Shown here in pieces: positions 1 to 64,000 of a stretch of 64,000 bases of DNA. The stretch's first letter is position 1, and every line of letters starts with the position of its first letter. Source of the stretch: Onchidella celtica (lineage: Eukaryota; Mollusca; Gastropoda; Systellommatophora; Onchidiidae); NCBI GenBank assembly GCA_963931925.1, contig OZ007567.1:91182998-91246997 (forward strand). Direction: 5' to 3'. Made by a program: the position numbers and the translations under genes. The notes beneath the pieces were generated by a model, which saw only the letters and a list, made by a program, of their open reading frames with translations, did not search any database and had not been told where the DNA came from.

Positions 1-193
1 GAGGAGTGTGGTTTGGGACTCTGGCAAACACTGGTCTAGAATGAGGTTACAGAGGACGCCAAAGGGATCCTGTGAGTGTGAACGGGTACGGGAAATTGGA
101 CATTACTTTACTACCATGGTGAACTCAGAGGTCTAGAGTAATCTGAACTGATGCCCGTGTGACCATGGGCGACGTTTGTTCTTGACTGTCCTG

Positions 194-435
194 TCTCCTT
201 TTTCTGAAAAAATTAATAACTGGAGCTCTTTTAGCATGTAGAAGAAGTATAACAAGTGCACTCTCTGATATATGTTTAAAATGCGTTATGGCATTTATGA
301 AGCTGTTTCACAGTTCCGATTTATTCTAACTCCTTATCATAATACTAAAAGTGCAAAAGTTTTACGTCGAATTTTTTAGTTTGTGCAGAAAGCGGAGTTA
401 GGACAAAAGAGAACTAGGGTCGCGAATTGCCGGAT
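194..435. repeat. Dispersed repeat family A, copy 1
   Basis: Shares order and sequence with 7907-8150 and 19238-19480: TCTGAAAAA, CTTTTAGCATGTAGAAGAAG, GTTTAAAATGCGTT, AAGCTGTTTCACAGTTC, TTATCATAATACTAAA, then CGTCGAATTT. No inverted ends seen. Origin unknown. Confidence 0.75.
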
Positions 436-3311
436 GAGTAGAGTTCGTCTGTAGGAAGTTATGGTATGGCAATTTTACCAAGCCAATGTTTTATAACAAT
501 GGTGATATTTTTAAAATACCTTTAGATTACTGTAGTAAAAACACAGCTAGGTCAGAAATGTCGTAAAAGGTATTTCTAAACTTAGCCTTGAGAGATTGTG
601 AAATATTTGCCAAGTCACGGACGCTGTGAAAATGGTGCTGGGTCACGGAAGTTCTGAGTCAATTGCAAGACAGCTGAGATTGTGAAAGAATCACTGGATA
701 ACGACGTTTATGGAACTAAAACCAAAGCATTTATGTTCTGGAAAGGATTATAGATTATAAAACATAAAACCTCTCATGCCGAAGGTACCGTGTTCGATCC
801 CCACTCGGCGCAGGTATGTTAAAATGCTTGTTTTTTTTTGGGGGGGGGGGAATTCCTGTCCCCGATCTGGGATCAAGCACCTAGTCTTCTCGGATAAGGA
901 CGAACAATTGGGAGGGCCTGTGTGCACGTTGTGCACGTTAAGGATATCTTGGCAGTTTAAAGTCGAGAAGAGCAGGCCTAACAAGGCCGTTGTCCCGGCT
1001 AAAATTCTAAAACCAACAACAGCGAATCCCTAACCCCCTCCCCCCCCCCCCCCCCCCAGAAACAAGAACAAGAAGATTAAAAGCAAGAAAAGTGAGGTGT
1101 AAATGCCAAGAGCAGCGAACCTCCTAAAATAAAGACCTAAACATAGATTATAAAACATTTGAAGCTCAGCACTGTCTACTCTTGCTACCTTGACATTTTT
1201 ATTTATATCTGTAGTTTAAGACCGTAGTTGTATAATAGGAGGGTGGGCATTTTGGTACACAATGGAAATGAGCTTTAACAAAAACAACGTACAGGACGAA
1301 AACCGTTTATTTTGTTGTTGGTTACTTAAGGTAAGATGGTCATTTGAGACGACATTAGAATTTATTAACTTTCTATTTCATTACAGAAGAGGGATGACAA
1401 TTCACCAAGGAAATTACCTTGTATCACTTTGAGTCCTTGTACTGCAGATGTTGTTTGACTATAGAACAGGGGAGAAAATCCCCTTGGGGAGTTGTCATGG
1501 TGTAACTCTGAGCCCTTGTGGAGATGGTGGCGTTTAATTATAGAAATGATGAGGTCATACATTCAAGAGACAATTACCGTGCTTTGGCGTTAAACGCAGT
1601 GTAAGTAATGTTCCCGGACAGCACAATGGAGGAAAGGACAGACGTCTTTTGTCAGTGAACCTCAGTGACAGATTGGAGGATTGTGTGTGTGTGTGACTGG
1701 AAGAGTTCAGAGAATCCACTTACTATTTCAGTCTCTGAGACTGATTGTGAACATTTCCTTTAACCATGTGGGAAAAGCAGGTTATTTCACAAAGAAAATC
1801 GTGATGTCCATTACAGAATTATGGCAATACTAAAAGCGAGCGGAACTGTCTGGTAGGTTTTCATTGTGGGGGAAAATTTAAGCCACGGATATATGGCTAA
1901 TTGGCCAATTTTTAGAGATTATTGCTGATTAATGCCACGATAATCCTTGTTAAAGACTTCGATTGTCTGGCTCGGTGAATGGTGTCTGGCAGTATGTCTA
2001 TTCTGGACGTGATGCGTTACTTGACAGCATTCGTCAGACTTCAGGGTGATTGGTTTACCTAGCCAGTGTACATCTATTACCACCTTGTCCTCCCACGTTG
2101 TTCAAATTCCCAGCCACACCGGAAAAAATAAAGAAAGAGAGAAAACAAAATTTGACACTTTTTTTGTGCGTGACCTCGTCGCAAATTATCATTGTTCTCA
2201 CTGTCAGGTGTCAGTTGCCAGTGTGGACGTGGCCTACTCATTTTATTTCTGGCTGAGCTGTTTCCTTTCTCCTTAAAGGATATTGCACTTTAATTTCCTT
2301 AAAGTGGGGGTGTGAGTGGATATTTTGTGGGGGGGGGGGTGGTGGGGGAGGGGGGGGGGCTGTGAATATTGTCACTGCTCTACACAAGTTGCATTAGTTA
2401 TTTTTGACACCTTTGAGATATTAGGGAAAAAATTGGGGGGGGGGAGGGGGGGAGGCTGTCATGTCATGTGGTGATTTACGCCATTATGATTCTATGATTG
2501 TACCGAATTATAACATTTTTATACTGGTGCACTTCTTTTTCTATAATATTATCAGATGGCCCTCATACTCAGGAATGCAGTGGCAAATTAAGGTGAGAGG
2601 CATAGGAACGTGGGAAGGATTGGGTCGGGGGGGGGGAGAGCAGGATCACTGTTTTTGATGTTGGAACTGGTACCCTCTGACTTTTATTGTGATTTTGTGA
2701 ATGAAAGCTAAGCTTTCACGGGTACATACATACATGCATACATACATACATACACATGTACATGAAAGCACGCACACCAACATAAGAAAAAAAACACATT
2801 CAAAGACACCCATTGAGATTGAAGATACGAGAAATGGAGGTATATATGCTTGAGAGAGCGTGAAATATTCAGAGGGAAAAACGAAACAAACAAAAACACA
2901 TTAAAAAAAATATATATATGATTTATCGTATGTCCATCTGATTCATATACTTTAATTTCTGAATGGAACCTCTAGACTTTGAATATTTCCAGGTAAGAAC
3001 TCAGGGGAAACAGAAACGTCCAGAAAAACCTTAGCCTTTGCTCACAAGTACTTGTAAGAGGAGTTCCCTCTTTCATACCAAAACTGCGTCCACTATACGG
3101 CTGTGGAATTCCGTGGGAGAAAAGTTTACTAGAGAATATTATCTTTTCCTTAGAAAAAAAAAACGGGGACTAAAATGTTCTCGCTATTGGCAAAGGTCTC
3201 GTTATTAGCAGTGTCGTTATTAGCAGTCTCGTTAAACGTGATGGTCCACTGTACATGTACATTTATGACATGTGATTCAGAGCGAAGCTCCACTGGGGAA
3301 TCTGACAAGAA
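436..3311. other. Non-coding stretch
   Basis: Holds B-box-like GTTCGATCCCC near 794, poly(G) and poly(C) runs at about 841, 1040, 2330, 2350, 2435 and 2627, the (CATA)n at 2722 and a small TCTCGTTATTAGCAGTG duplication near 3200. No gene seen. Confidence 0.5.
2722..2756. repeat. (CATA)n microsatellite
   Basis: ACATACATACATGCATACAT and further CATA units. Confidence 0.85.
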
Positions 3312-3620
3312 TGTTGTTGCAAGTAAGTACGGCCCCTAAGTTTTTTGCGCCAGGGGTACCTATTTTAAGGCCTTTTGTGACTCCACAGCTAGCGAGCTCC
3401 TCCGGAAGTACTCCCAACAACAGCCTTAATTAATTATTCTTTCAGACTTTCTCTTTGTTTTTCTCCTCCTTTTATGGTTGAAAGGGTGGGGGGGGGGGGC
3501 AGGGTTAGGGATTCGATAAGATTTAGGGTTGAGGATAAGGGCGGGGTTAGAGATATATAGGTATGTATAGTACGCGGCCCTAGCGTAAAAACGCTTGGGG
3601 TGCGTACGTACTTCTTACAA
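3312..3620. mobile_element. MITE family B, copy 1
   Basis: About 309 bp with imperfect inverted ends (GTTGTTGCAAGTAAGTACG and the inverse of TAAGAAGTACGTACGCACC). Shared internal blocks are TTAATTAATTATTCTTTCAG, a G run, and GATTTAGGGTTGAGGATAAG. Copies 2 and 3 are at 29955 and 17346. Confidence 0.7.
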
Positions 3621-4599
3621 AAGCCTGTAAATAATAAAATATCTTATCCATTTATGCCATTTATTGAATTTCTGCGCAACACATTTCTTACGGTACATTG
3701 CACACCAATTGGCGCACCTTCAGCAATGGCCGGATTATTGAGAACAATCGTGATGAGTGTTGTGTCATGAACGATCCTTTAACGTCATTAGGAAACTGAT
3801 TGTTATTGCTCGAAATGCTGTGATTCATCTCATTCATTGGGATTCAATACAAATTGCGTTGTATGCATTATTCAGGATTTCCATTCTGCGCACGCGTGTG
3901 TGTGTGCTTATATGTGTGTGTGTGTAGGGTTGCAAATTAATTGTCAAATGTTTTGCTTCCTCAAATACATGTACAAACAAAAAAAAAAAACTTTTGGAGA
4001 GAATCAACAAAATGTGCACGGTCTTCTTGTGTAACATTCAATTAAGATCTAGTCTAAACAGAACGTTTTTTTATCAGACTTGTGGATATTTTGATAAATT
4101 CCGAACCGGACAATAAAGCACGTGGCGATCACGTGATAGGACTGAAGTTTTGTTTGGTTTGTGGCGTTTGCTGAATTATTTTCTTTTTCACTTCTCTGCA
4201 CCTTATACAGAGTTGCCCGCTCCTGAACCACTTTTTAAAGATTACCTTCACTCTCTCTTCTTATTCCTCCTTTATTCCTGCTCCTTCTCTGACTTCTCCC
4301 TTCATTTCCCTCTTCTGTCTCTTTTTGTCCATTTTTCAACGTTCGCGATTCCATCAAATGAACCAAAGGCTGCAGGAATGACCCCCCCCCTCCCATGTCA
4401 TCCTCCCAAATTCGGGTGCTGTCACACACAAAAGAGATGATCACAGACCTGTAATAGCCAAGTATTGATTCATTCCTTGCACCAAAAATCTCGCCATGAA
4501 ATAGTTGATTGTTGAGTTACGGCCTAAGTTCGAGTTTTGCGTTAGTAGTCCTTTCCGATCTTTTTTACATTGCATTAGCCTTTCACGTCCACCACCCCT

Positions 4600-4915
4600 C
4601 CTTCCTTTGCCTCTCTCTTTCTCTCTGTCGCTCCCTCTCTCCCCATCATTGTCTCTCTAGAATTTCATTCTCTTTGCCTCTCTCCGTTTGTGTTTTCCTC
4701 TTTATCTCCGTCTGTCTCTGTATCCCGACTCTGTCTCCCTTTCTCTGTTTCTCTGTCTCCCTTTTTCTCTGTTTCTACCCGTCTCCCCCCCCTCTCTCTC
4801 TCTCTCTCCTTCTTTCTCTGTCTCTGCCTCTCTGTCCGTGTATTTGTCTCCCCCCCCCCCCGCCTCTCTCCGTGTCTCCCCTCCTCGCTTTCTCGATCTC
4901 TCGCTTGGTCTCTCC
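4600..4915. repeat. CT-rich low-complexity tract
   Basis: Long runs of TCTC/CTGTCTC with a C run near 4850. Long open frames on both strands here encode only Ser/Leu/Pro or Arg/Glu strings and are artefacts of composition. Confidence 0.85.
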
Positions 4916-6522
4916 CTACATCTTGCCGGTGTTTACACAAAATGCTAGCCACTATTTCTATCCTACTACAGAAAAAGGAAGAAAGCAAACAAATCACCTC
5001 CCACTCAACCACATTCTGGATGTCACATTTGATTGCGTTAATACCACAAGTGGTCGGACACAACCGTCTGTGCATTATGTTATATTTCATGGCAGTTACT
5101 GTAGATATATTAAAACTAAATTTTAGTGACCTCCAATCATTGATTCATCCACGAAATGAATGCATTGCATTTGAATCTGAGCGCCCCCCTCGCCCCCCCC
5201 CCTAACAGAACGACGGGACAGCAGAAGACCCTATCAGAACGGAGGTTGGGGGGAAGGGGGAAGGACCGAAATGGAACAAGATGACGAGGGAAGGGGGGGG
5301 GGATTGCAAGAGACCAGGGCAAAAAATACAGAAACCAGACGAGACAGACAATCATGAAAAAGTTGAAGCAATTTAGACAATGGGTTGTAGAAAATTAGTT
5401 GATGACGTGTAGACAATGACACATGTATACAAATTATCGTATTGGACAATGTCGTATGGATAAATCAGACATCGAAATAAAGACAAATTTGACATTGAAG
5501 TATGACAGTAAACACTGGCATGATGTAGATAAATGATCATATTTAACAATGAAGTGTAGACATAGTTGACAGTTACAGACAAATTAGCTGAGGTACCTCG
5601 CATTGCTCGAACTTCCCTCTCCCTTGCCCTCTCCCTCCCCTCCCTTTTTCCCTCCCCTCCCCCAATTCCCTTTCGTGATCTCTCACGAATTCTGATTCAC
5701 TCTCCCATGGTGAGCATGTGTGCGGGACTTGTAGTGAACAGCAATACATCATGGGCAAATGACTTCATTCTGTTTAAATTAGTCACAGATTCACGACATA
5801 ATAGTGTGATTGTCAATTGCTAAAATGTCTTATTCACCACAAAATGTGATAGTAATACAATCATTATCTGTTTTGGACCTAATACCAACAGTTTATTGCT
5901 GCTTTAAAAAAAAATTTAATGGCGAAAGACTACGATTTCTGTGATTGAGTGTGACATGGTACTCTTGTCTTTGATTGCCTAAGAGCAGTTCAAGAGCATT
6001 TCGGCGGAAACCCTCCATTTGTAAAGATAAATCAGACAGAGATATACAAACAAATTTGGCGATATGATACAAACTGCTGGAACTACAAAAGATCAGTAAC
6101 CATAAGCTTAAAAGAGCAAAAATCAGGGAGTGAGTAATATGAATGCAACTTGGTTTTTCTAATTCGTGACTGGTCTTGTGGCTATAAGCACTAGATACAA
6201 CAAGATGCGACACTCCATCCTTCGCATCTCAAAAAAAAATAAAAAAATTCGTGCAATTTGTTTGCGCCCATGGCACAAAGCATGAAAAGAATGCTGGATA
6301 TAATGATACATCTATGATACTAATTTCTTACAGTGCTACTGCGACTAAGAAAAAAAAGAAAGAAAAAATAGCCAGAGTTTTCCCCATAACGATTGAAGTT
6401 ATAATTGCAAAATAAGTGACGTCAATCAAGGCCTACAACGATGGCTGTACAGTTATTAAAATTCAATATTTTCCCATTTGGCTTTGTAAAATACGACATT
6501 GTTCATGACTTCCGCGCATTCG

Positions 6523-6536
6523 CCACTAGGTGGCGG
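6523..6536 (+). promoter_or_regulatory. CTCF-like motif
   Basis: CCACTAGGTGGCGG matches the core CTCF consensus CCASYAGRKGGCRS. CTCF is present in molluscs and other bilaterians. Only the motif is seen. Confidence 0.4.
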
Positions 6537-7121
6537 TACGAAATTTGTGCACGCTAAACGAGTTAGCTGTCCCATTTTACTGTTTCTGGTAGCTTTGCAG
6601 TAAGTCTCCGCGGAAATAAATGAACTCAGTTTTTCAAGATAACTTCGGCCATTGGTAAATCCGTGTATCCAAATTTGGCATGGCTTTCTAAACCATTTAT
6701 CTAAACTAAAACTTGGTTTCTCATTTAAACTGCAAAGGTGGAGTAGGAGATTGCTTCATAGTCATAAATTAAAATCGGTAACAGTGAGTCTTCCACATCT
6801 TAAAATACGTCTCATACAAACCGATTTTGTATAAGGAAATAATTCTATGTCTGGCATTTTGGCATATGCCTATACATAATAATGTGCATGTCTTCCTCTT
6901 CCTGAGAAAAAATAAACGAAGTAACAGATTTTTGGATAATGGGAAATCATGAGCTCATGTAAAATTTACGTACATCCCTGCCCATACAATCGTGTTGATC
7001 GTCTCCAAGGGACATACATTTTACAATACCGTCTGGGATGTATTCGTCCTGGACAAAATATTATTGGGAACAAGAATTTTCGTTCCAATGTTTTTACCCA
7101 CGCAGAAAATGTACAAGTCCA

Positions 7122-7260
7122 GTGGCCGTATGCATAATCAATGCGTAAACTAAAGTAAATACGTTGACTGGTGTTAACACGAGAAATTGTATTCATTTCT
7201 TGCGTTAACACCAGTCAACGTGTTTACTTTAGTTTACGCATTGATTATGCATACGGCCAC
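7122..7260. repeat. 139-bp near-perfect palindrome
   Basis: The two 66-base arms (7122-7187 and 7195-7260) start with GTGGCCGTATGCATAATCAA and meet at a 7-base loop TGTATTC. Only about three mismatches are seen. The outer ends share GTGGCCGTATGCAT with the 43.2-44.2 kb element, which suggests one foldback MITE family. Confidence 0.85.
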
Positions 7261-7906
7261 AGGAACTGACTCAAATTCTTCACGTAACCATCGCATGTGA
7301 CCGGGAAAAAAAATTCTGAAGCATATTTTGTTCTGTCACCGATCTGTTTTTGACAAGATTATACCACTGAGACACCGTAATTTAAGAGAAAATACGAAAT
7401 GAGAAAGAGAGAAGGCGTGGAGTGGGAGGAAAGACTGGCAGGGGGGGGGGGGGGTTAGAGAAAGATCTGGAGATGAAAAGGGACAGGTGGGGACAGGTGG
7501 CTGGGAGTGGCGGGACAGATATTGCGTGGGCAGTAAGACATTGGAAGATCCGGAGATGTTTATTGGGAAGGAAGTGTGGGTGGGTGGCTGCGAGTGAGGA
7601 GGAGGAAGAAGAGGGAGCGGGGAAGTAAGAGGGAAGGGATCCGGAGATGAAAAGGGAAAGAAGAGGAGGGGGAGAGCATATTTTTCCATGTAAAGAGTAA
7701 TTGGGCAGATAAATGGTAGCGATCTACCCATTACACCGTGAGATAAAATGAGGTTGTTTCGGTTTAATAGATGAAGATTAGAGATACAGTATGAAAGATT
7801 TGTGTCCCCAGCGACTATGTAGGTGTGAAAGGAGATGAGCTGTGTGTATTGGGAGCCGGGCAATGAAACAGACCTACAAACACACGCTACCACAGATTGC
7901 TGTGTT

Positions 7907-8150
7907 GTGTTCTATCTCCACTTTCTGAAAAACTGGAAATCTTTTAACATGTAGAAGAAGTATAACGAATGCACACTTTGCCACTTGTTTAAAATGCGTT
8001 TGGGCATCTATCAAGCTGTTTCACAATTCCCATTATTTATTCTAACTCTTTATCATAATACTAAAGCCGCAAATGTTTAACGTCGAATTTCTCAACTGCG
8101 CAAAAAGTGTTGGAACAAACAAGAACTTAGGCCGCCAAACTTTCAGGAAT
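7907..8150. repeat. Dispersed repeat family A, copy 2
   Basis: Same family as 194-435 and the closest match to it by eye (ACATGTAGAAGAAGTATAAC). It is followed by GTGTCCGATCCCC, a B-box-like sequence also present near 794. Confidence 0.75.
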
Positions 8151-10045
8151 GAGGTGATTGTGTCCGATCCCCAGGATAGGCCTTATATTCAGCTATGAAT
8201 TAATGCACTTGTTTATCGATTTACGTATTTCGTTTCTTTTTTTTCTCTCTACCTATCTTATCTATCTTTTTCTATAAATTTTTTTCCTAGTCTACATGAA
8301 TATTTTCTTTTTTCTGTCTATTTATGTACTTTTAAGTCCATTTACTGATTTACACATAAACATCTATCTACTCTTTATACAGTTCTTTGAATTATGTGCT
8401 TATCTATTCAGTTATCTGAAATCACTGAGTCATGCACTGAATGAAATTTCAATCTGAGCCCTCCCTCCTCCCCCCTCTCCCCGCCCCCTCCCCCCCCCCC
8501 CCCAAACATAAAAAAAAAATAATGAGGAGATTGTAATCCTAATTAAATAAGCCTAGCTTACATAAGATAAGATAAGATAAGATAAGATAAATTTTATTCG
8601 TCCTTGTACAAGGAAATACAGTGTCATGTCTGGTTGTATGCCGATGTATGAGTCGACAGAAAGAGCTGACAGACGGGCAGAAATGCAGAATGTCAGAATG
8701 CGAATCATGGAAGACGGAGAGCCACAGTGTAGAAGTATGGAATTTTTAACGGGTAAAATAATTTATGAAAATGAATTTAAATTAACGCACAACGGCTACT
8801 TGGGGACACTTAACTAGCAGGGGCACTTAACTAGTCGTTAGCTATTTAATTAATTTGTTGATGTACATAAAGTAAATTTTATATTATTTGTTGACGTATT
8901 TGTGTTTTTAATTTGAAGGAGAGGACGTATTGTCGGAAGGAAGCGCATATTCGTACAATGCACACAATTCGATCACGTACAACACACACCAGAATACTAT
9001 ATTACTGACCTTGTTAATTTGAATAGTTTTTAAAAATATGAATCGGCTTAGTAGCAAAACAATCCGACTTCTGCCCGGAGATTGCGTGATCTGCGCTAAT
9101 AATATACTTGAGTGTACGTCGATCACCAATGGCTACCCCTACTCCTTTTCGCCTGATTAGTCAATCTGACTACCGCCCATTGATACAAACTGACTAGGCC
9201 CTCACGCCCCCAGATCCATCTGACTATTCCATGTGTTGTCACTTTAAATTCGTGAGCACCATACGAAGTTTTGTTTCAGCAAACCTTCACCAGTCGCGCT
9301 TTTGGTAAACATGTACGGATATAAATATGCACTGTCCATATCCATACAGCATGTTGTACGGATATACACTTCCTTGTCGGAAAGCTTTTTTTTTTCCATG
9401 GATAGAAGACGGACACACAAAATGTAAAATTATGAACAGGCTTGAGGATTGAGAAAGACTTAGTCAGACAGGTAAGAAGGTTGAAAATGCAGTGGATTTG
9501 AGCAAACAAGCTGACAGGCCGACAGACATGCGAACGGAGACAGACAGAATAGAAATGTTAAACAAACGGCCCGAGTCGAGCAACTGGCAGAAAGTGCAAA
9601 AAAGGGTAGAGACAAGATTTTGTATTCTGTCACCATCTGATTCATCAGCTGATAGACCGCGAGTGTTCCGGAGTGTCCTAGAGAAAAGGAAAGGATAATA
9701 AAAAGCAATTAAATCATGCGATGCGCGGACAGAGAGCTGATCAGTGATTGACTGGGGAAACTGGCGGGAAAATCTCATTCTGGTGTCGGGGTCGTGTCAG
9801 GGCCAATCGCTTGAGGGGTGGGGGTGGGGTGGGGAGGTTGACTGGCTTGGAAATCTTACATACATACATGGGTATTTCAGTTGAATTATTTTCTTTGAGG
9901 TATGCATACAAGCACGCCCGCATACACATGGTACTCATTCACACAGTCGCAGACATCAGTAACATGAAAGACCTTTTTGACAGTGAGGGCCTTGAAATTT
10001 ACATACAATAACACTGTGAAATACATAACACGTGCAGTGGTTGTA
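8151..10045. other. Non-coding stretch
   Basis: C run near 8480, a retroelement-like GATAA tail at 8561, otherwise unremarkable AT-rich DNA. No gene seen. Confidence 0.45.
8561..8592. repeat. (GATAA)n tail
   Basis: GATAAGATAAGATAAGATAA followed by ATTTTATTCGTCCTTGTACA, which looks like the simple-repeat tail of a retroelement copy. A similar GATAAAGATAAA at 38844 precedes GGGTTTATCGTCCG. Confidence 0.6.
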
Positions 10046-10340
10046 ATGTATGTGCATTATTTCTATGTGTGAGTACAACCTTGATCTTTTCCCGTGATGG
10101 AAGAAAGGGAAAGTAATAGACTATTGGAGATCCCAAATAATAATTTAAAATAAGAATAACTTTTGATTTTTAAGATTTCGAGACATTATAGTACAGTAGC
10201 CTATAGCGTGTGGCAAAAATGTGAAGTGATAGCAAACAGTTTTTAAACTTTGAAACAAGAAAAAACGAGAATGATCGAAAGGTTGAGATGCAACCAGGAA
10301 TTGAACTTAAGCCATCTGCTCACTGCATGAAAAGTTCACA
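10046..10340 (-). repeat. tRNA-derived SINE-like repeat, copy 1
   Basis: The minus strand reads a tRNA-like head with B box GTTCAATTCC near 10305, followed by a body ending near ATGTATGTGCATTATTT. The same body and head recur at 10976-11326, so this is either a SINE pair or a local duplication. Confidence 0.6.
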
Positions 10341-10975
10341 AACAAGCATTCATGTACACATTTACCATGTGGACTTTGCAAGTGCACACAGGTATATCTT
10401 TAACATTACGATTGCTCACGGACACAACACAAACATTACTTAGACTCATACATTTTTTTAAAAAGCAGCTACCAAAGTTATTCCAGATGCATTCTTATGC
10501 ATTTACATAATATCTGAACACGTACATTAGAAAAAAAGCTTTCTGCACGAGGACACACAGCAAGGGTAAATGAGACTGTGACAGATGGTCAAGACTTTGT
10601 CCAGGTCACACTCGCTACATTAAAAGGGTATTATTCAGAAATAGAACTTTCTTTGGATAACATGCCCAAGTTATCTTCCTATCATAATTTCTAAACATAA
10701 TTTGAACCACTGGTTTCATGTGTTACTCACAGGACTTTGTTCAAAATCACGTTCGCTACTTTTCCATTATGTCACCAACCTTCTGTCACAGCCTCAAATA
10801 CATACGTGTGCACATTCGTAATGAGGAAGAAATGACGGGTGTTGCTGATATTGATGTGCATGCGTGTCTGTGTGTGTCACAAGTATGTGCACTTTATTTA
10901 CTGAATAAACGTATCAACGCACTCCAGCAAGACAGCTGTTGAGAGATGATGTCTCCTTTTTAGGACACCTGTACA

Positions 10976-11326
10976 TGTATGTATGAGTACATTATTTTTA
11001 TGTGTGAGCACATCATTGATCTTTTCACCTGATGGAAGGAGAGGAAAGTAATAGACATTGAATATCGGGGGAAATAATCATTTAAAATAGGTTCGCTCAT
11101 ATTTCTTTTCCTTTCAGAAGGGTTTCAGACAAAACGGTATATATTTATATAGTCTGTGAAAAAAAATGAAATGGCAGTAATAGTTTATAGCAATATATAT
11201 ATATAGAGAGAGACAGAGAAAAAAAAACAGTAGAGTGATCGAAAGATTGAGATGAAACTGAGCAGGGGCTGACCATAAGCCCTCTGCCTGCTGCGCGAGG
11301 GTTCTATCATCTGAATTATCCTGCAA
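10976..11326 (-). repeat. tRNA-derived SINE-like repeat, copy 2
   Basis: Matches copy 1 in TTATTTTTATGTGTGAGCAC, TTGATCTTTTCACCTGATGG and GAGTGATCGAAAGATTGAGA. The minus-strand end GGATAATTCAGATGATAGAA looks like a tRNA A-box region. It holds a (TA)n(GA)n microsatellite insertion. Confidence 0.6.
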
Positions 11327-13183
11327 TCAGCAGTTGTTTGTGCCAAAGCCCCCCCCCCCCCCCCTAAAAAAAACCCAATTATTTCCAGGCATCAAACTGG
11401 ACAGCGCGTGACCCATAGGAAAGACAAATCCCATAACGAAAACTGTCTCCACTGTCGCATTTCCTAAAAAAAAAAAGGTCTACCAAGTGGACCCGCCTGT
11501 AACCCGATGAGCAATCAGCATTCACAGGCAGACGCAAATAATTATAGAAATATTTCTCGCTGCATCACGAATATTTCACATTCATCTCTCGTTTTCCAGG
11601 TCCGGTTGGCTGTGGCTGAAATCACCACGTTCCCACAGCAGACCCCGACAATCCTAACCAGTAATATTATTTCTAGGTTCTGCTCGTGAATAACCTTCAC
11701 AATGTGTAAGCAGGTTTTGTGTATCGATGAATATAAATTTCCATAAAAATTCAGATGCTGCCATAGGCAAAATCTCATTTAACGGGCTGACACAATAATT
11801 CATTCGTTATCCGACACCATCTACACCCGTTTGGCATCTTCACTGTCTCGCCAATATACGATGAACACTCAGCAGCACGCCCGTAAAACGATCATTGAAT
11901 GATTTGCATTTATCACAGTTTGTATCGACCACGTTTCACTGTCCTCGCCCCCTGCTGCTTCAGGTTATATTACTCCGTTTATGAAGTAGGAATTCGTAGT
12001 TCTCAAACAGTCGTACGTGTGACCTTCACTGGTATTTTCAGATGACTTGCGTGTAGAGCAATTTGACGTTTATGAACTAAAAAAGAATAGATATTAACCA
12101 GAATAAAAGAAGAGATAGAAATTCGAGTGATGTATTTTTCTACTCTGTTGGACATCGTTACTCTGTCTACTGTAACAGAAGAGGGTAAAAAAAAGGTTGA
12201 AAAGATGTATTAATAATGTCCATTATTTTATTAGACAAACTTAAAGTAACATAGATCAAATAGAAGAAGTTAAATAACAAATTTTCCAACTGTTTATGGG
12301 ACGATTGGAAATTTTGCAATACATTCCCTCTGATGGATTCATTACCTTATAATCAAAGGCTAAAGGATACGGTGTTTACCAAGGAATTGTAGAGAAAGGG
12401 GTTGCCTTGAACATCCAGTGGCATCCACAATCTTGAGGAAACGGCAAGTCAAAGATCACCTTTTTTCCTTTTTTTTTTTTGGTTTTTAATACGTTATCAA
12501 GAACGTGGATGATGTACACATGAAACAAGGAAACTAAATTTGAAGAAAAAAAATATTCTCACTGAAAGAAGAATCGTGGGAAAACAACTTTAAATCAGAG
12601 AAATTCGCACTTGGGCTGTTTTAGGTAGATTTAATTCAAAAATCTAAAATTATAGCAAATCTGAATAATTATAATTTCCTAGCTTATCTCTCTCTCCCCG
12701 CGTTTTGCCTTGCGTTTCTATAGTAACCTGAACTCATTCTCACGTGACTGCTTATCTCCAACAGAACAACAGTGTCTGGAACAGTCAAATCTCTCATCTG
12801 GGACCCCTGAGAGCGGTCACCCATTATCGGCCTGATCTGGTCAGAAGGAGCTTATTTTGCTCAACACTGGATCAGTGTGACCCCAGAACACGAGCAGTGC
12901 CTTGACGCTGTTGCGCATTCCCGTATGTTGACAAGTAGATAATGAGGTTCTGAATTAGCCATTATGAATCCCCGCTCCTTTTGTTTCTCAAGTCAGGGGC
13001 AGCTGGAAGGCATGTCACATAGACAGAACATGCATCGCCTCATTCAGGTCATTGGACTAACAGTAATAAAGCTGATAATTATATCATTACGAGAACTAGA
13101 ATTTCATCAGTCAACGCCTGGTAGTGTCAGGCTATGACGCTCAATTATGGCATGGAGCAAGTTGTTGTGTTTGAAATCTATGA
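11327..13183. other. Non-coding stretch
   Basis: C run near 11350 and A/T-rich sequence. One pyrimidine-rich acceptor-like site (TTTTCCAG at about 11600) opens a short frame but has no matching donor or stop context. No gene. Confidence 0.4.
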
Positions 13184-13340
13184 TAGACAGACAGAGAGAC
13201 AGACGGACAAAGTCAGAGAGCCAGACGGACCAGCAGACAGACAGATATTCAGATAGATAGACGGACGAAAACAGACAAACATTCAGATAGACAGACGGGC
13301 ACAGGCAGACAGACAGTCAGACAGACGGACAGATAGATAG
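13184..13340. repeat. GACA-type microsatellite
   Basis: Diverged GACAGACA array. It shares the stretch GACGGACAAAGTCAGAGAGC with the array at 14512, so the two have a common origin. Confidence 0.85.
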
Positions 13341-14511
13341 TGTCAAGAGCAGGTTAAGTTAAAAATGCCGTGCTAGGTCACGAAGTTAGTGTGTTAATTT
13401 TTTACGATCTTGTTGATTATGGCCAGCGTAATTTGTCCTTGAGCTGTTCTCGTGGGCAGTTTGTTTTGTAACACTTTTTTCTTATAGATGGAAAGAAAGT
13501 GGGGCGAGATAGAATAAATGTATAGCTAGGAATGACAGAGCAGTTCTCGACCCCGTGATAAGCAGTAGTATGCAAATAAATTATAATATAGGTAAAAGGG
13601 CTAACCAATGAAGGTTAGCGGAAGAATCGCGATACAGCGCAGACCTTACGGTCCGTGCTACTTTCTTCACTTCATGCAGAATCTTCCGTCTGTGAGGGGG
13701 TCAGTGTAGCCCTGCTTGATGGGTCCAGGCATTTCTAACAACATGACCAGACGAGGGTCTCGTCATTATCCATAGGCCATAATTGAATTGAACCACGCTA
13801 TCCTATACTGTTTCTGGCCTTGGGCCAGAACAATTGTAAGTTGAAATGGACCAAGCTCGTGATGATTGACATGTTCAGATAGAAGACTGAGGAATCCACC
13901 CACGTGGATGCAGCACGCATAACCTCATCTAGAGCTGCAGATTAGAGTAGCTTTTGTATGAACACATAATTGGAAATTGTGTTTGAATTGTCTGGGTGAG
14001 GCTGGGAGTTACCAGTCCACCCTTGATTTACACTTAACTGTGCCGACGTCGCTTCGACGGGCAAGACCTAGATCTTAACATATAGATGTACAGAAATTAT
14101 TAGTTAGATAAATTAACGAACATAGAAGCTGAATGATGTTAGAGGAACCCTAGAGCTAGAGTGGTAGTGACGTATTATTGATTATGGTGATGCTGTTGAT
14201 GTTAATCGTTATTAATTAATTAGATCTAGATGGTAGTCGAAATTGTTAGTGTCTTTATTATAAATAAATGTGACCCTGCAGGTCTGATGAAGAAACTTTA
14301 ATCAGATTGTCTTTTAGTATTTGGAATGGTATGAAAGTTAGGTCTTAGATTAGATAACATACAAAATATATAAAACTCTCGATTTAAAAGAATGCAGTCG
14401 AAACCCTAAGTAGACGGATTCCCCCCAAACTCCGTAACACAGGAGTCCAGCCCTAATAAAGGAGGCCAATTCGTAACACTAGAGGGGACACGTTCCGTCC
14501 GACCTCATAAC

Positions 14512-14890
14512 AGATAGATAGCAGACGGACGAAAACAGACAGACAGACATTCAGACAGACAGACGGGAAAAGACAAGACAGATAAACAGTTGGACAAAGA
14601 TAGACAGACAGACGGACAAAGTCAGAGAGCCAGACGATCAAACAGACAGATAGATATGCATACGAAAAAAGACAGACAGACATTCAGATAGATTGACAGA
14701 CAGACAGACATTCAAATAAATAGACAGACAGAGAGCCAGGCGGACAAAGGCAGACAGACAGATAGCCTCTGGCTCTCTGCCTTTGATAGGCACACTGACA
14801 AATACAGCCAGACAGACATATAGGTACACTGACAGACAGGCAGACAGACCGATAGGCAGAAGGACAAAGACAGAGAGCCAGACAGTTTTG
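14512..14890. repeat. GACA-type microsatellite, second array
   Basis: AGACAGACAG units with AGAGAGCCAGACG inserts. In the middle (14760-14785) GCCTCTGGCTCTCTGCC is the inverse of nearby GGCAGACAGACAGATAGCC-type sequence, hinting at a local inversion. Confidence 0.8.
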
Positions 14891-15278
14891 CCACTTGGGC
14901 AATATGTGACTGACAGCAACACGCTCCTTGTATGTCAACAACTGAGAGAGAGAGAGAGACAGAGAGAGCGGTCTCCGCTACTGTTCCTGCCACACTCCAG
15001 TAATGTTATCTCGACAGGAGAAAGTATCAATAAAGACAGTGCAAAGAATAAGAAAATCAATCAGATTTCCATTTCTAGCCATTTTGGAGATATTGGAGAC
15101 CCTTCATACAGAAAAGACAATGATTTTCAGGTCCCCTGGAGACAGACTACATTGATGTCATGTAGAATTGTAGCAAAATCATGGTCAAAACATTCGTTCC
15201 CTCCAAGAAGTGTATCAAAAAAGTTATGAAATTACAAAGCGCGGAATTTGTCCTTTTCCCTGTCTCTGCATCATGAAA

Positions 15279-15347
15279 AACGACAACAACCGCAACAATA
15301 ATAATAGAAGCAGCAACAACATCAACAGCAACAGCTACAACATCATT

Positions 15348-15380
<33 letters not shown>

Positions 15381-15385
15381 GATAA
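15279..15385. repeat. AAC-rich microsatellite
   Basis: CAACAACAACAACAACAACG and flanking imperfect AAC/AAT units. Confidence 0.85.
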
Positions 15386-15734
15386 CAAATCTCCTGCCTG
15401 CCACCATGGGCCCATTTTGTCACTTCACAACTTCCACAATCACACTGCTATCAGATCACCATACTAACACCTCTACCACTGCCCACCAGCGCACCACCAC
15501 CATCATACAGCTACCTCCAGACTATTACCTCTACCACCCCACACCGACTCACCACTGCGGCCACATTATTATAACTACCACCATACAGTTACTGCCACCT
15601 TTTAGAAAGGGAAGCGGAAGCTTGGGGGAAACAGAGGCCTAAGAGAATAATTCAGAGAAAACGTTAGGTTGCCAGAAGTGTATGTGCCCATCTAGCGCTC
15701 AGAACAGCGAAGCTAGCTGGAGTGAAAGAAAAAC

Positions 15735-15835
15735 CCCAAAAAAAAACACGTGATCAAGGTGGCAATTGAACCCCCAGACCTCTGCTGCGTGGGCTTGGTC
15801 CCAGCGAACGAATACTCAAGTCAGTTATAGATACC
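15735..15835 (-). repeat. tRNA-derived SINE fragment
   Basis: The minus strand reads GTATTCGTTCGCTGGGACCA and then GGGGGTTCAATTGCCACC, a tRNA-like A-to-B-box arrangement, followed by an A/T-rich tail. It is oriented opposite to the next fragment at 15881. Confidence 0.5.
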
Positions 15836-15880
15836 GTTTGATAGTTCGGCTGCATTTTTTTGTTTTTCTAAGAGACAGTA

Positions 15881-15970
15881 TGGCCAAGCGGTTAAGCCAG
15901 TAGTTGTTGTTTTTTTTTGGCAAGGCGGTTGGTGCCGTAGCAGTGGTCGCGGGTTCGATCCCCAACTTAA
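15881..15970 (+). repeat. tRNA-like/SINE head with Pol III boxes
   Basis: TGGCCAAGCGG (15881-15891) and TTGGCAAGGCGGTTGG (from 15917) resemble A boxes. GGTTCGATCCC (15952-15962) is a perfect B-box type. The second A box and the B box are spaced as in a tRNA. A T run separates the two A-like motifs, so an intact tRNA gene is unlikely. Confidence 0.5.
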
Positions 15971-17345
15971 TCGCTTTTCCTCTTCCTTTCACTCCCACTA
16001 CGCGTTTCTGAGCACTAATTAGTCACATACACTTCTGGTGGCCTCGCCGTTTTCTTTGAACAACCACCTTTATCATCAACACAATTATACAACCACTAAT
16101 ACACATAAACCACCATTGTCTACTCAGCTCTAATTCCTTGTTTGCTTCACCCTTCCCACCCCCACCCCTTTTACACACAGTGAGTTCTTTAGTATAGCAC
16201 CAGAACATGCACGCTGGGTTGGTGGAGGGTGACTTTCCTCACCCCCTGTCATTACTGACGTCATAACGGTGTGACGTAATGCACGTTTCAGCGTTAAGTC
16301 GCTGGTATCACGGATAAGTGATGTAATGATCGAGAGCCGGGGATATCCCCGGGGACAAGGGCGTGAAAAGCCAAAAATAGACCAGTTGACACAAGGGACG
16401 GGGGGCTGCAGTGTGGTATGTATATTGGATGAGGGAGGGGCAAGGGATGGGTGGATGAGCTGACGAGTTGAGAACTTGTGAGGGTCAAGATAGTCCTGGT
16501 AGTAAATTGTGTGTTGTTATGTGAAGTACTTTCTGAACAAATTGTCAGAACTGACCGAGGGGCAGTCCAGGATGAACTTGCATGTACTTCATCATTGTGC
16601 TTCAAGATACCTGCATATTATTTCTCATTATTGGTGGGTGAATCGAAGCTTTGGACTTAAGATCATTTTTAGTGGAGGAACCTTGAGAATTGCGAGTTTT
16701 ATCTTCATGCGTATATTTCTTACGTACGTTTTATTTACTCGTCCTTTCCAAGACTTTGGTTGAAAAGTATAACATTTATGTAATTATAATCTTTGCAAAG
16801 TTCTAAAACAATCTCCCTTCCCCCCCCCCCCCTTCCCCTTTTTTTCCCTAACGGTTCTTTTTCCTTTTCTTATTTTTTTCCTTGCGTAGACTACGGCATC
16901 TTTTTCTGTCTTATAAGACAAATACTATTCTACTTATTTCATTTATTTATTTAATAATACATCGATTTATTTGTTGTTGTTGTTGTTGTGGCAGAGATGA
17001 TTTCTCGATAAATATGTTGGAAACAGCATCTTTGTTCCCACACCGACATGATAGAGGCGAAGTAAAATTTGTTTCCAAGATGTGAAAACCAACTTCCCAT
17101 AATGCTATGCACTTAAATTTAACAGTTACATTTTCTCTTAATGTTGATAACTGATCTGTACAAAAATGAATGCTTAAGCTCATTGTCAATAAACAGGCCA
17201 TTAACCAGTAGGGTGCTTTGTTTCCATTGTTGGAAAACAGGTAATTAGCAAATGATACTGTTTTCATCCATTACTGATAAAAGGGTTATTTAATTCAGGC
17301 CCAATTCAGCTCAATATTGATAAAATTATCATAAAATTCAAGACT

Positions 17346-17528
17346 GGGGGGGGGGGGGGTGTGTGTTTAGCTTTGACATGTTCCCCAAATGTATAGTTGA
17401 ATCGGTGGGTCAAGGGAATCGATCAGATTTAGGGTTAAGGATAAGGACGGGATTAGGGATAGTACGTATATATACGTATAGGCGCCCCTAGTTCAAAATG
17501 CTTGGGGTGCATACGTACATATAACAAC
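17346..17528. mobile_element. MITE family B, copy 3 (3' part)
   Basis: Starts at a G run and contains GATTTAGGGTTAAGGATAAG, CTTGGGGTGCATACGTACAT and the ATAACAACAGCC end of copies 1 and 2. The left end is missing or replaced. It lies inside the inverted repeat 16857-17955. Confidence 0.65.
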
Positions 17529-17827
17529 AGCCTTTTCTGAAAATAATATTTTGTTGACACATAACATCACATACACAAAGAACCTAAACAGAACTGGAAA
17601 TTGCATGTTAGCTTGGGGGAGGGGCGGGGATGCAGTGCGGTAAAGTTACAGTCACTGCAGTGTGTGTCCTCGTGCGTTGCATGAAAGTACATGTATCTGA
17701 ATCAGATAGGTCTTTCAAAAGCATGTTTAAAAAATATTAATATCATTTATATCTATTTTGTCGGTGTGGGAACAAAGATCTGTCTACAGCATATTTATCC
17801 AGTAATAATCTCTGCAACAACAGCAAC

Positions 17828-17833
17828 AACAAA

Positions 17834-17864
<31 letters not shown>

Positions 17865-17866
17865 AC
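17828..17866. repeat. (AATA)n microsatellite
   Basis: Nine AATA units inside the right arm of the inverted repeat 16857-17955. It is expanded relative to the left arm. Confidence 0.9.
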
Positions 17867-18369
17867 AGATATAGGTAGAATAGTATTGGTCTTACATTTG
17901 TCTTACATATCTGAAAAAGATGCCATAATTTAAACAAGGAAAAAAAGATAAAAAGGCAGAGAAATGGTTTGAGGAAAAAAGGGGAGGTTGTTATAGAATT
18001 TTTCAGTATCTTTTTTATCTATGTTTTCTTAGCGTCGGTTTCTTGACGTTTCAACCGAAGCCTTGGACAGAACGAGTAAACAAAACGTACACAAGAAATG
18101 ACCGAATGAAGACAAAATTCTTGCAATTCTCCAGTTCACCAGATCTCCACATTTAGCCTGGAGACATGTAGAACTGGCTCAACTACATGTATTCTAGCCT
18201 TGACATTTTCTGCGATACAAATGAGATTTCTACTGGAGTGAAGCACGTCCAAACATTTCCGGCCATTTATTGATCGATTATCTCGGCCGGGAAAGTTGAA
18301 GAAAATGCGGATACGATTTTCGGACTGATTTTTTCCCCCTCATCTAGACGAAACTTTGTCCATCTGACA

Positions 18370-18905
18370 CACTTAGATTCTACTTTCGTTTACGTCACTC
18401 GCTCAGGTCATAAATTTATTTCCTGCACTCAAACGAACTCTACATTTTGCACGGATCATTCATACAGACCTACCATATTATTGTCACTTACCTATACTCT
18501 AATCCTGCTGGCGCAACTCACCAAGACTCTACTTTTTCTTTAGGTCACTTAATAATACACTGTACTCTAATTGTGTTCATAGCACTCTCCTACAGTTCTT
18601 TTCTGTTCATATCACTTACACACTCTCTAATTCTATTCAAATCGATCACCTAAACTCTAATTCCGTCCGTCGTTACTCATTTCAGACTTACAGTTTCGTC
18701 AATGACAATCAAGTAGGCTCCAAATCTGTCCACGTCACCAACTCAGACTCTATTTCTGTTCATGTCACTCAGACTCACTCTAATTCTGTCTATCATATCA
18801 CTCATTTCAGACTTCTGAATCCTGTCATCCACTCAAGACTCTAATTCTGTTCATGTCACGCGCCCACTCTTTACTTCTGTTCATGTCTCTTACCCTCACT
18901 GAAAC
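18370..18905. repeat. Degenerate tandem repeat, ~35-40 bp unit
   Basis: Units resemble ACTCTAATTCTGTTCATGTC followed by ACTCA and recur about 12 times with strong divergence (for example at 18646, 18746, 18776 and 18838). Plus-strand pyrimidine bias. No coding frame. Confidence 0.65.
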
Positions 18906-19237
18906 ATTCTGAGAGTCTCCGACCACATTTAATTTTTCACTCATAAAATCACGGGTAGATCACAAGCAAGCAAAGTTTTGAAACAACCCACTAAAACTTT
19001 AAGTTTGATCGAATCTAGCTGAGGATTTCATGTCTCTCTTCCCAGCAGTTCAGGAAACGTAATAATATAACCTGATATTTTCTTTTCTTCTCCTCTTCTG
19101 ATTAATACCCGAACAATCAGCCACATTTAGTTCTGCTAGTTACTATTTGTTCTTGAGATAATGTGACTAGTTGCAAAGGTACAGTTTTAGATGAAATAAT
19201 GAATTTGCTTTCAAATTTCGCTACCTTAATTCCTGCT

Positions 19238-19480
19238 TGTTCTATCTCCATTTTCTGAAAAATTGGAGGTCTTTTAGTATGTAGACTAGGTTTAACAAAT
19301 GCACACTTTTACACTTGTTTAAAATGGGTTGTGGCACTTATCAAGCTGTCTCACAGTTCTGCTTTATTCCAATTCCTTACCATAATACAAAAGCCGCAAA
19401 TGTTTAACGCCGAATTTCTCAGTCGTGCAAAAAGTGGAGTTGGGACAAACAAAAAGTAAGGTCGCGATTCCTAAACTACG
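19238..19480. repeat. Dispersed repeat family A, copy 3
   Basis: Third copy with TGTTCTATCTCCATTTTCTG, GCCGCAAATGTTTAACGCCG and TGCAAAAAGTGGAGTTGGGA. The same strand orientation is kept in all three copies. Confidence 0.75.
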
Positions 19481-19858
19481 AATCTCTAATCTTGTGGAAC
19501 AAAGTCTAACCATGGCTATTAGGTCCAGCACTGCATGACGTGCGCTGACCTTGATGTCTTGGGTGAGTTGTATAAACGGCATGAATGTGCGCAGTTCTGT
19601 GGTCGAGAACCCACTGCATGTGACAACCAACCACAACCTCACCCCCCTCCCCACATGCTACCCTAGTTATAACTTCGCCACAGGATCTGTTGTCTCATGT
19701 TGTCATTAGCTCTGGGTACCCGAGCCAGAGCGACTCACTCACTGATGCAGTTTTAATGAAGACGGATCTGCAAGTTATATAGCCAGAGAAAAGTCCTGTC
19801 ACTCATTACACGGATATTGTAGGAGAGTACGTAGATATACCGACAGACAGATCCAGTT

Positions 19859-19913
<55 letters not shown>

Positions 19914-20040
19914 GCGGGTGGGTGGGTAGGTAGGTAGGTAGGTAGGTAGGTAGGTAGGTAGGTAGGTAGGTAGGTAGGTAGGTAGGTAGGTAGGTAGGTA
20001 GGTAGGTAGGTAGATAGATAGATAGATAGATAGATAGATT
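19859..20040. repeat. Compound TAGA/TAGG microsatellite
   Basis: (TAGA)n, then GGCGGGTGGGTGGG, then a long (TAGG)n and again (TAGA)n. The TAGG core is pure and flanked symmetrically by TAGA. Confidence 0.95.
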
Positions 20041-20734
20041 CAGACTGACATACAGAAAGACAGAGCAAATTGAGTGTAAAGCTGGAAGTACAATATGGAG
20101 CTGAGAAGACCTACAGTGAGAATGGAAAGAATCTGAATGGTACGCGAGGGAGGTAATTTGTAGCCGGACTGAATGGAGACAATGAGGTTTCCAATTATCT
20201 CCCTTCCCTGCTGGCCATAGCGATCACCTGCCCCTGCTAGTTGGGGGGACATCCGCCTTATTACGATTTCTGGCCCGTCTACCAGGGTTGGGGATGGGTG
20301 GACTGGAGATGGGCGGGGACCCGGGGTAGAAATCCTCTGGGACAGGCCACTTTAGATTGACTGCATCTGTGTGTCTTGTCCATTTGGCTGGCCAAGATTT
20401 GATACGCCACAGGTTAAGGGATGGTCGCCAAGGGCCAGGACACTGGAAGCAAAGATATTTTTTTTTTTTTGGTTCGGATCTTTTCTGCCTTCATAGTCAA
20501 TATACTAGGTGGTCAGTCACTGAGCAGTCTCCTTACGAGAATAATCAGATGTTTCATCCTCCCTCCCCCCCTCCCCCCCCTATCCCCCCCCCCCCCCCCC
20601 CGCAAAAAAAAAAAAAAGCAGCAACGAATTAACTTCAGTGGTGGAAGTCGTCATGATGTATATTTCTGACTGACTATTTGCGAACGTTCCAAATTCTTTA
20701 TCAACTTAGGACATGACGCCATTTAAACATTTCC

Positions 20735-21160
20735 CATTCAGTGTTTCAGAGAGTCATATAAATTCTTTATGTATATAAATTTTTATTATGAAAAATGACA
20801 TCGTGTCAGAATTTTTTATTCAGTGTTACAGAGATAAATTCTTTCTGAATATTTACATGAAAGATGACATTGTGAATGGATTTTTTTATCCAGTGTTTCA
20901 GAGAGATAAATTCCTCATAAATATTTATATGAAAGATGACATTGTGTATGGATTTTTTATCCAGTATTTCCGAGAGCTAATTTTTTTAAATATGAAAGAT
21001 GACGTTGCGTTTGAATTATTTATATATTTATTATGAAAAATGACATCATGTCAGGATTTTTTTTTTTTTTTAGTATTTCAGAGAGATACATTCCTTATAG
21101 ATATTTATGGGAAGATAATACTGTGGGTAGATTATTTTATTCAATAATTCTGAGAACCTT
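20735..21160. repeat. Degenerate tandem repeat, ~70-85 bp unit
   Basis: Five to six diverged units built on GAAAGATGACATTGTG, GGATTTTTTATCCAGT and TTTCAGAGAGATAAATTCCT. More diverged units seem to continue at 21560-21720, after the family E copy. Short open frames here are by-products of the period. Confidence 0.7.
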
Positions 21161-21225
21161 TAATTGCTTAAGGGAACAAATATGGCATAATAACGTACAT
21201 TATAAAAACTACAGGAAAAACTATC

Positions 21226-21430
21226 GGGTCGCAGCAAGACTTAAAGCAAAGTCAAAATATGACAAAAAGGAAAAGTTGTATGTAGCACAGCCTCGATACA
21301 ATAAAATGCAAAGAAAAAGGGAAAACAAATCAATATTTCCATTTAAAAATTCGTCTGGAAAACAAAACATAAAAAAAAAGATGGAAAATTGAACAGATAA
21401 AACAATTGAACAATAAAAGAAAATGTAGAA
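21226..21430. repeat. Dispersed repeat family E, copy 1
   Basis: GGGTCGCAGCAAGACTTAAA, AAGTCAAAATATGACAAAAA and a later GGAAAAC-rich tail match 37443-37680. It interrupts the degenerate 85-bp tandem repeat around it. A-rich, non-coding. Confidence 0.6.
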
Positions 21431-22777
21431 TATGAAATATTTGTAGAATACTAAGACAGTACGACCACTATCTGCGAGTCCCGATTTATATTTCCCGAGC
21501 GCAGCAAGTCACATAATTTCTTATTTTGCAAAGTTATCAATTCCTTATAAGTCCAGATATCATGACCACTAGTTGTACATTTCAAATTTAGTATTTCTGT
21601 GAGTTACCAATTCCCCACAAGGACAAATACATTATGTGTATACATTTATGGTTCAGTATTTGCGAGAGGCATAAATTCCGAGGTTATAATGTCCATATGA
21701 ACGTAGAAAATAACGTCACAAATTGATTAACGCATGACACACTGATAGGTCTGAGATGTTTGACGCTGACACCAGGATCTGCTATAGGGAATGCTTTGTT
21801 TAACAACCAGGTCTGATCTACAAGAGGTTTCGATTTCTGGCGATCGTGACTTGCATAGGGGCAGCACGGAATATGGACATCCGTGGTTCGTATTGTACAT
21901 TTGACATGTGTTTGTGGGGCTCCGAGTCCTAACAATACTGCACATGTTGCTGCCCAGCATAACTTAAGCCCAGAGACTTCGATTTGGGGGACATCATTTT
22001 GCTTCATGTGTTAAATTATCTTGCCATAGAAAGTAATAGAAATATTAACAACAGAAAAAAAAAATACACTGTGATCAGACCGTCTATCTCAGTTTCGCCT
22101 TTTCCACATTTCGTCAGTTTTTTCTTCCATCTGTGAAGATATTATTTCTGGACTTGCATAGTACGTGCAAGAGACCATCACAGTAATAAGCCCACGACTT
22201 TAAGACCTTTGTCTCGAAAGATACACTGAGACATTGTATAATGTTTGATACCACGTTTGGGATTTTTGGGGGGTTCAAGGGGCGATTGTCTATCACTTGC
22301 GTGTTTCTGAAGCATGGCAGGCCTGGACTGAATGGTGAGTACTGATTTTGTGGACTGAGCAATTTGGGTTTTGTACTGTAACCCAAGGACTAGTATTGAC
22401 CGTTCTGTGGCTCTGTGGACGGTATGAACTGAGGCTGATCGTTTTATCCGTACAACTTGATGCTGTGGGATTCTACTGTAACTTTACCGGATTGGAGACC
22501 AGTTATGGTCCAACTGAATGAAGATTATTTTGCACGTCCTTGACTAAGCACATTCAGGGTGATTATATTGTGTGGCCGTGAGAGATGGTGCAGAGCCCTG
22601 AATGTCAGATCCAGACGTTTTCACGTGGGAGACAGTTATATTGATCCATAATTCAATGATGACGTGTATGTGGGGGGAAAAGATAGCAGGAACGACCTCG
22701 GCACGTCTGGGTGCTTTCAGTAATTCATATGTTATATCATTTATAATTTGGACTTTTTCCTTTTTTTTTTTTTTGAG

Positions 22778-22931
22778 TCTGTGTGTTCTTTGTGGGCCGG
22801 AAATGGCTGAATCTCTACCCCGGAAACTGTCCCAGTTGTGTCTAGACCGCGTCGGTTGTCTCCCCTTGGTTCAATTATTAAGGCTGTATGGCGTCGGTTC
22901 TGTCATAGATGCTATTCAGAAAACTATCTGA
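22778..22931 (+). CDS. Candidate terminal exon, SOCS-box-like
   Basis: After a long T run and GAG acceptor the plus strand reads LCVLCGPEMAESLPRKLSQLC, then LDRVGCLPLVQLLRLYGVG and IQKTI before TGA. LxxxCxxxV (LSQLCLDRV) followed by LPLV is reminiscent of the BC-box and Cul-box of SOCS boxes, though the residue before the first Leu is Lys. AATAAA at 23075-23080 with a GT-rich stretch after it would serve as polyadenylation site. No upstream exons were recognised, so this may be chance. Confidence 0.25.
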
Positions 22932-23074
22932 TTGTGTGACAGATTAAAAAAAAACAACTGTATCTGGATTTTATTTTGTTATGTGAGTAATACGATTGCA
23001 GAGTGTTGGCAATTCATCGGCTTAAAGTGTTGCTGAGTTTCGCAGTGTTTGAGGCATTACATTGTCATGTTCCA

Positions 23075-23080
23075 AATAAA
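23075..23080 (+). promoter_or_regulatory. Candidate polyadenylation signal
   Basis: AATAAA followed within 30 bases by TTGTTGTTTTTTTGTG, the usual downstream element. It would serve the candidate exon ending at 22931. Confidence 0.35.
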
Positions 23081-23099
23081 AACAATTGGTAATTATATT

Positions 23100-26000
23100 T
23101 CAATTTGTTGTTTTTTTGTGCTCGTAATATCTTTTTTCTATGTTCGATATGTAAAAATTTTGATTTTAATATACTAGAATTTAGCGCTCATGTAATAATT
23201 AATGCTCACAATAGGTTTTTTTTTTTTTTAGCAGTTCAGTCGTATTTGGTGACAGCAGTTAGGTTGACACGTCAAAGTTTGGCGTAGAAATGAATGCTTG
23301 CAAACGAATTTTGCACAGCTTGAAAGAAACAGTAGGTTTGACTTCCATCCTTCAGTTCTAAAAGTTGATTTTTGTTCATTATTCCAATTACTTGGCTGGA
23401 GGAACGGCTGTCTGGCTCAGACATTGTGATCTCAAACTAGCCTTGAGGGTTTCCGGATCCACGCACTGATTGGCTCCAGTTCCGTTCCCAGAGGCCACGA
23501 GATGAGATAAAAGTTTCAGCCATTTGTTTGATCATGAAGCATAGAATCCAGATCCTTGGTCGGGAAATTTGTACGCCAAGCACAAAAAACTATTCATCTG
23601 CCACGGGTTTAGTCGTAATCAGAGAGCCGGTTCAAACTGCTGTCTTCATACAGCTGCTGGCAGGAAAACATATTGTAAAGAGCAAGGAAAAAATAATCGA
23701 ACATTCGAGACTGAGCTGATTGGTTGATTATGAATGCTCGAATGCTTACCTTTGCACATAGAACAGACAACGTTTCGGTAACGGGTCTGTCGGACAAGAT
23801 GTTGGGTCGAAATAATCGTTTTACAGCTGAAGATCCCCCCCACCCCCTCTCCAATCTCTATATAAAAAGAAAGAGGGTATCTATCTAATCTATTGAATAG
23901 AAATATAAGTATAAACATCTATATAAATAAGAGAAAATGCAAAACTCACTCCGAGAAACTGCAAAACCTACAATCAAGCGGTTTTTATCCTAAATCCATT
24001 TTTTTAAAATGTACTTTGCAACTGACGAATGAAGTTCTGGTTACATATTTTACCTTGCTCAGGGAGGACAAGTGTCGAAGTTGAAAACCATCTGTTACTT
24101 CTTCTATAGCGTTCAAGTTTTAGCACTCCTAGTTTTGCTGTCCGTATTTTGTAGGACGGTGTCATCTCTCGGGAGTATGCCAGCCTTTTCCGTTGCAGCA
24201 TAAATTATCACTGTACAGAATAACAGGAATCAGATGCCGAGGACATATTAACATTTTGGTATGCCCTGGCAGAGGCTAGGTTATTCTGCTTGCATGTATT
24301 AAATATAAATGAACCCATTTCTGCTGACCTGCGCCATTTCCCACTAAGCGTTTAGCTGAGATCCATTAGCGTTAGATAAAAGATTTTGACGTAAGCCAGC
24401 TTACATCTGTGTTACAGGATGCTACCTTTCTGCACTTCAGCATCTCACTATCATAGACGATGATGACAGTGTTAATGAAAAAGTTTTGACTTCTTTGTGT
24501 CATTGCATAATCAGTAGTGGATTGGCAACGGGTGGTCACCACCATTTCTTTCAGCTTTTATTTTCTATTTGAAGTATTATATGCCGGACGTTAAGAAAAA
24601 AAGAAAAAAAAAGTGGAGAATTCTCGAAGTTTAGGACGTACATAAACTTAATGGAGGTTGATATTTTAAAAATGTTGTTTCCACTGATCACTACGCAATA
24701 ACAATCCTTGAATTCTTGTCATTGGTGAGACGGTGAAATTTAGCTAACTGATGCACCAGTGATAAATCCCTGATTTAACACTGAAAAAATTACTGAGGAC
24801 AGTCCTGAGGTTAGTGCGCGAAACCAAGTCTAAGTCGCATTTTTGTGAACATAAAAATCACTGACATCCCCCGTTAGATGGCAAGACTCCCCTCATACAC
24901 TTTGTCTCATACAATTCGTGAAGCGGTTTAGTCTAGTGTATTTTGATCTGTCGGAGATACAGAGAAGCATTTTCAGCCATGGAAATAACGAAGCATCACA
25001 GTGACTGTAATAACATTTGAATCTTCAAGGAGATAGATTTAATCCTATTGTAGAAGTGTCATGTAGTTCAGTGGGATAAGTTTCCGAGTGATCCCTCAGA
25101 TAGATCTGCCATTATTTGATCCTCAGTGTAGCAAGCAAAGACGTCCTGAGAAATTGCTTTTTTCGATTTCTTCTCTTTTCTCTCCCCCCCCCCCCCTTTC
25201 TTTTTTTTTGTGTTTTTATCTACCGGATGACTGGTTGATTAGCTTGAGTCTGATCAGTTGGAGAGAGCGGCACAGCCTCGGTTGCAGATCAAAAGTTTCA
25301 TGATCGGAACTTAAGATTATTTGTTTTTTTTTTCTGTCTCTGAAGTGAGCCAACCAATGCTGGGCCTAAGCTGTCTCTCTCCTGTGTAACTGATAGGTAT
25401 CCTTCTTTGTGTTCAAACGGGCGTGTTCGTCCCGCGTACCTGTTCTGGATCCTCCACTCATTAATATGACAACTCCGTGATTCAGCTGATCAAAAGATTT
25501 TCGGTTGAGAAAGGTTTCCCTGTAATCATGTTTAGATACTCAGAGTTCATCGACGTTTGGCAACCGTTTCTATAGTGTAAATGGCTTCAGCGTTTTGTAA
25601 ATTCCTAAAACGTTTTCTTCGTCTCTTCTGAGATATTTTCCATTCATTTACATACTAAATTTTTCAATTTCACAGGCACCCATCTGTTTGGTGATCACGG
25701 CTTCAACGTTTTCTATGTTCCTAAAACTTTATATTTTGCATTCTAATCGAAAGCTCTTTTTTTTTCGTTTGTAAGAAACCACGAACGTTTTTATGGTGTA
25801 ACGATAAGATTCCTGTTGGGCGAATCTTGCTGGCGGCAATTACAGCCATTTCTGGGCGGACGTGCCGTAAAAATCAAACTAAGAGAAAAATGTAAACCTC
25901 GCTCTTTGCTTTTCGTGGTGGAGCTGTGATATAAATCGCCATCCCATTTTTTTACTGCTAGTTTCTGTCTGAAAGCAAGGGAATCCTTTATCTGTGAATG

Positions 26001-26860
26001 TGATGTTGCCACGGAAACCAGCCTTATTTGGTTCTTGTTATTATACCCTGTCAGTCTTTCTCCATGGCATGTCCTTTTCAAACTGTATTAAAACTATCGG
26101 ATTTCCACTTCAAAACACATCTGTCAAATTTAGTCCGTTGTATAGATCATATTTCCCTTTCAAAAACGCATTGTATATAAAATGTTTTCTTCGCTTCAGT
26201 ATCAAATGTCCCCTTCAAACTATATGGTATGTCTAATCTTCTCTTATAATAATTGTATCTATCAAATGTCCACAGCCGGTTTGTGATGATGTTTAATGTA
26301 CCGTCCTGATGTTGCCATGATAATGCCAAGTATAAGCATTTTTCTTTATCCATAGAGATGACTTACGGACACTGAAAACTGACAGGAAAATATGTAATTT
26401 AAAGGTCATAACGCCGAACAGCTGACAGAATCCAAGATACGGGCATGATTATACAGCACGATCACACGGAATGTTTGATAAACACACGGAGAAATTATAT
26501 ATATTGGCATTTAGAATGATACGTCTCGTATGTTATCATAAAATGGCCTGATCAAGTACCAGGCTGGATGTACGTGCGAGGAGCAGTTTGCAACTTCCAA
26601 AGTGGCCGCTGGTTCATACCATAAATATGTGGGTTGACTTAACGAAATGTGGTACACTTAAATTTTTAATAATACTAAAACGATTGGTCGTTTCATTGGC
26701 GAAGTCGCAGAGGACCGTAAGTGGGCAGGACCCAAAGCCAGAAAACTGTAGATGAGTGAGAACATAAAACGTGTTTAGTAAGATTTCGAGGCAGTAACTT
26801 GTAGGGAAAATAATAATGTTTAGAATTAGTACCAACCGGATTGACCCTTAGGTTTACAGT
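23100..26860. other. Non-coding stretch
   Basis: AT-rich. A tRNA-like TAGTTCAGTGGGATAAG near 25065 and a C run near 25187 hint at a decayed SINE. No gene recognised. Confidence 0.4.
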
Positions 26861-26863
26861 TCC

Positions 26864-27120
26864 ATCGTAACCATCATCATCATGACCATCATCATTATCA
26901 TCATCACCTTCCCCACCACCACCAACACCATCATCACCTCCACCACTGCCATCATCATCACCATCATTTTCATTATCATCACTATTACTATCATCACCAC
27001 CACCATCAGACACATCATTATAATCGTCATTATTATTATCATAATCACCATCATCCTTCTCATCATTACCACCATTTTCATCGTCGCCACCATCCCCATC
27101 ATGATTATCATCTTCACATT
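26864..27120. repeat. ATC/ACC-rich microsatellite
   Basis: Imperfect CATCAT, CACCAC and ATTATC units over about 255 bp. Asp-rich or Met/Val-rich frames here are compositional. Confidence 0.85.
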
Positions 27121-28049
27121 TGATCTCTTTCATTAGACTGACCTATTTGGTATTCCTCACTAGTCATTATCTCTTTCAAAAGACTGACCCTATAATTATG
27201 TCTGTATCCAGACAGACCACCCAGCAGTTTCCAATTCTCCACAGCGAACTATGTCTATCTACATAATTTTCTGCTCTTAGCAATAACCTAACCCAAGCAC
27301 TCTATGGTACTGCAGTAGTAGATCTTGCCTGTCGGCCCATTCTGAGAGCTTCAACAAATACATTGACATGCTAGGATACACTCGTAATTTCCCCCAGTAG
27401 ATGAGGATCGACTGCTTTTATTCTGCGCTCAGAATATGAGAATAGGTCGTTCTGGGAGAACTATAGGAATAAATCAATGCAAGAACAGTATCAATGAGAC
27501 TTAATCAGATCACCAATTCGAGCAACCTATAATGAATTTGGCCTCTAGTATGAATTTATGGAAAAATTTTGAATTCTTGTCCTCAGGCGACTCAAATATT
27601 CTATTACATCAAAATTACAATCTTCATCCTCAACGGTGCTTCCTCATCCCCAAGGCCAACACATACACACATAATTATATTTGTATGCACACATACCACT
27701 CGTATTATAATTTGGTAACCTGAGGGCTACATCCTAACTTTTGGAAGAAAACCAAAACGGCTGAAAGTACAGTCTTGAAACCTTTGGAGATGAAAAATGT
27801 TAGAATAAATTAGTTTTTTACTAAGCCAGTTTGTGGACAAATTGTTCCAAAAAGTGATTAGAGAGAAAAGAAAACAACGTGTGTCGATTGATTTCCTTCG
27901 CAACTTTTTAAAAATCCGATTCTTCACAAAGCGTTACCAATCTCAATAGCCCGATGGCCTCGCTAGAAGGACAGAGCTTCATGCGTCTAAAAAATATACT
28001 GTATCTTTGTATTGGAAATGTTTTTTAAAAAAATCATTCAGATTCTCTA

Positions 28050-28324
28050 GGTCCACCCGAGACACAGGATATCCGAGACACAGGATATCCGAGACACAGG
28101 TTATCGAGACGGACCAATTCATCATTTTCCGTCCGCCGGCTTGTGCGCGTTCCATCCATGTCAACAGTGCAACAATTCGCACCACACCCCCTTCATAACT
28201 GAACGAAAGAGACTAGTACCACAGAGCTCTGTGAGTAGTACTCACCTTGTTTATACGCGCACAGGTTGTGGACATATAGTGAAAGAAAGAATGGTCCGAC
28301 TCGGTATTCTCTGTCTCGAGGTCC
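28050..28324. mobile_element. MITE family C, copy 1
   Basis: Shares long blocks with 48303-48531 (CAACAATTCGCACCACACCC, AGACTAGTACCACAGAGCTC). The ends are imperfect inverted repeats: GGTCCACCCGAGACACAGG and the inverse of GGACCTCGAGACAGAG. It also contains a small direct repeat CCGAGACACAGGATAT. Confidence 0.7.
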
Positions 28325-28796
28325 AGTAAGTTCCACACAAGAAAATATAAAAATATAACGCTGAACGATATTTCCGTTCTTTCTTTCTTTTTTTTTTTTT
28401 TTAAATAGATACTGGTACTGCATCTGAAGCATACCGATTTGGTCCGAGATACAAAACGCAACAAATTTGGCCATCAAAGCTCTTCGTTACCGATCCGTCT
28501 TTGGGTAGACTTTGTTCATGGTTTTAGTTTTACATTTGACACGTATCCTTTTACTGTTATCTGACTTCTGTTAAAAGCATTCTGTTCGATGTACTTTTCC
28601 GTGACAGATACAACATGTCTAGCGCACTCATTCGCATGTGAGATTGTATTTGACACACTTCAATCTGGTGCGATTTCCCACAAGAAAGGACAACCCAAGT
28701 GTGAGGAAAATATGGGCAGATCTGGTTTTCTAGAATCTATCTGAGAAAGGTATTAGAAAACATAAATACTTGCATGGAATCTCTGTCTCTCTCCCT

Positions 28797-29030
28797 CTGT
28801 TTTCTCCCCCCCCCCTCTCTCTCTCTCTCTGTCTCTCGCATGCATGCAAGCATCCACCCACCCACAAACACACACACACATGCACGGAGTCCCTGTCTCA
28901 GTCTGCCTGTCTGTCTGTTTTGTCTGTCTGGTCTATCTCCCTGTCTCTCTCTCTCTCTTCTCTCGTACACAGCACGCACGCCACATCCACCCACCCACCC
29001 ACCACCAGCACACACATATATATACACACA
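28797..29030. repeat. CT and CA microsatellite cluster
   Basis: CTCTCT, ACACAC, CTGTCTGT and CACCCACC units in series. No gene. Confidence 0.8.
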
Positions 29031-29708
29031 CGCAAGAAATCAATGTCCAGACAAAGCACCTGCATGATGGTACCAACGTTTGGAGGCGACAATTTCACAG
29101 TCATCGAACCCTCACACTGTTCACGCAGAACGCTGTTCGCGAAGGAACAAAACACCAGCTATTTATAGCCCACTTCTACTTTTACAGATCTCGACTGTCT
29201 TCTCGTCTTTGATCTAAATGTTAAAACTTTATAGCTCGTGTTGGCCTTTCTTTGCGGGCATTGTCTGTTTCCATTTTTTAAAAATTTTCTCCCGTTTTCG
29301 TGACTTTTTCCAGGTTGACCTTTCTGTCACTCTTATTCTTTCATTTTGTCTTGGCTGTATCTTGTTTCACGCGTTCTGTCCCTCTTGATTAATTTCCCCC
29401 ATCCCCACCCTAGTACACCCCTTTCATTCTGTTTATTTTCTCGCCTTTGTCTCATTGAATCTGTATTTCTTTGCTAATCTTCTCTCACTCGCGCCCTCTT
29501 TCTTTTCTCTCTTCCCCTCCCCCCTTCTCTCTCTCTGACGTGCACACTCGATCTCTTCCGCCCTCTGTCCCAAGCATTCTGTCTAACTTAGTTAATCACG
29601 TTCTCTTCCATTCTGTCTATCTCTGGGCTTATCCTATGTCTCCTGCTGCTCTTTCTGCTAATGCTGTTTCCGTTTCTCTCAATGTATTTTATTCTAACTT
29701 CCATTGCG

Positions 29709-29715
29709 CCTCTCT

Positions 29716-29748
<33 letters not shown>

Positions 29749-29837
29749 ACTCACCCTCTTTGACTCTCCCTGTCCCTGTTTGTCTGTCTCTCTCGCTTTC
29801 TCTCCCTGTACTGTCTCTGACCGTCTGTCTGCTCCTC

Positions 29838-29915
<78 letters not shown>
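29709..29915. repeat. (CT)n microsatellite
   Basis: Two CT runs, the second about 70 bp and nearly pure, ending 40 bp before MITE B copy 2. Confidence 0.9.
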
Positions 29916-29918
<3 letters not shown>

Positions 29919-29954
29919 CGCTCATATCGCGCTGAATGAACAATAGTTCAGGAA

Positions 29955-30250
29955 TGTTGTTACAAGTACGCCCGACCCCCAATTTTTTTGCCCTAGGGGT
30001 ACGTATTTTAAAGCCTTTTATGTCTTCAGAGCTGGACAGCTCCTCTCGAAATACTTTTAACAACAGCCGTAATTAATTATTCTTTCAGATCTTCTTTTTG
30101 TTTTCCTCCTGTTTTGTTGAAAGAGTAGGGGGGGGGGGTCGGGATTCCATAAGATTTAGGGTTGAGGATAAGGACGGGATTAGGGATAGGTGCTTAAACG
30201 TACGCACTACCAGGGCAAAACGCCTGGGGTGCATACGTACGAGTAACAAC
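29955..30250. mobile_element. MITE family B, copy 2
   Basis: Ends TGTTGTTACAAGTACGCCCG and the inverse of TGTTGTTACTCGTACGTATG. It holds the same order of internal blocks as copy 1, including TTAATTAATTATTCTTTCAG and GATTTAGGGTTGAGGATAAG. Confidence 0.75.
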
Positions 30251-31800
30251 AGCCATAGTTTAAATGTTCTGTTGGTTTTGTTATTTTCTTTCTACGCCCT
30301 ATTTTCTGTTAATACTGTAGTTTTAACTGTTGTCGTTATTTAGTGTTAACTTTGTTCTGCTTATTTTTCACCTTGATTATCTCGCCCACCTCACAAATAA
30401 CGATTTGGATGTTACAATTCTTGCCTATGCCAACAAATTGCATTTACATCCACTTAGAAATGACGCCATGCTGACGGCCTTAAGTTCGTTAGTTCCGTGC
30501 ACAATCCTTCAACACAGTACAGGACAAACAGAAGATTCGAACAAACAACTTGACCGCCAATCAAAACCTTCCTGCAGCTCAAATCAATAACCAAGAAGGC
30601 AACATGGCGCCTGGCACTGTCAGAATGATTGGCTTGAATATTTCCGGGTCTGCCAATTTCCTAGCATTCTGCGTGAGGCTCCTAACATCTTATGGCAATT
30701 TTAAGTTTAAAGGCAAGAATTTGATTGCTCGACCTTATCACACATTTTCGTTAAGAGCCGCAGAAGGAAATCTGTAAAGTAGTTTCTGACACGATTCAAG
30801 GAATTTAAAATAAAATGAATAAACAATGTTTGATTTGTTTGGGGGGCAACCAACCAGCCAGCAATCCTATGTCAATCCGATTTAGATTTCCGTAGGATTG
30901 ATAGGATTGCTACAGGGGCGGGTTCCCTGCATCGGTTCGACGTCGGTGTGATGTCGTAACCAGGGGATATACTAGGAATTACATCATTCCCATGTGCAAA
31001 TTTGATATCAGTTCTACGCTTCGGAGTTTCGGAGAGTTACCGGTTGGGTTTTATTACCATAACTATATTTGTAATGTGGTGAAAATAGACACTCCGTAAT
31101 ATATTGTTATTGTAGTTATTGATATCTTGATCATTATTACTATCAAAATCATTATTATTACGTTATTACTAACCCTAACCCTTCACATTATATCGTGAAA
31201 ACAGACACCGCTATCATTATAAAATATTTTATAACATTATATTCCAACTGACGTCTCTTAATTTAAAAATTTGACTTTTTTTTTTCAGCGTTTAATTTAG
31301 ACTTTTATGGAATACGTACCAAATGTTGTATAAAATTGATTTTAGCCTCTTGATTCACTGCCTGACATTTTCTTAAGTCCGATCTGTTATTTACTTTCCC
31401 TATTGGTCAGTTACGAAGGAAGAAATGTTACAATTCTTTCTAATATGATATGCAATGACTGGTGCAAGTAAAGGTGAGACTTTTTTTACAGAATGCTAAC
31501 CTATAACAACATGGGCCATCAATGACAAAAAAGTAGTGCACAAATGTAACAATTATTGATTCGGGTAAAGATGAGACCATTTACAGGATGTTAACTTTAC
31601 CTATAACAACACAGGCAATATCAAAGGAAGTAGGACAAAAATTGGACAAAGTTCGGGACATCTGCTGTCATGGTTTTGGAGCTCCCCCACAATGTTTACT
31701 CGGTGAACTGACCTGCTTACTCCATAATTTACTCTGGTCTGATGAATTGTGCTCACTGAACTTAAAGTTCTGGCTCTCAAATACTCCTTTTCCCCTACAG
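30251..31800. other. Non-coding stretch
   Basis: AT-rich, with short ATT/ATC runs near 31120-31160. GGATAGGATTG-like short repeats lie near 30885. No supportable gene. Confidence 0.4.
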
Positions 31801-32181
31801 CAGTGTATCTCAAGGTGGGAAATGGCAATAGTTTGATGGGGCGTAGGACCTCAGAATGGAGCGTAGGGATTTTTCACAGAAATCATAATTCCAATTTTCA
31901 TGGTGTATTTCAACTTAACTGTAGATAAACATATATTTTATGTCGTGTTGGTGATTTAAAAAATTATTTTTTTTTGGTGATTTTTAGCTTGGATTAAAAC
32001 ATCATGCAGGACGTTAATGGTAATGGGCAACCTAGCTATTGTATAAATATTTATGTGTGTTTTTAAAAAAATCTTTTTGTATATACTGTATACTAACTTT
32101 GACCGAGCATAGTAGGACGCACATTCTTTGGCAAAATTGAAGTGAGCATGGGGCGTGGGACAAAAAAGGTGAAAACCACTG
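31801..32181. mobile_element. hAT-type MITE with 8-bp target duplication
   Basis: Starts CAGTGTATCTCAAGG and ends with the inverse of CAGTGGTTTTCACC. The flanks CCCTACAG (31793-31800) and CTCTACAG (32182-32189) form an 8-bp duplication with one mismatch. The CAGTGGTTCTCA-type end and 8-bp duplication are hAT hallmarks. No transposase frame. Confidence 0.85.
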
Positions 32182-32961
32182 CTCTACAGACTCTGGCCAG
32201 GACCCAGTGCAAGTACACTTCTTGCTATGAAGTACACTTTTGAAAATAACACCAAATAATACTTTGACACCTAAAAATTACACAGGTGTTTATTTGTTGA
32301 TTTTTCCCAGAATATTCAACACCCTTCAGCCTCATTTTCATAAAGCAAAACTATTGATTAATATTGAGGCCAACAAAAAGAGACCACAACGGAATGTCAG
32401 ATGTTTGACACCCCACTGGCAATTATGCCAAATTGAGATTGTGTCTTTCTGGTTTAGATCACAGAGTGTGTCATGGCACGTTTGCTGGCGCCACCATTGT
32501 CTAAGGGGTATAAATAGCATAGACGAATTCTTTTTGTCTTTGGGAATGGCGGGAGGGGGATGTGTGTTATGGAAAGCATGAGATAAATTACCTCATGAAA
32601 TCATCAATGTGTTGTGACTTGAAGCTGCAAGTGTAGAAAACTGCTGCATTCCACACACTGTACAGTATACTGAAACAAAATAACAAAGCATTAAGATAAA
32701 AAACAACAACAGCAACAAAACAACAACCGATGAAGGCTCAATGTGGCCGTTGTCGTGCCGGCGCGCCGTTAAACCCTAACTCAAACAAATATAAACGTGT
32801 TCATCAAACACACACACCCCCCCCCCCCTCCACCCTGGTTGTATTTTTGCTTTCTAATGATGAAGTAATTCCTTTTCTAACCTCTAAAATTCTAGTCCAG
32901 TGGTTCTTCATCTAGCAGGAATTTTGGGGATTGGAGGGTAGTGGGGAGGGAGGAGGGAAGG

Positions 32962-33230
32962 GAAGAGGGGTTGAGATGGGAAGAGGGGTTGAGATGGGAA
33001 GAGGGGTTGAGATGGGAAGAGGGGTTGAGATGGGAAGAGGGGTTGAGATGGGAAGAGGGGTTGAGATGGGAAGAGGGGTTGAGATGGGAAGAGGGGTTGA
33101 GATGGGAAGAGGGGTTGAGATGGGAAGAGGGGTTGAGATGGGAAGAGGGGTTGAGATGGGAAGAGGGGTTGAGATGGGAAGAGGGGTTGAGATGGGAAGA
33201 GGGGTTGAGATGGGAAGAGGGGTTGAGATG
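32962..33230. repeat. 18-bp minisatellite, about 15 units
   Basis: The unit GAAGAGGGGTTGAGATGG is repeated almost perfectly head to tail. All G-rich units are on the plus strand. Because 18 is a multiple of three, every frame gives a repetitive peptide (for example GRGVEM), which is not evidence of a gene. Confidence 0.95.
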
Positions 33231-33829
33231 TTCATGTAAAGACGATCTCAGTCAGTGGCTTTTACATGTCTGTCTGATGAAGAAACGCACTTGATAGGAC
33301 TTTGAAAGTCTGAGAGCAAGGAGGGGAGAGCAAACCTGGGCCGTTCAATAAGGCACGCTTTCGTTACTTCAGCTGGTAAACAAATTAAGCAGAAACAACG
33401 ACAAAAGCAGCGCTAATGTGCAAATCCATGCATAAACTTATTCTGTCAAAATGCTAAGACGTTTGGCCGTCCATTAACATGTAAGTCGTTTTTTGGAAAA
33501 TTAACAGACTGGATTATTATATGGGGAAAAAAATAACGCGTGAGACATGAATCTCAAGTGGAAACAGATCATATAATGTCAAGAAGCACCGTTCTAGCCT
33601 TACTCTGCTTTGATGCCTCAATTCCTATCATCAGTTTCATTATCTAAAACCCTTCCCTAGAGACACTTCAGTCGTAAGTTAAGCAGCAGCTTTGAGGGAG
33701 GGGGGGGGGGCTGGCAGAAATGTGTGCTGTCAACTCTAATGAAAGAGGAAACCGAGGTCTGGGGTAATAACAGAGAGTGGCAGGACACACAAAGAGACAG
33801 GGGGTGTAGCATGAGGAGGGATGGACACA

Positions 33830-33921
33830 TCAGAGAGAGAGAGAGAAAAGTGAAATATGCATGGACATATTTATTATCATATCAGAGGGACAGGCTGATA
33901 AATTTCATACGAACCATAATA

Positions 33922-33956
<35 letters not shown>

Positions 33957-34197
33957 GAGGGAGAGAGAGAGACAGACAGAGAAATAAGACAGAAATATTA
34001 GCAAAGAGAGGAGGAGATATCAGAGAGAAAGAGGGGGGAGAGAGCGAGACATGGGATGGACAGAGGAAGTAAAGGAAATATGAGATGGACATATGATTGA
34101 GAGAGAGAGAAAGAGAGAGAGAAAGACAGCGAGATGGAAAGAGAGAGGGAGGAATAGAGAGAAAGAATGAAACACTGAGAGAGAAAAAGAGAGAGCG

Positions 34198-34260
<63 letters not shown>
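33830..34260. repeat. (GA)n microsatellite cluster
   Basis: Several GAGAGA runs, the longest at about 34201-34258. Purine strand is plus. Confidence 0.9.
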
Positions 34261-34263
<3 letters not shown>

Positions 34264-37200
34264 GTGAGACTAAAAGAATGAGACCAAACTGCTGCGGAGA
34301 AATGGTAAAAACAGATGCACGTCCTTTTTATAAAGACCAAAGCACGTGAAATCATTACTGCAGTCATGGACCGCACTGAGACCCGAGTTAGTGGACCTGC
34401 GGTGAGGAATGTATAATGTATGTGGTCGCTGGGGCTTGGGAAGATGTGCTAGGGGGAGGGAAGGAAACGGGTGACATGATCAAGATAGTCATTGCTGAGA
34501 AATACTTGCAAATCGAAGCCAAGGAGAAGAAATAAAGGGGAAAAGAAAAGGGAAGAATGAGACAGAACATTTTTAGCTGGATGAGACATGATGGGGAGAT
34601 AACCTTGCTGCTGCTCTTGCCATTGATTGGTCAGATTTAATCAGTTGCGTATGCGGACGCCGGATTTGGGGATGTCCAGTTCATCGTTCTGTACTTTGTC
34701 GTGGCCGCGCATTTCGTCATGATGACTACTGACCCAGACGCATTCTTTGGTCAAGAAAAAGCCAAATTGCTGAAAACAACGACCCAAAAAAAAAAAATGT
34801 TGTTGAAAAATCGGGCACACTTCATTCTAGACAGTGTTTGCCTCCAAGGCTTAAGATATAAACAAAAAAAAGTTTTGTTGGGAAATTCTCTCCTTTTTCG
34901 TCCCTTATGACATTCGCCCCCTCCCCTCCCCTCCCCCATCCTCTCGTCTCTCTCCCTCTCTCTATCCCTTCCCCCATCCTTTCGTCTCTCTCTCTCTCTC
35001 TCTCTTAAATTTTATTTCCTTTAAAACAATATTTCCACTCACAAGTACATAGAATATCTATCATTTTGGTAGTCAAACCTTCGTTGTAAACTATTAATAT
35101 ATTTAGCAGCTAGGGCTTGTCATAGAGCATTTTCATGTCGTTGTCCAGTCGATGCCTCCAAAACGCAAAGAACAGACAGAAATAAATCCTCCCTTGACCT
35201 GCTTCAGCCTTACAATAATGAACTGCGACTAGCCAGGATTTGACACTGAATCCCGTTTTCCCGCTTCCCATGTTGTTTGTCAACGTTAATCTCGTGTCCT
35301 CTCAGACTCTACCACAGTATTTGTTGCTTATACATTTATTTCTGAAAATCTTTCCATTTTCCCACAGAACGGTCAAGTGAAATAAATTTACATTTTAATT
35401 CCTGTTTATTGTTTCTGGGAGCAGAAAGCACGATAAACGTGGAAAAACGCTTGCTTTTCCTCAGTTTTATTTCCATGGCAGTTTTATATTGCCAGAGGAA
35501 TCCTGAGTGCTGTGTTCCTTTTGTAATAGTTATTAAATCGCGCCTTCCAATAATGAAAACATAGAGATCTGCGTTTCCATTACAGAATTGAGGTTATGTT
35601 TTTCTCGGAATATCGAGCTGTTTCTGTTGAAGCATCGAGTTCGGTGTTTTTCCGTAGTTTATGGAGCTGTTTGTTTCTGTTACAAAAAAACAAAGCTTTC
35701 GGTTTCAGTCAGAGTACCTGGCTGCGAGTATTCACTGAAAATATCAGCCGCTACAGACTGTCAACAAATACAAATTTCCGCAATATTCAGTCATTGAATT
35801 TCTCTTAAACTGCCCCCTCCCCCCTTCCTCCATCCCATCCTTGACACGCTATCTAAGAGACATCGTACATGGGCAAAAAGAGATACTGGGGTGATTATGG
35901 AGATTCAGTTTTATCGCGAGCGATCCGCGCGTGAGCAAGTCATGGAAGACAAGTTCTGGTTTTGGATGATAGGGGAAGGTTGCGCTATAAAACTGGATCC
36001 ACGGCGCAGTGTGGCAGGCGCCAGTGAAGAATACATCCTGGCTCTTTATATAATAAATATATAAGAATGTCACCTGTCACCTGTCGGCTTCATCGTCATC
36101 GATGTTAGCTGCTACAGTGGATGTCACGACAAAATCTCCTCCACCCAATCCTGTCCTTAGCTTTCCTAGTTAGTTCACTTATTTCCAGCTGGCTGACTTT
36201 CTTGATGTATATACATATATATATGCGTTTGTAAATGACTCTGTGTCTGTTTAGGTGTTGGTATGTGTATGATCTCCTGCGTGGGTCAATAAAACTAAGG
36301 GTGTGTGTATGGTGGTGGTTGGGGGGGGGGGGGGAGTTGACACTTGATAAAAGAGGAATATTTACTACACTTCAGCGCGTCTTGTCCTACCCTTTCGCTA
36401 ATTATACATGTATAGCAAATGAATAACCTTCAGATTTTATACAGCTCTTTTTAGTAATCGTATCCAGGACGCAGTCACATTAAATTCATGCAAACATCAG
36501 AAGCAAGAACGTTTCATTTCAATGTTATCTTTATCGTCTATTTACGACTGACGTAGACTGCATGAACGCTAACAGGGAGCCATGTGCGTGGTCACGAAAC
36601 AAAGTTCCCAATGTCACATGGTCCTCTCCTTTAAAAAAAAAAAATTAATATTATTATTATTGTATTCCCTGAGATGGAAGGAATAAGCAGAAGTGGGGCG
36701 TTGAAGATGCGGGATGGGATGAGATAGACAGACTCGTCGGTTAGTTGATTCAAAGACTTCCAGATGCTATTAGGCTATTATGTACCATAACCTCAGTCAA
36801 CTTCCAGGCTGTGGCATAGGCTTGAAAATTTATTTACCCCATTCCGAGATCACCCTGAATCCTTTTTGCCCTCTCGCGCTCAAATCCGATTCAGATACCC
36901 ATTTATCTACTTGGTCTTTGTGGAAGGGGAAAGGTCGATGAAGGGCAGTAACTTCTCAGGGATCATCAAAGGTGACAGAGGAGCTCATCTTTCCCAGGCA
37001 ATGCTTCATCCATCTGTTTGTCCAACGCCAGGCGCTAGCCGTAAGTTATGCCTCTTGTCTCTATGGGCGGTAGAATCAGGAGAACGATACAATGATGAAT
37101 CGTTATCATCCAGGCAGGGAAGCGATCACCGACCCGACTTCAGATATTAACCATTCACAATTAATTGTTTTTGTTTCCACCCTCGGTTGGGCGTGTTGGA

Positions 37201-37442
37201 CCTGCCAGTATGTGGAACCATGCGTAGATAACTTAATTGTCCTAGCAGGCTTTAGCATTGAGTGGATTGAATAGATCAGTTTAGATCTGGCCATGGCCTC
37301 TAGGCACACGGGAAACATATCATTATCTCAAGGCAGGTTGTTTGGACCAAAAACAGAAATAGTTAACCATCTAGACGCAGGTTGATTCCTCCTAAACTTC
37401 TGAATGCTATGAAATACACACACAGACAGAGAGAAAATCTGT
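34261..37442. other. Non-coding stretch
   Basis: CT-rich tract at 34911, poly(G) near 36320, GGGGAGATAACC near 34595 (a TTATCTCCC-type motif). No gene recognised. Confidence 0.4.
34911..35006. repeat. CT-rich tract
   Basis: CCCCTCCCCTCCCC followed by TCTCTCTCTCTC. It shows two similar blocks, CCCCCATCC-TCTCGTCTCTCTCCC. Confidence 0.8.
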
Positions 37443-37770
37443 GGGGTCGCAGTAAGGCTTAAAGTAAAGTCAAAATAGGGCAAAAAGAAAAACAAAAAAT
37501 CGCATAGAGCAAAGTCTCTGGTAAGCAATAATACAGTATGCTGCAATAAAACGCAAAGAGAAAAGGAAAGACAAATCAAGCTTTCGATCGATTGATCTTC
37601 ATCAAGAAAAAAAATGTAACAGGATAGAAAATTGAGCAAGTAACAGCATTAAACAAAAAAAAAAAAAAAGCGTAAAATGTTATACCAATACAAGTACTTA
37701 GCTGCCAGTTCCAGACTTAGGTTTTCGGAGCGCGGCACATCCGTCGATAATTGGCAAGATTTTGCTACGT
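37443..37770. repeat. Dispersed repeat family E, copy 2
   Basis: GGGTCGCAGTAAGGCTTAAA and AAGTCAAAATAGGGCAAAAA match the copy at 21226. The copy continues into CAGTTCCAGACTTAGG and TCGGAGCGCGGC, similar to 21470-21500. It contains AAGCTTTCGATCGATTGATC. Confidence 0.6.
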
Positions 37771-39077
37771 GATGCCACTTTTTTTTTCTTTTTGCCACAT
37801 TCTGACTAACCTTCTGAAAGGCACAGAACTGATTCAGAATGGTCTGATACAAAATGTAAGTATATTTATCGCGAAAAATTATTTGTGAATAGTACATAAA
37901 AAACTATACATGTATTTCAAAAGTAGGACATTAGGTACCAGTTGACATATTTCAGATAATAGGCTGCTGGACTCGGAGAGTTATCCCCCCTCCAAAAAAA
38001 GAAACTTGGACTCTGAGAGTTCCCCCCCCCCCCCCCCCAAGTTCGATAAAAGTCTCAGATTGAGATACTCACGAGCCAATCTGCACAGATGGACGTATAC
38101 ACAGATATTGGGTGTCAATAGGGTTACGGTCAACTTACTTTTCTCAAAATGTGACACCAACAGTTGAAAAGCGTCATTTTAGTTTTATTTTATTTTACAA
38201 GTCAGTCGCCACTTCTGCAAATAGTGGAAGACAAAAGCAATTTTATTTTTAGACTGAAAGGAATCAGCAGAAAAACGTTGGTTAATGTAAATGCCGAGAT
38301 TGCTGCGTGTTGTTATCAAGTAAATTCAATAAGGATGGATAAATTTATTTGTTTTTTTATATAGATTAAATTAATGCACAATGTGACCATTCACACAGAG
38401 CATCTAGACTAGTCTAGTCTAAAAGATGGTAAAAGAGACGCCGATACAGAACAACTACATTATCCTGCAGACTATTTTTTTTTCATTTCACAAACTGATA
38501 TCCTGGAGAGGAAAACCCTTTGATTTTTTCCATGAAATGTTTGCACTCTAGCTAAAGTATCATCAATACCGAAGTGGCCAGGAAAACTTCATGCTAGGAT
38601 CTGATGTGTTGCTAACATCTTGTACTTTGGGATTCGATGGCGTTTGTCAATGAATGAGATTTTTCAGGGAATTTTTTTTTAAATCTTTAAATCGCTTGAT
38701 CAATAGCTCAATATGGATAAATCCACTGGCTCAGGCATTCTGGAACTTTCTCAGTCACGATCATGTGGTACTCGAGACAAACCGAAATGACATCATTAGT
38801 GTGGCATCATGTGCTATAATCTCTGCGTCATCATTGACTGAGATAAAGATAAAGATAAAGATGGGTTTATCGTCCGTATCACCGCAGAGGCAGTCTCACA
38901 GACTTCACATCAATACAATCACATCTCTAACTAATAATCAACCAAACAAGGTGACATCCAATCACACCCTTAATAATATCAACAATAACAGCACATGCAC
39001 GTATATTACACGTGTATATGACACACTCACAGATATAAATACGCCAACATTACTATGTGATTCGTTATGAATGAATT

Positions 39078-39430
39078 TGCTTGACTGCCAGCTGACACTA
39101 GATATTATCTAGCGAGAAAACAAATAGGTTTTTAGTTTTCTTTTAAATGATTCATAACTGTCAACTTTCCGAATTTCAGATGGTAATGCGTTCCATTCAG
39201 TCGGGGCTTGGTAATTAAAAGATCTTTCTCCAAAGGATCTACAGTTGACATGGGGGATTTTTAAAAGGTTTTCAGAGGATGATCTGAGATGCCGTGATGG
39301 AGAGTATGGGGGTTAACAGGTCTTGAATGTATTGAGGCATGGTGTCATGTAGTGCTTGATGGGCAAGAGTTGAAACTTTTGTATTGAATTCTTTTGTGAA
39401 TTGGGAGCCAGTGAAGCTGTTCTAACATTG
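39078..39430. repeat. Decayed interspersed repeat
   Basis: Contains GGTAATGCGTTCCATTCAGT and GGGAGCCAGTGAAGC, phrases of a widespread animal repeat type of uncertain class. The block at 39830-40440 carries the same kind of sequence (TTGTTCCACAATTTAGGCC, ACGGGTAGCCAATGA). Confidence 0.4.
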
Positions 39431-39811
39431 TTAACTAACTGTTCTAACTGTTCATACCTTGGGAAATTAAAGTGGTGTCACGTGGTGTGATGTGATTTCG
39501 ACCTTATCCGGTTTTCCTCTGTGTTTTTTCTTTTGTTTTTCTTCCCACCTTCTCCTTTTTTCAAAAAACGCTCTCTACGCCTTCCTCCCCCTCCCCCTTT
39601 TTATTTTGCCGTCCATGTTGTGTGTTCAGATCAAGACGAGACGAAAGTAAATGTGTTACATGCTTTATCTGCCGCGCTCAGCGCCAGATAGCCCAAACAT
39701 ATTAAAATGCATTCGTTGTCAGTGTACAATATACCATGTTTCTGGGGGTGGGGTTGGGGGGGGGTGGGGGTGGGAGAAAGGAAAGAGATGTAAAGTAATA
39801 TGCAATAATTA

Positions 39812-40459
39812 GCTTGTAAAGCGCTCAAACCCACAAAAAAACGACGTGCTCTAAAGCGCTGAACTAAATTAGAAACAGGATTAACATAAAATCAATTCAC
39901 CATGCTCCCATTCACACACATTAACAAAAACTTAATCGACTCCCATCCTCTAACTTCTGAGACCATAGGGACATTATTCAATTTCAAAGACAACAAATCC
40001 TAAACAATTCAGTTTTGAGTCTGTTTTTAAATGTGATGATCTTCTCACTCTGTCTGGTGTCTGTGCTAATGTTGTTCCACAATTTAGGCCTATCAATAGA
40101 AGAAAAACGTTTTCAGAAAGCGTCAGTCTGACGCTGTTTTAAAAAGTTTCTCGTCCATTGATCTTAAAATGCGTGATGGTTGGAATGATTCCACTAGTTG
40201 TGAAAAATATTTTGGGGCCAGCCCGTTCAGGCATATAAAAATAAAGCACAAAATCTTGAAGTCTGTCCCTTCCTTGACGGGTAGCCAATGACTTAGGAAT
40301 TGGGAGAATGTCTAATGATGGGTCCGATCGTATTATTAATCTGGCAGATCTATAAAATTTGAATTTTCTGAAAACGGTGTGGGGTATATTTCAGAATTCT
40401 TAGTGACAGCCAGTTACAGTATTCAAGCCTGCTGATAATGAATGCATGTACAAGACTTA
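39812..40459. repeat. Decayed interspersed repeat with nested MITE
   Basis: Related in style to 39078-39430. It is interrupted at its right end by the MITE 40460-40673 and continues at 40674-40840. Confidence 0.4.
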
Positions 40460-40673
40460 AGCTGTGTTTCCATGTTTACGGAAACGGAAACTGCAACGGA
40501 AACCTGCAACAGAAACGTCAAAAACCCTTCAAGTACTGGTAGTGAGACACAACGAGTATTTTTATTTGTACGGGAACGCCGTTTCCGTACAGATGGAAAC
40601 ACTTTTTTCTTTTTACCACTTGATGGATTTCTGGCATTTCCATTGCCGTTTCCGTACACATGAAAACACAGCT
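40460..40673. mobile_element. Short inverted-repeat element (MITE)
   Basis: Ends AGCTGTGTTTCCATGTTTAC and the inverse of AGCTGTGTTTTCATGTGTAC, followed in both arms by GGAAACGG. An extra inner copy of the terminus (GTTTCCGTACAGATGGAAACAC) lies near 40589. It is inserted in an older dispersed repeat. Confidence 0.7.
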
Positions 40674-40840
40674 CCAGTGTCGTATTTTCACTTATTAAAT
40701 TTCTTATTTTTTGCCATAGTTTTGAGATGGAAATGAGCAGCTTGGCAGTCTTTAGTAATATGAGTTACTATAGAGAGATCAGAATTGAAATACGAGCCTA
40801 GATTTTTCAATACTCCTGAGATTTCAACTTTGACTCTTTG

Positions 40841-40920
40841 AGATCATCATCATCATCATTATCATCAGCATCATCATCGTCATCATCAGCATCATCATCA
40901 TCAACAACAACAACAACAGT
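40841..40920. repeat. ATC/AAC microsatellite
   Basis: CATCATCATCATTATCATCA and further units, passing into CAACAACAACAACAACA. Confidence 0.9.
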
Positions 40921-41063
40921 GACAACAACAAAACTTTCTGCATTTGGCACTTTGGAAATACAGGTACCCCACTATATAAAATAAGCTGAGATTTAAAAAA
41001 AAAATAAAAATCGCTCAATGGATAGCATCAATGAAATATGGATGTTTTCAAAAACACGATACG

Positions 41064-41276
41064 CCCCTTTAGAATGACGAGGTTCTAACTCCCTTCCATC
41101 AACTCTTGAGAAAATGACGATCGAAATTTCATGTGCTTATAGTTTTTGATAATACGTCTTTTTTTTTTTTTTTTTAGTAATCCTTACACACCATAGAGAA
41201 GGCCTGTAGAAATAGTGTGTAGTGTGTAACTCAGTTCAGCCAGAAAGTGGAGATAGAACTTGGTCATTCTACGGGG
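41064..41276. mobile_element. MITE family G, copy 1
   Basis: Ends CCCCTTTAGAATGACGAGGT and the inverse of CCCCGTAGAATGACCAAGTT, about 30 bp each. The whole element is about 75% similar by eye to 50882-51139. It lies 370 bp upstream of the GPCR start codon. Confidence 0.7.
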
Positions 41277-41642
41277 AAGAATACAATTCACAAAATCAAT
41301 TGGGATCTTTGAGGGAGCTAATTGTGTATTACTTTACCTTTTTCACAGATACAGACTGCTTCACTAACGTTGGAGATTCGGCCAGAAGATGAACATCCTC
41401 GACTAACTAAATAGATGAAACAGACTGTCCAGATCTCCTCATTCATTGTGTCCTGAACCTTCACATCTCCGGAGACATGGGAGTGGTCTTGAAAACCCAT
41501 TCGACTGTCAAGAGTGGTGGTTAACCTGTCATCAGTGTGTTTGTGATTTTGAATTTAAATAGACAAGCTTCATTCCTGAAAATTTATGTAAACGTACGCT
41601 GTATGCCAGTAAACATTGGGATTGCTAGTCAAATTGTCAAAC

Positions 41643-42827
41643 ATGGCCGCCTACGATATCGACATGAATATGACCGCCATGTTCGAACTTCTGGATGTGC
41701 CCGGGCATTTCAACTTCACTGTTGAAGACTTCATGCGAGTGTATGAGGACTTTCGGGATGATAACCGCTGGTTGTCTAAACAAGCTGAAATTTCCATCAT
41801 CACTGCCTTCATTTTCATTATTGTGTTGGGTTTAATGGGTAACTCTCTGGTATTTTACATCATCGCACGGAAAGGTTGCGGTCAGTCGTCCAGGAATTGG
41901 TATATTCTGAACCTGGCCGGAAGTGATATTCTGACATGCGCAGTGTGTAAACCGCTGACAATTGTCAGGCTCGTGCTGAAAGACTGGGTGCTCGGAGAGA
42001 CGCTGTGTAAACTGGTGCCTTGCCTACAAACGGTGTACGTTTTTGTGTCCACCTTCACCTTAGTGGCCCTGGCAGTTGACAGATACAGTTCCATTATGTA
42101 CAATAACCACCAGGTCAGGTTTAAACCTTGTGTCTACGTTTGTGTCATCTGGATTTGGCTGGTGTCTGTTGCCATATCTGTACCCTTGGCTGTAGTACAC
42201 GACATCGAACACGTGAAAAGCTACAATGGTAACGTGATCTATTCACTCTGTTTAGAACAATGGGAATCGGAAGTTGCCATCACCACCTACACCGTACTCC
42301 TTTTACTTCTTCAGTACTTATCTCCTCTCATAGCCATCATAGTTCTTCATTTTCTCATTGGTCGATTCCTGCGCTCCAGACTACATAGCAATATGGCCGA
42401 TGACGTAAACATTCGGCGAAAAAGACGAAGACATAGAAAAAACATTCTTCTCTTATCTAGTATGGCAGTGTCATTTGGTGTGGCCTGGTTTCCCTTGCAC
42501 TTCATCAGTGCACTGGCCACCATTAACCCTTATGTGTTGACTGGTATTGACTTTCCGCTGGTACACGCTATCTGTTTGATGATCGCCTTCAGCTCTGTAT
42601 GTATTAATCCCCTGATCTACGGGATCCTTAACACAAGCTTCCGGCGTGACCTGGTCAAGCTGTGTAGTGGACACCAGCCTCCTTATTCCATCTACACGGA
42701 CTACACACGGCGGTCGAGCCCTAACCCTGAGGCGCTAGGGCTCATCTCGTCCACGCCACAGGAGATTGGCCTGAGCAGTCCGAATTTACTGAGAGTCAGG
42801 AACGGTAACTGTGTCAGTGCTTTGTGA
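41643..42827 (+). CDS. Class A (rhodopsin-like) neuropeptide G-protein-coupled receptor, single exon
   Basis: A 394-residue seven-helix receptor of the plasma membrane, expected to bind a secreted neuropeptide and signal through G proteins. TM1 is about 50-75 with GN at 66-67. TM2 is about 86-110 with LAGSD instead of the usual LAxAD. Cys122 and Cys203 (LCLEQW) can form the TM3-ECL2 disulfide. DRY is at 146-148 after ALAV. TM5 is about 211-240. A basic loop RRKRRRHRK precedes TM6 with AWFP (the CWxP Cys is replaced by Ala). TM7 ends in NPLIY at 322-326, followed by a helix-8-like stretch and Cys341 as a possible palmitoylation site. N9-M-T and N24-F-T are N-glycosylation sites. The ATG at 41643 has A at -3 and G at +4; an in-frame TTG 27 bases upstream is a poorer start. 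The LCLEQW loop and the LQYLSPLI start of TM5 favour the neuropeptide Y/F, RYamide or related group. The exact ligand cannot be told. Confidence 0.92.
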   Translation: MAAYDIDMNMTAMFELLDVPGHFNFTVEDFMRVYEDFRDDNRWLSKQAEISIITAFIFIIVLGLMGNSLVFYIIARKGCGQSSRNWYILNLAGSDILTCAVCKPLTIVRLVLKDWVLGETLCKLVPCLQTVYVFVSTFTLVALAVDRYSSIMYNNHQVRFKPCVYVCVIWIWLVSVAISVPLAVVHDIEHVKSYNGNVIYSLCLEQWESEVAITTYTVLLLLLQYLSPLIAIIVLHFLIGRFLRSRLHSNMADDVNIRRKRRRHRKNILLLSSMAVSFGVAWFPLHFISALATINPYVLTGIDFPLVHAICLMIAFSSVCINPLIYGILNTSFRRDLVKLCSGHQPPYSIYTDYTRRSSPNPEALGLISSTPQEIGLSSPNLLRVRNGNCVSAL

Positions 42828-43225
42828 TCCATCCTGTCATTTTACAGCCATACCGACAAACTACACGTAGTTCCATTCAGTTTTTATTCTGACTACGTTA
42901 AGAAACAAAATGAATGACAGCATGAGTTAGAAATGATACATCTTGCCTTATTCCTTGAGAATCGAATACAGACTGTCGGGCATTAACAACATCATGGTTG
43001 TTGGTGGAAATTCCAGAATTTATCATCTTTAAGCTTGGCTTGAACGCACGAGATAATATCACATTTTCCAGTACATCAGTGCATTATTATTATTTTCATT
43101 GTACACTGCTGCGTTTATGTGAAATTCCCAAATTATTTTGTATTTTTTAAAATTTGACAATCAAGGCCAAAATGTAAGTGCCCGTTACAGATCACGTTCA
43201 TTCATAAGTTTAACACCGCTCTCTT

Positions 43226-44156
43226 ATCAATAGTCTGGCCGTATGCATGAACTTGGTGTAAATCCGCCCGTTTTGCACCATGGTGCAGGCTTAGTAGTGC
43301 GTACGGCCACCTTGGTGTAAACTCAAAGTTCATGCATAACCGGTAGCGTTTTGTACCGACGCCTAAGGCCTATACTACCGTCTAACCAGTTACGTACAGT
43401 TCATGAATACGGCCACTGGTTTATATGTTCGATAATCTAAATTTGTGAAGGCCAAGGAGGTTCTCCCTACACAATACAAATTCGGTTCCAGGCCCCAGCC
43501 TTAATGACGGTTTCATTTTAAATCAGCTCAAACTTTTTCTTAGCCCCTCAGTGCGGCAAAATTGTGCTCTTTGTTAATCAAGGATAATGCAAACACGAGG
43601 ATCTGTGGCCGTATGCCTGAACTGTGCGTAACAGGTTACACGGTGGTGTAGGCCTTACGCGTGGGTGCAAACCGCTGCCCGGTATGCATGAATTTTGCGC
43701 AGGCCTACACCCAGGTGTAAAGGGTTCGTAACCTTACAGTTTCTCCCATGATGACTAAATCAGTTACGAAATGCGTAACTAGCTTGAGAAAGTGTAGTCT
43801 GCTAGAAAGAAAGAAAGGAAGTAACTAATATTTTATTCCAACGCGTGACTTCAAGGACCAAGGAAAAAAAAATTAAATTTCTACTCACCCTCGATCTCTT
43901 AGTTCTGTTTTGATGGGTGTTGTTTTCTCATGGCAGGGATTGGCCGATACAAATTCTGTGCATACGCAATGTCAATTTTTGTTACAGTGTAAGCGGCAGC
44001 TGATGCGTAGGAAAAGGTAGGTATAACTCTAGTTCATGCTTACTGACTAAATTTGAGTTTACATCTACATCTAGGTGGCCGTACGCACTACTAAGCCTGC
44101 ACCGTGGTGCAAAACGGGCGGATTTACACCAAGTTCATGCATACGGCTATTGATGA
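43226..44156. mobile_element. Foldback element with ~85-bp inverted ends
   Basis: The left arm (43226-43312) reads ATCAATAG..CCGTATGCATGAACTTGG through GGTGCAGGCTTAGTAGTGCG to TACGGCCACC. The right arm (44073-44156) is its inverse with few mismatches. Inside are more copies of the GGCCGTATGC(A/C)TGAA terminus at 43417 (inverse) and 43603, so smaller inverted elements are nested. No reading frame. It lies 400 bp past the GPCR stop. Confidence 0.75.
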
Positions 44157-44403
44157 TTCATTATGTAGACAGCTGCCTGGATAAGCTAAGATAAGAGAGG
44201 GGAAATTAAGGATGTCAGGAAAGTTTGGTATTTAAACAGTGAAATCAAAAAAAAAAAAAAAATGATGCTGTGAAAAGTTGTGATGATGCACAATTTTGTA
44301 AACTACTCTTTTCAGTCAGGTCCGAAGAACAAGAATTTAAGAGAAAATTACAGGAAGACACCATCAGGTGGCCTTAGCAATAAATTTGTCAGAATAAATT
44401 ATG

Positions 44404-44583
44404 CAGTGGCGGATCTACAATGAAACCAATGACGCTTAAGCTTCAGGCCCCGTACTCTCGGAGGGGCCCTGATGAAAGTTTTTTGAATGAGTAAATTTCG
44501 AATGTTGCCCTATTGTTGCTGGTTGTGAAGGGGCCCCATAACAGTTCAAGCTTCAGGGTCAGTAAAATGTAGGTCCGCCACTG
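44404..44583. mobile_element. hAT-type MITE
   Basis: Ends CAGTGGCGGATCTACA and the complement of CAGTGGCGGACCTACA, 180 bp long. Flanks AAATTATG and AAATTGTA could be a degraded 8-bp target duplication, as expected for hAT elements. The CAGTGGCGGATC terminus is typical of many animal hAT MITEs. Confidence 0.8.
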
Positions 44584-45595
44584 AAATTGTAATTATATAC
44601 ATGTGTAAACAAAACCAAAACGGACAAGATGCTATGGAAATAATAAGATTTATTTCTTTGAAATCGGCAAATTTTGAATGTTTCGGGAAAAAGCGCAAGT
44701 CAATCGATCGAACCGACATCAGTTTAGTGTGATCCTCGTTGAATCTGCGTTCAGCCAGTGTTTCCTGTCATGTCTTCTCTTCAGTACAAGAGGCTGTCCA
44801 GCACTCTAAAAGTAAATGCAATATGTAAACGTTTAGTGCATGAACTGCACCAACTCCGCAGATGTCGTTTCCTAATTTTTAGCTACGTGTACGTTCGGAG
44901 ACGTTGTAGGTTAACAAAATGACTAACGCAGTTTTTTTCTATTTGTATCATTGGGTCTTTTATTTGTTGCAAGAAATTCTTAGTAAACGCCGAAACCAGA
45001 GCCAGGGTAGAATAAAAATAAATAAATATGAGAAAGTGAAAACATAGCGGCAGGCAGTTTAAAGAAAACATTTAGGTGGTGATTATCCTCCGAAAGTCGT
45101 CCCGCCCCAACTAGTCCTGCAAAAGTAATGTTAATTGTCTCCCTTTCTATACCAATCTATCTCCCTTGCCGTACCAGTTCGGGCAGGGGTTGTCTCCCGC
45201 TCCGAATATCTGCGTGGTTTTTGACATTACGTGACCAACTTTTCTTTTTTCAGTTCTTGATCGGAAATTACTGAAGTTTCGCAGAAATTTCAACGTTTGT
45301 GTTCATCTATTCCTCGCTAGCGTCACTGAATGTGGTACTTCATATTATGTATTAACAGACAAACCATAATGAATGTAATATTAGTGAAATGTAATGTACT
45401 ATATGATGTATGCGATATAATTACATATGTAATATGAATACTTATATGTACTGTCCACCAACATGTGATACATGTATTATAGTTTATACATAACACGAGT
45501 ATGTATTTCCACCAATAATGAACGTGACGTTTGATAATTTATGTATAATCTACAAATAAATATAATGGTTTTCAGACAGAGCCTGATAATGATAA

Positions 45596-45769
45596 TACAT
45601 CAGCTCCATACACATAGTAGAACTGTTTCGGCAACAGCTGATTCAAGTACAGGATGACATTTTGTGCGAAGATCTGGTGGCAGATAAAAGATCCGCAGCC
45701 ACGGACTTCTTACACCAGATGGAAGAGCTAACGGACATGGGACAAGGAGGCCGTCTAACCTCCAAGTAA
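45596..45769 (+). other. Candidate coding remnant or terminal exon
   Basis: A 57-codon open stretch ending in TAA reads IVELFRQQLIQVQDDILCED, then LVADKRSAATDFLHQ and MGQGGRLTSK. The Glu/Gln/Leu mix looks like a coiled coil and unlike low-complexity neighbours. TAACCTCCAAG is tandemly duplicated at the stop (TAACCTCCAAGTAACCTCCAG); the copy after it creates the stop. Another frame then reads LQFGKFHSSLKSKKRRSR. Family not recognised. It may be a pseudogene fragment. Confidence 0.25.
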
Positions 45770-46285
45770 CCTCCAGTTTGGGAAATTCCACAGCAGCTTG
45801 AAGTCCAAGAAGCGCAGGTCTCGAATAATAAATGAGACTTACTTAAAGTGACTCAATGTGTTAATATTTACGGACTGACTTGTAGATAATTTTACAGCCA
45901 GTAGGCTACTGCTTGCACTTTGAAATTTTCCGGAAAGTTAGGCTAAGAAAGAAAAAAAAGTAAGATTGAGTATGCCTGGTTGGCCACAATAATCTTTTCG
46001 TTTGGAAAATGCCCCCATGAAAGTTTTTTTTTAATCCGGAAATTGTCCACAGATAGATCACAAAAATATAAAAATTTTTGTCACATATTTTAGCCACATT
46101 GCCCAAAGAGCCCCCCCCCCCCCCCCACCCTCCCCTATCTTCTCTTACCATGCTTTACCATGTTCTTTGAAAGCCTTCAAATTAAAGAAATATCGAATGT
46201 TTATACGAACGGAGCTGGAGATTTTGCCAGGTCTTGGCACTTGAACTTTTGAGTAAATTAATTAATTTTTTTTTTTTTTACGCAG

Positions 46286-46533
46286 ATCATGTACAAGCCA
46301 TATTATTTTGGTTTTACACCATCTGGGGGTTTGGAATTTTTGGAACCTTTCAGTTCACTCCGGACTTCCGCTACCGGAAATTGGTTTCATTTTTGTTTTG
46401 TTTTTTCCCATCCACCCGGACGAGCCAGAACAGTCAGATACTGGACAAGGATGAAGAACACGCGCAGTGTCATGTGACACTGACAGAAATCAAACACGAA
46501 CGCACACCCGAGACAACAAGCGGGCTCAAGTGA
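46286..46533 (+). CDS. Candidate terminal exon with one hydrophobic helix
   Basis: A strong acceptor (T run, ACGCAG) opens a frame HVQAILFWFYTIWGFGIFGT, then FTPDFRYRKL and a charged tail LDKDEEHAQCHVTLTEIKHE to TGA. The layout, one membrane helix then a hydrophilic tail, would suit the end of a membrane protein. No upstream exon was found and the family is not recognised. AATAAA at 46919 could end a 3' UTR. A second frame is also open here, which lowers confidence. Confidence 0.25.
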
Positions 46534-46539
46534 CGAGTG

Positions 46540-48302
46540 ATTTGTTTACACGGGCCTTTTATGAATCATCATGAGTACTTAATTGCACTCGTTCTCATTA
46601 CTGTCAAGGACTTTTTCATTCATTCATGTGAAATTATGACATTCTTTCATTCATATGTATAAACAGATCCATTCCAAACTCCATACGATCAATAATGGCC
46701 ATGATTAAGTTATTGGTATGAAATCGGGTGATGCTGTCCAATGAAGTTAAATCCAAGAAATTTTAATAGATGCTGTGAACTGTTGGACAATCGTATTTTG
46801 TAACAAATTGCAGCGTATCAAAACATCTATCACTATCAGCGAGTTCATTAACTGTGCCATGTGAAAGGTTTTTTGTTCATTGGGGCCCATGATATTTTTG
46901 GCACTGACAGCATTTGAAATAAATGTTTTTGTGTCGACTTCGTGCAGGGGTTATTTTCATTCTCTTTTCTGTGTGCGTCGTAAAAAGTGTCGACGAATGG
47001 TTGCACAGCGTCCTTGCCGGATGACAAAGGTGTAACTGCTAAATTCGATCGAAAATTTAAAAAAATATATTATAGACACTGTAATTATAATAAACTTCTC
47101 TACAACTGCTCCATTGGAATCTGCTGTTAGTATAATTATAGCTGACTGGGCTGACCAGATAGCAAATATCATAAAATAAAGAGCAAATAGGATGTGTAAG
47201 ATTGATTTTTTTTTTTTTTTTTGCTTCCCTTGTAAAACTTTGGCACATCCTAATTCGGCGGACACCATCAGACACCAACGATATTAAAATAATCGTACAA
47301 ATCATTGAAGTCAATGTACAAAAGCCGTTGCTATGGCTTACCAATGCTTTTTTAACGTGGCCCTACAAGATTTAAGACGCTTGATGAAAAGAGCAAATCT
47401 AGAACTAACTGACAGTGACAACATTTCTGATATATTTTCCCTCCAGTCCTGCAATCACGGATCATAGTTTTCATACGTAACTCTTTTTTCTCGAAATCGT
47501 GTGATTGTTTGTGTTAAAAATCTTAATGGCTGTATTAATTTTTTGTAGGACGGCTTGCTATTAAAATTTGTTTTGTTCAGGACTATAGTGTGCCGCGAGT
47601 GTTTGTCTACGTTTGCAATGTGTAACATCTGAGTCTATGCAGAGGAGAACAGATCAAATATTTAAAGAGCCATGATTGGCCGGCTAGGGGGATATAGGGG
47701 AGGCAAATGTCACTCAGTTTTCTGTGTGCAACCTCCTGGGTCCCGGGGAATGCTTGAGGGCCATCCGCCCCTCTCTGGGATAATGACGTGACCCGAAATC
47801 CAGCAGGTCAACATACAGGTAGAAGGTAAAAACTGCAGTGGTCAGACCACCTCATGGGAAGCTGTGCAAGTCATGCTGAATTGATCGTGGCCTTTCGTCA
47901 AATGATGTATAGAGTATACAGTCTAGAAAACGGTGTATAGTACACATGTATTATTATACCCAAAACAAGCTTTGACAGTTCGTGAATGAGCTTTTGTTAA
48001 ATTGTCACAGGGAAATGGTAGATTGTTGGTTCGTTGGTAAGCATGAAGGGAGTTAAAACGGACCTCTAAAACAGGAGCGGGTCGATCACACCTAACTCTC
48101 AGTGTTAATTCGGTCTTTAATGGTAAAATACAAGTAGTATATTATGCGTATTTCTGGGATTCTGTGTAATAAAGCAATCCAAAACGACACGCTCATATAA
48201 ATACATGTTCAACGGATTACCTAAGCAAGAAAAGCCACTGACTCAGTTTCAAAATGTGTAGACTGTGTGAGAAACAGAAAACTTTCTATTTGGCCAATAC
48301 TC
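46540..48302. other. Non-coding stretch
   Basis: T run near 47205 and AT-rich DNA. No repeat family or gene recognised. Confidence 0.4.
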
Positions 48303-48531
48303 TATCCAAGACACAAGATATCAAGACGCCTCAATGCGCCAAATTCCGTCTGTCGACTTGCGCGCCCATCATCCATGTTAACAATGCAACAATTCGCACC
48401 ACACCCTTTCATAATTGAACGAAAAAGACTAGTACCACAGAGCTCTGTGAGCAGTACTCACCGTGTATATACGCGCGCAACGTGTGGACATAGTGAAAGA
48501 AGGAATGGTCCGTCTCAGTAATCTGTCTCGG
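48303..48531. mobile_element. MITE family C, copy 2
   Basis: About 230 bp, same order of blocks as the copy at 28050. Ends CCAAGACACAAGATATCAAG and the inverse of CCGAGACAGATTACTGAGAC. No coding content. Confidence 0.7.
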
Positions 48532-50881
48532 TTTCTATCTTGAGGCTGAACCTCAGTCACACCACCATCCCTGCCTTCCCCACTCTGGTGAGTTCTCACT
48601 CAGTCTTCGCATGGAGACACTGTATCAGTATGAGTTAGGTGAAAAATGCAGTTGCTCGGTACAATTAAGAATGAATTTTTATCAGGTTCTAAAACAGCCA
48701 GCTGCATACTAATCAGATCAGACTGACGGCTGATCATGAGATGAGCTTGAGTGTGAGTGGGACCAATCTGTACCGGAGTTACCGAACTGCGTGTGTGAAC
48801 TGAGAAAATGTGTTTGTATCATGTTAGGAACATTCCAAATTTAAATACATTTAGTTTATTAATTGATAGCAGATGACAAAGGCATCTACGGCGTATTTCT
48901 ATTGAGGAGAAGTCATAACGTGGAATGAAGCCTACATATATGGTAACTTTTGTGGCTGTGGACGGGAACTCGCAGCATTATCCAGTTTGAAATTTAGGGG
49001 TGATTCAAAGATGTTTTTTCTTTCATCAGTGTGAACACAAAATATCACATAATTATTATACATCAAAGTAACGGAAAATCAATGAACCAAGATAGGATTC
49101 TGTATTTCGAATAGTTGGCTTAGATATTAAGTGTTGGAAAATCGGTGTCCTCTCAAGCCGAGTATTCCGCTTTCCGTAGCGAATGAGTTAAAGCATACAC
49201 GCTCATCTGTCGATATCCGGACCACCGATGCACGGATCCGCATGCTCTAGCCTGTCACTTGCCGCAATCTGCCCACTGCGGATTGATCCAGCTCGTGTGT
49301 GTTAATTATTCCCATTATCTCCCATTTATTATGTTCCAGCTGGTGACTTTACAGCACTAAAACGAGGGCTCATTTTCAGTTACAATCATTGCGGCCATTT
49401 GTCAATAGCACATGAATAGATCGTAGTGTCCCTGAAAAATGGCATCTGATTCAGCCAGTGTTGCCCCGTGAAAAGACCTAATCTACGAGCAAGTGGTTGT
49501 GTACAGCGTACTAATTTTAGGACCGAAATGAGTAATTATCCACTACTGTATTACTATGAAACTGAACGACCCACCTTGAAATTGTTCACTTTGTTAACAC
49601 TTTGGCAAACAGCTTACAAAGCAAGGGAAAATCCTGGAGTAAACAAGAAATACATAATAATCATACTATAATGGAGCTGGAGGTTAACATGTAATTGTAA
49701 GCACTTAGGGTTTCGTGACAACGTGACCAAAAATTATGAAACTTTATGAACTCCGCCAATTTTTGACAGAGCATCCATTTGGAAAAATCCACTCTTTAAT
49801 GCGATTGTTTACGACTTTTTTTTTTAGCCGCCAAATAATAAGTAAAAAAAAACAACGCATTTTCATCGTGTAGAATGGAAAAGTATCATAAAAAATTTCG
49901 TTGTGCCAATATGACCACGGCACTTTAGCTAGTAATAATAATGATAATTTTTTTTTAAACTAAAAAGGAATTTTTAGTAGAATTTTACACTGGGCGCGAG
50001 TTTCATACCCACAGAAGCTTACTAGAGTTTGATGTGTATGTCAGGGACTAAGTCATTTTATTATCGTTGTTTTCTCTCTGCTGCCCCATCCCTTGTCCCC
50101 CCACCTCCCCCCCCCCCACCCCCACCAGCAACTGTTCGCCTCCGGATGCAAATCTTTAGTAAAGAAGTACTAACTAGAAAATTCGGTGCGGCTGGAGCAA
50201 GGTAGGGCATAGAAAAAAAAATACGAGAAAAATACAGGACAGTGTTTTATTATCGGCTGAAACAGAAGGATCGATAGATCAATATCACTGCATAGCCAGA
50301 CTTGCCAATAAACCTGCCGACACAGGCGCATGATATCCATAACCCTGAGCAAGCAAGGCATCTGTATGACGGAGAAGAGGTTGCCCTAACTGATTTTCCC
50401 CCGAACTACACAATACAATAATACAGTCACGTATCTGGTGAGCTCTACCTTCCCATAATAATAATATTCAATACACTGGGCCAAGCAGGACATACATGTA
50501 TATAGCGTCGGACATGCTTGTTTAGTCCAAGTCTAAACAGTACCACCGCAGTCTCCACAGAGCTGAGCGGAGAGGCGAAGGTCGCTTGAACTCCCATCAT
50601 AGCGAGGATTGCTCAGTTCGGAATGAATCAGATTACACATGTACATGAAGTTCCATCCAATATTTTAGTCCGAGAGCCCATGCCCAAGAATACTGCACAT
50701 CTACGTGGCCCTTGTCCAGTTAAAATGTCAATAACGAATTAAAAGTTTGTCACCAATAACAGGATTGAAGAAATTGCGGATGTTTCGGTTAAAGCACCAG
50801 TCAAGTAAAAAAACTCTGCATTGTATCCGTCCCTTAACATGACAATCCTAAGCTTCCTAGAATACAGCGCTAAGACATTGT
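48532..50881. other. Non-coding stretch
   Basis: GCGAATGAGTTAAAGCATAC near 49179 is weakly A-box-like. C run near 50105. Otherwise featureless. Confidence 0.4.
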
Positions 50882-51139
50882 CCCCTTACAATGACAAGGT
50901 TCTTATTCCCTTCTGTCAACTTTTGAGAAATGGAAGATTGAAGCTTCATGTGATCATAGCGTTCAGAGCTAATTTTTTAAATATTTTTTTTAGTAATACA
51001 TGTACACATGTACTTACAAATTACACACCGAATCTGCTTGATACTTTGACACACAATGGAGAAGGCCCGTAGAGGTAGTGCCTAGTGTGAAATTCAGTTC
51101 AGCCAAAAAGTGGAGCTAGATCTTTGTCATTCCGCGGGG
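50882..51139. mobile_element. MITE family G, copy 2
   Basis: Ends CCCCTTACAATGACAAGGTT and the inverse of CCCCGCGGAATGACAAAGAT. It shares the block GAGAAGGCCYGTAGARRTAG and TTCAGTTCAGCC with copy 1. About 45 bp longer than copy 1 through an insertion near 51005. Confidence 0.7.
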
Positions 51140-52348
51140 ACGATATGTAACTGCGTTTCCCTCTTTTTTTTCTATAATGCGAAGTTATTATTATTAGCAT
51201 TATAAACTGTATAGTGACTTTAAAAGGCACTTTCTTACCCACACATGCGTATGGTGCAAATCTGTCTCCTCAATGCAATATACAGTATGGCTGCACAGAC
51301 ACTAGGCGTTACATCTGCCCTTCCTAAATTGTCAAATTTATATCTCTATGCTTGGCAAGTGAAGAATTTACAAAATAATGTGCTATGATGTCTTTTTCCG
51401 AAGAAGATGGACCAACATCAATTTCCTTGTAAAATGTCAAGTTGGATTTTCTTGAAATTTTGCATGGACTCATATTTCACACTATACCTTATAGAACAGA
51501 TTAATACACGTAATTTGTTAGAGTGTGGCCTGATTTTAAATTTGCTTTGTAAGAAAAAGCAATTAGAACAAATTATTAAGAAAAAAAAAATTCTTCAGTA
51601 CTAAACTGTGCTGACACCGGCGCATGTGTTCACTTTTTTTTTAGCAGGAAAATGAATGATAAATATGAAGTGAGCAATACTCCAAGCTGTGTCTCTTCGT
51701 ATGTGCACAAAGCACTGTCTGCTTCTTGCAGAGTATAGACAATGGACATGCTAGATCTTTCCACATTCATACAATGGAAAATCAGTTGTTTCTCTTTTAT
51801 TTTTCTTCCAAAAGGCAGGAAATTTCAGTATCTAGTAACATCCTTTTCAAATGCATTATCTTACCCCACTCTGAAGCTGCGAGGTGCCCAAATAATTACT
51901 CTTAACATTCATATAAATGGTCTGAGCTGGAATCTGCTCAGCTCTGAAATTTTGCAAATTAATTTTTTTTGTTTTTTTGTTTTGTTTTTGTTTTGGTGGA
52001 ATCAGGAGAACACATCTTTCTACATTGTATTTAAAAATATAATTTATTCTTACTATTCAACACAATTTAATTACAGAAAAATACATTGTACAGTAAAATG
52101 TCTACATGTGTACTTTTTGTATTTAATCAGTTTTTTCTTCTTCCTGTAAAATGGGATTTTTGAAAATTGGACAGTTTGTTGCCTAAGATCATCAATATTC
52201 ACGTAAGATTTACATCTCAGAATGAGTAGAAGTTTCATAAAGACTTAAACTACATTCATTCCTTGCAAATACTACAGTAGAAAGAAAGAATGAAAACATT
52301 TAGAATGACCAACTCGACCAGTTTGAGTATCCATAACTACACTGTATT

Positions 52349-52354
52349 TTTATT
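52349..52354 (-). promoter_or_regulatory. Candidate polyadenylation signal of HELQ
   Basis: TTTATT on the plus strand is AATAAA on the minus strand, about 154 bases past the HELQ stop codon. Position and orientation fit a short 3' UTR. Confidence 0.55.
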
Positions 52355-52507
52355 CCATTTGAGTTTTCTTTCATTATATTAAACTGGTGTCTTGACATGA
52401 TAAATGCTCACAATAACAAACACACAATAAATATATAATACAACTTCCATACAAGGAACTAAAACAAAGGGCACAAAACTTTTGGACTGTGTGATGAATG
52501 ACAATGT

Positions 52508-52588
52508 TCACACTGTGGATGCCACAGGAATAGAGACGAGAGCCTCCACATCCTCCAGGAGAGCAGCCGTTCTCTCTTCTAGAATATT
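52508..52588 (-). CDS. HELQ: HELQ terminal coding exon
   Basis: Acceptor GACAG, then [20 protein letters not shown] followed by PVASTV and TGA. The amphipathic tail joins AAK| in phase 0 and resembles the HELQ C-terminal helix. The 2.29-kb intron before it holds two inverted-repeat elements. Confidence 0.85.
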   Translation of the reverse strand, partial: NILEERTAALLEDVEALVSIPVASTV

Positions 52589-55500
52589 CTGTCGAAAACA
52601 CGAAAATACCAAATACAGCATGGCAAATTCATTTACGTTTCCCATACAGATACAAAAGCTTTTAACCTGCATGATCTGAACTTATAGAAAAGGTTAATAA
52701 AATCACCTTCTCAAGATATTATGCCAATGAATAAAGCAGATACTATAGATAGGTAGTCCAAACTGCCCCGCTAAAGGGGTGAAATCCCGTTTTTGACATA
52801 ATTTTAGGCCAACATTACATTAAATTTACAAGGCTACTGCTGCTGTGTGTTTATGTAGAGCGGCATGTATCCTATATCAAAATAAATTTCAATTCTTCCT
52901 CTGTCAAAATATACTATCTTTTGTATTGTTTAATGTGTGTAGCTGTGGGTTTTTACTGCTTGAACAAGACATAGTCTTGCCATTTTTGACCCCTCATAGC
53001 AAAGGATGGCAGAGTGGTGTCGTGCTGATGTAACGCACGTGTTTGAAAATAATTTAAACAGAAAGCCAAATAAATGAGTTTTAATTCAATGTATTTTTCA
53101 TCCTGTTTTAAGTTGAAATTCCTTTAAAAATCATTTGTTGAAAAGTTTGTTGACCGAGAAACTGGTGGAAACTTCAATAGATCAGGATCAAAATTATATG
53201 CAAATGAACCTCAGCCTTTGTATTATAAGGGTAGGCCAAAGTCAGACATCGGGCATGTTTCAGCACAAAGCACCGACTCCTTTTACGGACCCAATCAATG
53301 TTTGATTTCATCACCTATTCCCGACACACAGTGCTAAGACACTGGTGAAACGATTGGCCTCCTTTTCAATTAAAAAAAAACAACAAAACATTACTTTTGT
53401 TTCCCTTGTAAGAGTTCACAAACAACTGATGTTGGATGAAGTTTGATGTCTAAAAAAAAGTAAAATGAGATACTTGTATTATGTTTGCACCCCTCAAAAA
53501 AAAAATGAGCATAATGTACACCCCCTTGCCATGGAAACAGAGAATTTTCAATGACATGGCTCAAAAAACGTTTTTTTATGAGGGGTCAAAGTTAGACTAT
53601 CGTGCAATTTGCTAATGGTAACAAATTCAAGGTGTTTTTTCACTTTGAAAATGCCATAACTTTCAAACCCTTTAAGCCAGAATAATAAAATTGGTATCAA
53701 AATTCTTAGAAAAGCAAGCTCCATCAGATTTGACAAGAACTGGTGAGATAAGATAAAATATAAAAATCAGTTTGGGCTACCTATTATTTGTATTTGTATA
53801 ACTCTTTAATCCCATGTGGGAAATTTGCCTTTGTGCCATTGCACCCCAGTTACAACTGGAGCAGGCACATCGTCGCCACAGTGCAGCACCGGTCGGCGGT
53901 TCTTTTTTTTTTTTTGGTGGTGGTGGTGGTGGGGGGGGGGGGGGGGGGAAGATGAGGGGGGGGGAGGGATGGTAGGGATGAATTTTATTTAATTTTGCCC
54001 GGGCAGCGGCCTGTTCGGCCTGCTCTTTACGATTTACGATTATAAAACTGAATGCAAAAATATTTTTTCTAAAAGCTATTCAGGAGTAAAACACATCAAT
54101 TTTCACAGAACTTAACATAACTTATTTATTATTAATTTGCTTCAAGAATTTGGAGATGTTCCATATAATAATACAGAGTGTCCCAGAAGTTGCGCACGAT
54201 CCTGGTTTTAAAAAGACACCTTTAGTGTTTCATAAACACCTTTATTGATAATAACCATAACAAATGCTCAAACTGAGCACCCTCTGCAATAAAACATGCA
54301 CCAATTCTCATCATCCAGATCTTACTCCACTTGACTATTTCCTTTGGGGACATCTCAAATCTGTTGTGTACCAGAACCGTCTACATACTCTTGATGATTT
54401 GAAGGATGCAATGACAACCGAGTGCCAAAAGATCACCCCTGATACCCTCAGCAGTGTGAAAGACAGTTTGATGAAGGGAACTGATGTGTGTTTTATTGCA
54501 GAGGGTGCTCAATTTGAGCATTTGTTATGATTATTATCAATAAAGATGTTTATAAAATCAATAAAGGTGTCTTTTTAACACCAGAATGGTGCGCGCCTTC
54601 TGGGACACCCTGTATATAATACATGTTCATTGCTCAGCTATAGCTTTCCATGTAAAATGCTGCGGTCCCCTAACAGGAGTTTCAAAGGTTAGTTTTAACA
54701 AGGTTCCAACAGCTGACCGACAATATGGATCATCTTTTCCTTTCAAACTGAGACAGTTTGTCTTGAAGTTTAATGACACGAACTGTGTACCATCCAAACA
54801 ATTGACAGGTGTCAACTTTGCAGAGGCTGGAGTCATACAGGCAATCTGTACATTGGCTTGCACTCAAATAGTGTCCTACCTTAGCTGCAGAGATGATTTG
54901 TTTTGCTGCACGCCTTGATAGATGTTCTATACTTCTAACTAATGTGGTTTCATCAGTCCCTGCTATCACTGCTAATGTACTGAAGCCAGCAGCATACAAC
55001 TGCTTGGCTCTGGCCTGAAACAGAATGATCAAATTCCTGGTATAAGATTTCTTCCAGCAGTGTGGAACTCAGGTACTGATTCAGTTGAAGAATGATCTGT
55101 TTTGTATCACATACTCTTTGTCACCTCACAAATTGTGTTCGACAGACTGTCATGCAACAAACCGCACCCAGCTCTCTTGATTTATAGAACCTTCAAATAC
55201 CATCCGACATTGCATGCATTTATCACTCTGAATTATTTTAAATTTGATTTTTTTTTTGGTCTTAAGTATCATTTCTGTTGTCTCTCATGTCCACTGACTC
55301 AGTGACTGTTTGAAAATAATTCACATGTCATTCAAATATTTACATGGGATGTTAACTTACCAATCTGACACCTGGAATCTCCATCAGAGGTATAAGTTCC
55401 ATTGTCACACAATAGGCCAGTCGCTTGATGAAGTTACCAAGAAGATCTTGAAATGCCCAGAACTCTTCAAGCTCCTGCTCAGAATAAGCAAATAACATGC

Positions 55501-58500
55501 ATAATGATGTTTTTTGTGTGTGTTTCACTCTCAGGTTCAGAAAGTAATCTACTGTAACTTGAAGAGGGGGAGGAATCTTGTCTGCTATCTTCAGGGCAGA
55601 GAAGTGGTCTTGAGTATAACACTTTATTTCATTTTGCCATGTAAAACAAGTAAAGCATAAACTTATAATCATGTCAGTTGATATTTTACATTGTTCTTGT
55701 ATGACTTGAGTGATATAATGTCACATTCGCAAAAACAATGCTTTACTATAATTCATGAAATCATGAGTCATGAATGCCTGTCATTTCCTAAGAATTTGAT
55801 GGTGTTAGGGTCTTCTCATAATGCACGATGTTGAATTCATTATATTGTTATGACATCTGTCAACATCTGAATATCCAGAATGCTCCAGTAATTGTTTCTT
55901 TCTCTCTGAAGTTCTTAAATTTCCCACAGTACCCAAGAATGTATTTACTCCTTAGCTAGTAGATCCCCATCTGGATAATACAATGTTATTGTTCCATCAG
56001 CCAGCATGAAACTGTTCTACTTTCATTGCTTTCAGGCTGCCAGATACCCGTAAAATACTCTGTGCAATATGTAAAGTAGTCGAGAGCGGAAAAAAAAACC
56101 AAGTGGCCTTACAAATGTACCAGTAAGAGGATTTAATTTCATGGCAACAACCTGCTGCAACACACACTGTCTCTTGGATTACTAAGTTACAACAGTACTT
56201 CAACTTCTCAATATGATCAAAGAACCTGATAATGATCTGGTTTCATTACCGCAAGAGAAACACCCTCTCACCTGACAGAAATGGTAAACACATGATGCAA
56301 ATGCTGCTGATTGGGACAGAAGATTTTGCAAAAAGCCACGAGACACAGAAAAAGTGTCTGCAATTTGCCACACAGACTTCTGATTCCACAGAGACCAGAG
56401 CATCAAAGTCAGATAAAATCTCTTGACTGTCAGTTCACAAATTTTCTGATGACAGAAACCATATTCAGTATAACAGGAACAAAATTAATGGGGGACACAG
56501 GCTAAGAAATTTGATATATCTAGCATATAGTCCCTATTAATCAAACATAATTTCATCTCTACTTAGTTTGAGAAAAAGTGTATCAGCTGAATGATGCAGA
56601 GAATTTACTGATTTAGACCTGTATTTTGAATTTATATTCCTAAACTACCCCAGGTTACTAAAAATGACAGGGGAATACAGCAGTCAATGTACTTCCTCAT
56701 TACAGGCATGTTAAACTGCAAATGGACTCTAAAGAAAAATAGTATAGTACCCTCCTGGTAGATCGTCCAGCAGCCTTTAAACCGACATAACTTTCTTGAA
56801 CACCAATGATTTCCACAGCTTTCAGCTCTCTTTCAGACAATTTGCACAGCTGCCAAAATAAAGATGAACATTAGATCTGCAATGCGCAGGACTGAAAAAC
56901 TTTGTGAGTACATGAAATGCTCAGTTTTTGAATTCATACTTTTATCTAGCACTAGTAATAAAATAAATCTTTATCTCACATACCACATTCTTGCGATACA
57001 TATTATGTAATATTTTGTTCAATGTCTTTTTCTTTAGAACATGTTTTATACTGTTTGTTGTTCATAACCATTTTTTATCCTGACCTTGTATATTTCACCA
57101 TCAACTTACAATGGTCTTTGTACATGTAGTTTGTCATTTCATCACCCATCTCATGTGGTGGCATATCAATAATGTTGGTGATTTTGGGTGGTGACCACTT
57201 TACCATTGCTCATGGCGACATTTACCATGTGAGGTATCCATATCTTTAATAGTTTTGAAGTTATAAACAGAAACATTTTTGCCCCATCCAATAATAACAA
57301 ATGTGACCACGACTTTGAAATGCTATTCCACAAAATCAAAACATTGTTGATATGCAAATATATCAGATGGACAACAAGTTGTTTATACTGTGCCTCAATT
57401 TTTGTTGTTTGTTTACAATTCTTTGTATTTAATTATTTGTTTACACTGTTCTTTGTGTCAAATCCATCATTTGTTTATTTCTTCTGCACTTTAAAATAAC
57501 ATAAATGGACATTCACTGTAAAGTAAAATGAGAATGCATTGAAACAGACTTCGAAATATATGTCTGATATGCTCTAAGTGGAAGGGCCCAAATCTAACAA
57601 GTAACATATGACTGCTTTCTCAGGTGTATCTGACCTCATTGAAATAAATCCTCCAGTCAGGCACTATATCAGTTGATGTATCATATGGAGTCACCAGGAA
57701 AAGTAAATGTAAATGAGAGGCCAGATTCAGGGATTCCTCTGCAGCCTTCAAGTCTTTATACAGCTGGCTACTGTAAGTGTGATCAACTGAGCCTGAAAAA
57801 TGAATCAAACATTCTGATTCCACCAGATTAAGAAATGAAAACAGCCGTTTGATAGCAGGAATGTAAATGGCCTTTCAGTCAAAAGCAGGAAGCTCCCAAA
57901 CTGAAACGACATGTAAATTTAACTACACAGCTATAGTGAGCCACTGGAACACTAACACTTGGAATCCTGAGACAAAAAAGTTGGAAAACAAACAAACAAT
58001 GGCAAACTTACAACCCAGTGATGGGCATGCAGGCACAAATTCTAAGAGAATTATCAAAAAAGTTTCACAGCCAACTGAGGGTTCTCTCAGTATTTGGGAA
58101 AATATTTCTGACTTCTAAGAAAAAAAAACAAAAAAACTTCCATTTGATGAGAACAATGAAAATCTTTAATCTAGAGGTAAATCAAAATAACAGTAAGATA
58201 CAGTTTCCGTTTCAGGTCACCTTACAGTTTTCATTCTAGTTATCCAAGTTCTTCAATATGTGTTTTGAACTTGATTTCAACTCTGTCCAAGCAAATACAT
58301 GTAAAGGTATCCAGATTGCAATGCTGAGATGTACACTCATGGAATGTTAAGTTAACTTTACAGGGTCTTTATTTTGTGTGCATTTATTACTTTCCATTTC
58401 AGTTACAGTGCAGTTTTAGTAACTTTGAATATGTGACAATTACAATCAATGTCTCACCACGGCTGTTAACAAGCAGTAATCTAGTTGCCGAGCGGCCCGG

Positions 58501-61500
58501 TCCGCTCTCCGTATCGTGACCTGGTCACGACCCAAGTCAACGGGGTCAGCCACCTGTGTTCACGGGGGATTCCCTTTCCCGCGGAGCGCTTTTGTTATGT
58601 TGTATTTTTCGAGTAACAGACGCAAACACTGCGCTCAAACTATTTCATCGACTACACTTTAATACATACATGCTAAATAATTGACATATCATACATGCGT
58701 AAACGAAATTATACATCTGTACCAAATACCGTCACAGAGATAAACAGCTACAAAGATGAATAGTAATTTAACAAATGCGTCAGAGGTCATAATTTTTAAA
58801 CTTAAAATTTAACATGATCTCCTCCCACTAGCGAGAAGAAATTAACACACAATAATAAGATTATGTAACATTTCTTTACTTACTTGACTGCATCATTGAG
58901 AAGTTCTTCAATTCAGAGTTATGTAGGATAGAATGTAATGTTAAATTTTCCATAGGCTCAAATTTACGGCGATCCTGCACTTGACATATTACACATAAAA
59001 AATACAGCTGTACACTCCCTTTATGTAGAATTTATTGGTCTACTTCATTTTCCTCCGTTTAATGGGTGGTGCAGAGGCCAAGAGTTCTGGAGAGATTTGC
59101 AAATGCTGCGACTTAATGACAGTTTTTAACTGTGTTTCACAGTTTCGAATGGCTGCCACTCGTCTCTCTAATTTGGCCACAGATGCGTGGATGAGCTCCC
59201 GCAGACCTCCCCTTCCTTTCCATATTCCGAAAAAAACGATTATTTTTTTTAAATAAAAAAATGGGCTGGCGTCTCCAATACGCAATAGACATCTGACCCA
59301 GGTAAGCGGACAGTCAGCTGGCCATCACTTGCTTCTAGAAGTGCCGTGTTCGGAAAACCCCGATTTAAAAAAAAAAAATCAAACATGCTCTGGCGTATTC
59401 AATACACGGCAATAGACGTCTGACCCAGGTAAGCAGGCCTTCTCCATACCACCTTCACTCCCCCACTCGCACTGGGTTATGGCACACAATCGTCATGTAA
59501 CATCTCTGGTGGGCATCAAAGTAAGTAGTGTGACACTTCCCTAGACATGCCAGCGCCTACTAGTCTCGAAACTGTTCTCCGGGAAAACCTCTGAATGGGC
59601 ATTACCGCTATGCAGGTGCCCCCCACGTTACTTCCTACCCAACCCTCCCTACCCCCTAACCGAGTGGGCACGTCCCCCACTGCTCAAAGAAAAATACATA
59701 CAACTGTATCGGCCAAGCCGCACTATGAAAAAGCATAATAATCAGTAATTTTTGGTGTGGTCGGCAAAAACTTGACTTAATTTTTTTTTCTCTTTTTTTC
59801 CTGGAAACGGGGAGATTTCAAAGGAAAATGGGGAGGGCGGGGGTTTGTCATAAAAACAGGGAGACTTGGGAGGTCTGGCTCCCCACCCCCTCCTGCTTGC
59901 TCACCATGAAAAGCCATGCCAAATCCATATTTCTGTATCCAAGGGACACAGTGTTCATCCAGAATGTGTTGTTTGGGAATGACTTTGTTCTTGAAAAGTT
60001 TCCTGTATGTTGCCATGTACCTTGTATTGCATGCTTGAATATGTGGGATGGTGTCTAGTGCCACTGGTTTTGCGTGCGATATTTGATTGTGAACGTCCTT
60101 GTATGTGTCATTTAAATGATTGAAATTTTCCCTCAAAACAAGTGCTGTTTCTAATATGCTTTGTTTGTTTGTGCGTTCCTGTGTTCTCTTGACAACGTAT
60201 GAAGTAAGGTCTGTATTATTTTGTATGCTTTCCTTTTCCGAAGTTTTTGTTTTTTTGTTAGTTCTTCCACCACATGTTCTGCACAGTTCATGAAGATATT
60301 TAATATGCGAGTCTTCTGTGTGACCTTTCATTCTGAATACTGTTATTCAGATAAAATAAAGAAAATCTACCTTCACAATGATGTAAAAAAATAGCGTGAT
60401 GGCGTCTTCAGCAACACACTTGCCAATGCCGGTCAAGTTTTAAAAAATCATATAAAATCACACGTGTACGGCTCAAACGTCAAACGTGCACATTTTATTG
60501 AGTATCCATTTTCCGACTGGAATAACAAATAACTGTAGAAAACATGGGCTGAACTGCCGAGATATTTAAATCCAAATTAATATAATAGTGAAAACTGATT
60601 TTCGAATGAATAGAAACATACACTGAATAAATCCTTCGAAATAATTAACACATATAAACTCAGATGGGGGAAAGTTATATCGGCCTGTCGGTAAAAGGTC
60701 AGGCTTTAAAATGGCATCTCGGATGGGGGGTCTAGCATTGTTTGATCGGGAGATATCGGCACGCAAAGATATGCAGAAATTAATAGAATCGCGTTACACA
60801 GGCAAGGCCAGTGAGCGCCTCGCCGGTAGTGACCGTGGCAGATAGATATTCACGGGGGGTCAGCTGGAGGCTACAGCAGGCAACTAAAGTAGCGCTTTCA
60901 GTGTCTTATTAACAGCCGTGTCACAAGAAAAGTGAGCTAGCAAATTTCATACATATGCAAATAAAGTGACAAAAATTATATGCAAAACAAAATAATTTGA
61001 CAAATCTGATAAGGATTCTTGGTAAGATCTCCTTGACATTTCAGAGCTCCATAAAAATTAGTAAATTACCTGTAAATAATTTCAAAATGATTATTTGGCA
61101 CAGCATTTCACTATAAATAATACTGTACATTTCAAAACAATGGAATGATATTTGGAAATTCAAAAACAAATTGAAATGCACACACATATTAAATATTTTC
61201 CATACTCGCTGCCATCCACAAACAAGGGAGTATTCTTACAGCCAATCCCCTTTTCATTTTACCTTTGAATGTGGCTTTTCCCAGACAAGATAACTGTAGT
61301 GTGAATGCCAAATTGGAGTTGTCTTCCTCTGTGGATTTAGTCTGTACGACCAGGCCATGCTGCATAAGCTGTTCCAGACTGTCTTTTGTCATAGACATCA
61401 CATCAATATTCAAGGCTGGCGCATGGATCTGAAGCAATGACCTCTTCAACAGTTCAAAGGCTGACTCAGTGGATGTGACCAACTGAAATTAAAACAAAAA

Positions 61501-62883
61501 GGAGAAGTGGTCATGGCATCAGAGTAGAAAGATGATGGTATAGCTTTAAAGAGCAGGGGTACTTTCATAATTTCCTACATTTAATTCTACATTAATGGTT
61601 ATTATAAGGTTAAAACTGTCACGTTTCCCTTATAAATTCTTTAAATTGCTTTAAAAGTACCTGACTGATCATATTTTTTTGTTTGTCCGTCAATCAGGGA
61701 TAATTATGAAATATTGAAACCTAGCTCTTTTGACTCTCTGCTTTGCCAGAGTCAGTGCATTTTTTGTTCCAGCAGGCTTATTTTTCTTGACTTACCTGAG
61801 GGGAGAGAGCATGTGATAGAAGGAGTGAGAATGTGATGGGAAGAGAGAGAGAGGGGGGTGGGGAGAGGGAGTGTGGGAGAGAGAGGAATGAGTTTTTATT
61901 ACTTGTAAAGCGCATTGAGCATTTATTGGAAATGCGCTATATAAATGTAATTTATTATTATTATTACCACAATGGTCTAATCTATGGGTGGTCTCAGAGC
62001 TGTAAGGTTTGTAACATTCTTTTCTGCAGGCCCGCTTGTCTTCTGCTGTGTTATGAAATGTGATATGTGCGTTCCTATTCACCCTACATAAATATTTTTC
62101 TCCAAGGCAGAATATTTGTGCCAAGAACAGCATTTTCATACATGAAAATATTCTCTGATATAGCACTTAGCAGCTTTACCTTCAGTCCTATGGCAGACAG
62201 CAACAAGGATCGAACCCCTTTTCCTTCATTGTAAGCCAAGCTGCTGTGACAGTAATTTTTCGGGCCACTTAGCATCTCTTTGACCTGAGATTGATTCAAG
62301 CAGGAATTTAAAACAATTTCAGTACACTGCATTTTTCCCTGGTCATCGTTACGAGTTTAAGATTTCTTTTCATAGAAATGCAGGATTTCTCCATAGCACT
62401 TCTGGGAACTTGATGTAGAACTTTATGTACATCCAAGTCTTAAATCATCACTTATTCATCAACAAAAATAAATAAGGTAAGATTTAAAAAAAAAGGAAAA
62501 CAAGTGAAAATTGTTTATTAAATACGACATTTTAGTCTAAGGAGTGATTTTACACTGCAGAAAAGATTCCAAGACTGCCAGGAGTGCCTGATGACTTATC
62601 TACTATCTCTGTCACATGATAAATTTGTGTGACAAAGGCTAAACCAGGTCATCTGGGGTGAAATTCTGACTGCCAAATCATTCTTTAGTGCATGTTAAAT
62701 GTGTGGATGTTTATTCACCTGGCAGCTGCAAAGTTACTTACTTTCATCCTGTCCTGTGTCTTGACAATGAGGAAACTTTCACCTGAAGAGTCAATGCCAG
62801 CTCTTCCTGCTCTCCCTGTCATCTGTTTGTACTGACTGTACTGCATAAGGCTCATGCCCACATAGGGACTCTTTAGAATCACC
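52508..62883 (-). CDS. HELQ: HELQ-type DNA helicase, C-terminal part (nine exons, 5' end outside window)
   Basis: HELQ is a superfamily 2, 3'-to-5' ATP-dependent DNA helicase of the Hel308/POLQ group that acts at stalled forks and in RAD51-linked repair in the nucleus (family knowledge). Nine minus-strand exons join in phase: 62742-62883, 62180-62284, 61263-61482, 57635-57792, 56751-56849, 56272-56421, 55361-55474, 54880-55014 and 52508-52588. Together they encode about 400 residues ending in TGA. Visible in order are helicase motif VI ([10 protein letters not shown]), the winged-helix start ([14 protein letters not shown]), [12 protein letters not shown]...[16 protein letters not shown]...CVYHFC, ELEEFW...LIPLMEI, the helix-hairpin-helix block ([11 protein letters not shown]...[14 protein letters not shown]) and a short helical tail. 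The RAGRAGID form of motif VI and the tail favour HELQ over POLQ. Every junction has AG acceptor and GT donor, and no exon is broken, so the gene looks functional. The ATPase motifs I-V lie beyond 64000. The introns carry several transposons. Confidence 0.93.
52752..53781. mobile_element. 1.03-kb inverted-repeat DNA element flanked by TA
   Basis: The left end GGTAGTCCAAACTG and the right end CAGTTTGGGCTACC are inverted copies, flanked by TA at 52750-52751 and 53782-53783. A second internal inverted pair is TTTGACCCCTCAT (about 52983) and ATGAGGGGTCAAA (about 53578). No transposase reading frame is visible. It is probably a non-autonomous TA-targeting element in the last HELQ intron. Confidence 0.7.
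53783..54000. repeat. Decayed repeat plus GT/poly(G) tract
   Basis: Begins TATTTGTATAACTCTTTAATCCCATGTGGG, of the type seen at retroelement ends. It passes into (GGT)n and a run of about 20 G at 53931-53949. No coding potential. Confidence 0.4.
54174..54612 (+). mobile_element. Foldback mariner-like element with transposase C-terminal fragment
   Basis: Bounded by TA at 54172-54173 and 54613-54614. The ends are long inverted copies (about 120 bp each): CAGAGTGTCCCAGAAG at the left and the complement of CAGGGTGTCCCAGAAG at the right, continuing through the AATGCTCAA-TGAGCACCCTCTGC stretch. Between about 54300 and 54530 the plus strand encodes [20 protein letters not shown] and further residues to EHLL, the C-terminal part of a Tc1/mariner-superfamily DDE transposase with the [11 protein letters not shown] motif. 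The left arm is an inverted duplicate of the right end including the last codons, so this is a non-autonomous foldback derivative. Confidence 0.85.
54880..55014 (-). CDS. HELQ: HELQ exon, helix-hairpin-helix domain
   Basis: Forty-five codons starting [19 protein letters not shown] and ending [14 protein letters not shown]. This is the DNA-binding helix-hairpin-helix region at the C terminus of HELQ. CAG acceptor, AAG|GTAGGA donor. Confidence 0.93.
55361..55474 (-). CDS. HELQ: HELQ exon, helical domain
   Basis: Thirty-eight codons reading [20 protein letters not shown] and then [21 protein letters not shown] acceptor, TTG|GTAAGT donor, phase 0. The FCQ|ELEEFW join reproduces a continuous conserved block. 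Confidence 0.93.
56272..56421 (-). CDS. HELQ: HELQ exon, helical domain
   Basis: Fifty codons from [12 protein letters not shown] through [20 protein letters not shown] to CVYHFCQ. The acceptor AAG|AGA is the only choice near the start that keeps frame with the neighbours. The donor is CAG|GTGAGA. Confidence 0.9.
56751..56849 (-). CDS. HELQ: HELQ exon, helical domain
   Basis: Thirty-three codons reading [20 protein letters not shown] and then [13 protein letters not shown]. Borders are GGCAG acceptor and AGG|GTACTA donor, phase 0 at both ends. It aligns with the HELQ stretch LSPAEQ...GVSESFIGKKASG as I know the family. Confidence 0.87.
57161..57355. mobile_element. Short inverted-repeat element (MITE-like)
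   Basis: The left end GCATATCAATAATGTTGG and the inverse of the right end GCATATCAACAATGTTTT pair over about 25 bases, including TGATTTTG. No coding content. It lies in the HELQ intron between 56849 and 57635. Confidence 0.5.
57635..57792 (-). CDS. HELQ: HELQ exon, ratchet-domain start
   Basis: The exon completes the split Gly codon and reads [20 protein letters not shown], then [12 protein letters not shown] and [10 protein letters not shown]. The TPYD and PDW-IYF blocks are diagnostic of the helical ratchet domain. It is separated from the upstream exon by a 3.47-kb intron that contains the 2.46-kb transposon at 58458-60920. Confidence 0.9.
59040..59216 (-). pseudogene. C-terminal exon of the same transposon protein
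   Basis: After an AG acceptor (GGGGAG|GT) the minus strand reads [20 protein letters not shown] and ends [10 protein letters not shown] with a stop. The IHxxxxxLERR...Lys/Arg-rich tail is what follows HGEQGGE in the related transposon proteins as I remember them. It therefore likely continues the 59777-60331 frame across a ~0.6-kb intron. Confidence 0.5.
59777..60331 (-). pseudogene. N-RAG-TP/Chapaev-like transposon protein, internally shortened
   Basis: The reading frame begins [20 protein letters not shown]; the LCRTCGGR stretch resembles the first zinc-binding CxxC block of the RAG1 N-terminal region. After a short Lys/Glu-rich linker comes a conserved C-terminal-like block: [20 protein letters not shown], then [20 protein letters not shown] and HGEQ. 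This H-x4-H...PW...GFG...HGEQ signature is familiar from uncharacterised transposon-borne proteins of cnidarians and molluscs. The residues after HGEQ (Pro/Gly-rich) look like read-through into an intron, with a plausible G|GTGGGG donor right after HGEQAGG. The zinc-finger-rich and catalytic middle expected in a full protein is absent, so this copy is probably defective. Family assignment rests on motif memory, not on an alignment. Confidence 0.6.
61263..61482 (-). CDS. HELQ: HELQ exon, winged-helix domain
   Basis: The exon starts [17 protein letters not shown] and ends LGKATFKG, with the final Gly codon split as G|GY. The LGKATFKG block corresponds to the conserved HELQ LGRASFKG-like turn. 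The acceptor is ATTTCAG after a T/A-rich tract. Confidence 0.9.
61910..61975 (+). repeat. Retroelement 3'-tail-like sequence with ATT microsatellite
   Basis: TTGTAAAGCGCATTGAGC and GCGCTATATAAATGTAAT followed by (ATT)n. This is a tail type widely seen at the 3' ends of metazoan SINE/LINE copies. It lies in a HELQ intron. A related start, CTTGTAAAGCGCTCAAAC, is at 39812. Confidence 0.5.
62180..62284 (-). CDS. HELQ: HELQ exon, start of winged-helix domain
   Basis: Thirty-five codons between a CAG acceptor and the donor AAG|GTAAAG. It encodes [16 protein letters not shown] and [14 protein letters not shown], the segment that follows the RecA2 core in HELQ. Both borders are phase 0. Confidence 0.9.
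62742..62883 (-). CDS. HELQ: HELQ exon with helicase motif VI
   Basis: The exon opens with one base of a split Arg codon after a CCAG acceptor and reads VILKSPYVG, then [20 protein letters not shown]. This is the end of the second RecA domain, with the arginine fingers of motif VI. It ends in RMK before GTAAGT. The preceding exon, expected to carry motif V, is not visible between 62884 and 64000. Confidence 0.93.
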
Positions 62884-63280
62884 CTGGTTATGGATATATC
62901 ACATTTCACATATTAAGAATTTTATCTGTACCAAATCTAGAGTGCAATCATTGTGACTCTCAAGAGAAAATTAATTTAAATATTTAGATTTCAAGATGAG
63001 AGAGCTTAAATTCTTAAGTAAGATGAAAATATCTGAAAATCTGCCCCATTTTAAATCAAGCATCACAGACAGACCCAACTTGGACAACCATTGTAACTCT
63101 ATTGCAGTCTACAGATGTCTTTTATATTTACTTAAATGAAATTATAAACTTTCTAAACTACACTCTGTTTACAATGGTCTGGAGAAGAGAATAATGAATT
63201 TTATCTCAATATTACAAATCACCAGTTGCTACTGAAAGACAGTTGAGCCAAAATGCAACATCAGCATAATATATTGTAAC

Positions 63281-64000
63281 TGTCACGAGTGGAGTGAGCG
63301 ATAGTTAATAATTACGGGGGGAAAGGAAGAGAGTAAAATTAACGCACGTAGACAAGTAAGGGGAAAGCGTGCATGTGAGTGGGGGGTCTGAATGAGGCGA
63401 AAGCGCTGTATTACTATCACTGCAAGTTAGAAGGTCCTACTGAACGGACGCAAGAGAAAGCCCAGCGGGCGAACATAAGGGGAGCCGTCGGAAGACGGAT
63501 GAGAGTGTTTTTTCCAGTGATGACTGGTAGGTAGAACGTTGATTGATAATTATGATTGATGTATTATATTATATTCGTCTATTACCATGATGTAAATAAG
63601 TATATGTGAGGAATGTGGAAGTCCTTGATATTGGATATAGCAATGTGCGCCATGAGCGATAGATGAAAGTGAGTTCATGGATTTGTAGCACGAGTGAGTA
63701 TTGTGTATGTCACGAGTGGAGTGAGCGATGGTTAATAATTACGGGGGGAAAGGAGGAGAGTAAAATTAACGCACGGAGACAGGGAAGAAAAGTCGTGCAT
63801 GTCATGAGTGGGGGGTCTGAAGGAGGCGAAAGCGCTGTATAACTATCACTGCAAGTTAGAAGGTCCTAGGGAGCGGATCTGTGAATAATAGCCCATCGGG
63901 CAGACATAAAGGGGGCAGTCGAGAAGACTAGTGAGAGTCTTTCCAGTTATGACTGGTATGTAGAACGTTGATTGATTATTATGATTGATGTATTATATTA
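63281..64000. repeat. 427-bp tandem satellite (1.7 units visible)
   Basis: A unit starting TGTCACGAGTGGAGTGAGCG at 63281 repeats at 63708 and continues to the window edge. The second unit differs by substitutions and small indels. Each unit contains short self-complementary pieces (for example CCAGTGATGACTGG, and GTCG-AGAAG-ACT in unit two). No reading frame is conserved. Confidence 0.85.

Follow-up and report, generated by a model that had tools for sequence, protein, structure and literature searches.

The 2463-bp element at positions 58458-60920 of the window, by which we mean the whole 64,000-nt stretch of Onchidella celtica DNA analysed here, is an internally deleted relative of an intact Chapaev-type transposon in the same genome. 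Considering all the evidence, it is very probably a non-autonomous Chapaev-type copy in a helicase intron, most likely mobilised in trans, with ends that would each be bound at two sites and paired as short with long.

A deleted transposon copy in a helicase intron

The element is flanked by the 4-bp duplication TCAC (plus strand, 58454-58457 and 60921-60924). Its 16-nt terminal inverted repeats lie at 58458-58473 on the plus strand, which is the 3' end relative to the ORF and has the short spacer, and at 60905-60920 on the minus strand, which is the ORF-5' end and has the long spacer. They are complementary at 15 of 16 positions and identical over the first 12, and the 12-mer of the element end has at least three mismatches at all other places in the window. 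The inverted ends and TCAC duplication proposed in the first-pass annotation are thus exact to the base, and the LCRTCGGR motif and GFG...HGEQ block which it had placed between them are both contained in a minus-strand frame, 59777-60346.

The intact relative, L059, is a 4138-bp Chapaev-type transposon (556-4693 of its stretch) with the duplication TTTC/TTTC. It contains a single frame of 969 aa, 964 aa from the first Met; the second-longest frame in that stretch has 137 aa. The window copy shares four blocks with L059, 92-97% identical, and lacks 2288 bp of it, including both predicted catalytic aspartates, while retaining both ends; this agrees with the earlier view that the middle was lost and the ends stayed clean. 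In the order of the transposase, an N-terminal piece (60224-60331, minus strand) with the RAG1-N-like zinc start LCRTCGGR is followed by the deletion junction at 60220-60223, with TTTG on both sides, and by a C-terminal region (59896-60223, minus strand) which carries an HX4H motif (HILDEH) and GEQ and is 97% identical to L059. A nested insert of 695 bp (59201-59895) lies between HGEQ and GGELIHAS, and the C-terminal tail (59043-59200, minus strand, ending in KRRKMK and a stop) belongs to a block with 95% identity to L059. The 10-bp sequence CAGACCTCCC occurs in inverted orientation close to both ends of the insert, which is bordered by a GCTCCC repeat; most of the insert is also found in shorter copies. 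The 189-aa frame of the window copy consists of about 25 genuine N-terminal residues, a 2-bp frameshift and then the C-terminal part, and the whole transposase cannot be made by this copy. Searches with the window protein gave one chance-level match in PDB (E 1.4), none in NCBIfam, and nine pattern matches among viral contigs, none of them confirmed; an Rfam search of the window gave no match.

The element sits in an intron, with host exons on the minus strand on both sides. The exon at about 57629-57763 matches POLQ_helical at 30.6 bits (cut-off 27), and for the helicase exon at 62718-62912, queried as two window pieces joined, the best PDB matches are Hel308 (E 1.9e-5) and Pol theta (E 7e-5). 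On these matches the host is predicted to be a Hel308/HELQ-type DNA-repair helicase gene, and HELQ is not told apart from the POLQ helicase. The HELQ intron proposed earlier is confirmed as an intron between helicase exons.

Chapaev target duplications are 4 bp long. Duplications of this length, each copy having its own, were observed in every one of the 27 distinct copies for which both ends were retrieved, a set which includes the window copy and L059 and in which the ends were located without requiring a duplication. Of the 28 rows in the duplication table one is redundant, since L038 repeats L002. The count leaves out L004, L028 and the retrieved part of L060, each of which is missing an end, and L024 is absent from the identity table. 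Families B-G show 4-bp duplications too, the duplication there having been part of the end search. The first-pass annotation had suggested looking for full-length copies sharing the ends, and had held that related insertions with different termini would speak against its reading: L059, at 4138 bp, has the same ends, and the same two ends were found on the 27 distinct copies. The window copy would have inserted into the helicase intron by cut-and-paste, giving the 4-bp duplication, and the full-length enzyme of L059-like elements most likely mobilised it in trans.

Bipartite ends and their offset

Each end is bipartite, with a CAC-terminal box and an inner block that has a YAGT(T) core. In the window copy the inner block is TAGTTGCC, at 58482-58489 (plus strand) and at 60879-60886 (minus strand), with its start at positions 25 and 35 as counted from the left and the right end, respectively. 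On local alignment of this copy's own two ends the shared TAGTTGCC is a 5-7% event, and since the sharing is weak here, the offset was based on other families instead. In all seven families with both ends mapped the core lies further from the terminus at the ORF-5' end than it does at the 3' end, by 10 bp in six and by 11 bp in one, which is about one helical turn. An unbiased shift test gave +10 or +11 as the best shift in all six families tested. In family G three shifts, 0, +4 and +10, score equally well, and the score of +10 is attained by 1234 of 2000 shuffles, so that its offset is read from the place of the core only (TAGTC at the long end). The observed inner-block score was reached by 3% of shuffles in family A, 6% in D and 35% in F, and hence the block is not always significant within single families; families E, F and G were added once A-D had already shown the offset.

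Genome-wide, the pattern CACGGCTGTT-N4..34-TAGTTGCC has 392 exact matches, mostly recent copies of two families and so non-independent, and the reversed control has none. Among the 100 matches listed of these 392, 51 span 32 bp, 48 span 42 bp and one spans 41 bp; 41 neighbouring convergent pairs (82 ends) occur among these 100, every one of them a short with a long end. At L067 a simple end scan found no end, a block-spacing scan suggested the 5' end, and copies then confirmed it. L068 belongs to family C and was not counted twice. Out of the last batch of four loci, L073 and L074 were without ends, and L075 had a 5' end only, which came from a scan that demanded the offset spacing.

Judging from these sequences, the transposase probably grips each end twice, at the CAC-terminal box and at the inner YAGT(T) block. 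By analogy with the 12- and 23-signals, the one-turn difference would let it pair a short with a long end in a productive complex, and it may need such unlike ends. The offset could also have been passively inherited from one ancestral indel, the element being identified correctly and no short/long pairing rule existing, which we regard as conceivable if not probable. The families share descent and their copies keep the spacing; since related copies inherit it, 41 short/long pairs out of 41 are expected even without a pairing rule. Against passive inheritance, spacer length would be expected to change by drift, and the proteins of families B-F are only 33-65% identical to L059 and the spacer sequences show no obvious relationship; even so, the offset is 10 or 11 bp in all seven families. 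We favour pairing of short with long ends. The O. celtica genome has 14 or more sister copies in which a frame of 991 aa is open.

A Chapaev transposase with a RAG1-like N-terminus

The L059 protein matches DUF1280, the domain of Chapaev transposases as described in PMC3985635, at 54.5 bits (cut-off 25), and so do all six family proteins scanned, which bears out the Chapaev part of the original reading; the matching stretch is missing from the window copy, so the match is that of its intact relative. In alignment A2, D508, D578, C597 and C600 (CxxC), and H887 and H892 (HX4H) are invariant in all six proteins, and GEQ is kept in five, those whose slice extends that far (numbering from the Met). 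By their positions D508, D578 and E909 are the putative catalytic residues. The enzyme would thus be laid out with a RAG1-N-like zinc region first and a DDE core, with these three predicted residues, behind it. The GFG...HGEQ block does not belong to the RAG1-N features: it is the C-terminal HX4H pair of the transposase with the likely catalytic Glu. The element has CA..TG ends with inverted repeats, as for Chapaev, and is a further member of this known transposon group.

In order of PDB score, the top three matches to a profile of six family proteins are RAG1 chains, all of one protein, the profile matching RAG1 residues 99-182 with E 2.9e-4 and 21wb_A, the best, with E 1.2e-5. In a whole-genome search with Pfam RAG1_imp_bd, sister elements exceed the cut-off (best 29.5 against 23.3 bits). 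Among the six family proteins RAG1_imp_bd matches two (best E 6.1e-6) and zf-AD four (best E 4.5e-4). On the window fragment by itself RAG1_imp_bd gives E 0.014, below the cut-off, and on L059 only 8.5; the RAG1 signal is carried by the profile of the family and by the sisters of 991 aa. The claim of a RAG1 N-terminus is therefore upheld for the family and not for the window fragment alone.

Aplysia N-RAG-TP is described as a transposon containing a RAG1-N-like protein (PMC8355894, PMC2996935). That the present element fits the original definition of N-RAG-TP, its protein solely RAG1-N-terminus-like and without its own transposase core, is suggested by the RAG1-N-like start and by the account of the Aplysia element as wholly RAG1 N-terminal-like sequence (PMC8355894). 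We give this little credence: the intact relative, which has the same ends, encodes the whole of a Chapaev-type transposase in a single frame, and the transposase C-terminus is still present in the window copy. The parent protein is an entire transposase rather than an isolated RAG1 N-terminus.

A relic of a RAG-like (RAG1L-RAG2L, ProtoRAG/Transib) transposon would share the RAG1-N-like zinc region, the CAC ends and the unequal end spacing, and it is nevertheless highly improbable, as the 27 copies have 4-bp duplications against the 5 bp reported for protostome RAGL (PMC7204232), and L059 matches DUF1280 and not PF12940. This RAG1 core profile had no match in L059 or in the whole genome, where the control for the genome search was equally silent. 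Comparison of the A2 family alignment with the mouse RAG1 core using hhalign was not significant (E 0.52), and we therefore do not propose that the cores are linked at the level of sequence. Chance coding beside unrelated repeats in the intron, to which the poor scores of the window fragment by itself might point, is ruled out by the full-length relative and the many copies, each with its own duplication.

Relation to Chapaev, N-RAG-TP and V(D)J signals

The L059 family unites two traits of V(D)J recombination in a non-RAG transposon, namely an N-terminal zinc region like that of RAG1 and a spacing difference of about one helical turn between the two ends. It is a tentative suggestion, in our view less likely than not, that Chapaev also uses one-turn short/long ends; a 12/23-like rule would then exist outside Transib/RAG and would be either ancestral, before RAG2, or have arisen twice. 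As regards the origin of the 12/23 rule, most Transib families are described as having symmetric ends (PMC8289069).

Chapaev is filed under EnSpm in Repbase (PMC4455052), in the EnSpm/CACTA-Mirage-Chapaev-Transib group. Its zinc N-terminus is described as the 'Chapa' domain (PMC4411706); the account in PMC12730594 places C(2)C and H(3-4)H between the second D and the E, and puts target duplications in the wider group at 2 to 5 bp. The present elements resemble Chapaev in DUF1280, CA..TG ends, short duplications, the zinc N-terminus, and CxxC with HX4H. They differ in that the window copy is defective, and in the one-turn offset of the inner end block, which is absent from the descriptions of Chapaev found in the literature searched. 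With N-RAG-TP, compared by its published description only, they share a transposon-borne RAG1-N-like protein, whereas here the finger forms the N-terminal part of a complete transposase.

As in ProtoRAG and the 12/23 signals of V(D)J recombination, the ends here consist of a CAC-terminal box and an inner block, with a different spacing at each of the two ends. The inner sequences differ, however, and the offset is 10-11 bp here, compared with 11 in the RSS and 4 in ProtoRAG, whose end spacers are given as 27/31 bp (PMC8289069). RAG-like transposons differ further in their 5-bp duplication, against 4 bp here; a RAG2-like gene was considered only among the frames of L059.

Structure of the window copy and its host gene

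The element spans exactly 58458-60920 (2463 bp), as the first-pass annotation had placed it, and is bounded by 16-bp inverted ends matching at 15/16 positions, with TCAC flanking both sides. It had been proposed to lie in a HELQ intron; the intron belongs to a helicase gene of Hel308 type, whose exon order fits HELQ and which may be either HELQ or the POLQ helicase. The coding remains of the element and the host gene lie in the same orientation, on the minus strand. One minus-strand host exon matches POLQ_helical (57.6-57.8 kb; 30.6 bits, cut-off 27) and another carries a helicase motif with PDB matches to Hel308 and Pol theta (62.7-62.9 kb); matches to HTH_61 (61.2-61.5 kb, E 0.057) and HHH_5 (54.7-55.1 kb, E 0.0012) fall under cut-off. 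Elsewhere in the window there are a rhodopsin-type GPCR in one open frame of 404 aa (41613-42827; Pfam 7tm_1, 144 bits) and a tandem array with an 18-bp unit (32960-33230; 15.1 copies, 100% matches). Near-identical peptides (ALILLSSFPPVIIN..., ...GPSNLQ) recur at a spacing of about 430 bp in the minus-strand frames 63286-63563 and 63713-63992, a local duplication.

A protein search of the genome, in which 150 of 1158 candidates were scored, recovered an intact relative sharing the ends of the window element. This relative, L059, is 4138 bp long, has a TTTC/TTTC duplication and carries a single 969-aa frame (964 aa counted from the first Met). Compared with L059, the window copy is missing 2288 bp while its ends are intact, which bears out the suggestion that it had lost its middle and kept clean ends; the deletion joint is marked by a 4-bp repeat, TTTG, while a further 63 bp of L059 are absent near 59000. 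It also has an extra 695 bp (59201-59895), which separates HGEQ from GGELIHAS. This insert looks like a nested small transposon, since it is bordered by a GCTCCC repeat and has the 10-bp inverted repeat CAGACCTCCC close to its ends; within it are two direct repeats, 83% alike (59257-59307 and 59381-59434). Most of the insert is present in shorter copies of the element, and thus one insert hitchhikes inside another transposon. These losses and the insert explain why the 189-aa window frame is a patchwork: roughly 25 residues of the true N-terminus, a part read out of frame and a C-terminal block.

Copies in the genome

In the 1.14-Gb assembly (43 contigs), at least 75 DNA matches to the element were observed; 40 of 626 candidates were scored, so that copy counts are lower bounds. 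At least three copies match over the full length (1-2463), and many others cover 1-1409 and 1687-2463, a shorter derivative from which part of the coding piece is absent. Every one of the 27 distinct two-ended copies fetched, the window copy and L059 included, has its own 4-bp duplication (28 records, one of them a duplicate). The short copies have a mean pairwise identity of 97.7% (range 96.2-99.8%, 231 pairs), calculated for 22 of the 23 two-ended ones, L024 having dropped out. The element has inserted repeatedly with 4-bp duplications, and a defective copy with intact ends exists alongside an intact relative; the window copy was probably mobilised in trans. A related family (L061, L064 and sisters) has a 991-aa open frame in at least 14 copies within this one genome, and looks recently active.

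Transposase core and N-terminal domain

L059 matches DUF1280 with 54.5 bits, and the domain was found in all six family proteins (L059-L067) of our alignment; genome-wide there are 118 matches at E up to 0.001. According to PMC3985635, DUF1280 corresponds to Chapaev transposases and shares one clade with RAG1. Numbered from the first Met of L059, residues D508, D578, C597, C600, H887 and H892 are invariant in 6/6 proteins, and GEQ (E909) is kept in the five whose slice extends there. The C597/C600 and H887/H892 pairs fit the C(2)C and H(3-4)H pattern which, according to PMC12730594, characterises the group; judged by position, the invariant residues are predicted to form the DDE core of the transposase. 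The block ending in HGEQ, earlier counted towards a RAG1-N-like protein, is actually the HX4H and Glu part of the transposase core. The element is assigned to Chapaev as a new member.

The N-terminal residues C17, C20, C39, H62, C67, C70, C112 and C115 are also invariant in the alignment. Searched against the PDB, its profile gave RAG1 chains as the three best matches (21wb_A, E 1.2e-5; 6oem residues 99-182, E 2.9e-4; 9jpu, E 3.0e-4), the fourth-ranked match having E 0.099. Genome-wide, 48 matches to Pfam RAG1_imp_bd have E 1 or lower; the top one, at 29.5 bits (cut-off 23.3), belongs to the 991-aa sister family. The claim of a RAG1-N-like protein is thus upheld by the family profile and the 991-aa sisters, but not by the window fragment (E 0.014) or L059 (E 8.5) individually. 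Since zf-AD matches four of the six aligned proteins (best E 4.5e-4) and RAG1_imp_bd two (best E 6.1e-6), the finger could be part of a broader class; the RAG1 N-terminal finger and ZAD may themselves form one class. With hhalign, no link of the family to the RAG1 core was observed (E 0.52). As a 'Chapa' zinc domain common to Chapaev and RAG1 is already described in PMC4411706, the RAG1-like N-terminus confirms known biology.

Bipartite ends with an offset of 10 or 11 bp

Both ends of each element carry the same two motifs: a CAC box on the outside and, further in, a block whose core is YAGT(T). We compared seven families with both ends mapped: A (window copy, L059), B (L061), C (L062), D (L063), E (L065, L066), F (L069) and G (L072). 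In A, B, C, D, F and G this inner core begins at base 25 of the ORF-3' (short) end and base 35 of the ORF-5' (long) end, and in E at bases 26 and 37; the 5' core of G has the sequence TAGTC. Every family has its long end on the ORF-5' side, that of F being assigned via L067, whose 5' end is the same. Protein identity to L059 is 33-65% for B-F, and G is 29-42% identical to family proteins in tblastn pieces. In the window copy, a palindrome with perfect arms, CGTGACC-T-GGTCACG (7+1+7), lies directly inside the short end (58515-58529).

Inner blocks of the two ends are identical at 19/19 letters in B, 15/15 in C and 17/17 in E. When 51 shifts were compared without bias, +10 scored best in A, B, C, D and F and +11 in E. 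Shuffles reached the observed score in 0/2000 cases in B, C and E (1/5000 in a separate run for C), 3% in A, 6% in D and 35% in F; in G, +10 tied with 0 and +4, and 1234/2000 shuffles equalled it. The nominal null for A-F agreeing on +10/+11 is 3e-7 assuming independence, which families sharing descent do not fully have. E, F and G were examined only once A-D had revealed the offset. The ends of B-E and G were located by inverted repeat and 4-bp duplication, ignoring the inner block; the 5' ends of F and L075 were first picked out by it.

The pattern CACGGCTGTT-N4..34-TAGTTGCC has 392 exact genome matches, and its reversed control 0. Among the 100 matches listed, all from A-type or B-type copies, the span is 32 bases in 51, 42 in 48 and 41 in one; joining convergent neighbours no more than 12 kb apart gives 41 pairs (82 of these ends), every one combining 32 with 42. 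The span is 42 bases in all 35 matches to the long-end pattern of family E. Of the 17 pattern matches for F, 13 are its long end, at a single length, and the other four look like chance (control, 15).

Passive inheritance of one old indel is a real rival explanation of the offset. The constant offset length despite unrelated spacer letters argues for constraint instead, though not for a pairing rule. Each end probably provides two transposase contacts; the inner block shifts by about one helical turn and would thus keep the same helix face, which suggests that a short end is preferentially paired with a long end. No description of offset Chapaev ends was found in the literature searched; Repbase Reports and most subscription papers, which may contain one, likely lie outside its coverage. 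The short and long ends are laid out like the 12- and 23-signals, with spacers of 12/23 (27/31 in ProtoRAG), as given in PMC8289069.
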